In this document: positions 1 to 64,000 of the stretch, piece by piece
Position numbering within the stretch: position 1 is the stretch's first letter
Layout of the letters: every line of letters starts with the position of its first letter
NCBI RefSeq assembly: GCF_024741135.1
Contig: NZ_JANSUY010000010.1
Location: forward strand, 1 to 64,000
DNA from: Aquiflexum gelatinilyticum
GTDB lineage: Bacteria > Bacteroidota > Bacteroidia > Cytophagales > Cyclobacteriaceae
Length of the DNA stretch: 64,000 nt
Direction of reading: 5' to 3'
Made by a program: the position numbers and the translations under genes
Notes under the pieces: generated by a model
Told to the model about the DNA's origin: nothing
Seen by the model: the letters and a program-made list of their open reading frames with translations, nothing else
Database searches by the model: none

Positions 1-50
1 TCATGGCCTTCGCCGGCGCGGAATTTCGCCTCCCCTCGCTCGGCGGTTTC
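1..50. repeat. Partial copy of a dispersed GC-rich repeat
   Basis: The first 50 bases contain the words gccggcgcggaatttcgcctc and a following cggtttc tract. Near-identical stretches recur at about 2850-2880 and 5423-5470, and in inverted orientation at about 34140-34180. This is the conserved end of a long repeat family described below; the rest lies outside the window. Confidence 0.6.
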
Positions 51-125
51 AGTATTCAATTTGTTGAATGTATTAAGTTTCTGCTTGAGATTATTGGCAG
101 TTGGTGGAGTTGGCCTTAGGGGAGA

Positions 126-165
126 AAGAAAAAATCATCCCTATCTCAATAAGACAGGGATGATT
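126..165 (-). terminator. Rho-independent terminator of the 1.5-kb minus-strand cassette
   Basis: A perfect 10-bp inverted repeat (AATCATCCCT at 133-142, AGGGATGATT at 156-165) is followed on the minus strand by a run of T. It lies about 30 bp after the stop of the small membrane protein gene, so it should end transcription of the three-gene cassette 193-1566. Confidence 0.8.
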
Positions 166-192
166 GGTCAAAGGGTCAAATAATCAACAGTA

Positions 193-420
193 TTATACAG
201 GTGCTTTCTTTTGGAGTTGTAGCCTGAGGGCATTCAGGTCCTTGGACATGGTCTGCATGGCTACTTCCATCAACTGGTACCTGGTCTGCACCTCATGGAG
301 GTTTTGTTGCAGTGCCCTGAAGTCCTGCAAGAGGAACTTCAACAGGTAGGCAATAACGGAGAGCATCAATGAAATTACCCCTCCTGCGCCTGCAAGGTAT
401 TCTGCGGATTCAATTTCCAT
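193..420 (-). CDS. Small membrane protein with coiled coil (holin/spanin-like layout)
   Basis: This 75-aa protein has a short N-terminus, one hydrophobic segment (about residues 10-31, rich in G, L, I and V) and then a heptad-like helical tail rich in Q, L and E that ends in basic residues. It shows no enzymatic motif. It overlaps the 3' end of the DUF5675 gene by 46 bp, and a terminator follows it, so it is the last gene of a three-gene unit. A single membrane helix plus a coiled coil next to a DUF5675 gene resembles small accessory membrane proteins of phage lysis or tail-like modules, but no family was recognised. A later start at M19 (366) would remove the overlap and cut the membrane segment, so the longer form is preferred. 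Confidence 0.6.
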   Translation of the reverse strand: MEIESAEYLAGAGGVISLMLSVIAYLLKFLLQDFRALQQNLHEVQTRYQLMEVAMQTMSKDLNALRLQLQKKAPV

Positions 421-815
421 CGGATCTGTGTTGAAGGTTTGGACTTACTGTAAATCTCCAGCCATACCTCTTCCCCCTCTTCCATGCAATCCATCAACCT
501 GTCGGTCAACTTCCTACATGCAAGCCGGGTAAACAATGGCATGCTTTCTTTGAAACAGGTGACCGGGACTATGCAGTCTTTTGCAGCTGACACCGAATTG
601 TACCTAATTTTTATGCGTCTGTCATCCGCTTCAAAATAGAGGTGCCAACCGCTGTTCTCGTCATATTCGCATTCCAATCTGTACAATCCTTCCGGACAGG
701 GGATACTTTCTGATGATACCGAAGGTTCAAGGGTTTTGCAAAGCAGCTTTCCGTATAGGGAAATTTCTCCCCTAGTTACGTGCGTTCCATACTCCCTTTT
801 CATGAGCAGCTTCAT
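375..815 (-). CDS. DUF5675-family protein
   Basis: This protein of about 146 aa starts MKLLMKREYGTH and then has the family-like pattern of a short strand, a T-x-G-x-(I/L) turn, a 'LYGKLLCKTLEP' segment and a PEGxYxLE stretch; DUF5675 proteins typically begin in this way. The reading frame is open for 32 more codons upstream, but those residues lie inside the preceding gene and are low complexity (Ser/Thr/Lys), so the ATG at 815, 5 bp after the upstream stop, is chosen. The function of DUF5675 is not established; many members sit in phage or phage-derived loci. The neighbours (unknown 248-aa protein, small membrane protein) suggest a three-gene transcription unit. Confidence 0.65.
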   Translation of the reverse strand: MKLLMKREYGTHVTRGEISLYGKLLCKTLEPSVSSESIPCPEGLYRLECEYDENSGWHLYFEADDRRIKIRYNSVSAAKDCIVPVTCFKESMPLFTRLACRKLTDRLMDCMEEGEEVWLEIYSKSKPSTQIRWKLNPQNTLQAQEG

Positions 816-819
816 GGCC

Positions 820-1566
820 TTAGACTTTTTCGACAGTGACGATAGCCGCGGCATTGTGCTCCTCACTGTTGAAGGCATAGTCTTGCCCGTTGACCACCTG
901 CAGGAATTCAATCCCGATGATAAACATCTTGTTTGGTTCGGGTAAACCTGCTTTGGGGATGGTCACAGAAATCGCTCCTGTGAGTTCTTCCAAGGGAAGG
1001 TTTGCTCCTGCATCAAGCAAGAAGCTTTTGGTCCCTGCCTGGAAATCAAATGATGCCCCTGCAGCCATCAATCGAAAATGCGTAGCTCCCAAGGGAATGG
1101 AAAGGAAATCCACCGGCAGGAATGAATTGATGGAAAATCCCCATTCTGTAGGGCTGTTGGTCACCGTGATTTCTGTCTTGATTGAGCCGGATAGGACTGC
1201 ACTGGAATTGATCTCAAAACCCTGGAGCAGGTTCCAATCTCCTTCCGAAACAAGGCGCTTTCCCCTGCCGTTGATAGGATCAGTTCTGAGGACTTTCATC
1301 ATTTCCCTGATCAACCTGTTGTGCAGCTTTGCGTCCGCAATTCTGAGGATTGCCGGTCTGATGGTATCCTTGACCATCTTGACAGTCCTGGCATTTTCGG
1401 AAAACTCTTTCAGGTTTTCCCTGGTCCGCGCGTATTTGGGATCGGTCATGATCCTGTCTTTGGAGACGCCTCCTTTTTCTCTGGCCATGTGGCCATCCCT
1501 GGTTTTGTAGAAGGACAAGCCTCCTATGTTACCTTCGAGTTTGAATGCACTTGATTGCTTTCCCAT
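820..1566 (-). CDS. Conserved-looking protein of unknown function (GGLSFYK N-terminus)
   Basis: This 248-aa soluble protein has no signal peptide or membrane helix. Its N-terminus contains G-N-I-G-G-L-S-F-Y-K and, slightly later, R-E-K-G-G-V-S, then a basic helical stretch with T-R-E-N-x-x-E-F. The C-terminal half (about 115-248) alternates short hydrophobic strands and looks like a beta-rich domain. The N-terminal pattern (GG-x-S/F-x-K ... R-x-K) loosely resembles that of Bacteroidota DUF6266 proteins, which are also of unknown function; this is only a visual resemblance. It is the first gene of the cassette with DUF5675 and the small membrane protein, 4 bp from the next start. Confidence 0.6.
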   Translation of the reverse strand: MGKQSSAFKLEGNIGGLSFYKTRDGHMAREKGGVSKDRIMTDPKYARTRENLKEFSENARTVKMVKDTIRPAILRIADAKLHNRLIREMMKVLRTDPINGRGKRLVSEGDWNLLQGFEINSSAVLSGSIKTEITVTNSPTEWGFSINSFLPVDFLSIPLGATHFRLMAAGASFDFQAGTKSFLLDAGANLPLEELTGAISVTIPKAGLPEPNKMFIIGIEFLQVVNGQDYAFNSEEHNAAAIVTVEKV

Positions 1567-2251
1567 TTTTGATTTGGTTTAAGTGAAACATGGTCAAATG
1601 TGGGGAGGCCTGGAATGGAATAAAAAACAATCTGCGGATCCTGCGGATATTGCGGATATTGCGGAAAAGTGCAGTTTCTGCGGATTCTGCGGAATTGGGC
1701 AGTTTTCAGTTAGCAGTAGGCAGTCGCAGTAAACAGTGGGCAGTTTTCAGTAGGCAGGCACAGTAAACAGTGGTAAGTTACTCTTTCAGTGATCAGAGAT
1801 CAGTATGCGGTCACAATGGGGAGTGTTGAATCAATTTTGATTGGGGATTTTTTATCATCATGAGCCAATATTTCTTTCTTAGAAAAGTACAAGAGTAAAA
1901 AATATTGGAATAATGATATGGTTTCTTGGAAATTGGTCAAAAGGTAACGAATGGGTAAGGAGGGTGTAACGGAAGGGTAAGGGAAGGGTAAGGGAAGGGT
2001 AACGGGAATGGGGGTAAAATCTACCTATTTCGGCGATTTTTATTGTATTATTTCTTAAATAATTGATTTTTTCTAAGGTTTAAGGAGTTGTATTTTTAAG
2101 GGAAATTGACTTTAAAAGGTTGTAATTGTTGTATTTGTTCTAATTGTTGTCTGCTGCGCGTTGTCAGGTTGGAGTATCCGTCATCCTGAGTGCAGCGAAG
2201 GATCTCTTATGAAATTGTTGTAGTTGTTGTAATTGTTGTAATTGTTGTCAA
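1567..2251. repeat. Non-coding stretch of short degenerate tandem repeats
   Basis: There is no plausible gene here. It contains tcctgcggat/attgcgga units at about 1630-1700, cagtaaacagtggg/cagttttcagtaggcag units at about 1700-1800, a gggtaagggaa run at about 1950-2010, and ttgtaattgttgt units at about 2110-2250. The TGTAATTGTTGT word recurs throughout 2.1-5.6 kb and, as TGTAATTGTTATAG, at 47.8-48.5 kb. Confidence 0.75.
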
Positions 2252-2626
2252 GTTCTCAGGTTGTCGGGTTGACTGAACCTTGATTTTTCAACTGGTTAAG
2301 TCTTGGATCTTGTGTCATTTTTGTTGTCTGATTCGCGTTGTCGAGTTCTCAATGTTGTCGGGGAAACAATCTTACATCTTGTGTCTAGCATCTTGAGTCT
2401 TATTTTGTTGTCTGCTTCGCGTTGTCAGGTTCTCAGGTTGTCGGGTTGACTGAACCTTGATTTTTCAACTGGTTAAGTCTTGGATCTTGTGTCATTTTTG
2501 TTGTCTGATTCGCGTTGTCGAGTTCTCAATGTTGTCGGGGAAACAATCTTACATCTTGTGTCTAGCATCTTGAGTCTTATTTTGTTGTCTGCTTCGCGTT
2601 GTCAGGTTCTCAGGTTGTCGGGTTGA
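2252..2626. repeat. Perfect 177-bp tandem duplication
   Basis: A 177-bp unit beginning gttctcaggttgtcggg occurs at 2252-2428 and again at 2429-2605 with no difference that I can see; a third copy is cut off after about 21 bp at 2626, where a different repeat begins. Within the unit are shorter words (gttgtctg(a/c)ttcgcgttgtc; cttgtgtctagcatcttgagtc) that also occur elsewhere in the window. Confidence 0.9.
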
Positions 2627-2880
2627 AAAACCCCGAAGGGGTGGCATGTTTATAGAAAAAATGTGAAATGAGTCAGATTTGGTTTTGGCTAATTTGATGG
2701 TCGAGAGTAAAAAAGACTCCCCGCCAAAACATTTAAAGTTGTTTTTTTCCCACAGATTAAAAGGATGAAGCATATTCCTTTTGTCACTTTTTGTCTTACC
2801 ACAAAAAGTAACCAAAAAAGGCAAGCGAAATAATCCTTCCCCCCACTAGGCCATCGCCGGCCCGGAATTTCGCCTCCTCA
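2627..2880. repeat. Long dispersed repeat, copy A
   Basis: The copy begins with a CCCCGAAGGGG palindrome and the words tggcatgtttatag and aaaatgtgaaatgag, passes through ttggctaatttgatggtcgag and cacagattaaaaggatga, and ends with tttttgtcttaccacaaaaag and cggaatttcgcctcc. It is nearly identical to copy D (5196-5462); copies B and C carry only the first 140 bp. Reading frames across it are repeat-derived and are not called as genes. Confidence 0.85.
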
Positions 2881-2947
2881 CGCACTCTTGCTTCGAATGA
2901 AATTTTTACCAAAGTATGAATTTGAGTTTAGAAAGGTCTGGTAAAAA

Positions 2948-3092
2948 TAAACCCCGAAGGGGTGGCATGTTTATAGAAAAAATGTGAAATGAATTGGGTT
3001 TGGTTTTGGCTAATTTGATGGTCGAGAGGAAAAAAGGCTTTCCGCCAAAACAGGGAAGGTTATTTTTAACCACAGATTAAAAGGATGAACGC
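2948..3092. repeat. Long dispersed repeat, copy B (5' part only)
   Basis: This has the same beginning as copy A (CCCCGAAGGGG, tggcatgtttatag, ttggctaatttgatggtcgag), with a variant middle (gctttccgccaaaacaggga) shared with copy C. It stops after cacagattaaaaggatgaa, and a ttgtaattgttgtag tract follows. Confidence 0.8.
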
Positions 3093-3297
3093 AGATACAA
3101 AAGAGTTGTAATTGTTGTAGTGGTTGTAATTGTTGTCAAGTTCTCAGGTTGTCGGGTTGACTGAACCTTGATTTTTCAACATGTAAAAGTCTTGTGTCTT
3201 GTGTCTTGAATCTTGTTTCTTTTTTGGTTGTCGGCTGCGCGTTTTCTGTTTGGGAAAGTTCCGCCACGGCGGACAGGTGTAATTGTTGTCGAGTTGA

Positions 3298-3440
3298 AAA
3301 ACCCCGAAGGGGTGGCATGTTTATAGCAAAAATGTGAAATGAATTGGGTTTGGTTTTGGCTAATTTGATGGTCGAGAGGAAAAAAGGCTTTCCGCCAAAA
3401 CAGGGATGGGGATTTTAACCACAGATTTAAATGATTTTCA
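3298..3440. repeat. Long dispersed repeat, copy C (5' part only)
   Basis: This is nearly identical to copy B over about 120 bp from CCCCGAAGGGG. It is preceded by a palindromic ccgccacggcgg element with the tail acaggtgtaattgttgt, a hairpin word found again near 3531, 5001 and 5540. The remaining sequence to 3678 is more of the same short words, with no gene. Confidence 0.8.
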
Positions 3441-3678
3441 CAGATGGAATAATATGAATTTTTTACCACATAGGGTCATAGAGAACATAGGGTGGAAATG
3501 TTGTAATTGTTGTAGTGGTTGTAATTGTTCCGCTACGGCGGACAGGTGTAGTGGTTGTAATTCTTGTCAAGTTGACTGAACCTTAATTTTTTAACGGGCC
3601 AAAGTCTTGAGTCTTGCGTCTATTGTCTTGCGTCTTTTTTTGTCTTGCGTCTAATATCTTGTGTCTATTTTTAAAAAT

Positions 3679-3870
3679 TCAAAGAAATGGTTCAACCTCA
3701 TGTAGCGGGATTCCTGAAAAAGTGCAGAACTCCTGGACGGTGATGAACTGGTGGGGCTGTTTTTTGTATACTTCCCTGATTTTGTTCAACAGGTCTTGCG
3801 CATACCTCTCACTCTTGCCGGTGATGAGCTGGACGTCTTTCGGGTAAATGACACATCGCTTTCGGTACAT
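3679..3870 (-). CDS. Small protein with helical, HTH-like fold (63 aa)
   Basis: This 63-aa protein starts MYRKRCVIYPKD. It has two predicted helices around S-E-R-Y-A-Q-D-L-L (about 19-30) and I-T-V-Q-E-F-C-x-F-S-G-I-P (about 43-56), the spacing of a small excisionase/MerR-like helix-turn-helix. Genes of this look occur in Cytophagales genomes as hypothetical proteins; I do not know a function. Unlike the nearby repeat-derived frames it has balanced codon use and a coherent amphipathic pattern, so it is called real. It stands alone between repeat blocks, with a tandem-repeat tract directly upstream of its start. Confidence 0.55.
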   Translation of the reverse strand: MYRKRCVIYPKDVQLITGKSERYAQDLLNKIREVYKKQPHQFITVQEFCTFSGIPLHEVEPFL

Positions 3871-4060
3871 GGGGCTTTTGGTTAATGGTTATTGGGTTAA
3901 TAGTTATTTGGTTAATGGTTATTTGGTTAATGGTTACTTCGACTTCGCTCAGTACGGGTACTTCGACTGCGCTCAGTACGGGTATTTGGTTAAGGGGTTA
4001 AGGGGTTAATGGTTAATTGGTTACTTCGACTTCGCTCAGTACAAGTATTTGGTTAGAGGG
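3871..4060. repeat. Tandem ggttaatggttattt repeats with embedded cttcgacttcgctcagtac elements
   Basis: About eight degenerate units of ggttaatggttatt(t/g) are interrupted three times by the word acttcgact(t/g)cgctcagtac, an element common in Bacteroidota intergenic DNA. It lies in the promoter region of the 63-aa gene and just beyond the 3' end of the Crp-like gene. No open gene is present. Confidence 0.85.
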
Positions 4061-4143
4061 AATTTTTTGAAAAGGCATGGGGGTATCGGGCCATATGGAG
4101 ATGGCAAGGTAAAATAGGTCTTTAATAAAGAAAGTTGGGGTAG

Positions 4144-4710
4144 TTAGCTTTTTCCTCTCAGGCGGTGTAGGGTTCTTTCGGGCAGGTTGAGGATGCCGCA
4201 AATATCCTTGATTTTGATCAGGGCAAAGTCGGGGCAGATTTGGGGCAGTCTGCTGTACCTTGCCTTGGGGGACAGCCAAAGAACACTGGCCCATTCCAAA
4301 TTCTGAACCACCACCTGATGGCTTAACCTTAAAATCAATTTGATGATGTTGGGTGCGGGAATCAATATGGCTGCTTCAAGCTCTTTCGGAATTTCACAGA
4401 CCAAACAGTCTGTGTAGGCCACTATGGAAAAGTCGGTAAGTCGCTCTTTTTCGAAAGATTCAAAATCACAGACCAAACAGTATTTGCTATATATCCTTCT
4501 GCAAACTTTCGAGCCCTGTTGGTTTTCAAACAAGGCCAAGGTACCTGAGATGAGGTATCTTCTGGTCGTTTCGATCTCATGGCAAGCTTTTAAAATTTGA
4601 TTTTTGCTGTAGCTTTTGACTTTTAAAAAGGGCAATAGCTCATTGTACTCTTCGATCGGGATGGGTACCTGCGAGATGATGGTCCCCTCTCCTATTTTGT
4701 TTGATTCCAT
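4144..4710 (-). CDS. Crp/Fnr-like transcriptional regulator
   Basis: This 188-aa protein has an N-terminal cyclic-nucleotide-binding-like beta roll (about 20-115: pattern 'F..vksysKnqIL' and a 'RRYLISGTLALFEN' turn typical of the Crp/Fnr sensor domain in Bacteroidota) and a short C-terminal helix-turn-helix around 'IKIKDICGILNLPERTLHRLRG'. The cAMP-binding Arg-Ser pair of E. coli Crp is not evident, so the ligand is unknown. The protein is shorter than classic Crp (about 210 aa), mainly in the DNA-binding part. It contains several cysteines (near 43, 70, 78, 82, 102 and 105), which could mean redox sensing, but that is speculative. It is isolated in the repeat region and may control the small cassette genes downstream. 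Confidence 0.75.
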   Translation of the reverse strand: MESNKIGEGTIISQVPIPIEEYNELLPFLKVKSYSKNQILKACHEIETTRRYLISGTLALFENQQGSKVCRRIYSKYCLVCDFESFEKERLTDFSIVAYTDCLVCEIPKELEAAILIPAPNIIKLILRLSHQVVVQNLEWASVLWLSPKARYSRLPQICPDFALIKIKDICGILNLPERTLHRLRGKS

Positions 4711-5195
4711 ATAGTTGTGTTAAAAAATTACTTTACCTCTTGATTTCCTTGAACCGTTGCAAGGATGAAACGCCCAAAATATTTACAGAAATCCGCCTTT
4801 TGGGTCATCTGAAGGTGGTTTCTGTCCCATTTTCCATTTTCATGGAGACGATACTCTTATTATGATAGTTAATTTAGGAAGATCTTTATGATAACTGCAA
4901 GTTTATTTACAAAATATTAACATTTAAACTAAAAAAACTGCCTACAGGCAGGAAAAATTGCTGAGTTTTGAGTTTGCTGGGTTTTGTTGGGTTGAAAAAG
5001 TTCCGCCACGGCGGACAGGTGTAATTGTTGTAGTTGTTCTAACTGTTGTCTGCTTCACGTTGTCAGGTTAGGAAGGTTGTAATTGTTCTAGTTGTTGTAG
5101 TGGTTCTAATTGATCTAGTTTTTGATGGGGAACCAAGTCTTGGACCTTGTGTTTTTTTTGGTTGTCTGCTTCGCGTTGTCGAGTTTTTTGATTGG
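4711..5195. other. Intergenic region with promoter space and short repeats
   Basis: About 200 bp of AT-rich sequence precede the Crp-like start (candidate promoter space; no clear -7 TAnnTTTG box could be fixed). From about 4930 on come gttttgttgggttg, ccgccacggcgg and ttgtaattgttctag words of the same families as at 2-4 kb. No gene is seen. Confidence 0.6.
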
Positions 5196-5462
5196 TAAAA
5201 AACCCCGTAGGGGTGTCATGTTTGTAGAAAAAATGTGAAATGAGTCAGATTTGGTTTTGGCTAATTTGATGGTCGAGAGTAAAAAAGACTCCCCGCCAAA
5301 ACATTTAAAGTTGTTTTTTACCCACAGATTAAAAGGATGAAGCATATTCCTTTTGTCACTTTTTGTCTTACCACAAAAAGTAACCAAAAAAGGCAAGCGA
5401 AATAATCCTTCCCCCCACTAGGCCATCGCCGGCCCGGAATTTCGCCTCCCCACGCACAGCGG
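5196..5462. repeat. Long dispersed repeat, copy D (full length)
   Basis: This is almost base-for-base the same as copy A, including the aaagactccccgccaaaacat, cacagattaaaaggatgaagc and tttttgtcttaccacaaaaag segments and the final cggaatttcgcctcc end. Downstream to about 5690 are more ccgccacggcgg, ttgtaattgttgtag and cttgtgtctagcatctta words. The shared 3' end with the first 50 bases of the window defines the right edge of the family. Confidence 0.85.
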
Positions 5463-5781
5463 TTTCAATTGAGACTTTGTCGAAAATGTTGAAGGTTGGG
5501 GAGAATTGGAGTTGTAGTCGGGTGGTCGGGTTGGGAAAGTTCCGCCACGGCGGACAGGTGTAATTGTTGTAGTGGTTCTAATTGTTGTGTGCTGCGCGTT
5601 GTCGGGTTGTCGCTTCGCGTTGTCGAGTTCTCATTGTTGATGGGGAATCAAAGTCTTGTGTCTTGTGTCTAGCATCTTATGTCTATTTTGAAATCCTGAT
5701 TATGTGACAATATGCGTCGGAGGGGTCCCAATGAATTAACACCTTTATTAGAATTTCTTAATTTGATGAAAAATTGAGGAT

Positions 5782-6366
5782 ATGGTAATTTTTGAAATCG
5801 ACAGCAAACAGGCCAAGAAGGTTTTTTTGGAAATTAAAAATCTGATGCGTGTCTCCAAAACATGGAAATTGACTTCATCGATTGAAATCACTGTCCTGGA
5901 TGGAAAGATCCAATTGGTGGGGCAAGGATTTGTCAAGGAATTGGATGCATCGACTACCGGTACCTGCAAGCTGGTGGTCAGGGCGCTTTATTGGTTTGAT
6001 TTGGTGGACATGACCCAAGACAAAATCTTCAAAGTCGTGGTCACAGATGGAGAAGCGATGGTCAGGACGGTGACTGTACCGGTGCAGACCACATTTTTTG
6101 AAACAGACAGGATTCTGAGAAGTATTCCGCTTCCGGCCAATCCTGAGACCATTGATTATTGGAAACTGGAATACCAAGGGTACACAGTGGACGAACTTCA
6201 GTTTAACAGTGTTGCTGACAAAATCCCCAAGGCCAAGAAAGAATTCGAGGCCTGTATCCGAAAAGCAGCCCTGATTCTTCATCCTTTTAGAATTTCAAAT
6301 TCCGAGTTGAGAGAAATAGTCCTTAATAGATTGAGAGAAAGGGAAAAAATTGATTTTGAAATCTAA
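5782..6366 (+). CDS. Protein of unknown function, member of a duplicated family (194 aa)
   Basis: This 194-aa soluble protein has no signal peptide. It is mixed alpha/beta: an N-terminal helix (about 8-24), regular strands ('WKLTSSIEITVLDGKIQLVG', 'TGTCKLVVRALYWFDLV', 'IFKVVVTDGEAMVRTVTV') and a helical C-terminus ending in a basic/acidic helix (RLREREKIDFEI). The helix-then-strands layout with a sequence like 'ekvflEiknlmRVSKtwkltssieit' recalls one domain of a DNA polymerase III beta clamp, but this is a weak visual analogy. A decayed relative of its last 27 codons occurs at 19150-19233, beside the defence island, so the family moves or duplicates in this genome. It is flanked by repeats upstream and a convergent acyltransferase downstream. 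Confidence 0.65.
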   Translation: MVIFEIDSKQAKKVFLEIKNLMRVSKTWKLTSSIEITVLDGKIQLVGQGFVKELDASTTGTCKLVVRALYWFDLVDMTQDKIFKVVVTDGEAMVRTVTVPVQTTFFETDRILRSIPLPANPETIDYWKLEYQGYTVDELQFNSVADKIPKAKKEFEACIRKAALILHPFRISNSELREIVLNRLREREKIDFEI

Positions 6367-6405
6367 TTTACTCCCTTATTTCTCAAAGCTTATTTGGAAT
6401 ATACA

Positions 6406-7596
6406 CTAAGTAGTTTTAAATGAATGATTTTTTAAATCTTCAGATTTTTCAGCATCTACGGGCTTCATCCCAAATAGAAACCTTACCCCGTTAAAAGGCC
6501 TAATCAGCCCAAAATATATTCCCAAGCATATTTCCAGAGTCCCAAACGAGATTATCCAATATTTTGCCCAAATACTTAAGTCCCATTTACAAATGTAATA
6601 GCCAATGACAATTATAACTGTCTGGTGCAGAATGTAAAAAGGATAAAGCCCCTCGTTGATATATTTGAGTATGGGATGGGGTCGGTTGAGATAAAACTGA
6701 CCATAAGAAATGATAGTCAAGACCGTAAACCAACTGAGAAAAATCGAAGTTACATCAAAGAAAGACTCGACATCGTCCGGATTCATAGGCAAACTCCAAG
6801 CCCCCCTGAAATGAAGGAATGACCCATAAAACGGGATTAAAATTAAAACCGCTGCACTGAGGAAGATTTTTCGGTTTCTGCCCAAACTATCCCAAAGTTT
6901 AGGATTACTGTAGAAAATCAACCCAAAGGCAAAAAACAGAAAATAAAAGACAAAATATGCCCAATCTTGAAAATCGTGCGTTTCGTTCGGAAAATACGGT
7001 CTAAGTACAAGCTGACTGAGTAATATGATTACCGCAGGGATCATTAGTGCTGCTACCGGCTTGGTAAAAATTTGCTCCATGAAGGTTTTGAAACCTTGGG
7101 AAACAGGCTTCCGCAAAAACGCCAACAATGGCAAAATCAAAATCGAATAGATCAGCAAGTATGCAATAAACCATAAGTGATGCCAGCTGAAGTTCCCTTT
7201 AGGATAGGGATCAAAATCAAAAGTTGTAGGATAAAACTCCCAAAAACTTGAAAATTCAGCGATACGCTCGAAATAAATCTGGGGAGGAACGATCACAAAC
7301 ATTCCAAATGCCAAAGGGACAAACAATTTTGTGAAGCGCTCCCTGACAAATTGGGCTTTACTTCGCTTTCCCAAGGCCATAAAGGTACCTGCACCCGAGA
7401 TAAACAAGAGCAAAGGCATCCTCCAATCATGGGACCAGATCATCCAATAATTGAATAACAAACTTGTTTCCTCATTTTTGACATGCCATCCCCAACTGCT
7501 GAATAGCATCCCTGTGTGATAAAACAATAACAAAATAATTGCAAAGAATCTGAGCCAGTCCAAATCATATCGGCGGAGAGAAGTAGTTGTTTCCAT
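6406..7596 (-). CDS. Membrane acyltransferase, acyltransferase-3 (OafA/MdoC-like) family
   Basis: This 396-aa polytopic protein has about ten membrane helices. The N-terminus 'RRYDLDWLRFFAIILLLFYH' carries the D-x-L-R...H pattern of acyltransferase-3 enzymes, with the catalytic-type His about residue 26, and 'WSHDWRMPLLLFISG' follows, typical of the MdoC/heparan-acetyltransferase-like subgroup. Such enzymes O-acylate or succinylate surface sugars or small molecules at the inner membrane; the substrate here is unknown. It lies downstream of, and in the same orientation as, an AraC-type regulator (99 bp gap), so co-regulation is plausible. Length is normal for the family. Confidence 0.85.
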   Translation of the reverse strand: METTTSLRRYDLDWLRFFAIILLLFYHTGMLFSSWGWHVKNEETSLLFNYWMIWSHDWRMPLLLFISGAGTFMALGKRSKAQFVRERFTKLFVPLAFGMFVIVPPQIYFERIAEFSSFWEFYPTTFDFDPYPKGNFSWHHLWFIAYLLIYSILILPLLAFLRKPVSQGFKTFMEQIFTKPVAALMIPAVIILLSQLVLRPYFPNETHDFQDWAYFVFYFLFFAFGLIFYSNPKLWDSLGRNRKIFLSAAVLILIPFYGSFLHFRGAWSLPMNPDDVESFFDVTSIFLSWFTVLTIISYGQFYLNRPHPILKYINEGLYPFYILHQTVIIVIGYYICKWDLSIWAKYWIISFGTLEICLGIYFGLIRPFNGVRFLFGMKPVDAEKSEDLKNHSFKTT

Positions 7597-7694
7597 AAGA
7601 ATTTTTAGGTTTTGTTGGGCTCAAAACTCAAAAATATCCAGGCTACCGACGACTGATTTTATCAAATCAGTGTTCGACTTTATCAAATCGAACG

Positions 7695-8864
7695 TTAATT
7701 ATCAGATTGGACTGTTTTTCGGAACTCAGAAGGAGGCATTCCCACGTGCTTTTTGAAAACGGTATTGAAGGAAGATTTGGAATTGTATCCTACCCGTTCG
7801 GCTACTTCTTCCATTTTGAGATATGCTCCCTCTTCGCTTTTCAATATTTTGCAGGCTTCCATGACCCGGTATTCGGCAGTCAGTTCAAAAAATGTTTTTC
7901 CGAATCCCTCATTTATTGCTTGTGACAATAAATGAACATTGGTCTTAGCTTCTTTGGCCAGATTGGGCAAGGAAAAATCCGAATTTAAATAAGGCTTTTC
8001 CCGCTCAAGAATCTGTTTTACTTTCTCAATGAGTTCCCGCTGCGTCTCAGGATCTAATCTGGAATTTTGATATTTCTCAGGAATTTTCAGATCAGCATGC
8101 TCCAAATTGGAATTCCTAATGTGTAGAAAACTGGTCAAGTAAACCGTGAATGCAATATAGGCAGCATACCAATGGTCACCGGTATCTTCCAGGTTGAAAA
8201 TTTTGATGACAGTTACACAAAGCAAAATTGTTACCAGAATAAATGGTACAATGCGCAGTCTTTTTTGCGCTTCGGTAACGGGATTCCAGATTGAGGCATT
8301 CTGCTTGGAGAAAAATGTGGAAACCTCACAGAGACAAAGCAAGCCATAAACCGCAACTGAAATCAAAGTAAGCGGAGTGACGTATTCCCGAAGCAATAAG
8401 GGGTCGGTCGGGTAAGGATGGCTAAAGTCCTGCCTAGAGAATTCCGGGTAATAGGCAGAAATCCAAGCATTAAATTTGGCTTCATCCGGTAATGCCCAAA
8501 ATGGAATCATATACAATGTGTAAGCAAAAAAGGGCACTAATTGAGGCCAAAACTTAACAGGAAGTTTACCGCGGGTCAGGCAAAGAATCACGCCATAAAA
8601 CAAAGGTCCAATCAAAAAGCCCAACGGTTCCGAGAAATCAACCAAAAACCAAGCATATGAAATCAAACCCGAATACATCATAAAAATCTCCAAAAGAAAG
8701 CCTCCTATACCCCAAAGCAGCAATCCCTGAAGTATTAAATTCTGAGTCCGTTTAGCGGAAAAAACCAAATATACCAAGCCCAAATAAAGTGCCTGCATCA
8801 ATCCAAGAAAAATAAAAATGCTGAAAAGGTCAATTCGTAAAGGAGGCATGGTGAGGTGATCCAT
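7695..8864 (-). CDS. Membrane-anchored AraC-family transcriptional regulator
   Basis: This 389-aa protein has an N-terminal membrane region of about seven helices (about 10-245) and a cytosolic AraC/XylS DNA-binding domain (about 285-385). The two helix-turn-helix units are visible at 'LAKEAKTNVHLLSQAINE' and 'AERVGYNSKSSFNTVFKK', followed by the family's G-M-P-P-S-E-F-R-K end. This 7TM-AraC layout is widespread in Bacteroidota and probably senses a membrane or extracellular cue. The gene starts 12 bp after the LytTR regulator gene stops, so both probably share a transcript, with the acyltransferase gene further downstream. Confidence 0.9.
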   Translation of the reverse strand: MDHLTMPPLRIDLFSIFIFLGLMQALYLGLVYLVFSAKRTQNLILQGLLLWGIGGFLLEIFMMYSGLISYAWFLVDFSEPLGFLIGPLFYGVILCLTRGKLPVKFWPQLVPFFAYTLYMIPFWALPDEAKFNAWISAYYPEFSRQDFSHPYPTDPLLLREYVTPLTLISVAVYGLLCLCEVSTFFSKQNASIWNPVTEAQKRLRIVPFILVTILLCVTVIKIFNLEDTGDHWYAAYIAFTVYLTSFLHIRNSNLEHADLKIPEKYQNSRLDPETQRELIEKVKQILEREKPYLNSDFSLPNLAKEAKTNVHLLSQAINEGFGKTFFELTAEYRVMEACKILKSEEGAYLKMEEVAERVGYNSKSSFNTVFKKHVGMPPSEFRKTVQSDN

Positions 8865-8876
8865 AATATCAATTAT

Positions 8877-9641
8877 TTACCGATCCAACCAATCCTTAAA
8901 TTGAGAATAGCGTTCAATGCTGACAAACACTTCCTGCTTCGGATCGGGCAACAGACCTAACTTAAGCCTTGTTGGTGAATATTTGTTGATTTGAGAAATA
9001 CTCTCCAGGCTGGCAATAAATTTCCGGTTGATTCGGAAAAAAATTGACGGATTCATTACTTCCTGAAGCTTGTCCAAAGATAAATCCAAGGGAAATCGTT
9101 GCCCCTGTCGGTTCACCAAGAAAGTGATTTTCTCTTCAGAGTAAAAGTAAGCCACTTGATCAACTGGTACAGTTTGGATTTTACTTCCAGAGCTGACCAA
9201 AAAACGCTCCTTGTAATTAAGCTTCTGCTCGACAAGGGGATTGAGGATTTGTTGGAAATCTGCTAAAGAGAAGGATTTTATAGGGGTATGGTACTTTTTA
9301 AATTTATCCAGAGCTTGGCCTAATTCCTGAAAATTGACAGGTTTTAGAAGATAATCCACACTGTTGAGTTTGAATGCCTTGATCAAATATTCGTCAAAAG
9401 CGGTGATGAATATAACCGGGCAGTCAAGAGAAATCTGATCGAATATCCCAAAACTTTGTCCATCTTCCAGGTGGATATCAAGTAGGATCAAATCCGGAAC
9501 AAGATTGGATGAAAACCAGTCGACTGCTTTCTTGACAGAAGGAAGATCTGCAAGTACCTCCATTTGAGCGTCATATTTTTCCAAAAACCCTTTAAGGCGG
9601 TCTACTGCAAGACGCTCATCTTCAACAATTACCACTTTCAT
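8877..9641 (-). CDS. LytTR-type response regulator
   Basis: This 254-aa protein has a receiver domain (1-120) with the acidic pocket E7-D8, phospho-acceptor D55 in 'PDLILLDIHLED' and the conserved Lys at about 100 ('DYLLKPV'), then a LytTR DNA-binding domain (about 150-250; 'FFRINRKFIASLESI' is the family signature). The frame is open seven codons further upstream, but MKVVIVEDE at 9641 is the natural receiver start. It is probably the partner of the LytS-type kinase at 10764-13100, which lies on the other strand beyond a hydrolase gene. It heads a minus-strand unit with the AraC-type gene. Confidence 0.93.
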   Translation of the reverse strand: MKVVIVEDERLAVDRLKGFLEKYDAQMEVLADLPSVKKAVDWFSSNLVPDLILLDIHLEDGQSFGIFDQISLDCPVIFITAFDEYLIKAFKLNSVDYLLKPVNFQELGQALDKFKKYHTPIKSFSLADFQQILNPLVEQKLNYKERFLVSSGSKIQTVPVDQVAYFYSEEKITFLVNRQGQRFPLDLSLDKLQEVMNPSIFFRINRKFIASLESISQINKYSPTRLKLGLLPDPKQEVFVSIERYSQFKDWLDR

Positions 9642-9812
9642 AACCAAACAATTGAGTCGCAAAATAAAAATTTCCCAAAATTAATCCTACTCAGTACGCT
9701 TGGATCTTTTCTTTGGAGGTTCAGTCTTAAATATCCGGCGTTCATCGACTTTTTATTTCAAGAAGGAACCGGGATAGTCAAATTTGTACCCAACAACAAA
9801 ACGCAAACTTCT

Positions 9813-10655
9813 ATGATTTACAAACCGCTTTTATTATTTGCAACAGGAATTCTTCTCATGTTTAGTATTTCTTCATGTAGCATAAACTTTGATGTTGAAC
9901 CATTTATTCCCAAGTCAAAAATTGTATGGGTCGATCTGGACGGCTATAAGCTTTACACTAAGATCCAAGGAAATTCCGGATCATCGATCGTTTTTTTATC
10001 TGGACTGGGTGATGAGCTTGGCACTTGGAGTAAAATCCAAAATGAGCTTGGAAGAAACTATAGGACCCTTTCCTATGACCGTGCGGGAGTGGGACTCTCC
10101 ACTCAAGCAGGGCATCAATCCACTGGTTCGGATTTAGCGCTCGAATTAAAAAAAGTGTTGGAAAAAAGTGAATTTGAACCTCCCTACCTGCTCGTAGGAC
10201 ACTCTATAGGAGGACTATATGCAAGAATTTTTGCGGGAAAGTATCCACATTTGGTATCCGGAATGGTTCTGATTGACTACACTTTGGAAGATAAAATTCT
10301 CGCTTTGAAAGAGGTTGATTTGGGAGGAATGAAACCGGAGCAACTTTTGGAACAAATCGCTTTGGAAATGGGTTTGGAAGACGGAAGCAAACGAGAATTT
10401 ATTGCCTCACTAAAAACTGCAGAACAGGTCAAAGCATCCAATTTTCCCTTAGAACCCGTGACTGTAATCACTGCGCTGAAGCCAAGTCCGGAGGAAACTC
10501 CGGAGGATGTACAGATGAAAAGTCTGCTTCACGCGCAGTATGCCAAGTCGATCCCAAAGTCAAAGCATGTCCAGGTGCAAAGTTCCCACCACATTCATTT
10601 GGATCAGCCCGACTTGATTATCGCAGAAATCAAAGCCCGGATTTTGAATAACTAA
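9813..10655 (+). CDS. Alpha/beta hydrolase lipoprotein
   Basis: This 280-aa protein has a lipoprotein signal: hydrophobic residues 5-20, then S-S-C-S. The hydrolase core follows: 'FLSGLGDELGTW' (oxyanion region), the nucleophile elbow G-H-S-I-G-G near residue 133 and a final His in 'SSHHIHLDQP'. The substrate is unknown; the fold includes esterases, lipases and C-C hydrolases. The frame stays open for another 83 codons upstream, but that part runs over the divergent regulator gene and has no secretion signal, so the ATG at 9813 is chosen. It lies between the LytTR regulator (divergent) and the histidine kinase (108 bp downstream). Confidence 0.85.
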   Translation: MIYKPLLLFATGILLMFSISSCSINFDVEPFIPKSKIVWVDLDGYKLYTKIQGNSGSSIVFLSGLGDELGTWSKIQNELGRNYRTLSYDRAGVGLSTQAGHQSTGSDLALELKKVLEKSEFEPPYLLVGHSIGGLYARIFAGKYPHLVSGMVLIDYTLEDKILALKEVDLGGMKPEQLLEQIALEMGLEDGSKREFIASLKTAEQVKASNFPLEPVTVITALKPSPEETPEDVQMKSLLHAQYAKSIPKSKHVQVQSSHHIHLDQPDLIIAEIKARILNN

Positions 10656-10763
10656 ACCAATACACCACCACTACCACCGAAGAGACCTGTCCTCACTTGG
10701 GGATGGGTTTTTTGGTAATTTCAAATTCAATAACTTCCTTAGCTTTAGTCAGAAATTCAGTTT

Positions 10764-13100
10764 ATGTCGCTTTTCAATCTCAAATCAAGTCGGTCCAGAA
10801 CCACCATGTATTCTTGGAAACTTCAAATCGCCGTCGCGGCAGGATTTGGATTGATCATTTTGGTCAACCAGGTATTTTTCTCCGTATTTAAGGCCTTGGA
10901 GCTTTTTCAAAATTTTCTGGCCAATGTCTTCATTGTTCTTTTGATATGGAAGTCGGCCGTGTGGGTGTCTCAGTTAGGAGAGAACTTTTTCAACTGGCTT
11001 GAAAAACCTCTTAAGCGAGTCTTTCTTTCCGCCGTTTTGGGGTTGATTTGCAGTTTTTTGGTGGTGTTAATTTCGGCTTATTTTTTCCAGCTACTTTACC
11101 AATCGTCCTTTCCGGCAAACAATGAAATTTTTATCAATACACTCGTTTCGTTTTTGCTGTTTTCCGTGCTGTTTACCGGTTTTAACATCATTCATTTTTT
11201 GGAGGCCCTTCGGGAAAAGCAGGTAAAAGAAACTGTCGAGAGACTAGGAAACTACTTTGAGCAACTCATCGAAAATATAGAAGACATCGTGCAGGTCTGG
11301 GATACAGACGGCAGAATCAAATATTCCAGCCCATCTGCAGAACACCAATTGGAATACGCTATTCCTGAATTGACCGAATTCCCTCCTTTTTACTGGATTT
11401 TGGAGGAAGATAAGTCAAAGGTAAAAAGCCGGTTTAAAGCATTTCTGGAGGAGGAGAAAAATGGGGTTTATTTCGATCAATTCCGTGTGAAAACCAAAAC
11501 CGGAACGGTCAAAATGCTTGAAGTCAAAATCTCTGATGGAAGAAAAATACCCATGATTGAGGGATTGATCGTTACCTGTCGAGACATCACCGAGCGCCAC
11601 GAAACGGAGCAGTTAATCCTAAGACAAAAAGAACTTTATGAATTGACCAGCTCAATCTCTGGTTCGTTTTTGAGGATGGATTTCCACTCGGCCCTAGTCG
11701 AAATGTTGGAAAAAATGGGAAAATTTTCCTCCGTGGACCGGGTCTATGTGTATCAGCTGAATCCTGAAAAAAATTACTGGAACTGCCTCCACGAGTGGCG
11801 AAGTGAAAAGGGAGATCAGATTCCTTCCATTTATTACCAAAAAGGAATTCCCATCGATGCGATGAATTGGACTTTCAATCAGTTGAGTTCTGACAAGATC
11901 CTGAATTATAAAACCCTGGATAAAATGCCTCCTGAAGCCGAGCAATGCCGAAAAGCTTTTGAAGCGGACGGAACAGTCGGGATTTTGCTGCTTCCGCTTC
12001 GAATCAATGGAGAATTGGTCGGGATGATCGGTTATGATGCCCTTTTTGAGCCCAAAAACTGGTCGGAGGATGACATCAGGTTTCTCAGGCTCTGCAGCGA
12101 AATTCTCACTTCTTCACTTGCCCGTTCGGAGGCCGAGGCATCTACCCGTGCATCGCTTTCATTCAACCAAACTATTATCGATTCCTCCGCAGAGGGTTTT
12201 CTGTTGGCAAATCTTGAAAACCGGGTAGTCTACGCCAATGAGATTTTCCACACACTATGGGAATTGGATCAAAATCCCATCGGGCTCAGTGTGCAAGAAG
12301 TCAGTAATCTGGTTCAGCCTAAAATCGAAAACAAGGAGGAAATCGAAAGCGGATTTGAGATTCTTAGGGAAAACCGACAGGCTATTTTTACCATGACTCT
12401 CAACCTTCATAACGGAAAGGTCCTGGAAGTCTATTCGGCTCCGCAGATTCAGGACGGAAAGCTTGTGGGCCGGATTTGGAGTAATCGGGACATCACAGAC
12501 CGTATACTTTCGCAGCGGGAAGAACTTGAAAAAGGCATGGCCGTAGCCCAATTTGAATCCCTGAAAACACAAGTAAACCCTCACTTTTTATTCAACAGTC
12601 TAAACGTACTAAGTTCCTTGGTCCATGTGGATGCTGACTTATCCGAGAAGTTTATCGATCAGCTGGCAAAGTCATACCGGTATCTGCTTGAGCAAAAAGA
12701 CAATACCTTGGTACCTTTGGAAGTGGAACTGGATTTTGTATATTCCTTCGTTTTCTTACTAAAAATCCGTTTTGAAGAGAAAATCCAACTTGAGGTTGAT
12801 ATTCCTGAGCGCTTCCATTCCATGCAAATTGCTCCGCTGACCATGCAGCTCCTGATTGAAAACGCTGTCAAGCACAACAAAATATCCGAAGACCAGCCTC
12901 TGAAAATTCTTATCGGAATCGAAGGCCATTATCTGGTCGTCAAAAACTCCCTTCAAGTTCGGATCAATCATGCTCCATCGACGGGGCTGGGGTTAAAAAA
13001 TATCCAAAAGAGATACCTCATCCTTTCCTCAGATTCCCCCAAATTCGGTCAGGAAGGAGATTTATTTGTGGCCCGAATTCCTTTGATTGAAGAAAAATAG
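10764..13100 (+). CDS. LytS-type sensor histidine kinase with PAS and GAF domains
   Basis: This 778-aa protein has four hydrophobic segments between about residues 20 and 150, a PAS/PAC module (about 165-280, ending 'VTCRDITERHE'), a GAF domain (about 290-455), a second PAS (about 465-585) and a His_kinase/HATPase module. The phospho-accepting His is in 'QVNPHFLFNSLN' at H607. The N-box 'QLLIENAVKHN' and a terminal G-x-G-L-x-N are present, as in LytS/YehU kinases that work with LytTR regulators; the LytTR gene at 8877-9641 is the natural partner. The double PAS plus GAF suggests integration of a soluble ligand or redox signal. Confidence 0.92.
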   Translation: MSLFNLKSSRSRTTMYSWKLQIAVAAGFGLIILVNQVFFSVFKALELFQNFLANVFIVLLIWKSAVWVSQLGENFFNWLEKPLKRVFLSAVLGLICSFLVVLISAYFFQLLYQSSFPANNEIFINTLVSFLLFSVLFTGFNIIHFLEALREKQVKETVERLGNYFEQLIENIEDIVQVWDTDGRIKYSSPSAEHQLEYAIPELTEFPPFYWILEEDKSKVKSRFKAFLEEEKNGVYFDQFRVKTKTGTVKMLEVKISDGRKIPMIEGLIVTCRDITERHETEQLILRQKELYELTSSISGSFLRMDFHSALVEMLEKMGKFSSVDRVYVYQLNPEKNYWNCLHEWRSEKGDQIPSIYYQKGIPIDAMNWTFNQLSSDKILNYKTLDKMPPEAEQCRKAFEADGTVGILLLPLRINGELVGMIGYDALFEPKNWSEDDIRFLRLCSEILTSSLARSEAEASTRASLSFNQTIIDSSAEGFLLANLENRVVYANEIFHTLWELDQNPIGLSVQEVSNLVQPKIENKEEIESGFEILRENRQAIFTMTLNLHNGKVLEVYSAPQIQDGKLVGRIWSNRDITDRILSQREELEKGMAVAQFESLKTQVNPHFLFNSLNVLSSLVHVDADLSEKFIDQLAKSYRYLLEQKDNTLVPLEVELDFVYSFVFLLKIRFEEKIQLEVDIPERFHSMQIAPLTMQLLIENAVKHNKISEDQPLKILIGIEGHYLVVKNSLQVRINHAPSTGLGLKNIQKRYLILSSDSPKFGQEGDLFVARIPLIEEK

Positions 13101-13212
13101 ACATGGATTCATCACGGTTTTTTAAGGGTTGGGTAGGATAAATCAGGCACTCATCTGGAGAAATTAGCCCGTGGACTTGAGTAAATTTAGCTTCGCGAAG
13201 AATTAATCTTTT

Positions 13213-13944
13213 ATGCGAAAGTCATCAAATCTCAGAATTGCTGTCAGCCTTTTCGGAATGGGTTTAGTGGGTATAGCTTCTCTTTTGAGCGTTTCTCCAC
13301 CCTCCCTTTCCCCTGGATTGGAAATGGATCCCGCCACAGTCCGGTGGATTACGTTGGTCAATCCCATCATTCTTCTGATTATCAGTATCACGATAGGCAC
13401 ACTCCTGAAAGAAGCCGCAGGTGTGAAGCTACCGATTCTTGATTCAAAACAAGGTGAACCCTTAGTGGCCGTCTTTCAGTCCCTGATTCAACCATTTTTG
13501 GTTCTGACTACAGTCTCTGCACTTGGTGTGTTACTCATCTATTTGTGCACTTACCGGGGTTTTGGTTCTGCCTACAGGGAAGTAATCAATGGGCCGGGCT
13601 TGCCTTTTTGGACACGGATACTTTACGGGGGAATCACGGAAGAAATCCTCATGCGGTATGGGGTAATGACTGTGTTGCTTTGGATATTGAAGGAAATCAA
13701 CCGCCCCAACTCCCATGTCCAATTTTGGATTTCAAATTTCCTTACAGCCATGCTTTTTGCCACGGGCCACCTTCCTGCAATTTTCAATGAGGTGCCTTCA
13801 CCAAGTATCTGGACACTCATCTACATTCTTGGCGGAAACTTCTGGGCAGGGCTTTGCTTTGGCTATGCCTTTTGGAGATATGGATTGATTCTGGCTATCC
13901 TAACACACATGGGCTTTCACCTGATCACGTATTTCATTATCTAA
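13213..13944 (+). CDS. CPBP-family intramembrane glutamic endopeptidase
   Basis: This 243-aa protein with about six to seven membrane helices has the CPBP (Abi, Rce1-like) motifs in order: E143-E144-x3-R148 ('ITEEILMRYG'), H184 in 'ATGHLPAI' and H230 in 'LTHMGFH'. Such proteases cleave within the membrane; bacterial roles include bacteriocin self-immunity and prenyl-protein-like processing, and the substrate here is unknown. The next gene starts 14 bp downstream, so the two are probably co-transcribed. Confidence 0.9.
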   Translation: MRKSSNLRIAVSLFGMGLVGIASLLSVSPPSLSPGLEMDPATVRWITLVNPIILLIISITIGTLLKEAAGVKLPILDSKQGEPLVAVFQSLIQPFLVLTTVSALGVLLIYLCTYRGFGSAYREVINGPGLPFWTRILYGGITEEILMRYGVMTVLLWILKEINRPNSHVQFWISNFLTAMLFATGHLPAIFNEVPSPSIWTLIYILGGNFWAGLCFGYAFWRYGLILAILTHMGFHLITYFII

Positions 13945-13958
13945 ACTAACCCTCTATT

Positions 13959-15647
13959 ATGAAAAAACTCCTATTTCTTATCTTTTGCCTATCCGCAGCT
14001 CAACAGGGTTGGGCGCAGGACTACTCTACACTTCCACCCATTAATGCCAGCATACTTGACTCCCTGATAGGTAACAAACCAAGTTCAGACGAACCTGGAT
14101 TTGCTTTGGGAATCAGTAGAGGAAGCGAGATTCTTCTCGAACATTACCATGGTCTCGCAGATCTTGAAAATAAAATCCCCATCTCTGATATTACCCAATT
14201 TAACTTAGCTTCTGTATCAAAACATTTTACCGCATTTGGGATATTGTTCCTTCGGGATCGGGGAAAAATGAATCTAAACACTCCCATCGTTCAATACCTA
14301 AACGATTTTCCCTATTCCGAGCGAATTACTCCTATGCAACTCCTGCACCATTCTTCAGGAATTCCATCTTCAGATAATCTCCGAGTCTTTGCAGGCCTAT
14401 CCCTCGAATCAGATTGGGGAAAAAGGGAAGAACTTCGACTTCATTCCAAATACCGAAAGCTAAACTTCATGCCAGGAGGAGATTTCCTTTACTCCAACTC
14501 TGGATACTTCTTTCTTAGTCAATTGATCGAAGCTCAAATTGGCCTTTCTTATTCTGATTTTTTCGAAAAATCTTTGTTCCCTTCAATGGGTATCCAGGGG
14601 TGGGTACTGGATAAGTCGGGAAAGGATATCCCGAATCTTGCTTACCCCTATAAACCAGTGGAAGGTGGATTTGAACGAAAGTTCCCCGAGAAAACCACCA
14701 TCACCGGCGAATCCAATATCTATCTTAATCTTCCTTCACTGATGCGGTGGATGCAGTATTTATTGCTTTCCCATCATGCAGAATCACATTTTTCCTTCCC
14801 GATGTTTTCCAGTTCTTATAAGTTATCAACAGGAAGATCTGTGGATTACAGCTTTGGTTTGGAAAAAGGAGATATCAATTCGCTTCAAGCGTTTACGCAT
14901 GGGGGAGGTGTGCCAGGATATTCTTCTTATGTCGTTTACATTCCAGAACTAGATTTGGGTATAAGTGTCCTGTCTAATTCAGAAAAACTTCCAAAAAGTC
15001 CTGGCGCGATAGCTCATTCCATCGCCCGATACCTGACGGCTGAATTTGCTCTATACACGAAGAAAATAGCTCACACGGAAATTGAACTTACATCCGTAGT
15101 CACTCAAAAATATGTTGGGGAATATCGCTTTTGGGATGGTGCTCAGTTTGAGATCAAGCAGGATAAAGGTGGATTGTATATGTACTTGCCTGACGCCCCT
15201 CCTTTTCAGCTAGTCCCTGAATCAGACAGCCTGTTTTTTTTCCGGGAATTTGACGGACAGGTTGCGTTCCGCCAAAAAAATGGAGTTATGACGCTTGAAC
15301 TTATACAAGGGAAAAAAGTAGATCCTGCAGAAAAACTGAACCCTAACCGGCAAAAAGCTCAAAGTCCCACTCCAAGCCAGCTCCTCGGTCACTTTGAAAA
15401 CAAGGGCCTAGATGTGACCTACGAGGTTCAAGAAAAAGAAGGCAAGCTTTTTCTGGTCCTGCCTGAGACCTTACTTCAATATGCAGGATTTCGAGAAGTA
15501 GAGCTCCTTGCCATTGAGGGAAATACTTTCCGAACTCGGGAACTTGGAATTATCGAATGGGAAATGAATCCCAAAGGAAAGGTGATGGGATTCCTCATCA
15601 AGGATGTAGGAAGGCTCAGAAACCTTCATTTCACAAAAAAATCATAA
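13959..15647 (+). CDS. Secreted serine hydrolase, beta-lactamase/PBP4* fold
   Basis: This 562-aa protein has a signal peptide (MKKLLFLIFC...GWAQ, cut near residue 20). The class C beta-lactamase core is complete: S85-V-S-K88 (SxxK nucleophile), Y178-S-N180 (YxN) and a later H-G-G-G. A C-terminal region (about 365-560) resembles the lipocalin-like tail found in many Bacteroidota serine hydrolases of this group. These are usually esterases or D-amino peptidases, not drug-resistance enzymes. It is co-directional with the CPBP protease gene and is followed by a hairpin terminator. Confidence 0.88.
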   Translation: MKKLLFLIFCLSAAQQGWAQDYSTLPPINASILDSLIGNKPSSDEPGFALGISRGSEILLEHYHGLADLENKIPISDITQFNLASVSKHFTAFGILFLRDRGKMNLNTPIVQYLNDFPYSERITPMQLLHHSSGIPSSDNLRVFAGLSLESDWGKREELRLHSKYRKLNFMPGGDFLYSNSGYFFLSQLIEAQIGLSYSDFFEKSLFPSMGIQGWVLDKSGKDIPNLAYPYKPVEGGFERKFPEKTTITGESNIYLNLPSLMRWMQYLLLSHHAESHFSFPMFSSSYKLSTGRSVDYSFGLEKGDINSLQAFTHGGGVPGYSSYVVYIPELDLGISVLSNSEKLPKSPGAIAHSIARYLTAEFALYTKKIAHTEIELTSVVTQKYVGEYRFWDGAQFEIKQDKGGLYMYLPDAPPFQLVPESDSLFFFREFDGQVAFRQKNGVMTLELIQGKKVDPAEKLNPNRQKAQSPTPSQLLGHFENKGLDVTYEVQEKEGKLFLVLPETLLQYAGFREVELLAIEGNTFRTRELGIIEWEMNPKGKVMGFLIKDVGRLRNLHFTKKS

Positions 15648-15672
15648 AGTTAAGTTGGTAAAGAAAATGACT

Positions 15673-15702
15673 AATTCCCTCTTGTTTCAGGAGGGAGTTT
15701 TT
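15673..15702 (+). terminator. Rho-independent terminator after the serine hydrolase gene
   Basis: AATTCCCTC pairs with GAGGGAGTT (9 bp including one G-U pair, 9-base loop) and is followed by TTTATTT. It lies 26 bp after the hydrolase stop. Confidence 0.7.
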
Positions 15703-15735
15703 ATTTCCAATTCAACTTACAGCACTTTGGTTCTT

Positions 15736-16211
15736 ATGAAAAATATTCATCCCTAAGTTCTTCAGACCTTTCTGATATCCTCCAGATTTGGAGGCTAAGC
15801 GCAAGCCATGCTTACACATTCCTTAAGACTGATTTCTTCCTGAAGGAAGAAACTCGAATAGTCAGCGAATACCTTCCCAAAAGCGAAACTTGGATTTGGA
15901 AAGATCAAGAAGGATAGAGCTTGGGGTTTATTTCACTTTTGGGCAATGAAATAGGCGGATTGTTTGTCCATCCTAAATTTCAAAATCAGAGAATAGGAAA
16001 GGAGTTGGTGCAATTTGTCTCGGTGAATTTTCCCGTTCTTTTGGTAGAAGTCTTTGCCATAAATCAAGAAGGAATCTGTTTTTACGAAAAAATGGGATTC
16101 TCAGCAGTACAACAAAAAATCAATCCGGAAACTGGAGAAATTCTCGTTCGGATGATTAGGGATAAGCAGGGATTAATCCTTCACCAGTCTTCTCTTTACG
16201 GAGATAAGTAA
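15736..16211 (+). pseudogene. GNAT acetyltransferase pseudogene (frameshift plus TAG)
   Basis: Reading through one lost base near 15752 and an in-frame TAG at 15915-15917 restores a complete GNAT-like protein: start MKNIHP, then SSSDLSDILQIW, a 'FLKTDFFLKEET' helix, and after the TAG 'GFISLLGNEIGGLFVHP' with the acetyl-CoA loop Q-N-Q-R-I-G-K and 'FYEKMGF'. Every block expected of the family is present, so the two lesions are recent. Only a 96-codon fragment from a TTG at 15921 is open. Its 3' end overlaps the convergent GNAT gene by 56 bp. Sequencing error is possible for either lesion but is unlikely for both. Confidence 0.75.
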
Positions 16212-16707
16212 GAAAGACTTCCTCTTTTTCCTCATCACGTCTTTTTTCTATCCCCACCAATTCAAATTTGGCTTTGTTGGCTACCCGTTGGCTGGGGAGA
16301 TTACCTTCCGCACACTTGATCCAAAAGGTTTGAAAGCCCAATTCCCGTGTGAGAAATTCGACCAGGTGATTGATGGCATGGGACATCACACCCTGGTTTT
16401 GAAGTGCCGGGTCAAGCCAATAGCCCAATTCGGAGCATTTTTCGATCCAGTTCAGTTCTTTTGCCGAAATCAATCCCCTTGCGCGATTGCTTTCGAGAAT
16501 AGCAAAGGAAAAGTCTTTTTTTGATTCCCATAAGACCTGTGCTTCACGGATAAATTTTTCAGTTTGTTCGATGCTATGAAGCTCATTCACAAAAGGTAAC
16601 CACGGAGAAAAATGGCTACAGTTAGCAGTCAAAATCTCAAACAGGTGTTTTGTGTGACCAAGATGCAGGGGTACCAAATTGATCCCATTGTCAAGTTCTA
16701 TTTTCAT
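16156..16707 (-). CDS. RimJ/RimL-type GNAT acetyltransferase
   Basis: This 183-aa protein has RimJ/L features: 'LVPLHLGHTKHLFEIL' near the start, 'SPWLPFV', 'SELGYWLDPALQNQGVMSHA' with the acetyl-CoA pyrophosphate loop (Q-x-Q-G-V/M) and 'RVANKAKFELVGIEK' close to the C-terminus. Such enzymes acetylate ribosomal-protein N-termini or small amines; the substrate cannot be told. It belongs to a cluster of four GNAT genes between 15.7 and 18.3 kb. Confidence 0.88.
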   Translation of the reverse strand: MKIELDNGINLVPLHLGHTKHLFEILTANCSHFSPWLPFVNELHSIEQTEKFIREAQVLWESKKDFSFAILESNRARGLISAKELNWIEKCSELGYWLDPALQNQGVMSHAINHLVEFLTRELGFQTFWIKCAEGNLPSQRVANKAKFELVGIEKRRDEEKEEVFLTYLRKEKTGEGLIPAYP

Positions 16708-16728
16708 TTTTGAAAGGTTTTATAAGGC

Positions 16729-16756
16729 AAAAAGCTCCAGAAAGGAGCTTTTTTAA
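16729..16756 (-). terminator. Rho-independent terminator between two GNAT genes
   Basis: A perfect 10-bp stem AAAAAGCTCC/GGAGCTTTTT with a 5-base loop has T-runs on both sides. It ends the minus-strand transcript that contains 16843-17340, and it lies just upstream of the next minus-strand gene, separating the two transcription units. Confidence 0.8.
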
Positions 16757-16842
16757 TTATGAAGTTAGACCAAAACACAATTCAACTGATTTGGCTTTTT
16801 TATGAATCTAAAAGTTTTGTCAAAGGATACGTTAAGGCCATT

Positions 16843-17340
16843 TTAATCAGCCTCGATTCTTTTGCTTCGCCTTTCAAGGAGCAGGGTGTCTCGCCATTTT
16901 CCGTTCATTTTTCCGATTTTTTCTCTAAATCCCACTATTCTAAACCCAAGCTTTTCATGAATTTTAATACTTCCGGAATTTTCAGGAAAGATACCGGATT
17001 GTAATGTCCAGAAATTTTCATCTTCACTCTCCTTGATCAGCTGTTCCAATAATTGAAACCCGATCTTTTTTCCTCGAAACCGCTCAGCTACATAGACGCT
17101 GACCTCAGCCAGCCCGGCATAAACACATCTTCCCGATACGGGAGTTAAAGCTGCCCAGCCTATAACTTTCCCTTCAAAAAGGCACACCAACCTGCACTTT
17201 TTAAGATGATCCTTGTCCCATTCTTGCCAGGTAGGAATGACTAGTTGAAATGTGGCATTTCCAGTTTGAATTCCTTCAGCATAAATGGTTGATACATCTT
17301 CCCAATGGCTGGGATTCATGGGTTCAATCGATGTTTTCAT
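16843..17340 (-). CDS. GNAT acetyltransferase, phosphinothricin/methionine-derivative acetyltransferase-like
   Basis: This 165-aa protein of the Pat/Bar/MnaT group has 'IYAEGIQTGNATF' (family signature near the N-terminus), 'VIGWAALTPVSGRCVYAGLAEVSVYV' (strand and active-site region), the acetyl-CoA loop 'RFRGKKIGFQLL' and 'NSGSIKIHEKLGFRIVGFREKIGKMNG'. Homologues acetylate methionine sulfone or sulfoximine and phosphinothricin. It probably protects against such analogues or serves amino-acid catabolism. The SRPBCC gene is 46 bp upstream on the same strand. Confidence 0.9.
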   Translation of the reverse strand: MKTSIEPMNPSHWEDVSTIYAEGIQTGNATFQLVIPTWQEWDKDHLKKCRLVCLFEGKVIGWAALTPVSGRCVYAGLAEVSVYVAERFRGKKIGFQLLEQLIKESEDENFWTLQSGIFPENSGSIKIHEKLGFRIVGFREKIGKMNGKWRDTLLLERRSKRIEAD

Positions 17341-17386
17341 TTTTACAAAATTTCAAGGCTCGTTTTGAATCGGACTGTTATTTTAC

Positions 17387-17815
17387 TTAACACTCACATG
17401 TTTTTTTCAGGGCTTGATTCATCTGATCAAAACCCGATTTGGTTTGCTCCAGCATGGAAGACATTAATCCCACCAAAAGTCCGGAGAAATATTCCCCATG
17501 TACAAAAAGGGTGGTGTTTTCATCTATTTCCTCCAGCCCAAAGTAATGCTCTCCATCGAAGAGTCCTTTGAACAGGAATTTTCCGGACCACCGAAGTTCC
17601 CTTCCGGGCAAAGTTCTAATTACCATCGGAGAAAATGACATTTCTTTCTCGTTGGGCGGAGAGATTTTTACTTGTAATTTTTGGCCTTCCCTCAGTTCTC
17701 CGGAGATTTGCCTGATGAAGGGATTCCAGCTTGGGTAGGATTCAAAATCGGTCAGGATCTGCCATACTTTTTCGTAAGGCGCATAGATCCTAATCGTAGT
17801 TTCTAGATGTATCAT
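17387..17815 (-). CDS. SRPBCC-family (START-like) protein
   Basis: This 142-aa protein starts 'MIHLETTIRIYAPYEKVWQI', followed by 'DFESYPSWNPFI', the hallmark opening of polyketide cyclase/dehydrase-like SRPBCC proteins. A C-terminal amphipathic helix runs from about 115 to 138 and the protein ends in C-E-C. The fold binds hydrophobic ligands; no ligand can be named. It lies inside the GNAT cluster between an intact and a broken GNAT gene. Confidence 0.85.
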   Translation of the reverse strand: MIHLETTIRIYAPYEKVWQILTDFESYPSWNPFIRQISGELREGQKLQVKISPPNEKEMSFSPMVIRTLPGRELRWSGKFLFKGLFDGEHYFGLEEIDENTTLFVHGEYFSGLLVGLMSSMLEQTKSGFDQMNQALKKTCEC

Positions 17816-17838
17816 TTTGTGGTCAAAGTTTTTAAAGT

Positions 17839-18318
17839 TTAATTAAGTCTTGTTTCCAGGATCAGAAGTTGGTTTTCATTGGTTGCGTTTATACCCGAAT
17901 TTTTCTGGCCCAAAATTTTGAATCCGGAATTGAACAAAAAGGGTATGAGCTCAGAGTTCTCTTTCAGATGGATCAAGCACGACCAGAATCCGAGGTTTCG
18001 TGCTTTGATAAGGAGGAAATTAATTGCTATAAGAATGCATTCACAGTCTGCCTTAATTGGGTCAAAGCCAAATTGAATTTCCGAGATTCCAAGTCTTCCA
18101 AATGGGTCCAATACGGGATACAATCCGATCCAACCCAACCACATACCATCATTTATTTATGAAAACAGAGAATAGGCGCTGCCCGGGTCTACCAAAGCAG
18201 AAAGCTTTTCTGAATCCAGTAAATGATGAGCACATTTGTAGGTGGATGGTGGTGTGGTTAAACCATCAATCCATTTCACATCATCAAGCCGGATTTCTTT
18301 AATCTCAAGATTTTTCAT
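17839..18318 (-). pseudogene. Acetyltransferase-like gene interrupted by a single TAA
   Basis: The frame opening at ATG 18318 (MKNLEIKEIRLDDVKWIDG...) runs 53 codons, meets TAA at 18159-18157 and continues in the same frame as INDGMWLGWIGLYP and on to 17839. Without the stop it encodes about 159 aa of GNAT-like layout ('SLFS-x-INDGMWLGWIGL', then 'NLGFWSCLIHLKENSELIPF' and 'SGFKILG'). The acetyl-CoA binding loop is poorly conserved, so the family call is moderate. Only the 101-codon distal part is open as an independent frame. The lesion is a point nonsense mutation, not a frameshift. Confidence 0.65.
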
Positions 18319-18329
18319 TTTTCAGGATT

Positions 18330-18356
18330 AAAAAAGCCAGCTCTTCCGAGCTGGCC
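18330..18356 (-). terminator. Rho-independent terminator after the outer-membrane barrel gene
   Basis: An 8-bp stem GCCAGCTC/GAGCTGGC with a TTCC loop is followed on the minus strand by TTTTTT. It lies 21 bp after the stop of the beta-barrel gene. Confidence 0.8.
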
Positions 18357-18376
18357 AAGTTGGTTGGTGGAGAAAC

Positions 18377-18994
18377 TTAGAATTTCGCTTTTAAGGAAAG
18401 TGTACCGCCCCAGCCATTGAAATCTTCGGTCGAGATACCCCACTTTTCCTGGTTTCTGACATTGTATCGGTAGGTACCACCTACTTCAATATCCAACCAG
18501 CGGTTGAGGTGTGCACCCACTATCAGATCAGGTGAAAGTGCGATCGAATTGGTTCGGCTTTCTGCTTTGTTAACCACAGTTCCATTTTCTTTTGTAATGG
18601 TATAGTCTTGCTTGATGTCGGCATATGCGGCTCTCAAACCAACTTTTCCATAGAAAAGACCTCCGAAATCCTGAACGTAACTGCCGGACAACCCGTAATG
18701 TACCTGCTTCATATCCAGTGCATTGTTGGGGGTTTCTTTCCAAAGATCAACCGGTACGATGGACTGTGTGTAGTAAATCCCGAAGAACACCTTATCCTGG
18801 AATCTCAATCCCAATTCGGTACCGATGCTGTAGTGGCTTCTTACCGGAGAGGAGTTTTTAGTAAAAATGTATTCATTAATTACCGATCCATAAAAGCCCA
18901 CAGGCTTTACCGTTTGCGATTTTGATTCCTGCCCGAAAGCGGTCAGCAGTCCTAGGCTCATTAGAGCTACCATGGTTAACATTGACTTTTTCAT
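18377..18994 (-). CDS. Outer-membrane beta-barrel protein
   Basis: This 205-aa protein has a signal peptide (MKKSMLTMVALMSLGLLTAFGQ). The rest alternates amphipathic strands ('SIGTELGLRFQDKVFFGIYY', 'VHYGLSGSYVQDFGGLFYGK') and ends in K-A-K-F, the aromatic C-terminal residue of outer-membrane barrels. It is about the size of an 8-10-strand OmpA/OmpW-like porin; the cargo is unknown. The frame stays open 27 codons upstream, but the ATG at 18994 gives the proper signal peptide. Confidence 0.8.
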   Translation of the reverse strand: MKKSMLTMVALMSLGLLTAFGQESKSQTVKPVGFYGSVINEYIFTKNSSPVRSHYSIGTELGLRFQDKVFFGIYYTQSIVPVDLWKETPNNALDMKQVHYGLSGSYVQDFGGLFYGKVGLRAAYADIKQDYTITKENGTVVNKAESRTNSIALSPDLIVGAHLNRWLDIEVGGTYRYNVRNQEKWGISTEDFNGWGGTLSLKAKF

Positions 18995-19149
18995 TGTGTG
19001 TAGTTTGTTTGTGAATAATTGGTTTGTTTTTGTTTGTGTGTTAATGATGATCCAAAAGTAGATCAGGCCATACACCTAGGATAAAAAGTCTGGACCAACC
19101 CTGAAAAAACCGGACTGAAGCCTGAATTTTGGGAGATAAGTGAAATTGA

Positions 19150-19233
19150 GATCAAAAGGGGATTTTAACTGAGTTGCGGGGAATGGTGTTGCAAAAATTG
19201 AGAGAAAGGGAGAAAATTGATTTTAGAGTTTGA
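19150..19233 (+). pseudogene. Remnant of a second copy of the 194-aa unknown gene
   Basis: Codons 19171-19233 read ELRGMVLQKLREREKIDFRV-stop, matching the C-terminus of the 5782-6366 protein (ELREIVLNRLREREKIDFEI-stop) at 15 of 20 positions. A stop codon just upstream and the lack of any start show it is a fragment. The sequence from 19000 to 19150 shows nothing else recognisable. It sits about 180 bp before the first gene of the defence island and marks a past recombination or deletion at that edge. Confidence 0.75.
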
Positions 19234-19410
19234 GTGAGAGAATTTTTAACCTTAATAAGGTAAGTCTCCCGCCCGAATACTCATCCCAAAAAAAAACATT
19301 ATTACAATGTTATTTAGGTTTTACTTCCTAGGAAAAAACTATCAGCGAAATGAAGAATTTTTGATTTCAATATAATGATAACTACCTTTTGATTCAATGA
19401 TGACCAAAGC

Positions 19411-20115
19411 ATGAACATTATTCCGGATTATCTCAGGTACCTTAGGAAAATCAAACAATTATTGGACACCTATCTTGCAGATCCCTACTCTCCTATGGAA
19501 ATCCGATCTACAGATTTGCATGATCTTATTATAAAAGATCCGGAACTGGCCCAGGTTTTTGAATATCCAAGAGATTTTGGCAGGTTCTTAAGAAAGCAGC
19601 ATGATGATGGAGTCTTGCAACAAATTATTCCAAATTGCTCTGTTGATACGACAAATAAAAGCTCTTATCAATGGCATTTTCGGAAAGCATTTCGAGATCA
19701 AGAAGGAAACAAAGGAATCCAAAGTCAAAATATTGTAAGCAAATACAAATACTACTCAAAATCTAAAAATATTACGACCTCTTCCGGTGAAAAGGTTAGA
19801 TCGAAACAAGAAAAAATCATCTATGAAAGGTTATTACAATGTGATTTTTTGACTATTTTTTATGATCATCCTGTAACCAAATGGGATGAAACCAAATACG
19901 TGGATTTCTATATCAAAAATGAAATGACCAGAAAAACTTACATATGGGAACATTTTGGAATGACCAATTCAGAACCCTATATAAATGGTATACCCAAAAA
20001 AATTGATTGGTTTGAATACAATGGATTTAAGGAAAATCTAATTATAACAATTTATGTTTCTGATAAACAATTTATCAGGGAAATTGAAAAAAACATAGAC
20101 ATAATAAAAATGTAA
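19411..20115 (+). CDS. Stand-alone predicted PD-(D/E)XK-type nuclease
   Basis: This 234-aa protein has a helical N-terminal part (1-110). From about 125 on it has the nuclease module seen at the C-terminus of some UvrD-like helicases: 'VRSKQEKIIYERLLQ' with E134, 'KYVDFYIK' with D165, then 'YIWEHFGM' with E180, followed by Y190 and K196/K197. The three acidic positions fit a PD-(D/E)XK fold. No helicase domain is attached. It opens the defence island, 317 bp before hsdM1, and is low in GC like the PD-(D/E)XK gene inside the operon. The role is probably DNA cleavage in defence; it could also be an unrelated resolvase. Confidence 0.7.
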   Translation: MNIIPDYLRYLRKIKQLLDTYLADPYSPMEIRSTDLHDLIIKDPELAQVFEYPRDFGRFLRKQHDDGVLQQIIPNCSVDTTNKSSYQWHFRKAFRDQEGNKGIQSQNIVSKYKYYSKSKNITTSSGEKVRSKQEKIIYERLLQCDFLTIFYDHPVTKWDETKYVDFYIKNEMTRKTYIWEHFGMTNSEPYINGIPKKIDWFEYNGFKENLIITIYVSDKQFIREIEKNIDIIKM

Positions 20116-20432
20116 ATTCTTCTAAAGTATTAACGAGGTCCGTGATTGTAAGCATCTTCCATGAAAGTAAAAGCCAGTATTATCCCCTAAAAATCGGAGG
20201 CTCGGTCAGGGTTATGGCGGTGCGGAAGGGAATAATCAATGATAAATATTGAATTAATATTTTCTGAAAAAAGGAATCGCACTGAGGAAATTACTTTATT
20301 TCTAAAAATAAAAACATTGTAGTTCTCCGTTAACTATCTTATTTTTGAAAAATAGGAAGGACAGCATATTTATACTTTTTAATATCTGTTATTCTAATAA
20401 CCCAATTTTATCCCAATCAGAATTCTTATTTG
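20116..20432 (+). promoter_or_regulatory. Probable promoter region of the restriction-modification operon
   Basis: This 317-bp non-coding gap is AT-rich in its second half. It is the only sizeable gap before a series of overlapping genes, so the operon promoter must lie here or upstream. No exact promoter box could be fixed and no small gene is visible. Confidence 0.4.
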
Positions 20433-21914
20433 ATGACCAAAACCAAACTCACCCTCTCCCAACTTGAACAATACCTTTCAAAAGCGGCATGGATTCTTAA
20501 AGGACCTGTGGACGCTTCTGATTTTAAAGTATACATATTTCCTTTGTTGTTTTTTAAGCGATTGTCTGATGTGTATGATGAGGAATACCAACAAGCTTTA
20601 GCCGAGTCCGGTGGTGATTCAGAATACGCTTCCCTGCCTGAATTCCACCGTTTTGAAATCCCAAAGGATTGCCATTGGAATGATGTGCGCGAAACCACCA
20701 CGAATGTGGGTCAAGCGATTGAAAAGGCTTTTAGAGGTATCGAGCAGGCGAATCAGGAATTATTGTACGGTATTTTTGGAGATGCCCAATGGAGCAACAA
20801 AAACAAACTGTCTGATCGTTTATTGGTGGATTTGATTGAGCATTTTTCACAGTATGCTTTGTCCAACTCATTGGTGGATCTTGATATCCTGGGTCAGGCT
20901 TACGAATACCTGATCAAGCATTTTGCAGATTTGACCAATAAAAAAGCCGGGGAATTCTATACGCCACGGTCGGTGGTCCACCTGTTGGGTTTGATCCTAG
21001 ATCCCCATGAAGGAGAAAGTGTGTACGATCCTGCCTGTGGGACCGGCGGTATGCTTTTGGAATGTGTCAACCATCTTCAGGAAAGTAAAGAGGATTACAG
21101 AACGCTGACCCTCTATGGACAGGAGAAAAACTTGACTTCCAGCTCCATTGCCCGGATGAATATGTTCCTTCATGGAATTGAGGATTTCAATATCGTGAGA
21201 GGAGATACCTTACGTAACCCTGCCTTTTTCGCTGCTGATGGATTGAGAACTTTTGACTGTGTCATTGCTAACCCGCCGTTTTCTTTGGATGATTGGGGAA
21301 GTGAGAATTGGGTTAATGATCCCTATGGAAGAAATATCGCCGGTGTACCGCCAAAAGGAAATGGCGACATGGCTTGGGTGCAGCATATGATCAAGTCCAT
21401 GAATAGCACCGGACGGATGACGGTCGTTTTGCCTCATGGGGCTTTGTTTCGCAAAGGCGCTGAGGGAAGAATTAGAGAAGAACTCCTAAAGCAGGATCTG
21501 TTGGAAGCTGTGATTGGGCTGGGATCAAACATCTTCTATGGAACCCAATTGGCAGCCTGTATCATGGTATTCAAGCAAAATAAACCTTCACACAAAAAAG
21601 GCAAAGTTCTGTTTATCGATGGATCAGATCAGGTTAGGGTTGGTCGCGCTCAGAATTTCTTGGAGCCGAACCATGTAAAGCAATTGTTCGATTGGTATTC
21701 CGAGTTTGAGGATGTGGAGAATTATACCAAAGTGGCAACGCTGCAAGAAATCGCCGAAAACGACTTTAACCTCAATATTCCTCTCTATGTAGAAAAAATC
21801 ATTGAAGACAATCTACCAACTGTGGAGGAAGCTTTGACGGATTTGAAAAAGGCTTGGGAAGAAAGCCAAAAAGCTGAAGTACGATTTAAAACCATTTTAT
21901 CTAAATTTCTATAA
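20433..21914 (+). CDS. hsdM: Type I restriction-modification methylase subunit (first copy)
   Basis: This 493-aa adenine N6-methyltransferase has an N-terminal helical HsdM_N domain ('LSQLEQYLSKAAWILKG', 'FPLLFFKRLSDVYDEE'), the SAM-binding motif D199-P-A-C-G-T-G-G206 and the catalytic N280-P-P-F283. M and S subunits together methylate the target adenine and direct cleavage by HsdR. ATG 20433 is used (a TTG lies one codon earlier). The stop abuts the next start with no gap. A second, different hsdM lies two genes on, but only one hsdS is present, so the specificity partner of this copy is uncertain. Confidence 0.95.
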   Translation: MTKTKLTLSQLEQYLSKAAWILKGPVDASDFKVYIFPLLFFKRLSDVYDEEYQQALAESGGDSEYASLPEFHRFEIPKDCHWNDVRETTTNVGQAIEKAFRGIEQANQELLYGIFGDAQWSNKNKLSDRLLVDLIEHFSQYALSNSLVDLDILGQAYEYLIKHFADLTNKKAGEFYTPRSVVHLLGLILDPHEGESVYDPACGTGGMLLECVNHLQESKEDYRTLTLYGQEKNLTSSSIARMNMFLHGIEDFNIVRGDTLRNPAFFAADGLRTFDCVIANPPFSLDDWGSENWVNDPYGRNIAGVPPKGNGDMAWVQHMIKSMNSTGRMTVVLPHGALFRKGAEGRIREELLKQDLLEAVIGLGSNIFYGTQLAACIMVFKQNKPSHKKGKVLFIDGSDQVRVGRAQNFLEPNHVKQLFDWYSEFEDVENYTKVATLQEIAENDFNLNIPLYVEKIIEDNLPTVEEALTDLKKAWEESQKAEVRFKTILSKFL

Positions 21915-23213
21915 ATGAACAGTCACCTAAATATTTTCAAAACTTACACAAAAGAGACTCGTCAATTTCAACTCGAAAACGACTTGACCCGAGCTTTTGC
22001 CATTTGTATGCAAGAGAATACTTTGTTTTTTAATGATGTATTAAAAGCAATTCTGGATGAAAAAGACTCAAAATCCTTATTTGGTGATATTTATTCAAAA
22101 AATGAAATCAATATCAGTATTCAAAAACAGAGTTCTAGCATTAGTGATTTTGAGAAAATCTATGCTGTATCCCTAAGTGAGCATGAAATGACGGAAGATT
22201 ATTTTTGGAAACAAAAGCATGAAACAAGATATGATCCCATTTGCGACATAGTTGTAAATATTAATGGTATTGCAATCATAATTGAGGCAAAAAGAGATTA
22301 TTGGGATTGCGCAGCCCAATTGTACAACCAGGTCTATAACATTTGTCAAAATGCCCCTGATAATGAAATGAAAGACCTTGTAATCCCTAAGGACTTAAAT
22401 TGGTTCAATTTAATGGAGATAGCCGTTAGGGTTCACAGTTTTGAAAAAGCTGCAGGAGTTACCAATAGATTTTTAATTGATTTTATCAACTTGGTTAAAG
22501 AACATAACTTCAGATGGTTACCAGAACCTGCCATTTTTTCCGTTTCCTCTGATAATAAAGTGGCCATTAAGAGAAGGATTGAGTCTGCAATCAATGAATT
22601 TTCAAAGAGCCATGCAATTAAAAAACTTGAATATAATAATAGACTCGGTCTTTGGTTTAACCAGCCATGGGCTCAGGAAGTGTTATTTGATGTGACTGAT
22701 AACGGAAATTTATATGTTTCCATTTATCCTGGTAATACTAAAGCACAAGGGAGCTATATTTTCTTTCATGCCCCCCACCTAAAGCAAAACATTGAAATAA
22801 ACAATAAATCTTATGCTTTACTCTCACTCTATCATGTAAAATTTACGAGTTATCAGAGATATTTTACGGGTTTATGGTTTGATGAAAATAGCCTCGACAA
22901 GCCGCTATATACCAAAGAGAATTTCAAGCAATATTGTGGGCGGAAAAAAAGAGATAATGATTGGGATCAAGTGATGAAACTTTTTGATCAATCTTTTAAA
23001 CCTTCTTATGATTGGAAAGCTGAATGCCAATGGAATGCAAAGGTTGTGAATTCCGGTAGAAATCAATTTGACCTCTCATTTGGCTATCAAGTTAATTTTG
23101 AAATCCCCTTTAAAGAACTTAGGGATATTGATCAAGATAAATCCGACTTATCAGGTTTAACTGAGTTAATTAAATCTGCTTATGAGGCGCTAAAAACAAT
23201 ATATTCTAAATGA
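21915..23213 (+). CDS. PD-(D/E)XK nuclease-like protein inside the hsdM operon
   Basis: This 432-aa protein has an N-terminal half with the canonical nuclease pattern: E21 in 'ENDLTRAFAI', D107/D111 in 'RYDPICDIVVNINGIA', E124-A-K126 in 'IIIEAKRDYW', then Q135 in 'AAQLYNQVY'. The C-terminal half (about 235-430) is beta-rich with many Trp and Tyr and matches nothing I recognise; it may read DNA or partner with HsdM. It starts on the base after the hsdM1 stop and overlaps the hsdM2 start by 4 bp (ATGA), so the three genes are translationally coupled. It is neither HsdR (present elsewhere, 988 aa) nor HsdS. Its base composition is lower in GC than the flanking hsdM genes, suggesting separate origin. 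Confidence 0.7.
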   Translation: MNSHLNIFKTYTKETRQFQLENDLTRAFAICMQENTLFFNDVLKAILDEKDSKSLFGDIYSKNEINISIQKQSSSISDFEKIYAVSLSEHEMTEDYFWKQKHETRYDPICDIVVNINGIAIIIEAKRDYWDCAAQLYNQVYNICQNAPDNEMKDLVIPKDLNWFNLMEIAVRVHSFEKAAGVTNRFLIDFINLVKEHNFRWLPEPAIFSVSSDNKVAIKRRIESAINEFSKSHAIKKLEYNNRLGLWFNQPWAQEVLFDVTDNGNLYVSIYPGNTKAQGSYIFFHAPHLKQNIEINNKSYALLSLYHVKFTSYQRYFTGLWFDENSLDKPLYTKENFKQYCGRKKRDNDWDQVMKLFDQSFKPSYDWKAECQWNAKVVNSGRNQFDLSFGYQVNFEIPFKELRDIDQDKSDLSGLTELIKSAYEALKTIYSK

Positions 23214-24673
23214 CCCAACAAGAACTAGAAAAATACCTTTGGGGTGCGGCCAAAGTACTCCGTGGCACTATTGATGCCGGGGATTACAAGCAATATATCT
23301 TTCCGCTATTGTTCTTCAAGAGGATCTGCGATGTCTATGACGAGGAATTTGAAAAGGCACTGAAAGAAAGCGATGGCGATATGGAGTATGCTGCCTTTGC
23401 GGAGCACCACCATTTTATTGTACCCATAGAAGCACATTGGAATAAAGTCCGAGAAACAACCACCAATGTCGGAATGGCCATACAAAACGCCATGCGGGAA
23501 ATCGAAAAAGCAAATCCGGATACGCTGTATGGGATATTTGGGGATGCGAGTTGGACCAACAAGGACCGGCTCTCGGATGCTACGCTCATCAACCTGATTG
23601 AGCATTTTTCACAACACAAGCTCAACCTAAGTGCTGTGGCGGATGACAAACTTGGAAATGCCTACGAATACCTGATCAAAGAATTTGCCGACGACAGCGG
23701 GCATACTGCAGCGGAGTTTTATACCAACCGCACTGTGGTGAAGCTGATGACAATGATCATGGACCCCCAACCGGGAGAAAGTGTCTATGACCCTACCTGC
23801 GGTTCGGGTGGCTTGCTACTCAACTGTGCGCTGCACTTGCGTGACGAAGGCAAAGAATACCGGACTCTCCGGCTCTACGGACAGGAAATCAACCTCATCA
23901 CCTCCGCCATCGCCCGGATGAATATGTTTATGCATGGCATAGAGGAATTCAGCATTGTGCGGGGGGATACCTTGGCGCAGCCGGCATTTTTGGAAAATGA
24001 CACACTCAAAAAATTCAATGTCATCCTTGCCAATCCCCCCTATTCGATTAAAGCTTGGGACCGCAAGGGCTTCGAAAACGATCCCTATGGCAGAAATGTC
24101 TGGGGAACACCGCCACAGGGATGCGCAGATTATGCCTTTCAACAGCATATCCAAAAAAGCCTCAATGACAAAAACGGACGTTCTATAACACTTTGGCCAC
24201 ATGGGGTTTTGTTTAGGGATTCGGAATCAGAGATGAGGAGAAAAATGATTGCAGAAGATTTGGTGGAATGCGTGATAGGCTTGGGACCTAATCTGTTTTA
24301 CAATTCTTCAATGACATCCTGCTTGCTCATTACTAACAATAACAAAAGACCTGAGCGAAAAGGTAAAGTATTGTTTGTCCAAGCTGTCAACGAAGTTCGT
24401 AACGAAAAAACAATAAGCTATTTAGATCCGCAACATATTGAACGAATTCACAATGCTTTTTTGAGCTTTAAAAATGAAATCACTTTTACGGCTGTTGTGG
24501 ATAACGATGAGATATTAAAGGACAACAATACCCGATTGAGTGTACAACTCTTTGTAAAGCAGGACAAAATTGAAGTAGAAGCATTTGATGTTTTACTTAG
24601 CCAATGGGAAGAAGGTTCTCATCAATTAAGGAATTCAATGGATGAGCTATTTAAAACCTTAGAAAATGGATAA
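23210..24673 (+). CDS. hsdM: Type I restriction-modification methylase subunit (second copy)
   Basis: This 487-aa protein is paralogous to the first HsdM ('FPLLFFKR', 'DVYDEE', 'RETTTNVG', 'LYGIFGDA' shared) but clearly divergent. The SAM motif is D194-P-T-C-G-S-G-G201 and the catalytic motif N275-P-P-Y278, the classic NPPY form, against NPPF in the first copy. Overlap with hsdS (8 bp) makes this the copy that most probably forms the M2S methylase. Its C-terminal tail diverges most from the first copy, where HsdM contacts HsdS. Confidence 0.95.
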   Translation: MTQQELEKYLWGAAKVLRGTIDAGDYKQYIFPLLFFKRICDVYDEEFEKALKESDGDMEYAAFAEHHHFIVPIEAHWNKVRETTTNVGMAIQNAMREIEKANPDTLYGIFGDASWTNKDRLSDATLINLIEHFSQHKLNLSAVADDKLGNAYEYLIKEFADDSGHTAAEFYTNRTVVKLMTMIMDPQPGESVYDPTCGSGGLLLNCALHLRDEGKEYRTLRLYGQEINLITSAIARMNMFMHGIEEFSIVRGDTLAQPAFLENDTLKKFNVILANPPYSIKAWDRKGFENDPYGRNVWGTPPQGCADYAFQQHIQKSLNDKNGRSITLWPHGVLFRDSESEMRRKMIAEDLVECVIGLGPNLFYNSSMTSCLLITNNNKRPERKGKVLFVQAVNEVRNEKTISYLDPQHIERIHNAFLSFKNEITFTAVVDNDEILKDNNTRLSVQLFVKQDKIEVEAFDVLLSQWEEGSHQLRNSMDELFKTLENG

Positions 24674-25856
24674 TCTAATAATGGAAAGCAAGGTTTTGAA
24701 TATTGATAAATCAAATTGGAAGTTGACCAAATTGGGTGATCTGTTAGAGGATATTTCCCAAAGAGTAGACAATCCAAGTAAATCAGGCTATGATCGATTT
24801 GTTGGCTTAGAACATTTTGTTTCAGGTGATATCAAAATCAAAAATTGGGGTACAACGGAAAACCTTACTTCATCAACGAAGGCATTCAAAGCAGGAGATA
24901 TATTGTTTGCGAGAAGGAATGCGTATTTGAGAAGAGCTTCACTTGTAGATTTTGATGGATGTTGCTCAGGTGATGCCTTTGTGCTTAGAGAAAACCATGT
25001 TAAAGTGGTGCCAGGTTTTATGGCATTTTTCTTTAACTCAAATACCGTCTGGGATTTTGCGAATGAAAATGCTGCGGGTACCATGTCGCAAAGAGTTAAA
25101 TGGCGTGATTTAGCAGAATACGAATTTCTCCTTCCCCCCAAAGACGAGCAAGCCCGTTTGGCAGAGTTACTTTGGTCGTTGGATGAAGTGATTGAGAAGG
25201 AGAAGGAGGTTTTGGAGAGGTTAGAAATTAACTTGGATGTTCGGGGATCACATCTTATTTGGAATGAGGAAAATAGAATGGAGGAGGTTGTAAAATTTGC
25301 TTCTGCCAATTTAAAGAAATTTGTTGATGGGGATTGGATAGAATCAAAAGACCAATCAGATTCAGGAATAAGGTTACTACAACTAGCGGATATTGGAGTA
25401 CGTGAATTTATTAATAAATCATCCAGATTTATTAGTGAGGAAACCTTCAAAAGATTAAGATGCTTTGAAGTTTTACCAAATGATGTACTCATAGCAAGAA
25501 TGCCCGATCCAATAGGAAGAGCTTGCATTATTGAGAATATAGGTCATAAAATGATTACTGCAGTTGACTGTTGTATTGTCAGGGTGGAATCCTCACATTC
25601 TTACAATAGATATCTTCTTCATTTACTGAATACACGCGAATTCTTGCACAAGGCCAATTTATTAGCTTCAGGGACGACAAGACAGAGAATTGCGAGGAAA
25701 AGTCTTGAAGAAATTAAGGTTCCAAAACCGAGTTTAGAATGTCAATTTAAAATAGCGAATGAGTTAGATTCTTTATATGAAATAATTGGATTGAATAGAG
25801 CCAAGATTAGAAGTTCCGAATCCCTCCAAAAATCCCTTATCAATCAAATATTTTAA
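24666..25856 (+). CDS. hsdS: Type I restriction-modification specificity subunit
   Basis: This 396-aa HsdS has two target-recognition domains (about 15-160 and 215-365) separated and followed by helical conserved regions ('PPKDEQARLAELLWSLDEVIEKEKEV' split here: DEQARLAELLWSL and 'VIEKEKEVLERLE'; final 'QFKIANELDSLYEIIGLNRAK'). Each domain specifies half of a bipartite target; the target itself cannot be read from sequence. ATG 24666 overlaps hsdM2; M6 at 24681 is an alternative. No second hsdS or inverted hsdS cassette is present, so phase variation by recombination is not indicated. Confidence 0.93.
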   Translation: MDNLIMESKVLNIDKSNWKLTKLGDLLEDISQRVDNPSKSGYDRFVGLEHFVSGDIKIKNWGTTENLTSSTKAFKAGDILFARRNAYLRRASLVDFDGCCSGDAFVLRENHVKVVPGFMAFFFNSNTVWDFANENAAGTMSQRVKWRDLAEYEFLLPPKDEQARLAELLWSLDEVIEKEKEVLERLEINLDVRGSHLIWNEENRMEEVVKFASANLKKFVDGDWIESKDQSDSGIRLLQLADIGVREFINKSSRFISEETFKRLRCFEVLPNDVLIARMPDPIGRACIIENIGHKMITAVDCCIVRVESSHSYNRYLLHLLNTREFLHKANLLASGTTRQRIARKSLEEIKVPKPSLECQFKIANELDSLYEIIGLNRAKIRSSESLQKSLINQIF

Positions 25857-26581
25857 TGGAAGCTAACCAAGAAAAAACATACTTAGCAGTAGATGATCGG
25901 TGGGCAATTTTTGGGACTAATTCCATTGACGAACACATTCATAAGAATGTGGTCAAAGGTGTGTTTGATGATACTGTACCCAAAGAAATTATTGGAGATT
26001 TTAAGACGATTGAATACCTGCAAGTATATGCCTACTATCATTGGCCAATGATGGATGAAGCCTTGAGTAAAGGTCTTCGACTATTAGAAATGGCCATTAA
26101 ACTCAAAGCTAAGGAATTGAAAATTCCACTGCAGAATTCAGGAGAAAAACCAAAGGACAAGAATTTCAATCAGTTAACCAATGAAGTTTGCGCTGAAGAG
26201 CCGCTGATTCAGCTAAAGGAAACTATTCATCATTTAAGGAACATCCGGAATATCCTGACTCATACAGATTCAAATGATTTTGTTGGAGGGACAGGGGACA
26301 TTGTAAAACGAAATCTGATGCGCTTAGTCAACCTTATAAATGATCTCTTTTTAGCCCCTGAAGTACTAAAAAGTAAACTTGTTTTAGAGAAGGCTGAGAG
26401 AGCAGTATTTGTGAAAAATTATTTAAACAGACTTACCATTTCTCCTCCATTTACCAAGGAGCATTTCATGGGGATAGCAGAATGGGCATTTGAGGAGAAG
26501 AAGTATATGGATAAGCTTTGGGAAAACAAGATCAAAGGATTGCCTGTAATTTCATTTAAAACTGATAAAAATAGCCACTAA
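25856..26581 (+). CDS. HEPN-like protein of unknown function in the defence operon
   Basis: This 241-aa all-helical protein overlaps the hsdS stop by one base (TAATG). It has a helical bundle with 'MDEALSKGLRLLEMAIKLKAK' (split: about 66-86) and 'HHLRNIRNILTHTD' around R131-x4-H136, the R-x4-6-H pattern of HEPN ribonucleases; the DUF4145-like spacing also fits. HEPN proteins near restriction systems are usually RNA-cleaving abortive-infection effectors or their scaffold forms. Assignment rests on one motif plus helical character, so alternatives remain open. Confidence 0.5.
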   Translation: MEANQEKTYLAVDDRWAIFGTNSIDEHIHKNVVKGVFDDTVPKEIIGDFKTIEYLQVYAYYHWPMMDEALSKGLRLLEMAIKLKAKELKIPLQNSGEKPKDKNFNQLTNEVCAEEPLIQLKETIHHLRNIRNILTHTDSNDFVGGTGDIVKRNLMRLVNLINDLFLAPEVLKSKLVLEKAERAVFVKNYLNRLTISPPFTKEHFMGIAEWAFEEKKYMDKLWENKIKGLPVISFKTDKNSH

Positions 26582-26599
26582 TGTTAAAAGAAATGCCCT

Positions 26600-26959
26600 A
26601 TGGAAAAGAAGCAGCTTATTGATCGTATAAATACTCAGTTTAAAGGAAATTTGAATTCCCAGAATACGAGCTATTCCGGTATCAATAAAGCTAAAGCGGT
26701 TTGGTGGTTTAATATCCATGTCTCCAAGTTTGAGGACGATGTGCATTTATTGCTAGACAATACAGACCATGTGCTTTGGATTACCTTACCCAAAAGTTTT
26801 GTCAGCAACCTTCAAGGCACTTTTAAAATCCGGGAAGACAAAAATGCAGTGGATTTAGAAATCTCCGCAGATAGCAAATTACTGTATCTCAGAGATCGAA
26901 AATCCGGAGGTACAGGCTTTGATTTTAGGGGTTTTGTGAGAGATAAGATAGGGTTTTGA
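26600..26959 (+). CDS. Small unknown protein in the defence operon (119 aa)
   Basis: This soluble, mixed alpha/beta protein has no signal peptide or known motif. It contains 'AKAVWWFNIHVSKFEDDVHL', 'VLWITLPKSFV', a Ser/Gly-rich turn and a basic C-terminus. It starts 18 bp after the HEPN-like gene and ends 153 bp before the AAA gene. The pairing suggests a partner (for example antitoxin or sensor) of the HEPN-like protein, but nothing in the sequence proves this. Confidence 0.55.
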   Translation: MEKKQLIDRINTQFKGNLNSQNTSYSGINKAKAVWWFNIHVSKFEDDVHLLLDNTDHVLWITLPKSFVSNLQGTFKIREDKNAVDLEISADSKLLYLRDRKSGGTGFDFRGFVRDKIGF

Positions 26960-27112
26960 GAAGAAATGGCTTTGGTGATTCGGTTTTGATGAAGTTAAAC
27001 AATCTCTCTTGAATTAAAATTAAATCAATTGCTTGTTTTTCAAGCTGATTATTAAGAATTTGGGGATGATTTTTGTGTTTAGTAATATTGGAATAAAAAG
27101 TACTTTTGTCTT

Positions 27113-28087
27113 ATGGGAGCGACGGAACAAATAAAAAGTTTGATCAAGCATTTTGGTGAAGGGGATGATGAACGATTTATTTCATCTGCCTTGCAGATCG
27201 CTGCTGCCGAAGCCCAAAAAGGCCATACAGCTTTAGCTCAAGAATTAAAGTCCTTGATTGACAAGGCGAAACTAAAAAGGAATCAGCCTTTTGCAGACCG
27301 AAGTAAGACCATTCCCATACTACCTAGTCAGCGGGATTTGAAAGAGTTATTGGATGTGTTCCAGCCGGCAATCAAGCTTAATGATATGGTTTTGGATGTA
27401 GAGACCAAATCTTCTTTAGAGAAGTTGATTGAGGAACAAACCAACTGGCAACTTCTTCGCCAATACAACCTTCAACCGAAAAGAAAACTTTTGTTAACGG
27501 GCCCTCCCGGTTGTGGTAAGACCATGACTGCACAAGCACTCGCAGGTGAATTAGGCATTCCGGTATTTATTGTTCGCTTAGACGGCCTGGTATCCAAGTA
27601 TATGGGAGAATCCATTGCAAAGCTTCGGGTGATATTTGACACCATGGTGAATCAGCGGGGCGTTTACCTTTTTGATGAGTTTGACTCTATAGGTAGCCAC
27701 AGAAATATTGGGCAAGATGTAGGTGAAATCAAAAGGGTTTTGAATTCCTTCCTGATCAATATTGAAAAAGACCAAAGTAACAGTATTATCATTTGCGCGA
27801 CCAATCTGCCTGAAATGCTTGATAAAGCACTTTTTAGAAGGTTTGATGAAGTGATTGAATTTCCTCTGCCTAAAGAAACAGAAATAACTAGTATGCTTCA
27901 AAAGCAGCTGCAGGCATTTGAATTTGAATCAAAGGTTGACTTGCAATCTATTGCCCACCAGTTTTTAGGACTTAATTTTTCGGATATCCTCCGTGCTTGT
28001 GAAGAAACTATCAAAGCCATGATTTTGAGTGGCAGAAATAAACTTAACCCACAAGTCCTGATCGATGCCCTTTCAAAAAGAAAGTAA
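27113..28087 (+). CDS. ietA: AAA+ ATPase of an IetAS-like module
   Basis: This 324-aa protein has a helical N-terminus and one AAA+ core: Walker A G130-P-P-G-C-G-K-T137, Walker B 'VYLFDEFD' (D188-E189), sensor-1 N221 in 'ICATN' and arginine-finger-like R232/R233 ('ALFRRFDEVIEF'). An AAA ATPase directly followed by a subtilase matches IetAS, described first as a plasmid stability (toxin-antitoxin-like) pair and later listed among anti-phage systems. IetA is thought to restrain or activate the protease. The next gene starts 3 bp downstream. Confidence 0.8.
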   Translation: MGATEQIKSLIKHFGEGDDERFISSALQIAAAEAQKGHTALAQELKSLIDKAKLKRNQPFADRSKTIPILPSQRDLKELLDVFQPAIKLNDMVLDVETKSSLEKLIEEQTNWQLLRQYNLQPKRKLLLTGPPGCGKTMTAQALAGELGIPVFIVRLDGLVSKYMGESIAKLRVIFDTMVNQRGVYLFDEFDSIGSHRNIGQDVGEIKRVLNSFLINIEKDQSNSIIICATNLPEMLDKALFRRFDEVIEFPLPKETEITSMLQKQLQAFEFESKVDLQSIAHQFLGLNFSDILRACEETIKAMILSGRNKLNPQVLIDALSKRK

Positions 28088-28090
28088 TCG

Positions 28091-30598
28091 ATGGCATCAG
28101 ATCCCAAAAGACATTTAATCGGAATAGAAAGGTTTGCCTCTGGTCAGGAATACACCTATCCTAGGACTGTAGTAGCTTCTTTTCCAATAGCAACAAGAAA
28201 CAGGGCTATGCATGGAAATAGAATAAAAAGTCAGATCGAGACTATTCGGGATCAGTTTGAACTCCAACAGGATCAGGAAATCCCAGAAGGTTTGGTGAAA
28301 GACGACGTAATCTATGTGGAGTTTTATTCTGCTTGGGGGTTTGAGTTGAAGTTTGAACAGCTTCACTCTGATTCGAGAGGACATTATCAAATCCTTAAAA
28401 TTTCGAAAGAAATAAGAATTCAGAATGAGCAAGAAGAAAAGCGATTCAGGGTGCTTGTGATGCTTTCCAAACGGGGAATAGAACATTTTTTGGTTAAAGT
28501 TGAAAATTACTTAAACCTGACCTATAGAAATTTGCCTGATGGAAATCCTCTGTCTCAGAACTTAATTGCAAATCTTGAGGAAATTCGCTTGGCTACACTT
28601 CAAGCTTTTTGGGTAGATATTGATTCTTATACTTTTCCGGACTCAGACCTTGAAGTTTGGTGGGAAGTATGGTTTAGGAGAAGTACTTACAGCAGGGATA
28701 AAACAGACCAACAGCTTGAGATCGCAGGTCTAAGTTTTAGTCCAAGAGAATTAATGTTTCCTGAGCATGTCATCCGTATGGTCAGAGGAACAGCAAGGCA
28801 ATTGGCCTCTTCGGTTTTTCTTTTGGACAGTCTGGCAGAATTAAGGAGACCTCAGGAAATCAATGATTTCATTACTTCAGAAAGAATAAATTATGAGACA
28901 GAACAAGAATGGTTAGAGGATTTAATTTCGAGAACTGATTTTGTTTCCCCGCAAGATTCAGAAAATGTATTTGTTTGTCTGTTTGATTCAGGTTTGACAC
29001 ATAGACATCCATTACTATTTCCTCTGATAGATGGAGGAAATCTGCATGCCTGGAATCCGTCTTGGGGGTTGGAGGATTCTGCAAATAATGGAGGGCATGG
29101 TACCGGAATGGCAGCATTGGCACTATTCGGAAATTTGACAGATGCCTGTGCCAGTTCGGTTCCTATCCAGATACTTCATGGAATAGAATCATTTAAGATA
29201 TTTCAATCAGGAAGTTCCATTGACAAAGAATTATTTGGGATTATATATCTGGATGGCATAACTACAGTTTCTATTTCCAATCCTCATGTAAAAAGGATCA
29301 TTTGCCTATCAGTTACCAATGATGGTTTAATAAAATCCGGAAGACCGAGTTCAGCATCCAGCTCACTGGATAACATTGCATTTGGAAATGCTTTTGAGGA
29401 GGCTGAACCTCAAATGGTCATAGTAAGCGGCGGGAATGTATTATTGTCAAACCATGGCGATTTCCCAAGTCAAAATTTCATTCAGAGTATCCAAGATCCA
29501 GGGCAAGCATACAATGTATTAACAATTGGAGCCTACACCGAAAAGGATAGATTGTCCAGACCAAGTGGATATACTCCGGTTGCGAGATTGGGAGAAATGT
29601 CACCAAGAAATTCCACTTCAGCGATGTGGGAGCCTCAATGGCCTAATAAACCTGATTTGGTCATGGAAGGAGGAAATATGATTTCTGATGGTCATTTTCT
29701 TTTTTCCCACGAAGAGTTAGAGCCGCTTTCTATTGATAAAGATTTTACAAGAAGGTTGTTCAGGCCATTTGGGGGGACAAGTTCAGCAGCAGCCTTTGCA
29801 TCCAAAATGGCAGCTGAATTAAGAACTACCTATCCGGATTTTTGGCCGGAAACCATTAGAGGGTTGATGATTCATTCCGCAGAATGGACGCCCCAAATGC
29901 TTCATGGTAAGGATATCACAAGAGAGGGAGATAGACGAGCCTTAATTCGATCGGTTGGATATGGAGTTCCAAACTTAAACAGAGCACTCTATAGTGCGTC
30001 CAATGCACTTACTTTGATTGCACAGGCAAATATTAAACCTTACAGAATGGATAATGGCGTTGTCAGGTACAATGAATATCATTTGTATGAGATTCCATGG
30101 CCTGTAGAAGTTTTGCAGGATATGCTATTCAATCAAGAAGTGACTATTAAAGTTACCTTATCCTATTTTATTGAACCCAATCCTGGAGCAAGGGAATACG
30201 CTAAAAGCTTTTCATATCATTCCCATTCGTTGGATTTCAAGTTGATAAAAGAAAATGAAACGCCTTCTGAGTTTAGGAGAAGAATTTCAGCTGCTGCTGA
30301 ACAAGAAGATGAGACGGAACGCCCCGACTTAAGAGATGAAGATTGGACGATCAAAGAGCGGGTAAGAAATAAAGGTTCGGTTAAAAAAGATTTTTTGAAA
30401 ACTTTTGGGGCAAACCTGGCTTCCCGCAACATCTTGGCAGTTTATCCAAAAGCAGGATGGTACCGTAGCAGAAAGAGTCTTGAAAAATATAATCATGAGG
30501 TTAGGTATTCCTTGATAGTCAGTATTGAAACCCCCATTTTGGAAGTGGATATTTATACGCCAGTTGAAAACCTGATTCAAATTGCCATTACCACCTAA
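28091..30598 (+). CDS. ietS: Subtilase (S8) protease of an IetAS-like module
   Basis: This 835-aa protein has no signal peptide, so it acts in the cytosol. The N-terminal about 280 residues are unrecognised and the S8 core follows with an intact triad: D299 ('LFDSG'), H336 ('GGHGTGMAA') and S564 ('GGTSSAAA'), plus the oxyanion Asn N449 in 'SGGN'. A beta-rich C-terminal part (about 640-835) completes it. Together with the preceding ATPase it matches the IetS protease. The ending lies 71 bp before hsdR. Confidence 0.82.
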   Translation: MASDPKRHLIGIERFASGQEYTYPRTVVASFPIATRNRAMHGNRIKSQIETIRDQFELQQDQEIPEGLVKDDVIYVEFYSAWGFELKFEQLHSDSRGHYQILKISKEIRIQNEQEEKRFRVLVMLSKRGIEHFLVKVENYLNLTYRNLPDGNPLSQNLIANLEEIRLATLQAFWVDIDSYTFPDSDLEVWWEVWFRRSTYSRDKTDQQLEIAGLSFSPRELMFPEHVIRMVRGTARQLASSVFLLDSLAELRRPQEINDFITSERINYETEQEWLEDLISRTDFVSPQDSENVFVCLFDSGLTHRHPLLFPLIDGGNLHAWNPSWGLEDSANNGGHGTGMAALALFGNLTDACASSVPIQILHGIESFKIFQSGSSIDKELFGIIYLDGITTVSISNPHVKRIICLSVTNDGLIKSGRPSSASSSLDNIAFGNAFEEAEPQMVIVSGGNVLLSNHGDFPSQNFIQSIQDPGQAYNVLTIGAYTEKDRLSRPSGYTPVARLGEMSPRNSTSAMWEPQWPNKPDLVMEGGNMISDGHFLFSHEELEPLSIDKDFTRRLFRPFGGTSSAAAFASKMAAELRTTYPDFWPETIRGLMIHSAEWTPQMLHGKDITREGDRRALIRSVGYGVPNLNRALYSASNALTLIAQANIKPYRMDNGVVRYNEYHLYEIPWPVEVLQDMLFNQEVTIKVTLSYFIEPNPGAREYAKSFSYHSHSLDFKLIKENETPSEFRRRISAAAEQEDETERPDLRDEDWTIKERVRNKGSVKKDFLKTFGANLASRNILAVYPKAGWYRSRKSLEKYNHEVRYSLIVSIETPILEVDIYTPVENLIQIAITT

Positions 30599-30669
30599 CC
30601 TGAAAATCTTTTATCTAAACACCCAATCATTTAGATCAAAATCCTTAATTTCAAAAGAAAGATTTTTGC

Positions 30670-33636
30670 ATGTCGTTTAACGAACTCAATAGCGTAGAGC
30701 ATTACATTATCCACCAGCTGAGTGGGGTGAACCTCAATTTTCAGGGTAGTTCTGAGCCTAAGACGAGTTATGGCCTTCAATGGCAGTATATGTCAGCGGT
30801 AGACTTGAACCGATCTGTCAACGAAGTGCTGATGGAGCAGGACCTCAAAGATGCTTTGGTTCGCTTAAATCCTGAAATAGCTGCCAAACCAGAATTGGCA
30901 GATGAGGTGATCTATAAACTGCGGGCTATTTTGATTTCGGTCAATCAGATTGGGTTGGTGAAGGCAAATGAGGAATTTTTCAAATGGCTTGGAGGAGACA
31001 AAACCATGCCTTTTGGTAATAACAACCGTCATGTTCCAGTGAGGATTTTTGATTTTGATGATCTTTCTGAAAACAAATATGTCGTCACCAACCAGTTTCG
31101 CATCCACCACCGAGAAACCAAAATACCGGATTTGGTATTTTTCATCAATGGAATTCCAGTAGTCGTCGGAGAGGCCAAAACCCCCATCCGGCCAAGTGTA
31201 AGTTGGTTGGATGGTGCCTATGAAATCCATGAGGTGTATGAGAATACTGTTCCGCAGTTATTTGTCCCCAATATCCTGTCTTTCGCCACCGAGGGCAAAT
31301 CCTTGTATTTTGGAAGTATCCGTTGCCCGTTGGATTTTTGGGCGCCTTGGCGCCTGGAGGATGAAGATGAAGCCCTTGCACGTAGGTTAGGTTTGGTTGA
31401 AATCGGCAAAGAGATGGGTGACTTGTTGCACCCGGCAAGGTTGCTCGATATTTTACAAAATTTCTCTTTGTTCACTACTAATAAGAAAAAACAGCGGAGC
31501 AAAGTAATCCCTCGATTTCAGCAATATGAGGGGGCAAACAAGATTGTAGAGCGGGTAAAAGAAGGACGGGTAAAAAAGGGACTGATCTGGCACTTTCAGG
31601 GCTCAGGTAAGTCTTTGTTGATGGTGTTTGCTGCACAGAAATTAAGACGTTCACCGGAATTGAAAAGCCCAACCGTCATCGTCTTGGTGGACCGTACAGA
31701 TTTGGATACCCAGATATCAGGCACTTTCAATGCATCGGATATTCCCAATGTCGAGGCTACAGAAAGTATCAGGGATTTACAAAAAATGTTGGAGCAAGAC
31801 ACGCGGAAAATCATCATATCGATGATCCATAAATTCCGCGATGCCAAACCCAACATGAATACCCGCGACAATATTATTGTGCTGGTCGATGAAGCCCATA
31901 GGACCCAAGAAGGTGATTTGGGTCGGCAGATGCGTGCAGCCCTTCCAAATGCATTTTTGTTTGGGTTGACAGGTACCCCGGTCAACAAAGCTGACAAGAA
32001 TACTTTTTGGGCATTTGGTTCTGAGGAAGATGAAGGAGGATATTTATCCCGGTACACATTCCAGGATTCCATTCGGGATGGGGCAACCCTACCCTTGCAT
32101 TTTGAGCCACGGATGGTGGATGTGCATGTGGACAAAGAAACCATCGACAAGCTTTTTGGAAACTTCAAAGAAGAGACTGCGCTTACTGATGAAGAGGCCG
32201 ATGCTTTGAACAAGAAATCCGCTAAAATGGCAGCTTTCCTGAAATCACCGGAGCGGGTCGCAAAAATTGTGGCGGACATTGCAAACCATTTCCGTGAAAA
32301 GGTGGCTCCACATGGATTCAAAGCCATGATAGTAACTCCTGATCGTGAGGCATGTGTGCAATACAAAGAAGCTTTGGATCACTATTTTCCGGTAGAGGCG
32401 AGTAAGGTTGTCATCTCTACCACTGCAAATGATAAATTTGATTTCAAACAGAAATGGGGAATTGATAAATCCCAACAGGAACGGATAGTCGATGAATATA
32501 ACGATCCGATTTCTGATTTACAGTTTTTGATAGTCACTGCCAAATTACTAACGGGCTTTGATGCCCCCATATTACAAACCATGTACTTGGACAAGTCAAT
32601 CAAGGACCACACTCTTCTGCAGGCCATTTGTAGGACCAACAGGTTGTTTCCAAATAAAAGGCATGGGCGGATTGTTGATTATTTTGGTGTTTTTGATGAT
32701 GCTGCGAAGGCTTTGGAGTTTGATGAAGCATCTGTCAAACAAATTATCACCAACCTATCTGAACTGAGGGACCAATTTCCCCGAGCCATTCATGATACTT
32801 TACAGCATTTTGAAGGGGTGGACAGAACTCAACAAGGTTTTGAGGGATTGGAAGCCGCACAAAATGCAATCAAGACCGATGAGAAAAAGGATGCCTTCGC
32901 CAAGGATTACAAATTCTTAAGCAAACTATGGGAATCGCTTTCCCCGGATAATATCTTGAATGCCTACCAATCTGATTACAAATGGTTGTCTCAGGTATTT
33001 GAATCCGTCCGACCGGCTTCCGACAATGTAGGAAAACTGCTTTGGTTGACCTTGGGGGCCCAAACAACCAAACTGATTCATGATAACATTCACGTAGGAG
33101 AAATCCACAACCTGGATGAATTCATATTGGATGCAGATGTGATCGAAGAGATTTTTAACAATCCTGATCCCAAGAATGCCAAAAAACTCACCAAAATTCT
33201 TGTTAACCGATTTAAAAAACATGGAGATCATCCTAAGTTTAAAAAACTGAGCGAACTCTTAGAAGAGTTGCGGGATAGGGCAGAAAGGGGATTGATCACC
33301 TCGATTGAATTTGTGAAGGAACTCTGTAAAATCGCAAAGGAAACTGTTCAGGCAGAGAAAGATCTCGAAGCCGAGCTGCAAGAAAAATCTCCCAAAGCAG
33401 CACTGACCGAATTATTTTTAGAGTTGAAAACCGATCAAACCCCGGCAGTGGTAGAGCGGATTGTTGCGGATATCGATGCGATTGTCCGTTTAGTTAGATT
33501 TCAAGGTTGGCAAAAAACAACTTCAGGAGAACGTGATGTCCAGAAATCATTGAGGCAGGCACTATTGAAATATCAATTACATAAAGACCAGGTTTTGTTT
33601 GATAGGGCTTATAGTTATATTAAGGAATATTATTGA
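30670..33636 (+). CDS. hsdR: Type I restriction endonuclease, motor/cleavage subunit
   Basis: This 988-aa protein has an N-terminal PD-(D/E)XK nuclease (D154 ... E168-A-K170 in 'VVGEAKTP'), helicase motif I 'HFQGSGKS' (K314), DEAH box D407-E-A-H410, later helicase motifs (LFGLTGTP, LTGFDAP, QAICRTNR) and a helical C-terminus for HsdM/HsdS docking. Length is normal. It works with HsdM and HsdS to translocate and cut unmodified DNA. It is separated from hsdS by four genes (HEPN-like, unknown, ietA, ietS), which is unusual. Confidence 0.96.
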   Translation: MSFNELNSVEHYIIHQLSGVNLNFQGSSEPKTSYGLQWQYMSAVDLNRSVNEVLMEQDLKDALVRLNPEIAAKPELADEVIYKLRAILISVNQIGLVKANEEFFKWLGGDKTMPFGNNNRHVPVRIFDFDDLSENKYVVTNQFRIHHRETKIPDLVFFINGIPVVVGEAKTPIRPSVSWLDGAYEIHEVYENTVPQLFVPNILSFATEGKSLYFGSIRCPLDFWAPWRLEDEDEALARRLGLVEIGKEMGDLLHPARLLDILQNFSLFTTNKKKQRSKVIPRFQQYEGANKIVERVKEGRVKKGLIWHFQGSGKSLLMVFAAQKLRRSPELKSPTVIVLVDRTDLDTQISGTFNASDIPNVEATESIRDLQKMLEQDTRKIIISMIHKFRDAKPNMNTRDNIIVLVDEAHRTQEGDLGRQMRAALPNAFLFGLTGTPVNKADKNTFWAFGSEEDEGGYLSRYTFQDSIRDGATLPLHFEPRMVDVHVDKETIDKLFGNFKEETALTDEEADALNKKSAKMAAFLKSPERVAKIVADIANHFREKVAPHGFKAMIVTPDREACVQYKEALDHYFPVEASKVVISTTANDKFDFKQKWGIDKSQQERIVDEYNDPISDLQFLIVTAKLLTGFDAPILQTMYLDKSIKDHTLLQAICRTNRLFPNKRHGRIVDYFGVFDDAAKALEFDEASVKQIITNLSELRDQFPRAIHDTLQHFEGVDRTQQGFEGLEAAQNAIKTDEKKDAFAKDYKFLSKLWESLSPDNILNAYQSDYKWLSQVFESVRPASDNVGKLLWLTLGAQTTKLIHDNIHVGEIHNLDEFILDADVIEEIFNNPDPKNAKKLTKILVNRFKKHGDHPKFKKLSELLEELRDRAERGLITSIEFVKELCKIAKETVQAEKDLEAELQEKSPKAALTELFLELKTDQTPAVVERIVADIDAIVRLVRFQGWQKTTSGERDVQKSLRQALLKYQLHKDQVLFDRAYSYIKEYY

Positions 33637-33699
33637 TCAGAATTGATTTTCACCTTGGGGCTGCGGCTATTGGGGGAAAAATAGAAGAACACTCACTCC

Positions 33700-33866
33700 A
33701 TTTCGGTAATTAAGATTTTCCTCCTGAGGAGATTCGTGACCGAAATACCTTGCACCGCCATTTTATCCCCGAGCGGCGGTGCATTGAAATTAGTATGAGT
33801 ATGAGTATGAGAATCAGAGTAGCACCTTGCACGGGGTTATTAATAATCAGCCCGCTTCGGGGCTGT
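33700..33866. repeat. Composite palindromic repeat, copy 1
   Basis: A 47-bp hairpin ATTTCGGT...ACCGAAAT (33700-33746) contains an inner TCCTC-CT-GAGGA palindrome. A second inverted repeat TGCACCGCC/GGCGGTGCA lies at 33751-33783, and a third-like GTAGCACC...CCCGCTTCGGGG tract ends near 33866. The same order of parts recurs in copies 2 and 3. Confidence 0.75.
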
Positions 33867-33901
33867 TGGTTAATTGGGAAAAATAGAAGAACGCTCCCAC
33901 C

Positions 33902-34066
33902 ATTTCGGTAATAAAGATTCTCTTTCTTAGAAGATTCATGACCGAAATCCTGTATAATTCGACCATTTATCCATGGGCTACGGTGCAGGAAGATTCGAGA
34001 AAGTAAGAAGTTTGGTTTAGCACCTTACCCATGGCTAGTCATATTTCGCCCCGATGGGGCTTTTTT
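33902..34066. repeat. Composite palindromic repeat, copy 2
   Basis: The ATTTCGGT...ACCGAAAT hairpin is at 33902-33948, then come ccatgggctacggtgc and, about 50 bp on, its imperfect inverse agcaccttacccatgg, then tttcgccccgatggggc with a T-run. The last hairpin with T-run could act as a terminator. Confidence 0.75.
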
Positions 34067-34135
34067 TCCAAAACATCTAAAAACAAGAAAAATCCTTGTA
34101 AGGGATCATCTACTTTAAAAAATCTCGTTATGAAA

Positions 34136-34246
34136 CACCGGCGGGGAGGAGGAAATTTTTCCGGGCCGGCGGTGGCTAGGATCGCGGATAGGATTAAAAT
34201 TTCTTGCCTTTTTTGGTTACTTTTTGTGGTAAGACAAAAAGTGACA
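34136..34246 (-). repeat. Inverted partial copy of the long dispersed repeat
   Basis: The reverse complement of the conserved end of copies A and D is recognisable: ggaggaggaaatttttccgg and tggttactttttgtggtaag. It is more diverged than those copies. A short reading frame over it is repeat-derived. Confidence 0.75.
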
Positions 34247-34310
34247 CGAGGAGAAAACGAAAATAATTTATCAAATGAATGAAACAGGAAAACGATAGGA
34301 TTCTCCACCC

Positions 34311-34471
34311 ATTTCGGTATTGAAGATTCTAATTCTTAGGGGATTCGTGACCGAAATACGCTCTATCTCCACTTTTACCATGGGCTGCGGTGCATAGAGA
34401 ATTGTGTAAGTATATAGTTAGATTTAGCACCTTACCCATGGCTACCAAGATTTCGCCCCGATGGGGCTTAC
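34311..34471. repeat. Composite palindromic repeat, copy 3
   Basis: Same order as copy 2: ATTTCGGT...ACCGAAAT (34311-34357), ccatgggctgcggtgc, agcaccttacccatggctac, then gatttcgccccgatggggc. Copies 2 and 3 share over 70% of positions by eye. Confidence 0.75.
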
Positions 34472-35096
34472 TTTATCAGACACTTTTAGGGAAGGGAGTA
34501 TCCCTACTAAATGATTGCCGTCGGGTTTAGGATTCCATTTCACATCTCTCTCAACCAAATTCCTATTGTTTCGACAAAAGTCCCCCTTCAGGGGGATTAG
34601 GGGGCAAAACCTTCGCGACCCATTGCGAAACCTTGGAGTCCATTGCGGTTTAAAAATATTTCCTCACGCAGAGGCGGAGAGAATAAAGATGTTTGTGGAG
34701 ACACTAACATGGGCGAAAGAAATAACATCAATTGTTGATTTTAACCATGGGTTGCAATGCGAAGAGATAATTTGAATTATGAAAAGCAGTGTAGCATCTT
34801 ACCCATGGCAACCTAGATTTTGCACGGATGGAGCTGCGGGTCTACCCCCCTATCCTTTGAAGTTTTTTATGTTTTGATGAAAATGCTCCAATCATTTCTC
34901 TTTTGGTAATTCCTATGAAAAAAAACCTCACCGAAAAATCTTATCCTACCCATTCCAGTCCTTTCAGCACCAGGTTTGGATGGTCTTGTTTATAATTACG
35001 GAGGCAATTTTTGTGGCTGTCCTAACTTGACAAGGTTTGATTTTTGGTCATTTTCGATTAGATTTTAGAAATTATTGAGATTTGAGAAGGTTAAAT
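34472..35096. other. Intergenic region with a degenerate fourth palindrome copy
   Basis: No gene is seen. A weak fourth copy (ccatgggttgcaatgcg ... gtagcatcttacccatgg ... tgcacggatggagctgcgg) lies at 34739-34841 without its first hairpin. At about 34580-34600 the word cccccttcagggggattaggggg is a further palindromic tract. The last 200 bp are the upstream region of the TPR/HTH gene. Confidence 0.6.
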
Positions 35097-36959
35097 ATGC
35101 ATGGGCGGTGTTTTTTTGGTTGTATTTGGATACTCCTCCTCTCTCCCATTTTTGAGGTAAAATCACAAAATTCCGACAGCCTGCTTGCGGTCTACCATTC
35201 CGGTCAGGAAGGCCAAGCCAAGCTTTCCGTACTTCATCAATTGTTCCTTTCCTACCTTAACAATGACCCGGTAAAAGCGGCTGAATATGCCAAAGCACAA
35301 CTTGTATATGCTGAAAGTATCAGTGACCTGACAGGGATCGGGATGGCCTATTATAACTTTGGAGTACTGGCAAACAACAGGAATCAGTTTGATTCTGCTG
35401 CCTATTGGTATCAGGAAGCGCTTGGTTTCTTTGAAGAGGCCGACAATCCTGAGAAAATAGTCCTTGTCAGGTATGGCTTGGCGATTCTTGCCTATTATGA
35501 AGGGGATTACCCGGCTGCTTTGGATTTATTGGAGGAAAATGTCCGGCTGACCCTAGAGACTCAGCCTGATTCATCCGAATTAGGTGATGAATACCACCTG
35601 ATGGGATTGATCCATATGCGGAAAGGTAATTTGAATATTGCCCTTTCAGAAGCACTGAAGTCACTGAGGATTTTTCAAAAAGCCGGAAATCAGGTCGGGA
35701 TTGCAGATGCTTATAATTCCCTCGGTGGGATCGAAAGCAGTTTGGGAAACTTCCAAAAATCCATTGACTACAACCGGCTTTCCCTGAAAATCTATCAGGA
35801 AAGAAACGACAAGATATATGAAGCCCAGGCATTGAATGATATCGGTAACAACTTCTTTTATCTGCGGCAATACGAAGAAGCGGTTTCCCATCTCCTTGAG
35901 AGTGCTGCGCTTTCGAGACAACTTGAATTCAAAGACCTAGAGGCTACTGCCTATACCAACCTTGGAAAAACCTATACCGCTCAAAAGGAATATGAACAGG
36001 CCATTGAAATTCTTTTGGAGGGGCTAAAACTGGTGGAAGAAACGCAAACGCCCATCAAAATCGTAGAAATTTGCAATGCTTTGGGTCAGGCCTATCAGGG
36101 TTTACAAAATCATGGAATGGCGATTCTGTACTTTAACCGGTCCATAGAACTAGCAGTTCCAAATGGTTTTCTTGAAGCTTTAAGTGAAGGTTATATGTAC
36201 CGGTCCATTTCAAATGAAAGATTAAAGGACCTCCATGCTGCCTTTCAGGATTATAAAAAACATGCGGACTTGAAGGATTCAATCATGAATGTGGCTAAAT
36301 CCAGACAGATTGAAGAGCTTCGTGCCATTTTTGAATTAGAAACTAAGGACAATGAAATCCGGATACAGCAAACTGCCATCCAACTTCTTGAGCAGGAGGC
36401 GCAAATCACCGCACTGCAGAAAGTACTTTTGGGTTCGGGATTGATCTCTTTGGTATTGGTCGCAGGCTTTGGGTGGTATGCCTTTCGGCAAAAGATGAAA
36501 AAAACAGAGCTTGCCAAGAAGCAAATGGATGCAGCCCTGCATTACAAATCACGGGAACTTACGACGCAGGCATTGCACCTTGCCAAAAAGAATGAGACGC
36601 TGGTCAATCTGAAAGAAATTGCCCAAAGAGGCAAGGAAACTGACAGTACTGAAGGCTATCACAAGCTGATCCAAACCATCAGTTCAGACCTAAGGGAAGA
36701 TCGGGGCTGGGATACTTTTGCCGGTTTTTTTGAAGAGGTTCACCCTGATTTTTTTTCTAGGGCAGCAGCTTCCTGCCCAGGTCTTTCCCCCAATGATTAC
36801 CGGCTGATGGCATTGATAAAAATGAATCTTTCCTCCAAGGAAATTGCCAATATCCTTTGTATTTCGATTCCGGGAATCAAAAAAGCCCGTCAGCGGCTCC
36901 GCAAAAAGCTGGGACTGGATACCGGAGATTCTTTGGAGGAGCTTATCATGAGGCTTTAA
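35097..36959 (+). CDS. Periplasmic TPR protein with transmembrane helix and C-terminal HTH
   Basis: This protein of about 620 aa begins with a signal peptide (MHGRCFFGCIWILLLSPIFEVKS; a TTG start five codons earlier is possible but less likely). Seven to nine TPR units fill about 25-380 (A-Y-x-x-L/F-G repeated; 'YEEAVSHLLESA', 'YEQAIEILLEG'). One transmembrane helix follows ('GLISLVLVAGFGWYAF', about 415-435), then a cytosolic coiled part and a LuxR/NarL-like helix-turn-helix ('MNLSSKEIANILCISIPGIK', then KARQRLRKKLGL). This one-component sensor is typical of Bacteroidota and should couple an outside TPR-sensed signal to transcription. It lies upstream of the aerolysin-like lipoprotein gene in the same orientation. 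Confidence 0.9.
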   Translation: MHGRCFFGCIWILLLSPIFEVKSQNSDSLLAVYHSGQEGQAKLSVLHQLFLSYLNNDPVKAAEYAKAQLVYAESISDLTGIGMAYYNFGVLANNRNQFDSAAYWYQEALGFFEEADNPEKIVLVRYGLAILAYYEGDYPAALDLLEENVRLTLETQPDSSELGDEYHLMGLIHMRKGNLNIALSEALKSLRIFQKAGNQVGIADAYNSLGGIESSLGNFQKSIDYNRLSLKIYQERNDKIYEAQALNDIGNNFFYLRQYEEAVSHLLESAALSRQLEFKDLEATAYTNLGKTYTAQKEYEQAIEILLEGLKLVEETQTPIKIVEICNALGQAYQGLQNHGMAILYFNRSIELAVPNGFLEALSEGYMYRSISNERLKDLHAAFQDYKKHADLKDSIMNVAKSRQIEELRAIFELETKDNEIRIQQTAIQLLEQEAQITALQKVLLGSGLISLVLVAGFGWYAFRQKMKKTELAKKQMDAALHYKSRELTTQALHLAKKNETLVNLKEIAQRGKETDSTEGYHKLIQTISSDLREDRGWDTFAGFFEEVHPDFFSRAAASCPGLSPNDYRLMALIKMNLSSKEIANILCISIPGIKKARQRLRKKLGLDTGDSLEELIMRL

Positions 36960-37089
36960 AATAGGGATTTATATGGGTTTTAGCTCTCAGTATACCGTTT
37001 GTCTCCCCTTGTTTTTTAGCTTTTCATAGGGTTTTGAATAGGTTTGATTTTGTCAGTTTTGGCACATTCAACTTATTACAAAGCTTAAC

Positions 37090-38724
37090 ATGAAAACAAA
37101 GATTTTTACCTTGCTTCTCGGAATTGGATTCCTTCTTTTGTACTCCTGCAAATCCGATGAGGATATTGCACCTGATGGACCGGGAGAAGTGATTGCAGGG
37201 AATGGCATTTCTACGGAAGACTTGGATGCATTTTCAGGAGAAATTGGAATCATCCTCAATGCGCGTTCCCTCGCTAGACGTGGCCGTTTTCCTACTGCCG
37301 CTGTAGTAAGTGTGAAAGCCCCTTCTGGCACCCTTACAGAGACCCTATCTTTGGATCCATTTGCTTACATGGGATTGGTTAAGTTCCCTGTAGCAGGGCT
37401 TTCCCAAGCTCAATTCAAAGAACTTACCGATGGGGTCCAAGTTGAAGTCACTTTGAAAGATGAAGCGGGCGAGGATATCCTTTCCAACCACAACCTAGGG
37501 ACAGTTTCTTTCCTTGCCAATCCAACACCTGCAATTATTGAAACCAACATCAATGAGACCTTTGACTTTTCTACCCTGATGATCGATTCGGGAACGGGCG
37601 TTTATTTGCAACAAGTCAATGCGGATGGAACACCTTTGGAAGCGGGTGTAAGGTGGTTTCGACAGTCTGCTACAGCTGAAATGACAGTAAGTGCCAATGA
37701 TTTTAAAGATAACCTGCCCGATTTTGTTTTCCAGTTGACCCCTGTTCCCGAGCGGCGAAACAATTTTTATATACAGCTGAAGAGTAGCGGTGATTATTTC
37801 AGCTTTACAAGACTCCCTTCTGTCAATACTTTTCCGGCAGTTGTCCATACTGCGCCAAGAAAAACGACGAGAAAAACATTGAACGGGCTTTCTTTTGCTG
37901 ACAGGTCAAGTTATTTCTTCCATCTTTTTAAGGTGAGGGATGGTGTATATCGCTTGCTTACGCATGATGGAAAGCAGGTAAAAGAGGCTGCAGGAGTTGG
38001 ACTTACCCTTGATTATCCCGGTGCAAAGGAAATATTCTTCCGTGTTGTGGCTAAGGAAATTGAATGGTCGGTTCAGCCTATCTCCGCCTCTGTCGTCGAA
38101 CCCATCCTGCCCAAAGCCACTTCCGGATTCGGGTTCAACAGTACCCTGACCAATTGCAGCGGAGGAGAATTGCAGCAGACAGTAGGTGCGGATTTCAGTG
38201 AAGCAAGGACAACCACCACAGGTTGGTCGGAAACCATTTCCGTGAATACCACCAAAACCGTTTCTGTTTCTTCTACTGTAGGTGTTTCACTGAATGCCCC
38301 TTTTTTTGGAGCGGTATCGACTTATAATGCCTCTGTGACTTCGGGATTTGAATGGTCCCACTCCATTACTTCCACCTCCTCCACCTATGCGTCTGAAACC
38401 CGAACCCAAACAGAAACCTATTTTTCCAGCAGGGTAATCACAGTCCCACCCCGAAAGGCTTCACTGGTCTATGATGCATACCAATATTATGCGGATGTGC
38501 GGGTGAATTATGTGCAGCGGATGAGAATTTCGGGTAAAAACGAAAGTGGAAGGGTCCTCTCCGGGCAGGAGATCAGTTCGTTATTTAAGATTTCAAGGTT
38601 TGATGGGGTGATCAATGCGGTGGAAGACAATTCGATAGTGGTCACTCTTCTTGGGTATTTTGTTCTGGATAAATTCCTTGAAACCCAAAGCAAGGTACAG
38701 GAGGTACCTGCAACATGTGATTAA
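37090..38724 (+). CDS. Lipoprotein with an aerolysin/ETX-MTX2-like C-terminal region
   Basis: This 544-aa protein has a lipoprotein signal with a lipid-accepting Cys at C20, followed by K-S-D-E-D, acidic residues right after Cys as in the surface-export signal of Bacteroidota lipoproteins. Residues 25-340 are beta-rich and unrecognised. From about 345 to 490 there is a long Ser/Thr-rich stretch of alternating hydrophobic/polar residues ('[18 protein letters not shown]', '[20 protein letters not shown]', '[15 protein letters not shown]', '[14 protein letters not shown]') and then V-P-P-R-K-A, the arrangement of aerolysin/ETX-MTX2 beta-pore-forming toxins. Whether it forms pores is inferred. 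It lies 130 bp after the TPR/HTH sensor gene. Confidence 0.65.
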
Positions 38725-38840
38725 AAAAATGGGGATTCCCTCCTACCATTTATCCCAAATTCCCATTCAATCATCCCTTTTCTTGCAAAGAAGCAGATAT
38801 TGATGGTAATTTAAGAGGTAAAGAAAAAACCCATTTATTT

Positions 38841-40712
38841 ATGAAAAAGATATATAGCCTGTTTCTGCTGGTTTTTGTATTGCTGCATGCGGGCAGCTTT
38901 GCCCAACAGCAGTCAATATTACAGCAACTGGAAGAAATTGCCATTATTGACCAAAAGGTCATGATGCCCATGCGGGATGGGGTCAGGTTGGCCACTGACA
39001 TTTATAGACCCAAGACTACCCAACCTGTTCCGATCATTTTTTCCCGGACTCCATACAATTTCAATGCTTACCGTGATGGGGAATTGCAGGAAAGAAGTCT
39101 TCAAACAGCCCTAGAGGCAGTCAAAAGAGGATATGCTTATGTGGTTCAAAACGAGCGGGGCAGGTTCTTTTCCGAAGGAGAATGGGATATCCTCGGCACG
39201 CCATTGACTGATGGATATGATGCCTTTACCTGGATGGCGGCACAGCCTTGGTCAAACCAAAAAATCGGAACTATCGGCTGTTCTTCTACTGCGGAATGGC
39301 AAATGGCTGTAGCTTCGCTCAACCACCCTGCCCATGTGGCTTTGGTGCCGCAAGCATTTGGAGCAGGAGTGGGAAGGATAGGGAATTTCTATGAACAGGG
39401 AAACTGGTACCGCGGCGGTGCAGGTCAGATGTTGTTTACAGCCTGGCTTTATGGTACCCAACATGACCCGATGGCACCCAAGTTACCGGAAGGGATTTCT
39501 CAGGAAGATTTGTTGAGGCTGCAGCGTTTCTATGACATGGCCCCAAGGTATCCCAAAGTAGATTGGAAAGAGGGTCTGGCACATTTGCCGGTGCAGGATA
39601 TCATCAAAAACGTAAACGGCCCTCAGGGAATTTATGAGGAAATGATCACCCGAAAGCCGAATGACCCAAAATGGTATGAAGGCGGTTTGTTCCATGACAA
39701 CATGGAATTTGAAAAGCCGGCTTATTGGTTTGTGTCTTGGTATGATGTCTCTACGAGCCCCAATTTGGCGATGTACAACCATATTAGAACCAATGCCAAA
39801 GACCCTAAAGTGAGAGATAACCAATATTTGGTTATTGCCCCTACCCTTCATTGTGCCTTTACGAGGGCGAGTGAAAACACCATCGTAGGTGAAAGAAGTA
39901 TGGGTGATGCAAGGCTTCCTTACAATGAGATGACTTATGCTTGGTTTGATTATTGGCTCAAAGGAGATCCAAAAAAGGAAATGGCCAAAGTGACTTACTT
40001 TACCATGGGTTCCAACAAGTGGCAGACTTCCGACACTTGGCCTCCCAAAGAAGCCCAAATGACCACTTATTACCTGAACAGCGCCGGCAAGGCGAATACC
40101 CGAAACGGTGATGGGATTTTGACCAATAAAAAACCGGGAAAAGACAATCCGGACACTTTCCAATACGATCCCATGAATCCAGTGACTTCTTATGGCGGCA
40201 ATGTCTGTTGTACCGGCAATGCCGTGCAGGGCGGGGCTTTTGACCAACAGGAAATGGAATTGAGGGAAGATATCTTGGTGTATACTTCCGAACCACTCGC
40301 AGAAGGCATAGAAGTCAGCGGATTTATCGAGTCCAAATTATTCCTTTCCACCGATGTCAAAGACACTGACCTGACTATCAAGATCATCGATGTATATCCT
40401 GATGGCAAGGCCTACAATTTGGATGAAACCATCCAAAGGGTTCGGTACAGGGAAGGCTACGAAAAAGAAGTGTTTATGGAATCGGGCAAAGTATATGAGG
40501 TAAACCTTACGCCTATGTCTACTTCCAATTACTTCGAAAAGGGTCACCGCATCCGGATTGAGGTTTCGAGTTCCAATTTTCCGAGGTTTGACAGGAATAT
40601 GAATACCGGTGGTAATAATTATGATGAAACAGAGGGTGTGGTTGCAACCAATAAGATCCACCATTCGAGTAAGTATCCGAGTTATGTCAGTTTGCCGATT
40701 GTAAGGAAATGA
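38841..40712 (+). CDS. Secreted CocE/NonD-family hydrolase (S15-like)
   Basis: This 623-aa protein has a signal peptide ([22 protein letters not shown]). The hydrolase core starts with '[19 protein letters not shown]', the family signature, has the nucleophile at S148 in 'GCSSTAEWQ' and a later catalytic-type His in '[10 protein letters not shown]' (about 340). A C-terminal beta domain (about 430-620, '[18 protein letters not shown]') is the jelly-roll of X-prolyl dipeptidyl-peptidase-like and glutaryl-7-ACA-acylase enzymes. It acts on peptides, amides or esters outside the cytoplasm. It starts 116 bp after the lipoprotein gene. Confidence 0.9.
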
Positions 40713-40799
40713 GTCGAGAAACGAGAAGCGAGAAGCGAGAGACGAGAACCAAGTTTCAATGATGGATTTAGAATGAATAATTCTGACAGGGATCAATGG

Positions 40800-40836
40800 A
40801 AAAGGCACAAAAGATCGATTTCTTTTGTGCCTTTTA
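40800..40836. terminator. Bidirectional Rho-independent terminator
   Basis: A perfect 15-bp stem AAAAGGCACAAAAGA/TCTTTTGTGCCTTTT with a 6-base loop lies between the convergent CocE-like and parC genes. A and T runs on either side let it serve both strands. Confidence 0.88.
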
Positions 40837-40858
40837 TGGTAATAAATGAATCCCGAAT

Positions 40859-43513
40859 TTAGAATAGACCCAATTGGTCTTTGTCTTCGTCTTTTTTGAT
40901 TTTGAATTCGACGGTAGATCCGATTTCCAAGTCCTCCTCTCCTTCTGATGTTTCTGTTTCTTCTTTCTGATCTGTATCTTCTTTGGAATCAGATTCTTCT
41001 TCCGGTTCGGAAACTTTAGCGGCGCTTTCTATCAATCCCAATTCCAATACCGGGTAGGAAGACAGTTTATTTCCTATGGCTTTCCATCCTTTGACATCGA
41101 TCAGGATATCGAGGTCAAACTCCTGTTCTTCTTTCTCCTTGCCTTTTTGAAGGACGGCTTTTACCTGAGGTTGTTTGTCGGTGGAGACGATCTTGAGGAA
41201 GGATTGTTTGTGGTCTGAAATGAGGTTGAATTTCTTGTTGATCGTGGTCGTTTCGATCAGGAAGCGTTTGACAAAATAGGTTTTTGTCGCCCCGTCAAAG
41301 TAAACTGCGGAGATCACTTTTTCAGGATCAAATTTTTGGATCAGGACCACTTCATTGGCTTCATACCTGTTGGTAAGTTCAAAGGTCGTCAGCTCGTAAT
41401 CACCGTTTTTGTAGAACACGATGATCCTATCTTCACCGAGGAAATTACCGATTTTGCGGCCTCTTTGGTCAGTATTGAGTCTGCCGATGGAGGCATCAAA
41501 ATAAATGTCCAACCCCCCCAAAGTGGATGTTCCCGCCATTTTCCACTGGATCTTCCTTACAGGGTATTTGGTCAGGATATTTCCTCCTGCTGCGCGTCCT
41601 TTGATCTCGATGGTGCTGAAGTCAAAGTCAAATACTTTGATCTTGGCTTTGGCACCTTGGGTAAGGAAAATGGTAATGACTTCTGCTTCGCCGTTGGGGT
41701 TTGCGGTCAGGTACATGACTTTGGAACCTTTGGTCCCTTTGGTCAGGTCATATTCACGGTCTCTCGTCACGCCAATGACCTGAAAGCGCTTTACCATCGC
41801 CTTGCCGGATTCACCATCAAGGTAGACCATGTTGTATACCATGCGTTCGTCGCCCTTGCGGAAGATGGCGACATGAAGGATGTCTTTGCCCACAAATCCC
41901 TTTTCCTGGATTTTGGTTACGACACAGTTGCCATCCCTTCTGAAGACGATCACATCGTCCAAATCGGAACAATCACAAATGAACTCGTCTTTTTTCAATC
42001 CAAACCCAACAAAACCATCAGCCCTGTTGACATACAATTTGGCATTGTTGGCCGCTACGACAGTGGCTTGGATGGTATCAAAAGCCCTGATTTCGGTTTT
42101 TCTTTCACGGCCTTTGCCATACTTGTCTAAAAGGTTTTGGTAGTATTGGATGGCGTAATCGGTCAGGTGTCTCAGGTGGTGGTTGACTTCCTTGAGTTCT
42201 TCCTGTAACCTTCTCATGAGTTCGTCAGCCTTGAAAGCATCAAACTTGGAGATCCGCTTGATTTTGATTTCTGTCAGCCTGACAATGTCTTCGGTGGTAA
42301 TTTCCCTGTAGAAATCAGGCTTAAAAGGTTCTAGACCTTTGTCTATCGTTTGAATGACCGCATCCCAAGTTTCACATTCCTCTATGTCCCGGTAAATCCT
42401 ATTTTCGATGAAGATTTTTTCGAGAGAGGAGAAAAGCAATTTCTCCATCAATTCCGCCTTACGGATCTCAAGCTCCTTTTTAAGAAGGGCTTTGGTCTGC
42501 TTGGTATTGTATTCCAAAATGTCATTGACAGAAAGGAAAACAGGCTTGTCGTTGATAATTACACAGGCATTGGGAGAAATACTGACCTCACAATCCGTAA
42601 AGGCATATAGCGCATCAATCGTCATGTCAGGAGACTGACCGGGAGCCAATTGGATCTGAATCTCTACATCTTTGGCGGTATTGTCCACCACCTTTTTGAT
42701 TTTGATCTTTCCTTTGTCATTGGCTTTGATGATGGATTCTATCAAAGAGTTGGTAGTGGTACCAAATGGTATATCCTTGATCAAGAGGGTTTTATTGTCT
42801 TCCTCTTCAATTCTTGCTCTCACTTTGACCCTTCCTCCCCGTACACCTTCATTGTATTCCGAAAAGTCCGCCATTCCACCTGTAGGGAAGTCAGGAAGGA
42901 TATGTGTTCTTTCGCCTTTCAGGATTTGAATCGAGCCCAAGATCAGTTCGCAGAAGTTGTGTGGGAGGATCTTGGTAGAAAGTCCTACCGCGATTCCTTC
43001 CACTCCCTGTGCCAAAAGCAAGGGGAATTTTACCGGAAGGGTGACAGGTTCTCTTTTTCTGCCATCATAAGAAAGTTGCCATTCTGTGGTCTGTGGGTTG
43101 AATACCACTTCGAGAGCAAACTTGGACAATCTTGCCTCAATATACCTTGCTGCAGCTGCACCATCGCCGGTTCTGATGTCTCCCCAGTTTCCTTGGGTTT
43201 CTATCAGGAGGTCTTTCTGACCCATATTTACTATGGCGTCTCCAATAGAAGCGTCGCCATGTGGGTGGTATTGCATGGATTGGCCGATGATGTTGGCGAC
43301 TTTATTGAATCGACCGTCATCCATCTCCTTCATGGCGTGAAGGATCCGACGCTGTACTGGCTTGAGGCCATCTTCAATTGCCGGTACGGCACGCTCCAGA
43401 ATTACGTAGGAGGCATAATCCAAAAACCAGTCTTTATACATTCCTGTTACCGGAATGGATTCATGCAGGCTTCCGTCTTTTCCTTCAGGAGTTTCGTTGA
43501 TTATATCGCTCAT
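40859..43513 (-). CDS. parC: DNA topoisomerase IV subunit A
   Basis: This 884-aa ParC/GyrA-type subunit breaks and rejoins DNA. The active-site Tyr is Y124 in 'AARYIEARLS', and the quinolone region is 'HGDASIGDAI' (85-94), which puts Ala at the position of the usual E. coli Ser80 and Asp at Glu84. The C-terminal beta-propeller-like DNA-wrapping region begins near 560. An acidic tail (about 815-884: DEED-rich) then a short end follow, as in Bacteroidota ParC. With ParE it decatenates daughter chromosomes. The ParE gene lies 88 bp upstream in the same orientation, so both are likely one operon. Confidence 0.95.
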   Translation of the reverse strand: MSDIINETPEGKDGSLHESIPVTGMYKDWFLDYASYVILERAVPAIEDGLKPVQRRILHAMKEMDDGRFNKVANIIGQSMQYHPHGDASIGDAIVNMGQKDLLIETQGNWGDIRTGDGAAAARYIEARLSKFALEVVFNPQTTEWQLSYDGRKREPVTLPVKFPLLLAQGVEGIAVGLSTKILPHNFCELILGSIQILKGERTHILPDFPTGGMADFSEYNEGVRGGRVKVRARIEEEDNKTLLIKDIPFGTTTNSLIESIIKANDKGKIKIKKVVDNTAKDVEIQIQLAPGQSPDMTIDALYAFTDCEVSISPNACVIINDKPVFLSVNDILEYNTKQTKALLKKELEIRKAELMEKLLFSSLEKIFIENRIYRDIEECETWDAVIQTIDKGLEPFKPDFYREITTEDIVRLTEIKIKRISKFDAFKADELMRRLQEELKEVNHHLRHLTDYAIQYYQNLLDKYGKGRERKTEIRAFDTIQATVVAANNAKLYVNRADGFVGFGLKKDEFICDCSDLDDVIVFRRDGNCVVTKIQEKGFVGKDILHVAIFRKGDERMVYNMVYLDGESGKAMVKRFQVIGVTRDREYDLTKGTKGSKVMYLTANPNGEAEVITIFLTQGAKAKIKVFDFDFSTIEIKGRAAGGNILTKYPVRKIQWKMAGTSTLGGLDIYFDASIGRLNTDQRGRKIGNFLGEDRIIVFYKNGDYELTTFELTNRYEANEVVLIQKFDPEKVISAVYFDGATKTYFVKRFLIETTTINKKFNLISDHKQSFLKIVSTDKQPQVKAVLQKGKEKEEQEFDLDILIDVKGWKAIGNKLSSYPVLELGLIESAAKVSEPEEESDSKEDTDQKEETETSEGEEDLEIGSTVEFKIKKDEDKDQLGLF

Positions 43514-43601
43514 GCTATATTTTGAAATATTTGATGGGCACTATGCCATCCCAATTGGGTAAATTGTAATTGAATCCACTGCTCAGATCGAAATAAAGGC
43601 T

Positions 43602-45497
43602 TTAGGCAGCTTCTGTCTCTTCTTCCTGCTTTTTGGAAGGGTCATCAAAAACGATGTCTTTTTCTATTTTGAGGTTGTCGATGATGAAGGTCTGTCTGTC
43701 CGGGGTATTTTTGCCCATGTAGAAGTTCAGTAATTCCACAATTTTGGTTTCCTTGCTCAGAATGATTGGTTCCAGGCGGATGTCATCCCCGATAAACTTT
43801 CCAAACTCTTCCGGAGAAATTTCCCCCAGACCTTTGAATCGGGTGATTTCGGCGGTTTTACCGATTTTGTGGATTGCCCTTTGTCTTTCCTCGTCGGTGT
43901 AGCAATAGATGGTTTCCTTTTTGTTTCTTACCCTAAAGAGCGGTGTATCCAAGATATAGAGGTGGCCGTTTTTGACCAAATCTGGAAAAAACTGGAGGAA
44001 ATACGTCATGATGAGCAAGCGGATGTGCATGCCATCCACATCGGCATCAGTGGAGATGACTATTTTTCTGAAACGCAGATTTTCTATGCCGTCCTCAATG
44101 TTCAAGGCATGTTGCAGGAGGTTGAATTCCTCGTTTTCATAGACCACTTTCTTGGTCATGCCAAAGCAGTTCAATGGCTTACCACGGAGGGAAAACACCG
44201 CCTGTGTCTGCACATCACGTGATTTGGTGATGGAACCTGAGGCTGAGTCCCCTTCGGTGATGAACAGCATGGTTCTGTTTTTCTGTTCTTCGTCTCCTTT
44301 CGGATCGTCGTAATGAACCCGGCAATCTCTCAGTTTCTTGTTATGCAGGTTGGCTTTTTTTGCCCGTTCGTTGGCGAGTTTTTTGATGCCTGAGATTTCT
44401 TTTCTTTCCCTTTCGGACTGCAAAATCCTTTTGAGAAGGGCATCAGCGACAGCGGGATTTTTGTGAAGGAAATTATCGAGTTCTGTTTTGACAAAGTCAT
44501 TGACAAAGGTCCGCAAGGTCGGTCCATCCGGACCAATGGATTGGGACCCCAATTTGGTTTTGGTTTGTGATTCAAATACCGGTTCCATGACACGGACTGC
44601 TACAGCAGCCACCACGCTTCCCCTGATATCCGCTGCATCATATTCTTTCTTATAGAATTCTCTTATTGTCTTGACGATGGCTTCTCTGAATGCTGCAAGG
44701 TGGGTTCCGCCCTGCGTGGTATATTGCCCATTCACGAAGGAATAGTATTCTTCTCCATATTGGTTGGAGTGCGTAAGGGCTATTTCAATGTCATTTCCTT
44801 TAAGGTGGATAATGGGATATCGGATGCTTTCCTCGTCGACTTTTCTCATCAGGAGGTCATAAAGCCCCTTTTCGGAGAAAAACTTCTTACCGTTATAATT
44901 GATGGTCAGACCGGCATTGAGGAAAGCGTAATTCCAAATCTGGTTTTCGAGGTATTCGGGGATGAAATGGTAGTTTTTGAAGACTCCGGCATCGGGAGAG
45001 AAAACCACTTTCGTCCCATTTCGCTCTGAGGTTTTTTCAACAGGACGGTCTTCGACCAAAATCCCTTTTTCAAATTGGGCAACTTTCGTTTCTCCATCAC
45101 GGTAGGATTGTACCTTGAAAAAATCAGAAAGTGCATTCACCGCTTTGGTACCGACACCGTTCAATCCAACAGACTTTTGAAAAGCTCCGGAATCATACTT
45201 GCCGCCGGTATTGATTTTGGACACACAATCAATGACTTTGCCCAAAGGAATCCCACGGCCGTAATCCCGGACTTCTACTTTGTGTTCGGATATTTTGATG
45301 TCGATGGTCCGGCCATAACCCATCATGTGTTCATCGATACTGTTATCGAGGACTTCTTTGACCAAAACATATATCCCGTCATCCTGGGCACTTCCGTCTC
45401 CTAATTTTCCGATGTACATTCCGGGTCTGAGCCTGATATGTTCCCTCCAATCCAAGGACTTGATGCTGTCTTCGGTGTATTTTACGTTTTCTGCCAT
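43602..45497 (-). CDS. parE: DNA topoisomerase IV subunit B
   Basis: This 631-aa GHKL-type ATPase subunit has '[14 protein letters not shown]', 'YGRGIPLG' and '[14 protein letters not shown]' for ATP binding, a transducer, then TOPRIM '[10 protein letters not shown]' and '[12 protein letters not shown]'. The length, about 630 residues, is that of ParE rather than the 800 of enterobacterial GyrB. It forms ParE2ParC2 with the gene downstream. Start ATG 45497 has no competing start. Confidence 0.95.
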
Positions 45498-45521
45498 GAA
45501 AATTTATTCTTGGTATTTTGG

Positions 45522-46022
45522 TTAAATGGTACTGTTATTTCTGATTGCATTGAATTTCTGCAACAATATCCAAAACAAAGCGATAATCCAAACCGCAAAA
45601 AGAATAGGAATCAGATAAAAGAAGAATGAATAACTGCCCGAACCGATTTCATTCTGGTTGTTGATGGCATGGATAAACAGGCCCATGATGCTAAGCGAAA
45701 TATTGACCACACCGGCAAAACTGTATATCCATGTCAACATGTAGTCCCTGAAGATATCTCCTGTAGGGAACAGTTGTTTTAGGGATCTGGTGCTTTTATT
45801 TTCAATGAGTTTGGCAGGGGTGATCAGGGCAAAGTTTAAAACCGCAAAGAGAATGATGCCTGTGTAGAAATAGGCGCTTCTTGAAAATTCCTTTAGGGCA
45901 TACCCGTTCTCATCGAGTTCATAGGCCACAAATTCCGGCATAGCCGAATAGAAATAGAGGAAGGTGAATAAAAACAGGAGTACTGAAATGAAATGAAATA
46001 CTTTTCCGAATCGGTAATACAT
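45522..46022 (-). CDS. Four-helix membrane protein of unknown function
   Basis: This 166-aa hydrophobic protein has about four membrane helices (about 8-28, 52-72, 95-117 and 131-155) and a soluble loop 'LDENGYALKEFSRS'. No motif is recognised. It lies 24 bp upstream of parE on the same strand and may be the first gene of its transcript; similar layouts occur in Cytophagales. Confidence 0.7.
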   Translation of the reverse strand: MYYRFGKVFHFISVLLFLFTFLYFYSAMPEFVAYELDENGYALKEFSRSAYFYTGIILFAVLNFALITPAKLIENKSTRSLKQLFPTGDIFRDYMLTWIYSFAGVVNISLSIMGLFIHAINNQNEIGSGSYSFFFYLIPILFAVWIIALFWILLQKFNAIRNNSTI

Positions 46023-46146
46023 AAAACTAGTTGATTTTGGACGCTAATATAAAGATTAATGATGGTACAAATCCGAAACTGTTTTTTCCTTTTTGGGTTT
46101 TTATGGGTAGATTTCCAAACCAAAAACCCAAATAGCTGACAGTAAG

Positions 46147-47397
46147 ATGAATTTGAGTCCTGTAGTAATTGCCATCCCGATGTACTTTATCCTGATGGGG
46201 ATAGAGTTGCTCGTTTTGAGGTTTCAGAAAAGCCTAACTTATAGACTTAATGATGCCATCACCAATATCAACCTTGGAGTGGTGTCCCAGGTTTCAGGGG
46301 TTTTTCTAAAAGTGTTGTCTATAGGCATTTACACATTCTTTTTTGAAAAGTTTGGTCTGTTTCAGATCCCGAACAATGTATGGACATTCTTTATCTTGTT
46401 TTTCCTCTACGACTTATGCTACTATTGGGCACATAGGCTGAGTCATGAAATCAATTTATTTTGGGGCGGTCATGTGGTCCACCACTCTTCGGAGGAATAC
46501 AACCTTTCTGTGGCACTCAGACAAAGCTCCACGCAGACGATTTGGACATTCATGTTTTACCTTCCTTTGGCGGTAATCGGTTTTGATCCTGTGATGTTGG
46601 TGCTGGTGTCAGGAATTAACCTGCTTTACCAGTTTTGGATCCATACTGAGGCGATTGACAGGATGGGATTCTTGGAAAAATTCATGAACACACCCTCCCA
46701 CCATAGGGTTCATCATGGTCGCAACCCAAAATACATAGACAAAAACCACGGCGGTACATTTATCATCTTTGACAAGTGGTTTGGGACTTTTCAGGAAGAG
46801 GAAGAACGCCCCACTTATGGCATTACAACACCTGTGCAAAGCTGGAATCCTGTTTGGGTGAATATTTCACATTATGCGACCATGAAAGAGGAATTGAAGA
46901 TGATTCCCAATCTGAAGGATAAAGTCAGGTACCTGTTCAACAAACCTGGATGGCTTCCGGAGTATCTCGGTGGTTACCGCGCTGTCAAGGATGTGGGACC
47001 TGATTACAAAAAATTCGATACGACTGTGCCATTGCCGCTGAATTATTACGTGTTTTTCCAGTATGTGGTACTGATGGGTTTGACGGCATTTTTCCTTTTC
47101 AACTTAGGCAAATTTGATTGGACGACCAAAGTCGGTCTTTCAGTATTGATTATTTGGAGTACAGTAAGTTTCTCCGGAATTTTTGAACAAAAGAAATGGT
47201 ATCATGTTCAGGAAATTCTCAGGATAGCCGTTTTTGTTATAGCAAATTGGTTTATTCTAAAAGAATTAGCACCTGAGAACATATCCATGTTATTGCTTTC
47301 AATTTATACAGTCCTCTCCTACTTTTGGCTTTGGTTCAATTATGGAGCCGTGAAGAATTTCCAAAAATCAGTTAATCAAACCCCTCAAAATGCGTAA
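46147..47397 (+). CDS. Fatty-acid hydroxylase/sterol desaturase-family membrane enzyme (AGMO-like)
   Basis: This 416-aa polytopic protein carries all three His clusters of the di-iron family: H96-x3-H100, H109-x2-H112-H113 and 'SHHRVHH' (H185-H190). About eight membrane helices surround them, plus a C-terminal membrane extension typical of alkylglycerol-monooxygenase-like members. It hydroxylates or desaturates a lipid chain; the substrate is unknown. It overlaps the following lipoprotein gene by 8 bp. Confidence 0.88.
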   Translation: MNLSPVVIAIPMYFILMGIELLVLRFQKSLTYRLNDAITNINLGVVSQVSGVFLKVLSIGIYTFFFEKFGLFQIPNNVWTFFILFFLYDLCYYWAHRLSHEINLFWGGHVVHHSSEEYNLSVALRQSSTQTIWTFMFYLPLAVIGFDPVMLVLVSGINLLYQFWIHTEAIDRMGFLEKFMNTPSHHRVHHGRNPKYIDKNHGGTFIIFDKWFGTFQEEEERPTYGITTPVQSWNPVWVNISHYATMKEELKMIPNLKDKVRYLFNKPGWLPEYLGGYRAVKDVGPDYKKFDTTVPLPLNYYVFFQYVVLMGLTAFFLFNLGKFDWTTKVGLSVLIIWSTVSFSGIFEQKKWYHVQEILRIAVFVIANWFILKELAPENISMLLLSIYTVLSYFWLWFNYGAVKNFQKSVNQTPQNA

Positions 47398-47785
47398 TAT
47401 TTTCATTGTTGTTTTTGGAATAATTTCATTTTCATTCCTTTCCTCCGCCTGTTCCAGCAAAGTGGACCTCAAAAATGTAAACCTTGAAAATTGGAAGGAA
47501 GACAGGGACGGCTGTTCCGGACTGAGGATGCAAGAATTGGAGGCTTTTAGGGAGGTGAAGAATGATTTGTTGGGTAAAGACAACCAATCCATCATCAAGA
47601 CATTTGGAAGGCCTGACAAAGTCGAATTGACTGACAGAAGTCAATCCTTTTTTATCTATTTTATCGATCCCGCCCCTTCCTGTACAAATTTTGATGCAAG
47701 TGCTGAACAGCCGATGAAAGTCATGCTCAGGATGAATGCCTACAGCAGGGTGAGTGAGGTGGTGATCAGTAGGTTGGATCCGTGA
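47390..47785 (+). CDS. Small lipoprotein of unknown function
   Basis: This 131-aa protein has a signal sequence ending in S-S-A-C-S, a lipobox with Cys at about residue 21. The mature part has C-S-G ('RDGCSGLRMQELEAFREVK') and 'IIKTFGRPDKVEL', the latter like the SmpA/OmlA-type fold, where a G-x-P-x-x-V turn marks small periplasmic lipoproteins. That resemblance is tentative. It overlaps the hydroxylase gene and is followed by the minisatellite. Confidence 0.65.
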   Translation: MRNIFIVVFGIISFSFLSSACSSKVDLKNVNLENWKEDRDGCSGLRMQELEAFREVKNDLLGKDNQSIIKTFGRPDKVELTDRSQSFFIYFIDPAPSCTNFDASAEQPMKVMLRMNAYSRVSEVVISRLDP

Positions 47786-47790
47786 GAAAG

Positions 47791-48490
47791 GGTCTCTTGG
47801 TTCTAATGGTTGTATTGGTTGTAATTGTTATAGTTGTTATAATGGTTGTCAACTTCGCGTTGTCGGGTTGTCGAGTTGGGAACCGTCACCCTGAGGAACG
47901 AAGGGTCTCTTGGTTCTAATGGTGGTAATTGTTATAGTTGTTATAATGGTTGTCAACTTCGCGGTGTCGGGTTGTCGAGTTGGGAACCGTCACCCTGAGG
48001 TACGAAGGGTCTCTTGGTTCTAATGGTTGTATTGGTTGTAATTGTTATACTTGTTATAATGGTTGTCAACTTCGCGTTGTCGGGTTGTCGAGTTGGGAAC
48101 CGTCACCCTGAGGAACGAAGGGTCTCGAGGTTCTAATGGTTGTAATTGTTATAGTTGTTATAATGGTTGTCAACTTCGCGGTGTCGGGTTGTCGAGTTGG
48201 GAACCGTCACCCTGAGGAACGAAGGGTCTCGAGGTTCTAATGGTTGTAATTGTTATAGTTGTTATAATGGTTGTCAACTTCGCGTTGTCGGGTTGTCGAG
48301 TTGGGAACCGTCACCCTGAGGAACGAAGGGTCTCTTGGTTCTAATGGTTGTAATTGTTATAGTTGTTATAATGGTTGTCAACTTCGCTTTGTCGGGTTTT
48401 CGAGTTGGGAAACGTCACCCTGAGGTACGAAGGGTCTCTTGCTTCTAATGGTTGTAGTGGTTGTAATTGTTGTCTGCTGCGCGTTGTCAG
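47791..48490. repeat. Minisatellite with 104/113-bp units
   Basis: Units starting GGTCTC occur at 47791, 47904, 48008, 48121, 48225, 48329 and 48433, giving periods 113, 104, 113, 104, 104 and 104. The 9-bp difference is an extra ATTGGTTGT near the unit start. Each unit carries ttgttatagttgttataatgg, acttcgcg(t/g)tgtcgggttg and accgtcaccctgagg. The last copy is incomplete. No spacer-type variation is present, so it is not CRISPR. Confidence 0.9.
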
Positions 48491-48519
48491 GTTGTCAATT
48501 CGTCAGGAAAAACCAAAAA

Positions 48520-48557
48520 AAAAGGTTTTAAGGAACCTCAGAACCTTAAAACCTTTT
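48520..48557 (-). terminator. Rho-independent terminator of the ROK kinase gene
   Basis: A 14-bp stem AAAAGGTTTTAAGG/CCTTAAAACCTTTT with a 10-base loop is followed on the minus strand by nine T. It lies 23 bp after the stop of the ROK gene. Confidence 0.88.
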
Positions 48558-48579
48558 AAAATTATAACCTTAGAACGCT

Positions 48580-49509
48580 TTATTTATCCTCCATAAAGCA
48601 CAGTGCTGCTGCGCCAAGTGTTCCGGCATTATTTGCCAATGTGGCCCTGACCAATTGAAGGTCTTTTACATAGTATGGCGTCAGGTATTGTCTGACGGTC
48701 TTGTCCAAAGAAGGCATCATATATTCTAATCCTGCGGAAATACCGCCTCCGAAATAGACATGGGTCACGTCAAGAATCCTGATAGTTGAAACGATGGCTT
48801 CACCCAAAATTCTTCCCACTTCCTCGAATACCATCAGAGAAACTTCATTTCCTGCTTTTGCAGTATCCACGAGCAGGTGTGTACCGAGTTCTTTGTCTAT
48901 CAATTCGCCGGCAAGTCTTGGATAACCTTGAATAAATCTTTCCATGATTTTGAGGATGCCGTTCCTTCCTACCAACTTCTCCAATCCTTCATTTCCTCTA
49001 GAAAGCATATGTCCCATTTCCATGGCATTGCCTCTTGATCCCTTAAATATCTCTCCATCTAAAACCAACGCACTTCCAATCCCTGTGCCCATGGTGATGA
49101 AAAGAAAGTTTTCAGGAGGATTGTTTTTGCCGTACCTGTATTCGCCTATGGCAGCAGCAGCGGCGTCATTTTCTAGGTAGAAAGAAATACCTGGATACTT
49201 TTTCTTGAGTTCGCCTTTTAAGTTATAGCCGTTCAGGTCAGGAATGGCGGGTATTTCCAATGTAGTGGTCCGGTCTTTGGAAATCAAACCCGGTAATCCT
49301 ATACCCACTTTTTTGACTTCTGGATATTTCTTGAGGATATCAACCATATTGTCCGTAAAACAGACACTGAAACCTCTTGGGTCATCTCGGTAAGGTGCGG
49401 TATCAATTTTATCAAATGAAACTATTTCCCCTTGCTTATTCACTAAGCCTATTTTTAAATGGGTTCCTCCCACATCGACTCCCAAAAAATGTTCTTGTTC
49501 TTTGCTCAT
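48580..49509 (-). CDS. ROK-family sugar kinase (glucokinase-like) without the zinc cysteines
   Basis: This 309-aa protein starts with the ATP-binding 'LGVDVGGTHLKIGLV', has the catalytic-type Asp in 'LENDAAAAAIGEYRYG' and 'GTGIGSALVLDG', and keeps the metal-position His in 'EMGHM'. The usual C-x-C-G-x2-G-C zinc loop after that His is replaced by 'LSRGNEGLEKLVGRNG' with no Cys. The enzyme probably phosphorylates glucose or a related hexose, since other motifs are intact; the zinc-free loop is seen in some ROK subgroups. It is a single-gene unit. Confidence 0.88.
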   Translation of the reverse strand: MSKEQEHFLGVDVGGTHLKIGLVNKQGEIVSFDKIDTAPYRDDPRGFSVCFTDNMVDILKKYPEVKKVGIGLPGLISKDRTTTLEIPAIPDLNGYNLKGELKKKYPGISFYLENDAAAAAIGEYRYGKNNPPENFLFITMGTGIGSALVLDGEIFKGSRGNAMEMGHMLSRGNEGLEKLVGRNGILKIMERFIQGYPRLAGELIDKELGTHLLVDTAKAGNEVSLMVFEEVGRILGEAIVSTIRILDVTHVYFGGGISAGLEYMMPSLDKTVRQYLTPYYVKDLQLVRATLANNAGTLGAAALCFMEDK

Positions 49510-49983
49510 GGTTATTTTCCAATAGGTTTTAAACCCTAAAATAATAAACAGAATGTCTTACTTCCTACAATCTTTGATAAAGTCTTCAAATATTTCGAGG
49601 CTTTTCTGATCTGTCAAAGAAATTCTGAGCGTTAAGTTCTTGATAAAAAGGGGTTTTCAACTGGATGAAGCCATAAATGAATCCAATACTATTTTTGCAA
49701 TTCTAAATTTCTACTTGACCAGTATTGTCTCCTAAGCTGCAAGTATTTCATTCAGACTTTTCCTTGGGAAAGGAAAAACAATTGTAGTAATTTTTAATGA
49801 AGCAGAAATAAAACCCTAAGACTTTGTTCGATTTTGACTTTGTCTGTTCATTTTCCCCAAATTTATAAGTCATGATCTGATTTTTTTTAACCGGCAAAAA
49901 GAACCATTCCAAAAATTTGAAGCCAAATAGCTTGATACTTCCTTATAAAAAAAGTATATTAATAGTCTGTAAACCAATAGACT
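49510..49983. other. Non-coding gap with a possible gene fragment
   Basis: No intact gene is present. On the minus strand, 49656-49558 reads as a 32-codon piece ending LRISLTDQKSLEIFEDFIKD and a stop, which looks like the C-terminus of a PLP-dependent aminotransferase-like protein (I-R-I-S-L pattern); it lacks a start and its upstream is broken by stops. The rest is AT-rich promoter space for the next gene. Confidence 0.3.
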
Positions 49984-50343
49984 ATGAAAGGACATCCCAA
50001 CGAATTGTTTTTCTACTACAATCCAAGCCACAGTGTAGACAAGCAAATGCGGGCTTACGCCAAGTCGATAGCCCGCCACATCAATGAAATCAACATTGAG
50101 AAGGAAGCCATCACTATGACAGGGTGGAGGACAATTTTGGATAAGTTAAATCTCAGACCAAAGGATTTGATGAACAGGGCTCATCCGGATTACCAGAGTT
50201 TCATAGCCGGAAAATCATGGGACGATGAAGGATGGCTCAATATCCTGATCAGAAATCCACATTTACTCAAAGCTCCTATTGCCATAAAAAAAGACAAAGC
50301 TGTGCTTTGCCTTACGCCAAACCATATCTTGGAACTTGACTAA
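49984..50343 (+). CDS. ArsC/Spx-like protein lacking the active cysteine
   Basis: This 119-aa protein has the thioredoxin-like ArsC/Spx layout: beta strand 'ELFFYYNPSHS', helix 'RAYAKSI', then 'LNLRPKDLMNRAHPDY', a hallmark of this family, and a C-terminal 'LIRNPHLLKAPIAI' with the family's (L/I)-P/A motif. The redox Cys expected after the first strand (C-x-x-C or C-x-T) is replaced by N-P-S-H-S. It is therefore unlikely to be an arsenate reductase and is more probably a protein-binding member. It overlaps the convergent CvfB-like gene by 4 bp at the 3' end. Confidence 0.75.
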   Translation: MKGHPNELFFYYNPSHSVDKQMRAYAKSIARHINEINIEKEAITMTGWRTILDKLNLRPKDLMNRAHPDYQSFIAGKSWDDEGWLNILIRNPHLLKAPIAIKKDKAVLCLTPNHILELD

Positions 50344-51167
50344 ACGAGTCTGATTCCATCTTCATGTATTGTGATTTTTTTAGCTTTATACAGTTGACCG
50401 ATTGACTGTTTGAAATGTTTTTTACTCATTCCCAATAACTCTTTGATGGACTCAGGGGATGATTTATCTTGAAGGGGCAAAAATTTCCGGACTTTTAAGG
50501 CTTCCAGGATTTTTTCGGCCCCTTCCTCGTATTTTTCCCTTCCTGAAGGCAACAGCTGTAAATCTATTTTCCCATCATCACGGCGCTTTTTGACAAAAGC
50601 TTTGGTTTTATCCCCTACTTTGAGTGGTTGAAAAACTTCATTTTTATAAATCAAACCCTCATAACTGCCGTCGATGAGGGTTTTAAATCCCAAGTCTGTT
50701 TCTTCAAAAATCAGGGCATCAACCTCCTGCCCTGCTGCATAGGCCTGCGTATCAGTCAGAATAAAATCCTCATATTTTGAAACCCCGATCAAGCGGTTGG
50801 TCTTATAATCCTGACAGACCATCACCAGGTATTTTCCGCCTACTTCCATGGTTTTTCCCATTTCTGATTTAGGAACAAAAAGGTCCTTGGGAAGCCCCCA
50901 ATCCATAAATGCTCCAAAATCTGTAATTTCTCTCGCTTCCATGACAGCAAATTCATCCAATAATGCGGTCGGTCTGTTGGTGACAGCAACAGGTCTGTCC
51001 TCACTGTCGGTATAAACAAAAACCTCCAATTCCTCCCCTTCTTTTTCCTCGCCTTTCAGGTAGCTTTTTGGCAATAAAACTTCGCCGCCTTCACGGAGTG
51101 CCAAGTATGCGCCATTGGCAGTAAAACGGTTGATGAGAAGTGAACTGATTTTTCCTAATTCTTTCAT
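50340..51167 (-). CDS. S1-type RNA-binding protein, CvfB/YitL-like
   Basis: This 275-aa protein contains tandem S1-like OB folds: the first around 'GKISSLLINRFTANGAYLAL', the second 'ITDFGAFMDWGLPKDLFVP', a third near 150-205, and a C-terminal winged-helix-like part ('SIKELLGMSKKHFKQSIGQ'). This architecture is that of CvfB, an RNA-binding regulator first known in Staphylococcus as a virulence factor regulator. Here it is probably a translation- or RNA-turnover-associated factor. Confidence 0.9.
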   Translation of the reverse strand: MKELGKISSLLINRFTANGAYLALREGGEVLLPKSYLKGEEKEGEELEVFVYTDSEDRPVAVTNRPTALLDEFAVMEAREITDFGAFMDWGLPKDLFVPKSEMGKTMEVGGKYLVMVCQDYKTNRLIGVSKYEDFILTDTQAYAAGQEVDALIFEETDLGFKTLIDGSYEGLIYKNEVFQPLKVGDKTKAFVKKRRDDGKIDLQLLPSGREKYEEGAEKILEALKVRKFLPLQDKSSPESIKELLGMSKKHFKQSIGQLYKAKKITIHEDGIRLV

Positions 51168-51317
51168 GTGCCAAAGTTAGCCATTTTATGTGATTGGGAA
51201 TTGGATTTGCTTCCGAATCAAATTAGATTTGGCCAAAATATCACTGGAAAAAAAACCGTTTTCCAGTCCATTTTTTATTTCATTTGTTAACTACCTGAAT
51301 ATTAAACCCAAATCAAA

Positions 51318-52205
51318 ATGAATAAAATTTCTGTTATCGGTTCCGGCACTATGGGAAATGGAATTGCCCATGTCTTTGCGCAATATGGCCATCAGGTTTC
51401 TCTAATTGATGTACAGCAGGCTGCTTTGGACAAGGCTTTGTCCACCATTTCCAAAAACTTTGACAGACAGGTTGCCAAAGGCAGTATCAGTGAAGAAGAT
51501 AAAAGTGCGGCATTGGGAAGAATCCTGACCTTTACTTCGCTTGGAGATGGCGTAAAGGACGCCGACTTGGTGATAGAGGCCGCAATAGAAAACCTGCAGG
51601 TCAAATTGGACCTTTTCCGCCAATTGGATGAATTATGTCCACAGCATACCATTTTGGCTTCCAATACCTCATCCATTTCCATTACTAAAATCGGTTCAGT
51701 CACCAAAAGGCCAGATAAAGTGATCGGAATGCATTTTATGAATCCTGTACCTGTCATGAAGCTAGTCGAAGTCATCAAAGGGTATGCAACATCCAATGAA
51801 ACAACCGAGACCGTGATGACTGTTTCATCTAAACTTGAAAAAATCCCTGTTGAAGTAAATGACTACCCGGGTTTTGTGGCCAATAGGATATTGATGCCGA
51901 TGATCAATGAAGCCATTTACACCCTGTATGAAGGGGTTGCGGGGATTGAAGAAATAGACACTGTGATGAAGTTGGGCATGGCACATCCGATGGGTCCTTT
52001 GCAGTTGGCCGATTTTATAGGCCTGGATGTTTGCCTTTCGATAATGAAGGTTTTGCACGATGGTTTTGGAAATCCGAAATATGCTCCCTGTCCTTTATTG
52101 GTGAATATGGTGGAGGCAGGATTCAAAGGTGTGAAAACCGGTGAAGGATTTTATGCATATACTCTGGGAAACAAAGAATTAAAGGTTTCAGGGAGATTCA
52201 AATGA
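51318..52205 (+). CDS. 3-hydroxyacyl-CoA (3-hydroxybutyryl-CoA) dehydrogenase
   Basis: This 295-aa protein has a Rossmann N-terminus 'GSGTMGNGIAHVFAQYG', 'VIEAAIE' and 'ASNTSSISITKI', the catalytic His in 'GMHFMNPVP' and the conserved 'NDYPGFVANRILMPMINEA' of the C-terminal dimer domain. It oxidises L-3-hydroxyacyl-CoA to 3-ketoacyl-CoA with NAD, in short-chain fatty-acid or butyrate-type metabolism. The length fits Hbd/PaaH-type enzymes without a fused hydratase. Confidence 0.95.
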   Translation: MNKISVIGSGTMGNGIAHVFAQYGHQVSLIDVQQAALDKALSTISKNFDRQVAKGSISEEDKSAALGRILTFTSLGDGVKDADLVIEAAIENLQVKLDLFRQLDELCPQHTILASNTSSISITKIGSVTKRPDKVIGMHFMNPVPVMKLVEVIKGYATSNETTETVMTVSSKLEKIPVEVNDYPGFVANRILMPMINEAIYTLYEGVAGIEEIDTVMKLGMAHPMGPLQLADFIGLDVCLSIMKVLHDGFGNPKYAPCPLLVNMVEAGFKGVKTGEGFYAYTLGNKELKVSGRFK

Positions 52206-52265
52206 TGGGCCAACCCTTTGAGTATTAAATTAAAACAATCAGGCATCAAATTGAATTCAACAAAC

Positions 52266-52883
52266 ATGCATATAGCGGTTTCAGGAAATATAGGAAGTGG
52301 GAAAACAACATTAGCCATCAAATTGGCCAAGCATTATGGCTGGCATGCAGAGTTGGAAGCAGTTGAAAACAATCCCTATCTGGCGGATTTTTATGAAGAT
52401 ATGAAGCGTTGGTCTTTTCATCTTCAGGTTTTTTTCCTCAATAGCCGATTCAATCAGATCAAAAGGATCAGAGAAGGCGGTTTATCGGTCGTTCAGGATA
52501 GGACAATTTATGAAGATGCTTATATTTTTGCTGCCAATCTCCACAAGTCGAATTTGATATCTGAAAGAGATTATGAGAATTACCTTTCCCTTTTCGATTC
52601 GATGATCAATTATGTCAAGGCACCCGACCTGTTGATATACCTGAAGGCTGATATTCCAAAATTGGTGGGTCAGATTGAAAAGCGTGGCAGGCATTATGAG
52701 AATGCCATCAGGATTGATTATTTAAAAAACCTGAATTCTCATTATGAAGAATGGATCGGAGGATATGATAAGGGAAAATTATTGATCGTGGATGTCAATC
52801 AGATGGACTTTGTGGAATTTCCGGAAGACTTTTCTTCGATTGTGCAGCGCATAGACAGAGAGATATTTGGGTTGTTTTCTTAA
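52266..52883 (+). CDS. Deoxynucleoside kinase
   Basis: This 205-aa protein has P-loop G7-N-I-G-S-G-K-T14, 'SVVQDRTIYEDA' (D-R-T motif) and the LID-like 'QIEKRGRHYENAI', as in Dck/Dgk-type deoxyadenosine/deoxyguanosine kinases. It phosphorylates deoxynucleosides for salvage. The frame is open 16 codons upstream, but the M at 52266 directly precedes the P-loop strand. It follows the dehydrogenase gene closely, with which it may be co-transcribed. Confidence 0.9.
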   Translation: MHIAVSGNIGSGKTTLAIKLAKHYGWHAELEAVENNPYLADFYEDMKRWSFHLQVFFLNSRFNQIKRIREGGLSVVQDRTIYEDAYIFAANLHKSNLISERDYENYLSLFDSMINYVKAPDLLIYLKADIPKLVGQIEKRGRHYENAIRIDYLKNLNSHYEEWIGGYDKGKLLIVDVNQMDFVEFPEDFSSIVQRIDREIFGLFS

Positions 52884-53042
52884 TTTGATGATATCAATTT
52901 GTGGCAATTCCTAAAGTCGTAGAAATAAAATACCTGATTATCAATTTGTTTCAATAAAAGGGTTTTGTTTTTTTTAAAATTTGTTTCTTTTTCAATTAAA
53001 TGTATTTAAGTTGGTTTCCTAAATATTCTTTAACAAAAAAGT

Positions 53043-53558
53043 ATGAAAAAAACATTCCTATTATTTCTTTCAATAATTTTCATAAGCAACTCTTTTGCAA
53101 GTGATATTATTTATCTAAAAGATGGATCCAAAATTAAAGGAGACCTCATCAGTGTTGATGTCAATGAATTGACATTCAAATCAGCCAAAAAAAATCAAAA
53201 ATTGCTTAAGCTTAAATCTGAGGAAGTTGAATTTGTAAAGGTTGAGGATTACGAAAAGCTTGTCGAGGTACAAGAGAGTATGTATTTGAAAGGGATGAAT
53301 GATGCACAGATTCATCATAAAAGATTTGGCGGGAACTTCTGCGCAGGCCTTTTCGGTGGAGTTATCGGTTTTGTAATCGTTGCAGTCACTGACGCAAAAT
53401 CTCCAAATCCTTTACTCGTGGGTGAAGAAAACTTCAAAAGCATGGAATATAGAGAAGGCTATAATAAAAAGGCAAAAGGAAAAAATCTTGGAGCAGCAGG
53501 TGTGGGTTGGGCCGTGAGCTTTTTGGTTCTGCTCGTTTTGATTTCCTCTGGGTCATAA
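53043..53558 (+). CDS. Exported/membrane protein of unknown function
   Basis: This 171-aa protein has a signal peptide (MKKTFLLFLSIIFISNSFAS). Next comes a short beta-rich stretch 'IIYLKDGSKIKGDLISVD' of the kind seen in SH3/KOW-like periplasmic proteins, then two glycine-rich membrane helices (about 98-115 and 150-168). No family was recognised. A strong terminator follows. Confidence 0.65.
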   Translation: MKKTFLLFLSIIFISNSFASDIIYLKDGSKIKGDLISVDVNELTFKSAKKNQKLLKLKSEEVEFVKVEDYEKLVEVQESMYLKGMNDAQIHHKRFGGNFCAGLFGGVIGFVIVAVTDAKSPNPLLVGEENFKSMEYREGYNKKAKGKNLGAAGVGWAVSFLVLLVLISSGS

Positions 53559-53564
53559 AAAATA

Positions 53565-53596
53565 AAAACCCTACAATTTCAATTGTAGGGTTTTCA
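53565..53596 (+). terminator. Rho-independent terminator (14-bp stem)
   Basis: AAAACCCTACAATT and AATTGTAGGGTTTT form a perfect 14-bp stem with a 2-base nominal loop (two to three terminal pairs probably open), then a T-rich tail. It lies 7 bp after the preceding stop and between convergent genes. Confidence 0.85.
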
Positions 53597-53648
53597 TTTT
53601 TTGATTTTAAAATTCAATTTTATAAATAAATCTGTTTTTTTTTATTTC

Positions 53649-54293
53649 TTAAGTTATTTTCCTTGAAAACCAATTGACGATTCCATGCCGGTTTTCCTCT
53701 TTAGGATGCAGCAATAGATCGTCTATTTTCTTTAGACTTCCCCCTATCATCAGGTTTTCATAAATCGGTATCCTGACCAGTTTGTAACCGTGTAGCCTGC
53801 TTACAAGATCGTATTGGGTGTCATTGTAAGCATTTAGCTTCCATCCTGCAGAACCATTACCAGAAAGGTCTCCGGCAGTTTCACTTTTTCCAAAAAACTT
53901 TGCGGCGATTGGAGGTCCATTCCATACCCTTTCATGAAGACCTGTTTTCAGGCATTCCTTTTCATATGTCCTGCAAAGCCTGAGGTAAGCCTCTGCCCAT
54001 GAAAAGGAAAATGTCTCATAGAGTGGTGATTTGAGTGTCGCCAACCTGTACCTGTTGAAATGCACCTCATCATCATAGAGGAATACATGGCGGTTGATTT
54101 TAAAATCAAACTTCAGTTTTTCCAAAACAGGAAGTCTTCCATTTCCTCCAAGTTCTATCAATACTGCATTCAATAAGGTTTCACCTTTACCTTTGAGATA
54201 GCTTGGATTGACTTCCAATTGGTGGTTATATTCTATTTGGAGTCCTGATTCTTTCAGGATTCCATGCAAATTCTCCACTTTCAAATGATGCAT
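53649..54293 (-). CDS. Protein of unknown function downstream of DUF2452
   Basis: This protein of about 214 aa starts MHHLKVENLHGIL and has an alpha/beta pattern with no known motif, including 'FDFKINRHVFLYDDEVHFNRYRL' (split; about 62-83), 'SWAEAYLRLCRTYEKEC' and 'NDTQYDLVSRLHGYKLVRIPIY'. The frame is open 12 codons further, but the ATG at 54293, 8 bp after the DUF2452 stop, is the natural start. It probably belongs to the same operon as the DUF2452 gene. Confidence 0.65.
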   Translation of the reverse strand: MHHLKVENLHGILKESGLQIEYNHQLEVNPSYLKGKGETLLNAVLIELGGNGRLPVLEKLKFDFKINRHVFLYDDEVHFNRYRLATLKSPLYETFSFSWAEAYLRLCRTYEKECLKTGLHERVWNGPPIAAKFFGKSETAGDLSGNGSAGWKLNAYNDTQYDLVSRLHGYKLVRIPIYENLMIGGSLKKIDDLLLHPKEENRHGIVNWFSRKIT

Positions 54294-54301
54294 GGACAAA
54301 A

Positions 54302-54763
54302 TTAAGCTTCTTTTCGGATGATTTCCCAAGTATGGTCAGCCAACAGTTTGATTTCGGCTATGAATTTTGAGAACTTACTCTTTCTTCCCCATTCTTCCGG
54401 TGCGACCAAACTGAGGAAATCGCTGCCATCCTCCTTTTCATACAAAAAATAATGGTGGTTGATCAGGGGTTCAAATCCCATGGAGGTTTTGTAGATTCTT
54501 TCCGAAATTTCAACCCTGTTTTGAATCAATTTTGCCTGCTCTGCCAAAAGTTGCATCTGCTGATAAATCTGCGCCATCTGCATGTCTGTCTGTGAATGCA
54601 TGGCTGCCACTGCCCTTCCGGTGATTTTTCCTTTATCCTCAGGTTTGATGATGGCACTTCCTGATTGGTGGGCATATGGCAAAAGACCGGGAATGTCTGT
54701 GGTCTTTTCCTTCATTTTATCCAGGTCAATCAGGCTGACATCAATCTTTTGTTTCTTTGACAT
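54302..54763 (-). CDS. DUF2452-family protein
   Basis: This 153-aa protein has the family signature 'GLLPYAHQSGSAIIKPEDKG', 'AAMHSQTDMQMAQIYQQMQLL', 'ISERIYKTSMGFEPLI' and 'HHYFLYEKEDG'. The function of the family is not known. The gene overlaps the small upstream membrane-protein gene by 23 bp, so both should be in one transcript. Confidence 0.85.
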   Translation of the reverse strand: MSKKQKIDVSLIDLDKMKEKTTDIPGLLPYAHQSGSAIIKPEDKGKITGRAVAAMHSQTDMQMAQIYQQMQLLAEQAKLIQNRVEISERIYKTSMGFEPLINHHYFLYEKEDGSDFLSLVAPEEWGRKSKFSKFIAEIKLLADHTWEIIRKEA

Positions 54764-54917
54764 TGTTTTTTACCGTATCTGAGGGGGCTATTCTTTCTTT
54801 TAAATTTCGTTTGGATCCCGGAAAAGTCGTTCTGCTTGACATATCGATTCCGATCCAAAGCATGCACAATGCAAAAATTGCTGCAAGCACCAAGAAAACT
54901 ATTTTATTTTTCTTCAT
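54741..54917 (-). CDS. 58-aa single-span membrane protein
   Basis: An open frame from ATG 54917 to TGA 54741 encodes 58 residues: a short basic start (MKKNKIV), one hydrophobic segment of about 18 residues, and a polar, Lys-rich tail. It overlaps the DUF2452 start by 23 bp and lies in the same orientation, consistent with a real leader gene. No family is known. Confidence 0.5.
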   Translation of the reverse strand: MKKNKIVFLVLAAIFALCMLWIGIDMSSRTTFPGSKRNLKERIAPSDTVKNNVKETKD

Positions 54918-55145
54918 TGTTATTATCTAAGAAACATTAATAACTTTAAGATGTTTCGACCTGACAAAATTATCAGATAAATTATTCATATAAAATATGA
55001 AACTACCGCATAATGAACGACTTATAAAGTTTTGATAATAAAGGTGTATTATGGTTTTTAAAAAAAAACAATAAAATCACTTTTTTTTATTTTGAAATAC
55101 ATAAATTTGATTGTTATACACACTTGACAGCTACTTGATTATTTT

Positions 55146-55478
55146 ATGTATCAGCTTATTAGCCCACAAACAATTTTTCAGTATTTCGGCGATGACGACA
55201 AAGAAATGTTGCAAGAAATGATTCAGATTATTCTGGATTCGAACCTGAAAGATTTGAAGGATATGGATGAACTGTATCAAGCTGAGGACTTTGCATTAAT
55301 CAAAAGAAGATGTCACAAAGCAAAACCGAGTCTAAGTTATATCGGTGCCATTCAGACCAGAAAAATACTTGAATCCATTGAAGCAGATCTTGAGAATTCA
55401 CAGGAGCAGTTCAAACACCTTTTGCACGACATCGAAATAATTGAAAAAGAATTACATACTTTCCTTGATTCCCTTTGA
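55146..55478 (+). CDS. Histidine phosphotransfer (Hpt) domain protein
   Basis: This 110-aa protein is entirely one Hpt domain: all-helical, with H57 in 'IKRRCHKAKPSLSYIG', the phosphorelay His context. No other domain and no adjacent kinase or regulator is present, so it probably relays phosphate from a hybrid kinase elsewhere. An AT-rich stretch of more than 200 bp precedes it. Confidence 0.85.
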   Translation: MYQLISPQTIFQYFGDDDKEMLQEMIQIILDSNLKDLKDMDELYQAEDFALIKRRCHKAKPSLSYIGAIQTRKILESIEADLENSQEQFKHLLHDIEIIEKELHTFLDSL

Positions 55479-55577
55479 TCAAAATAATTTTTTTGCCTCT
55501 CCCCATTTTTTTATTTTCAAATCAATCCGATTCTTAGACCTTTATTCTTACAATCAATTTCAGTAAAACCAATTCCT

Positions 55578-57953
55578 ATGAAGAAAAGTCTATTTCTGAC
55601 AGCTTTTGTATGCCTTTTTGCCTTGCAGTATTCTTTGGCCCAAACCGAACTTTCGGTAGAAAAAATAATGAAAGACCCAAAATGGATGGGGACATTTCCA
55701 TCTGATATTCAATGGGATGAGAAAGGGCAATTTGTTTATTTTAAATATAATCCAGAACAACATCCTGCGGATTCATTGTATAAAATTGCCATTACCGGCA
55801 ATTCTAAACCAGAGAAAATTTCCTTGGTTGAACAAAGAAATCAGGTTCCCCGGAATGCAAAATTCAACCTCGCAAAAACCAAAAAAATCTATGCAAAGGA
55901 TGGAGAAATCATACTTTATGACCTTGCGAGCGGCAGTAAGACCTCATTGCTAAATTTGGGAGAGAGAATTTCAAATCCTGTTTTTTTAGCCAATGAAAAC
56001 AGGATTGCCTTTGAATCTTCGGGAAACCTATTTGTCTTGGATGTTCCTACCGGGAAACTTCAAAAAATGACCAGGGTCCAAAATGGAAACCGGCCCAAGG
56101 AAAAGGACGAAAAGCAGGCTGAAAGAGAAAAATGGCTACAAGAGGATAATTTGAATCTTTTGCAAGTGGTCCGGGAAAGGGAGGAAAAGGAGGAAAAGTC
56201 TAAAAATTATTATGAATCCATTGCTGAAAAAGAAACTTTCACCTTTTATACGGAAGGAAAGCAGGTCATTAATATCCAACTTTCTCCCGATGAAAAGTAC
56301 GCTACTCTCTTACTCCTTGGACGCGCCGAAAATAAAAGGACTGAGGTGCCGGATTATACCGATGCTTCAGGCTATACGACCAACCTGAATACAAGGTCTA
56401 AAGTGGGGGATAATCCGCAAACGATAGAATTGGCAGTATACAATTTTGCTAAAGACACAGTACTATACGTGACCACCGACAGCCTTCCGGGCATCAAAGA
56501 CCTTCCGGATTATGTCAAAGATTATCCAGAAAAAACATGGGAAGAAAAATTGAGGAAAGTGACCATTGCAGCACCGATTTTTTCAAACGACGGAAAAAAT
56601 GCCATCGTCAATATCCGTGCAAATGACAACAAAGACAGGTGGATTACCTTACTTGACCTTGAGTCAGCATCCTTGAAATCTGTTGACAGACAGCGTGATG
56701 AAGCTTGGATAGCAGGCCCGGGGATCGGATGGGGTTTTGGAGGGGGAACTTTAGGTTGGCTACCTGACAACAAGCATATCTACTTCCAATCTGAGGAAAG
56801 TGGCTATTCCCATCTTTACGTATTGGATGTAACCACAGGCACCAAAAAAGCATTGACCTCCGGTAAATTTGAAGTCTTTGATCCCTTCATTTCCAAAAAC
56901 GGGAAGTTTTGGTACCTCACCACTTCTGAAGTCCATCCTGGTGAAAGGCATTTTTATATGATGCCACTCATGGGTGGAAAGATGGAAAAGCTGACCACAC
57001 TCACCGGAAACAATGAAGTATCCCTTTCTCCGGATGAGAAAAACATGGCGATCCTCTATTCTTACAGCAATCAGCCTACCGAATTATTTATCCAACCCAA
57101 TACCCCAAAATCCCAACCAAAGCAATTGACTTTTGGTCAAAGTGATGAATTCAAGGCTTATGATTGGCGTGACCCCCAATTGGTCAACTTCAAAGCTGCT
57201 GATGGCCAAATGGTTCCTGCAAGGTTGTACCTTCCTGAAGCTATCAACAACAATGGTGCAGCGGTAATATTTGTCCATGGAGCAGGGTATTTACAAAACG
57301 TCCATAAATGGTGGTCTAGCTATTTCAGGGAATACATGTTTCATAACCTTTTGGCTGACTTGGGATACACTGTTTTGGACATTGATTACAGGGGAAGTGC
57401 GGGATATGGCAGAGACTGGAGAACGGGCATTTACCGTCACATGGGCGGAAAAGACCTTTCTGACCAAGTGGATGGAGCCAAATTTCTGATGGAAAATCAT
57501 GGCGTCAAACCTGGAAAAATCGGGATTTATGGGGGAAGTTATGGCGGGTTCATCACCTTGATGGCACTCTTTAATGAATCGGAAATCTTCACATCAGGCG
57601 CTGCTTTGAGGTCCGTGACAGATTGGGCGCATTATAATCATGGCTATACTGCCAATATCCTGAATGAACCTTTCAATGATCCTATTGCTTACAGGAGGTC
57701 CTCACCTATATATTTTGCAGAGGGCTTAAAAGGTAATCTTTTGATAGCGCACGGAATGATCGATGTAAATGTGCATTTTCAGGATGTGGTACGACTAGCA
57801 CAACGATTGATCGAATTGGGCAAGGACAATTGGGAAATGGCCGTATATCCTGTGGAAGACCACGGCTTCGTTGAACCAAGTAGTTGGACTGATGAGTATA
57901 AAAGGATTTTAAAGCTTTTCAATGAAACACTGATTGACCAAGATGAGAAATAA
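55578..57953 (+). CDS. S9-family (prolyl oligopeptidase/DPP-like) peptidase
   Basis: This 791-aa protein has a signal peptide (MKKSLFLTAFVCLFALQYSLAQ). Beta-propeller residues extend from about 45 to 510 and the alpha/beta hydrolase domain follows. The nucleophile is S654 in 'GIYGGSYGGF'; an Asp in 'AHGMIDVNV' and a His in 'VEDHGF' complete the triad. It cleaves peptides after Pro or Ala in the periplasm or outside. Its stop overlaps the start of the gamma-glutamyltransferase gene, implying co-expression for peptide use. Confidence 0.93.
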   Translation: MKKSLFLTAFVCLFALQYSLAQTELSVEKIMKDPKWMGTFPSDIQWDEKGQFVYFKYNPEQHPADSLYKIAITGNSKPEKISLVEQRNQVPRNAKFNLAKTKKIYAKDGEIILYDLASGSKTSLLNLGERISNPVFLANENRIAFESSGNLFVLDVPTGKLQKMTRVQNGNRPKEKDEKQAEREKWLQEDNLNLLQVVREREEKEEKSKNYYESIAEKETFTFYTEGKQVINIQLSPDEKYATLLLLGRAENKRTEVPDYTDASGYTTNLNTRSKVGDNPQTIELAVYNFAKDTVLYVTTDSLPGIKDLPDYVKDYPEKTWEEKLRKVTIAAPIFSNDGKNAIVNIRANDNKDRWITLLDLESASLKSVDRQRDEAWIAGPGIGWGFGGGTLGWLPDNKHIYFQSEESGYSHLYVLDVTTGTKKALTSGKFEVFDPFISKNGKFWYLTTSEVHPGERHFYMMPLMGGKMEKLTTLTGNNEVSLSPDEKNMAILYSYSNQPTELFIQPNTPKSQPKQLTFGQSDEFKAYDWRDPQLVNFKAADGQMVPARLYLPEAINNNGAAVIFVHGAGYLQNVHKWWSSYFREYMFHNLLADLGYTVLDIDYRGSAGYGRDWRTGIYRHMGGKDLSDQVDGAKFLMENHGVKPGKIGIYGGSYGGFITLMALFNESEIFTSGAALRSVTDWAHYNHGYTANILNEPFNDPIAYRRSSPIYFAEGLKGNLLIAHGMIDVNVHFQDVVRLAQRLIELGKDNWEMAVYPVEDHGFVEPSSWTDEYKRILKLFNETLIDQDEK

Positions 57954-59649
57954 AAAATATACCCTTCTTTTAGCAAGCTTTGCTTTTTTGCTTGTTTTTT
58001 CCTGTAAGGAAAATGACCCTGTTTCATTAGAAAATCGTGGACTGATTGCAGAAAAAGCAATGGTCGTAGCCGCCCGCGGAGAAGCATCCAAAATCGGCTT
58101 GGAGATCATGGAGAAAGGAGGAAATGCCTTTGATGCCATGATTGGTACGGAACTGGCACTGGCAGTGGCCTATCCATTTGCGGGAAATCTTGGAGGCGGG
58201 GGATTTATGGTTTTCAGGCTCGAAAACGGAGAAATCGGATCTTTGGATTACAGGGAAAAAGCCCCATTAGCCGCTACTAGAGACATGTATCTTGATGAAA
58301 ATGGAAATGTCATTCCCGAACTGAGTACTTTGGGGGCCTTGGCAGTGGGTGTTCCCGGAACAGTGGCAGGAATGTTTGAAGTTCACCGAAGATTTGGGAC
58401 CCTTCCCATGGAGGAAATCCTCGCTCCTGTAATTGAATTGGCAGAAAAGGGTGTTGTCGTGACCGAAAACCAAGAAAAAAGGCTTGCAGGTAACAGAGCC
58501 AATTTTATCAAAGTCAATGGTGAAAACACATTTTTCGGGAGGGAATTCAAAGAAAATGACACGATCAAATATCCGATTTTGGCGGAAACGTTGAAAAGAA
58601 TAGCCAAAAACGGCAAAGATGATTTTTACCTTGGAGAGACTGCCCAAAAGTTGGTGGACTTTATCCAATCAAAAGGAGGAATCGTCAGCATGGAGGATAT
58701 GGCAAGTTATGAAGCCAAATGGCGTGATCCCATTTCCTTTGATTACAAAGATATCAAAGTCATCTCCATGGCTCCCCCGAGCAGCGGAGGGGTGACATTG
58801 GCACAAATCTTTGGAATGTTGGAAGGTTTTGACCTGAAGTCAATGGGTCATAATTCTGCCCAATATATCCAAACATTGACGGAGGCAGAAAGACGGGCTT
58901 ATGCAGATAGGAATTTTTATTTGGGTGATCCGGATTTTGTTGCTGTTCCTGTGAATGAAATGATTGACAAAGAATACCTGAAAAACAGAATTTCTGATTT
59001 CAATCCCGGGAAAGCGACCCTTTCAAGCGCCGTTTCTCAGGGTGTGATCCAATACGTGGAGAGCGATGAGACTACCCATTATTCCATTGTAGACTCTTAT
59101 GGGAATGCTGTAGCCATAACAACGACTTTGAATGGGGCTTATGGTTCCAAACTGTATAGTGACGAATTGGGATTTTTCTTAAACAACGAAATGGATGATT
59201 TCAGTGCTAAAGCAGGAGTTCCCAATATGTTTGGGCTTGTCGGGGCCGAAGCCAACAGCATCGCACCCGGTAAAAGGATGCTCAGTTCTATGACCCCCAC
59301 AATTGTGGAAAAAGATGGTCAGCTTCTCATGGTGGTTGGAACACCGGGAGGATCTACTATTATCACCTCAGTTTTGCAGACCATCCTGAATGTGGTGGAA
59401 TTTGACATGACCATGCAGCAGGCGGTTGATGCACCGAGGTTTCACCATCAATGGCTGCCTGACTTGATCAATTTCGAACCTGAAGGATTTCCTGTTGCCA
59501 TATTGGACGAGCTGAAATCAAAAGGATACCTTATCAATGAAGGATTTACACCGATTATAGGAAAAGTCGATGCAATCCTATTGCTTCCAAACGGTAAATT
59601 TGAAGGGGGAGCTGACAAAAGGGGTGATGACAAAGCGGTTGGATTTTAG
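57943..59649 (+). CDS. ggt: Gamma-glutamyltransferase lipoprotein
   Basis: This 568-aa protein starts with a lipoprotein-like signal (hydrophobic residues followed by F-S-C at about 21) and has the autoprocessing threonine T377 in 'DETTHYSIVD'. Other GGT signatures are 'NLGGGGFMVFRL' (split), 'GSKLYSDELGFFLNNEMDDF' and 'GGSTIITSVLQTILNV'. It cleaves glutathione and gamma-glutamyl peptides. ATG 57943 overlaps the peptidase gene by 11 bp; a TTG three codons earlier is less likely because it would lengthen the n-region with acidic residues. Confidence 0.93.
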   Translation: MRNKKYTLLLASFAFLLVFSCKENDPVSLENRGLIAEKAMVVAARGEASKIGLEIMEKGGNAFDAMIGTELALAVAYPFAGNLGGGGFMVFRLENGEIGSLDYREKAPLAATRDMYLDENGNVIPELSTLGALAVGVPGTVAGMFEVHRRFGTLPMEEILAPVIELAEKGVVVTENQEKRLAGNRANFIKVNGENTFFGREFKENDTIKYPILAETLKRIAKNGKDDFYLGETAQKLVDFIQSKGGIVSMEDMASYEAKWRDPISFDYKDIKVISMAPPSSGGVTLAQIFGMLEGFDLKSMGHNSAQYIQTLTEAERRAYADRNFYLGDPDFVAVPVNEMIDKEYLKNRISDFNPGKATLSSAVSQGVIQYVESDETTHYSIVDSYGNAVAITTTLNGAYGSKLYSDELGFFLNNEMDDFSAKAGVPNMFGLVGAEANSIAPGKRMLSSMTPTIVEKDGQLLMVVGTPGGSTIITSVLQTILNVVEFDMTMQQAVDAPRFHHQWLPDLINFEPEGFPVAILDELKSKGYLINEGFTPIIGKVDAILLLPNGKFEGGADKRGDDKAVGF

Positions 59650-59667
59650 ACCAATCCACCTCTTCTT

Positions 59668-61053
59668 TCAGTTTCCCTTGTATTTTTCCAGATAATCTCG
59701 AAAGCGGTTCATCACCCAAAGGTGGATTCGGGCTTGGGTATTGACATAGACAAACCATGGAAGCCTCGGTACAAATTCATGTATCGCCGTGATCATATAT
59801 TTTCCACCTAGTACCTCCCTGAATTCCAGCCATCCATAGTCAAATCGCTTCACTAGCCATCCTCCTGTGATGTAAAACAGTTGCCTCTTTATATCGCTCC
59901 TATCAGGAATGAGAGTCAGTTGCAGCATCGGTTTTGATCCTTTCAACAGGTAAAAGCCGATGTCTCCCCGGCTTGTTTCCTTGGCATTGATCAAAAATCT
60001 AAAAAAAGTCGGTAACCAACGTTTATACCTATTGGCCACCCACAAGGCGCTTTTATGCCTCGTATTGGGCATTCTTTGGATGCTCCTGACCGTATTTTTT
60101 ACTTCCCTGTCATGTTTGAATTTTGGCAGTGCAGGAAGTTTATTCTTTGGATCAAGCGCTTCCTTTACACTTTCTTCATAAGTCAGGTAATCGATTTCTT
60201 TTTCTTTGAATTTCAGTTCTTCGGAAACTGTCAGCGTATGTTTGAGACTTTCGACCAAAGGAGAAACCAGTTTGGAAGGGGTTTCGCCAAAATAGGACAC
60301 CCAAAGTTTCGAAAAACCCACAGAAAAAACGGGCACTGTAAAAATCACCCTTTTCTTTCCCATTACCCTTGCGGTTTCTTCCAGCATTCCTTTGTAGGAT
60401 AAAATTTCGGGGCTTCCGATTTCAATGGCCCTTCCAAATACATTTTCATTTCCAATGCAGGAATCCATAATCGTCAATGTATCGCGAAGAGAAATGGATT
60501 GTGTTTGGGAAGTGGTCCATTTGGGACACATCAGGATAGGAAGTTTTCTGACCAGATTTCTAACCATTTCAAAGGAAGACCCTCCCGGGCCAACAATGAC
60601 TCCGGCCCTAAGTGCAGTGACAGGTACTCCCCTTTCACCAAGCGTTTTTTCCACTTCCAACCTGCTTCTAAGGTGGATGGACATTTTTTCTTCTTCCACT
60701 TCTTTGGGGAGAATTCCTCCCAGATACAAGATCTGTTTGATGTTGTTTGCTTCGGCAGCCCGGGAAAAATTATCAGCCAGCAAAAGATCAGTATCCTCAA
60801 AACTACCTTGGTCTAAGCGTGTCAAAGCACTCATTGAATGGATCAAATAGATGGCATAATCTACCCCTTGCAAAGCCTCAATAGTCGAGGTGATGGAAAA
60901 CAGTTCTACTTTTCGCCATTCCACTTCAGGATCAGGATTTTGAATGGCATCCCTTCTACTCAGTGCGATGATGTTGTACTTGTTTTTATATTTATTGATA
61001 AACCACCTTCCGATGTATCCTCCTGCTCCGGCTATTGCTATGGTCTTTTTCAA
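59668..61053 (-). CDS. SDR/NAD(P)-binding oxidoreductase with DUF2867 C-terminal region
   Basis: This 461-aa protein has an N-terminal NAD(P)-binding Rossmann motif 'AGAGGYIGRWFINKY' and 'YAIYLIHSM', then a C-terminal half (about 300-460) like the DUF2867/YqjF-like domain ('KRLFYITGGWLVKRFDYGWL' pattern with 'QLTLIPDRSDIKRQLF'). The reaction is unknown. The gene follows the FAD oxidoreductase by 1 bp on the same strand, so the two enzymes probably act together. Confidence 0.85.
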   Translation of the reverse strand: MKKTIAIAGAGGYIGRWFINKYKNKYNIIALSRRDAIQNPDPEVEWRKVELFSITSTIEALQGVDYAIYLIHSMSALTRLDQGSFEDTDLLLADNFSRAAEANNIKQILYLGGILPKEVEEEKMSIHLRSRLEVEKTLGERGVPVTALRAGVIVGPGGSSFEMVRNLVRKLPILMCPKWTTSQTQSISLRDTLTIMDSCIGNENVFGRAIEIGSPEILSYKGMLEETARVMGKKRVIFTVPVFSVGFSKLWVSYFGETPSKLVSPLVESLKHTLTVSEELKFKEKEIDYLTYEESVKEALDPKNKLPALPKFKHDREVKNTVRSIQRMPNTRHKSALWVANRYKRWLPTFFRFLINAKETSRGDIGFYLLKGSKPMLQLTLIPDRSDIKRQLFYITGGWLVKRFDYGWLEFREVLGGKYMITAIHEFVPRLPWFVYVNTQARIHLWVMNRFRDYLEKYKGN

Positions 61054-61054
61054 T

Positions 61055-62305
61055 TTAGTGGATGGGTTGAAGGCTTAACATAACCGCTTCCGCAGCCTTT
61101 CTACCGGCTGTCATGGCTGCGTTGATTGATCCGTTGAGCAAATAATCCCCGGCCAAGAAAATATTGTCCTGAATTTTAGTATTGGTGGGAGAAATCGTGT
61201 ACTGCATGTCATCGACCTGTGGAAGGGCATCGAGAATCTCATAAGTTTTGATTTGGTCGAAATAGGAAGCCTTGATACCCGTTAAGGCTTCCAACTCCAA
61301 GGCCACCATTTTGATCAACAGCTCATCTGCTTTGGAATCCTGCGTTACCGAGACAGAAAGCAATGCCCTCCCCGTACTGCTGTAGGATTTGGACACATCC
61401 GTCATGAAAACAAAATTGTTGATCAGGTATTGGGTGTCAGGTACCAAGCCGATCATGGGTTGGGCAATGAATGATTTTTCGAGTGAGAAATAAATGTTGA
61501 TCACCTTCCTGTATTCCTTTACCTGACCTTCCAACTGCGGCAGCACTTTGTCAGGACGTGAGGCGATGATGACTTTGTCTGCCTGAAGTTTCCTTCCATC
61601 TTTTAAAAGGATGGTATTTCCTTCGACTCTTTCAACAGGTGAATTGAAATGGAAAACAGTATGTTGGAGTTTGCTTTTCAATTGGTTAGGAATTTCCTGC
61701 ATTCCTTTTTCAGGTATAGAAGCATATCCGATTGAAAACATCCTGAACACAAAATTGAACATCCGTGAGGAAGTCTGCAGGGCATTTTCCAAGAATATCC
61801 CTTTGAAAAAAGGTTTAAAAAAGTTATCAATGATGGTTTCTGAAAAGCCATAGTTCCTCAGAAAATCAATAGTGGGAATGGATGGTTCGGCAAAAATCTC
61901 CTCTTCGGTTTTCTTTTTAAGGGAATTGGTGAGGCTTAAGATTTTAAATTTATCCTTGAACGTTCCGACTTTGGAAAATGCCATTCCAAACAATCTCATT
62001 GGATTTCTTAAAGGATCATGAACAGCAAAGAAGTCACCCGGTTTGAAAATTATAGCGCCGGGGTCAAACATTTTGAGGTTTAGTTTTTCATAATCCAAAT
62101 ACCTTTGAGCTTCAGGATAAGCTGTCAACAATACCTGAAATCCCCTGTCCAAGCGAAATCCATTTTCAATGTCTGTCCGGACCCGCCCTCCAACTCCATC
62201 TGAAGCTTCCAATATTTCGGGAAAATATCCCGCTCTTTCAAGTTCATAGGCAGCTATCAGCCCCGAAATCCCGGCTCCGATGATGTAAATTTTTTGTTGG
62301 TCCAT
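61055..62305 (-). CDS. FAD-dependent amine-oxidase/phytoene-desaturase-like oxidoreductase
   Basis: This 416-aa protein starts with the dinucleotide fold 'IIGAGISGLIAAYELERAG' and 'GGRVRTD', then a typical middle ('FRLDRGFQVLLTAYPEAQRY') and a C-terminal FAD motif 'NIFLAGDYLLNGSINAAMTAG'. This is the NAD(P)/FAD amine-oxidase-like family, as in protoporphyrinogen oxidase or desaturase relatives. The substrate is not known. Its neighbour is the SDR enzyme. Confidence 0.9.
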   Translation of the reverse strand: MDQQKIYIIGAGISGLIAAYELERAGYFPEILEASDGVGGRVRTDIENGFRLDRGFQVLLTAYPEAQRYLDYEKLNLKMFDPGAIIFKPGDFFAVHDPLRNPMRLFGMAFSKVGTFKDKFKILSLTNSLKKKTEEEIFAEPSIPTIDFLRNYGFSETIIDNFFKPFFKGIFLENALQTSSRMFNFVFRMFSIGYASIPEKGMQEIPNQLKSKLQHTVFHFNSPVERVEGNTILLKDGRKLQADKVIIASRPDKVLPQLEGQVKEYRKVINIYFSLEKSFIAQPMIGLVPDTQYLINNFVFMTDVSKSYSSTGRALLSVSVTQDSKADELLIKMVALELEALTGIKASYFDQIKTYEILDALPQVDDMQYTISPTNTKIQDNIFLAGDYLLNGSINAAMTAGRKAAEAVMLSLQPIH

Positions 62306-62459
62306 TTAAACACAATTTTAAGTAAGACAAATATCTGTCATAATTGTTTTACGCTACAATTTAACGCATTATTACCAACCTTTTAAAGTTAATAGGCGCT
62401 AATCCTGTAAGAAGATTTCCAAGACCACAGGATTACTGATACCTTCAATAAAAAATATT

Positions 62460-63686
62460 ATGAGAAAGATTTTCAAAATAACCATTGCTTTAAGCGTTTT
62501 TTTGATGCCATTTTCATCTATCGGGCAGCAGGTTTATTTTCCTCCGGCAGGAAATTGGCAACAAAAAAATCCTTCAGAGGTGAAAGTCGATGCGGCTAAA
62601 CTTCAGCAGGCGATAGATTTTGCAAATTCAACGGAAAGTGAGGCTGACCCAAATCTGAAAATGGCCCATTACCAAAGTGCTTTTGGAAGAGAGCCTTTTG
62701 GTTTTCCGGTTGGACCTATGAAAGACAGGGGTGCAGCAAATGGCTTGATCATTTACAAAGGATATATCATAGGGCAATGGGGTGATCCTGAAAGGGTTGA
62801 CCTGACCTTCAGCGTGGCCAAAAGTATCCTGTCCTCTACAGTTGGTATGGCTGTTGACAGGGGTCTGATCAAAAGTGAAAAGGACCTTGTTTATCCTTAT
62901 GTAGGGCCAATTATACCTTACGAGCCCCATAAATCTCTGATGAATAAAGCAGATCATTTGGATCAGGAAGATGTATTTGACCTTTTTGCAGGACCGCACA
63001 ACCGCAAGATCACTTGGGAGCATCTGCTGCGTCAGACTTCGGATTGGGAAGGTTCACTATGGGGTAAACCCGACTGGGCTGACCGTCCTCAGGGCAATTC
63101 ATCCGAATGGCTGAACAGGCCAAGAAATGAACCAGGAACAGTTTATAAGTACAACGATACTAGGGTCAATGTCTTGGCTTTGGCCATTTTGAATGTTTGG
63201 AGAAAGCCCCTTCCGGTGGTATTGAAGGAAAACCTAATGGATAAAATCGGTGCAAGCCCAACCTGGAGATGGACCGGCTATGAAAACTCATTTATCATTC
63301 TTGATGGGCAGATCATGCAGTCAGTCAGCGGCGGGTCACATTGGGGTGGTGGTATGTTTATCAATGCCTATGACCAGGCAAGGTTTGGATATCTTACTTT
63401 GAGAAAAGGTAATTGGAACGGCGTACAAGTGATTTCTCAGGATTGGATCAAGAAGTCCAGAACCCCGACTTCTGTCCAACCCAATTATGGTTTCATGAAT
63501 TATTTCCTGAATACGGACCGAAAAGAAATTCCTGCGACACCTGAATCTGCTTTTTTCCATTTGGGTGCAGGTACCAACATGATTTATGTGGATGAAGAAA
63601 ATGACTTGGTGATCGTGGCTAGGTGGATCAAAGACAAAGAAAAAGCAGAATTGGTCAGGATGGTTTTGGAGAGTTTGCCGAAGTGA
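62460..63686 (+). CDS. Secreted serine hydrolase, beta-lactamase fold (second)
   Basis: This 408-aa protein has a signal peptide (MRKIFKITIALSVFLMPFSSIGQ). The nucleophile is S118 in S-V-A-K121 ('TFSVAKSIL'), with a Y-N pair in 'YKYNDTRVNVL' and a conserved Gly-rich 'GGSHWGGGMFINAYDQARFG'. It belongs to the class C-like hydrolases related to 6-aminohexanoate-dimer hydrolase and esterases. No lipocalin tail is present. It is unrelated in detail to the hydrolase at 13959. Confidence 0.88.
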   Translation: MRKIFKITIALSVFLMPFSSIGQQVYFPPAGNWQQKNPSEVKVDAAKLQQAIDFANSTESEADPNLKMAHYQSAFGREPFGFPVGPMKDRGAANGLIIYKGYIIGQWGDPERVDLTFSVAKSILSSTVGMAVDRGLIKSEKDLVYPYVGPIIPYEPHKSLMNKADHLDQEDVFDLFAGPHNRKITWEHLLRQTSDWEGSLWGKPDWADRPQGNSSEWLNRPRNEPGTVYKYNDTRVNVLALAILNVWRKPLPVVLKENLMDKIGASPTWRWTGYENSFIILDGQIMQSVSGGSHWGGGMFINAYDQARFGYLTLRKGNWNGVQVISQDWIKKSRTPTSVQPNYGFMNYFLNTDRKEIPATPESAFFHLGAGTNMIYVDEENDLVIVARWIKDKEKAELVRMVLESLPK

Positions 63687-63719
63687 TTTTGAATTAATTA
63701 TTTACACAATAAAGTATAA

Positions 63720-63755
63720 AAAAAGAGGGCAGCGTTTTCGCTGCCCTCTTTTTGG
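63720..63755. terminator. Bidirectional Rho-independent terminator
   Basis: A 15-bp perfect stem AAAAAGAGGGCAGCG/CGCTGCCCTCTTTTT with a TTTT loop separates the convergent serine hydrolase gene and the partial gene at the right edge. Confidence 0.9.
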
Positions 63756-63774
63756 TTTATTTGAAACCCCGTGA

Positions 63775-64000
63775 TCAATCAATCACATTGGTTCTTTTCC
63801 CAAACGGAGTGCTTTTTTCTTTATTGGAATCAACGGTTTTTTCTCTGGGAGGCCTTGTTTCCTGTTTTGGCTCTGAAGACTTTACCGTTGGTTTTTCCTT
63901 GGATACGGGATTTTGATTGTCCCTAGGTTTGAAGTTTTTCTTCTTTTTGGAATTCTTAGAGAAACTTTTCTTGCCTTTGAAATCACCGGATTTTTCAGGA
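63775..64000 (-). CDS. C-terminal fragment of a protein with a basic, Lys/Pro-rich tail
   Basis: This is the last 74 codons of a gene running off the window. The translation is rich in Lys, Ser and Pro ('KGKKSFSKNSKKKKNFKP', 'TPFGKRTNVID') with no domain. Such tails are common at the end of DEAD-box RNA helicases in this phylum, but the core is outside the window. Confidence 0.55.
   Translation of the reverse strand, partial: PEKSGDFKGKKSFSKNSKKKKNFKPRDNQNPVSKEKPTVKSSEPKQETRPPREKTVDSNKEKSTPFGKRTNVID

Follow-up and report, generated by a model that had tools for sequence, protein, structure and literature searches.

Positions 19,411 to 33,636 of the window, the 64,000-nucleotide stretch of Aquiflexum gelatinilyticum DNA that was analysed, are best explained as a complete type I restriction operon of the PacII kind that serves as a scaffold with two gene-exact cargo slots, one between hsdM1 and hsdM2 (slot 1) and one between hsdS and hsdR (slot 2). 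We give a probability of about 0.85 to this reading, in which an M1M2S enzyme would supply the marking, slot 1 a nuclease and slot 2 backup defence. What the sequences show of it directly is the gene anatomy, the motifs, the recurring core and the exchange of cargo at gene boundaries. The ten genes that had been described on one strand from the sequence alone are all real, intact and correctly placed, with no internal stops in the open reading frames:

19411..20115, + strand: neighbouring nuclease-like gene, judged to lie outside the system; 317 bp upstream of hsdM1; partial PADLOC PDC-S68 match
20433..21914, + strand: hsdM1, M1 type with AGEF and NPPF motifs; N6_Mtase and HsdM_N
21915..23213, + strand: slot 1 cargo, PD-(D/E)XK-like protein (PDX) of 432 amino acids, unnamed family, with invariant motif residues
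23210..24673, + strand: hsdM2 (P0004), M2 type with AAEF and NPPY motifs; R18 corresponds to PacII M2 R29; N6_Mtase and HsdM_N
24666..25856, + strand: hsdS; Methylase_S in two stretches; best solved relative PacII S, 7vru_C
25856..26581, + strand: slot 2 cargo, HEPN-like protein (P0006) with an RNxxxH motif
26600..26959, + strand: slot 2 cargo, small protein of 119 amino acids, no family; relatives behind hsdS in other loci
27113..28087, + strand: slot 2 cargo, IetA-like AAA ATPase; PADLOC IetA, 255 bits
28091..30598, + strand: slot 2 cargo, IetS-like subtilase; Peptidase_S8, 154.7 bits; PADLOC IetS, 85.1 bits
30670..33636, + strand: hsdR; TIGR00348, 547.9 bits against a cut-off of 284.55; HSDR_N and SWI2_SNF2

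The genes are tightly packed. Recomputed junctions agree exactly with the earlier figures: hsdM1 and PDX abut (0 bp), and overlaps of 4, 8 and 1 bp join PDX to hsdM2, hsdM2 to hsdS and hsdS to the HEPN-like gene. Farther downstream, gaps of 18 bp (HEPN-like gene to small gene), 153 bp (small gene to ietA), 3 bp (ietA to ietS) and 71 bp (ietS to hsdR) were found. The operon-like overlaps described earlier are correct. The hsdM1 start was taken as the ATG at 20433; a TTG at 20430 is also possible. A promoter scan performed no better than on shuffled sequence (37 found, shuffled mean 38.5). GC content is 43.5% in hsdM1, 44.3% in hsdM2 and 43.3% in hsdR, compared with 33.3% in PDX and 36.6% in the HEPN-like gene, but it separates core from cargo uncleanly, because the core gene hsdS is also low (36.5%) and the IetA-like (40.8%) and IetS-like (39.9%) genes lie near the window mean (41.4%). 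On the right side of the island, homology with a genome of the same genus resumes at 35034.

The nuclease-like gene at 19411..20115, which the earlier note had counted as a member of the system, is judged not to belong to it. It is separated from hsdM1 by the 317 bp gap, BLAST relatives above 50 bits were absent from the fetched stretches of all 80 loci that are best by M2 similarity, and relatives occur in only three of 147 other genomes of the family, as parts of frames of about 1250 amino acids.

Judged by its sequence, the core is a type I system with two methylases, of the non-canonical PacII kind. PacII_M1M2S was reported as a non-canonical m6A/m4C type I restriction-modification system with two HsdM types, a kind defined by AGEF and NPPF in M1, AAEF and NPPY in M2, and an M2-specific arginine, R29 in PacII (PMC9613975). 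The window likewise has a pair of unlike HsdM genes together with a single HsdS and a single HsdR, and its translations contain AGEF and NPPF in M1 and AAEF and NPPY in M2. The best solved relative of hsdM1 is the PacII M1 chain 7vru_A (577 bits vs. 494 for the M2 chain), while that of hsdM2 is 7vru_B (618 bits vs. 416 for the M1 chain). HsdR possesses both the nuclease and the translocase domain of a type I enzyme. Across the genome, PF02384 matches three times: in each hsdM gene (350 and 276 bits) and, at 22.4 bits, in a 289-amino-acid frame. The earlier description of a type I core with two hsdM genes and nested defence genes was right. Systems of the PacII kind are reportedly also the subject of Morgan 2016.

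In the loci best by M2 similarity, the G and F of AGEF/NPPF are present in all 54 M1 proteins longer than 400 amino acids and the A and Y of AAEF/NPPY in all 62 M2 proteins. Of 14 further M1 proteins, 12 showed the AGEF/NPPF pair; the motif pattern first matched an over-extended start in L055, and it gave no match in the M1 of L062. The M2 arginine is R in all 62 M2 proteins from loci of this set that hold both genes. At the same position the 54 M1 proteins have K in 46 cases and R in eight, so the arginine is not strictly M2-specific in the compared set. Bare M1-M2-S-R operons are present on one Streptomyces and one Exiguobacterium plasmid; in both of these distant copies the M2 motif is AQEF, and a search of the Streptomyces M1 for an EFYT-type motif came up empty. 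Two plasmid relatives of M1 with a single M gene served as a contrast: an M-S-R set in Rhizobium, and one in Methylobacter whose S and R genes flank an Abi-family gene.

The two-methylase arrangement recurs in other genomes. An M1 search of the family matched 19 of 390 genomes at E 1e-100, own genome included, and M1 is present at 78–90% identity in 13 family genomes besides its own. M2 follows M1 in 12 of these 13, and the contig ends in the thirteenth. More broadly, 62 of the 80 named loci contain both genes with M1 preceding M2. The interrupted pair is not a chance arrangement, since it recurs in this order in other genomes. These 80 loci rank highest for M2 similarity among the matches listed, and the slot frequencies given below are therefore not population frequencies. 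The comparison of gene order that the earlier note had proposed gave a divided answer: many genomes share the core and both slots, whereas no other locus compared had the exact gene order of the window, cargo included. Because core and slots recur and cargo order does not, the locus is better seen as a conserved scaffold whose cargo can be exchanged than as one new system of many genes, and it is not an accidental stack either. The earlier interpretation was incomplete in that a pair of unlike hsdM genes sharing a single hsdS is a described subtype (PMC9613975).

In the window and 75 other M1-M2 loci, the core is fixed and cargo resides in the two slots. Of these 76 loci, 49 have a slot 1 tenant, which is GmrSD-like in 26, PDX in six and something else in 17; the slot is empty in 23 and unclear in four. 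The 76-row M2 tree omits the 18 of 80 loci that lack M1 in the fetched stretch, as well as L100, whose contig is as long as that of G700 (present as L056). G747 was entered as L079, G079 (L052) and a partial copy, L060, were not used, and L088, L106, L138 and L141 carry no slot 1 label. For the 72 labelled rows, the slot 1 tenant changes at least 27 times, a figure derived from a quick tree with 27 open forks. PDX-bearing loci sit on scattered branches and require five changes, forced by the starred branches; the shuffled mean for PDX is 5.9, and 64 of 500 shuffles were as low. Open reading frames in the compared loci were called mechanically, and cargo annotation covers a chosen part, 40 proteins in Pfam (slot 1 cargo among them) and 20 in PADLOC. 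GmrSD-like labels were tested by Pfam in L049, L050, L051, L053 and L056, by PADLOC in L053 and L067, and by both in L089; all others were assigned through single-linkage clusters of BLAST matches. Two families of small slot 1 proteins, of about 204–231 and 135–142 amino acids, had no Pfam identification.

Exchange at slot 1 follows gene boundaries. DNA homology to the window stops at 21912 and resumes at 23206 in L049, with corresponding positions of 21909 and 23194 in L048 and 21891 and 23207 in L069, while it is unbroken through slot 1 in L066, which also carries PDX. Because homology with L049, L048 and L069, near relatives that carry other cargo, ends at the end of hsdM1 and restarts at the start of hsdM2, slot 1 cargo behaves as gene-precise cassettes. 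Near the hsdR start (30670), homology restarts at 30676 in L066 and L049 and at 30670 in L069.

The signature of PD-(D/E)XK nucleases comprises E, D, ExK and Q in this order. PDX has this pattern as E21, D111, E124, K126, Q135 and Q139, which are invariant in 11 aligned sequences, window included. A model built from four sequences (pLDDT 79.8, pTM 0.57) places strands at 111–116 and 119–124 and helices at 16–34 and 132–143. Since searches of PDB and BFVD with this model gave no match at E 0.001, the assignment as a putative nuclease rests on the motif. PDX had no match in Pfam, PADLOC (E 0.01), NCBIfam (cut-offs) or PHROGs, and an hhalign comparison with a PDDEXK_4 pair was not significant. 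A profile match to PtuB at E 0.095 was treated as chance. PDX relatives were absent from viral contigs and phage records, and an initial scan of the genome contigs with PDX alone returned no match.

Slot 2 cargo in the window begins with the HEPN-like protein. RNxxxH is the HEPN ribonuclease motif, and its residues, R131, N132 and H136, are invariant in eight aligned sequences, window included. This protein had no Pfam family over cut-off, HEPN included, no NCBIfam match and no PADLOC match at E 0.01; its sole PDB match (E 0.54) is not a HEPN protein. The small protein similarly lacked Pfam and NCBIfam families over cut-off and a PADLOC match at E 0.01, and its model is poor (pLDDT 46.8). Relatives of it follow hsdS elsewhere, whether or not a HEPN-like gene is present. 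An assignment to MADS was rejected, as the MAD2 (87 and 56.6 vs. 720) and MAD5 (45.3 vs. 400) models scored under cut-off. Slot 2 of L053 contains DarT and macro-domain genes, and genes of the same length are found in L055.

Several other readings were weighed against these data. An accidental stack, in which hsdM1 and its neighbour are unrelated to the hsdM2-S-R set, accommodates an exact cargo order seen only here among the loci compared, yet it is extremely improbable given that M1 precedes M2 in 62 of the 80 best-by-M2 loci and in 12 family genomes and that the motif residues of 54 M1 and 62 M2 proteins are constant; refuted for the core, it survives as a reading of single cargo genes. Passive passengers, kept by linkage and having no part in defence, would fit the finding that no cargo gene is common to every locus, that a 35% identical relative of the small protein lies among ordinary genes in Pseudomonas aeruginosa, and that PDX, the HEPN-like protein and the small protein have no PADLOC match. 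PADLOC matches in 18 of 20 cargo proteins, some of them weak or partial and from a non-random choice, point the other way, and we consider such passivity improbable.

The remaining alternatives concern PDX. It might be an integral accessory subunit of the two-methylase enzyme rather than a separate defence gene, for instance by binding M1M2S as an alternative subunit for cutting or for regulation. Its tight fit between the hsdM genes (junctions of 0 and 4 bp), its return to the same slot in six of the 76 loci and the order M1-PDX-M2-S-R in L066, where nothing lies between S and R, agree with this idea; however, the slot has another tenant, nothing or no clear gene in the other 70 loci of that set, and PDX occurs away from hsd relatives of the window kind on a Vibrio plasmid (no annotated hsd genes within 15 kb), in G199 and G226, and in L013, which lacks relatives of the window's hsd genes. 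A subunit role is unlikely. The occurrences on the Vibrio plasmid and in G199 and G226 also weigh against the scaffold reading. A plausible reading, although we would put it below even odds, is a modification-dependent, type IV-like nuclease that replaces the GmrSD-like protein and attacks modified phages that the type I enzyme cannot cut. GmrSD-like genes are the commonest slot 1 tenants, and TgvAB and BrxU, the latter beside BREX, are reported to act on modified phages (PMC11411939). Against it, PDX showed no similarity to GmrSD, with the GmrSD_N domain absent by Pfam, and by Pfam several of the other slot 1 occupants fall outside type IV (HipA-like, reverse transcriptase, DUF4145, and N6/N4 methylase with AlbA).

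Under the preferred scaffold reading, M1, M2 and the single HsdS would assemble into an M1M2S methylase acting on a bipartite site, with m6A placed on one strand by M1 and m4C on the other by M2, and M1M2S with HsdR would translocate on and cut DNA lacking these marks. Slot 1 would hold a co-transcribed gene, here PDX and elsewhere mostly GmrSD-like, whose product most likely works independently as a second nuclease and attacks DNA that the type I enzyme has missed. Slot 2 would house backup defence modules, here the HEPN-like protein, the small protein and IetAS, so that cargo and core may provide complementary defence. A bolder extension, tentative and rather doubtful, holds that the hsdM1-hsdM2 junction of m6A/m4C type I systems is a place reserved for docking one nuclease or another and that PDX represents a new, possibly modification-dependent family doing the job of GmrSD or BrxU; were this true, a single operon would deal with phage DNA whether modified or not.

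Type I systems with two M genes have been published, as have defence genes nested between hsdS and hsdR. No paper describing an M1-M2 cargo slot or the PDX family was found in the open-access PMC literature, which leaves their unpublished status unproven. The M1-M2 gap offers a new and easily searched place for anti-phage genes, PDX is one more candidate, from a nuclease-like family without a name, and complementary restriction becomes testable within one operon.

Among the closest known systems is PacII_M1M2S, with which the window locus shares two HsdM types, their motifs, the M2 arginine and one HsdS, and whose chains are the nearest solved relatives of its M1, M2 and S; it differs by the genes inserted at hsdM1-hsdM2 and hsdS-hsdR, PacII having been compared by its protein chains. 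The IetA-like and IetS-like genes resemble IetAS in the order of AAA ATPase and subtilase and in their PADLOC matches, but score below the NCBIfam equivalog cut-offs (196.3 vs. 510 and 48.5 vs. 900). GmrSD-family HEC-05 and HEC-06 reportedly come from a 2024 preprint by Payne. Slot 1 tenants of relatives match HEC-05 (L067, L053) and HEC-06 (L089) in PADLOC, whereas the window PDX has only a PD-(D/E)XK-like motif. HEC-05 has been equated with BrxU in the report on TgvAB, a GmrSD-like pair within a type I operon of Vibrio cholerae VPI-2 (PMC11411939). DarTG2, embedded between hsdS and hsdR of a type I operon in EPEC (PMC12255303), occupies the same place as slot 2 of the window locus. The type I hosts of DarTG2 and TgvAB are described there as single-hsdM systems and, unlike the window locus, would have no M1-M2 slot.

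The ten genes of the locus all lie on the + strand as the earlier note described them, and every overlap that it gave proved exact when recomputed:

19411-20115, +, nuclease-like gene (first nuclease)
20433-21914, +, hsdM1 (M1)
21915-23213, +, gene for a 432-aa PD-(D/E)XK-like protein (PDX)
23210-24673, +, hsdM2 (M2)
24666-25856, +, hsdS (S)
25856-26581, +, HEPN-like gene
26600-26959, +, small gene (119 aa)
27113-28087, +, ietA
28091-30598, +, ietS
30670-33636, +, hsdR (R)

The main surprise voiced in that note, the two hsdM genes, is explained because two hsdM genes with one S are known from published non-canonical type I systems; both genes are present, but the arrangement is not novel. Nor did the first nuclease hold its place as a member of the system. 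It lies 317 bp upstream of hsdM1, BLAST against the stretches fetched for 80 named loci (the best by M2 similarity) gave it no relative above 50 bits, and it was judged to be a neighbour.

The paired methylases recur widely. M1 was matched at E 1e-100 in 19 of 390 genomes of the window's family (own included), with 78-90% identity in 13 besides its own; M2 lay downstream in 12 of these, the 13th ending at a contig end. Across the phylum, M2 considered alone was matched at E 1e-150 in 11 of 395 sampled genomes, own included, the ten others at 57-63% identity, and PDX at E 1e-5 in five of the 395, again with its own. The named loci came from an M2-alignment scan, as the best 80 by similarity among the matches listed; in 62 the fetched stretch contained M1 as well as M2. 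Going by their record titles, these come from Bacteroidota, Pseudomonadota, and further phyla. Bare M1-M2-S-R operons occur on plasmids of Streptomyces hirsutus and Exiguobacterium aurantiacum, both with AQEF instead of AAEF in M2; an EFYT-type motif was sought in M1 of the Streptomyces plasmid and not found.

The gap between hsdM1 and hsdM2 (slot 1) has variable occupants. Among 76 distinct M1-M2 loci, the best by M2 similarity, it carried cargo in 49, was empty in 23, and was unclear in 4. A GmrSD-like gene was the tenant in 26; the two members of this cluster tested in PADLOC matched HEC-05 (757 and 177 bits), and the tenant of L089 matched HEC-06. PDX occupied six (the window, genomes G128 and G556, Sabulibacter, Chryseobacterium, and an Oceanospirillaceae bin), and 17 had other tenants, including PDDEXK_3 and PDDEXK_4 (PDC-S26) proteins, N6/N4 methylases with an AlbA domain, DUF4145 proteins, a HipA-like protein, a reverse transcriptase, and two small families that Pfam did not identify. 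Slot 1 of a Sphingobacterium (L099:7679-9990) is filled by an RVT_1 reverse transcriptase together with a 212-aa ORF. On a quick M2 tree with SH-aLRT support only and 27 open forks, at least 27 tenant changes were needed over 72 labelled rows, with "other" lumped as one state. PDX required five changes, forced by starred branches, against a mean of 5.9 in shuffles, 64 of 500 being as low.

Comparison with related loci located the edges of the PDX cassette:

Window vs L049: DNA homology stops at 21912, restarts at 23206
Window vs L048: stops at 21909, restarts at 23194
Window vs L069: stops at 21891, restarts at 23207

These breaks fall at the end of hsdM1 (21914) and the start of hsdM2 (23210), so what is swapped is exactly one gene. 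The Sabulibacter locus, which also has PDX, aligns continuously to the window over 20433-25200. The GC content of PDX is 33.3% vs 43.5 and 44.3% in the flanking hsdM genes; but it is also low in hsdS (36.5%), and near the window mean of 41.4% in IetA (40.8%) and IetS (39.9%).

Six residues, E21, D111, E124, K126, Q135, and Q139, are invariant in 11 aligned PDX sequences, window included, and match the residue order expected of PD-(D/E)XK nucleases. None of the family libraries searched gave PDX a name, and its predicted structure (mean pLDDT 79.8, four sequences) had no fold match at E 0.001. Relatives adjoin a HIRAN-domain gene on a Vibrio plasmid, with no annotated hsd gene within 15 kb, and, in G226, a helicase of 2073 aa that has an MrfA Zn-binding domain; around a third, in G199, the fetched 20 kb contained nothing related to the hsd genes of the window. 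Two more (G286 and G353; loci L014 and L016) stand next to other type I genes, which in L014 include two N6_Mtase proteins, 552 and 830 aa long. These settings speak for PDX as an autonomous, mobile gene. By position only, it is hypothesized to take the place of a type IV enzyme.

The gap between hsdS and hsdR (slot 2) was assessed in those 48 of the best 80 named loci where M1, M2, and a same-strand R downstream were in view. R directly followed S in 20, and extra ORFs intervened in 28. Tenants in the tested loci include DarT and macro-domain proteins, AbiEii-like, PtuAB, TmtA-like, PD-T7-4, DUF3644/PDC-S19, and IetAS. The window has two cassettes in this slot: the HEPN-like and small genes, shared with L049 as one homologous block (25823-26928), and IetAS, shared with L048 as another (27101-31877) that extends into hsdR. 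In L051, L056, L067, L070, and L075 the small gene also stands behind hsdS, with no HEPN gene; a 35% identical relative lies among ordinary genes in a Pseudomonas aeruginosa record. Behind hsdR, at 33657-34841, intergenic repeats with terminator-like hairpins extend for ~1.2 kb; the repeat families are 34-105 nt long and their copies agree at 60-80%. Homology with a same-genus genome restarts shortly after, at 35034.

An M2-type HsdM lacked M1 in the fetched stretch in 16 of the best 80 loci (L121, L123-L134, L136, L137, and L140), five having less than 2 kb of upstream sequence and several belonging to metagenome bins that may be incomplete. AAEF and NPPY were read in 15; L132 is split. M1 was used at E 1e-60 to search 12 whole genomes of this group: each gave a best match of 49-51% identity, taken to be M2 itself, and others were at most 43%. 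These loci possibly represent type I enzymes with an m4C-type methylase on both sides.

In the window, M1M2S would most likely perform methylation and HsdR, which exceeds the TIGR00348 cut-off, restriction, while slot genes would most likely contribute independent extra layers. Genes nested between hsdS and hsdR are already described in PMC12255303, and genes nested within a type I operon in PMC11411939. In translation, HsdM1 carries AGEF and NPPF and HsdM2 carries AAEF and NPPY, the signature of non-canonical type I systems in which, according to PMC9613975, M1 produces m6A and M2 m4C. R29 of PacII M2 corresponds to R18 of the window's HsdM2, a position that is R in all 62 M2 proteins of best-80 named loci holding both M genes, whereas of 54 M1 proteins from these loci 46 have K there and 8 have R. 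The closest solved relatives are all PacII subunits: M1 for HsdM1 (577 bits vs 494 for the M2 chain), M2 for HsdM2 (618 vs 416 for the M1 chain), and S for HsdS.
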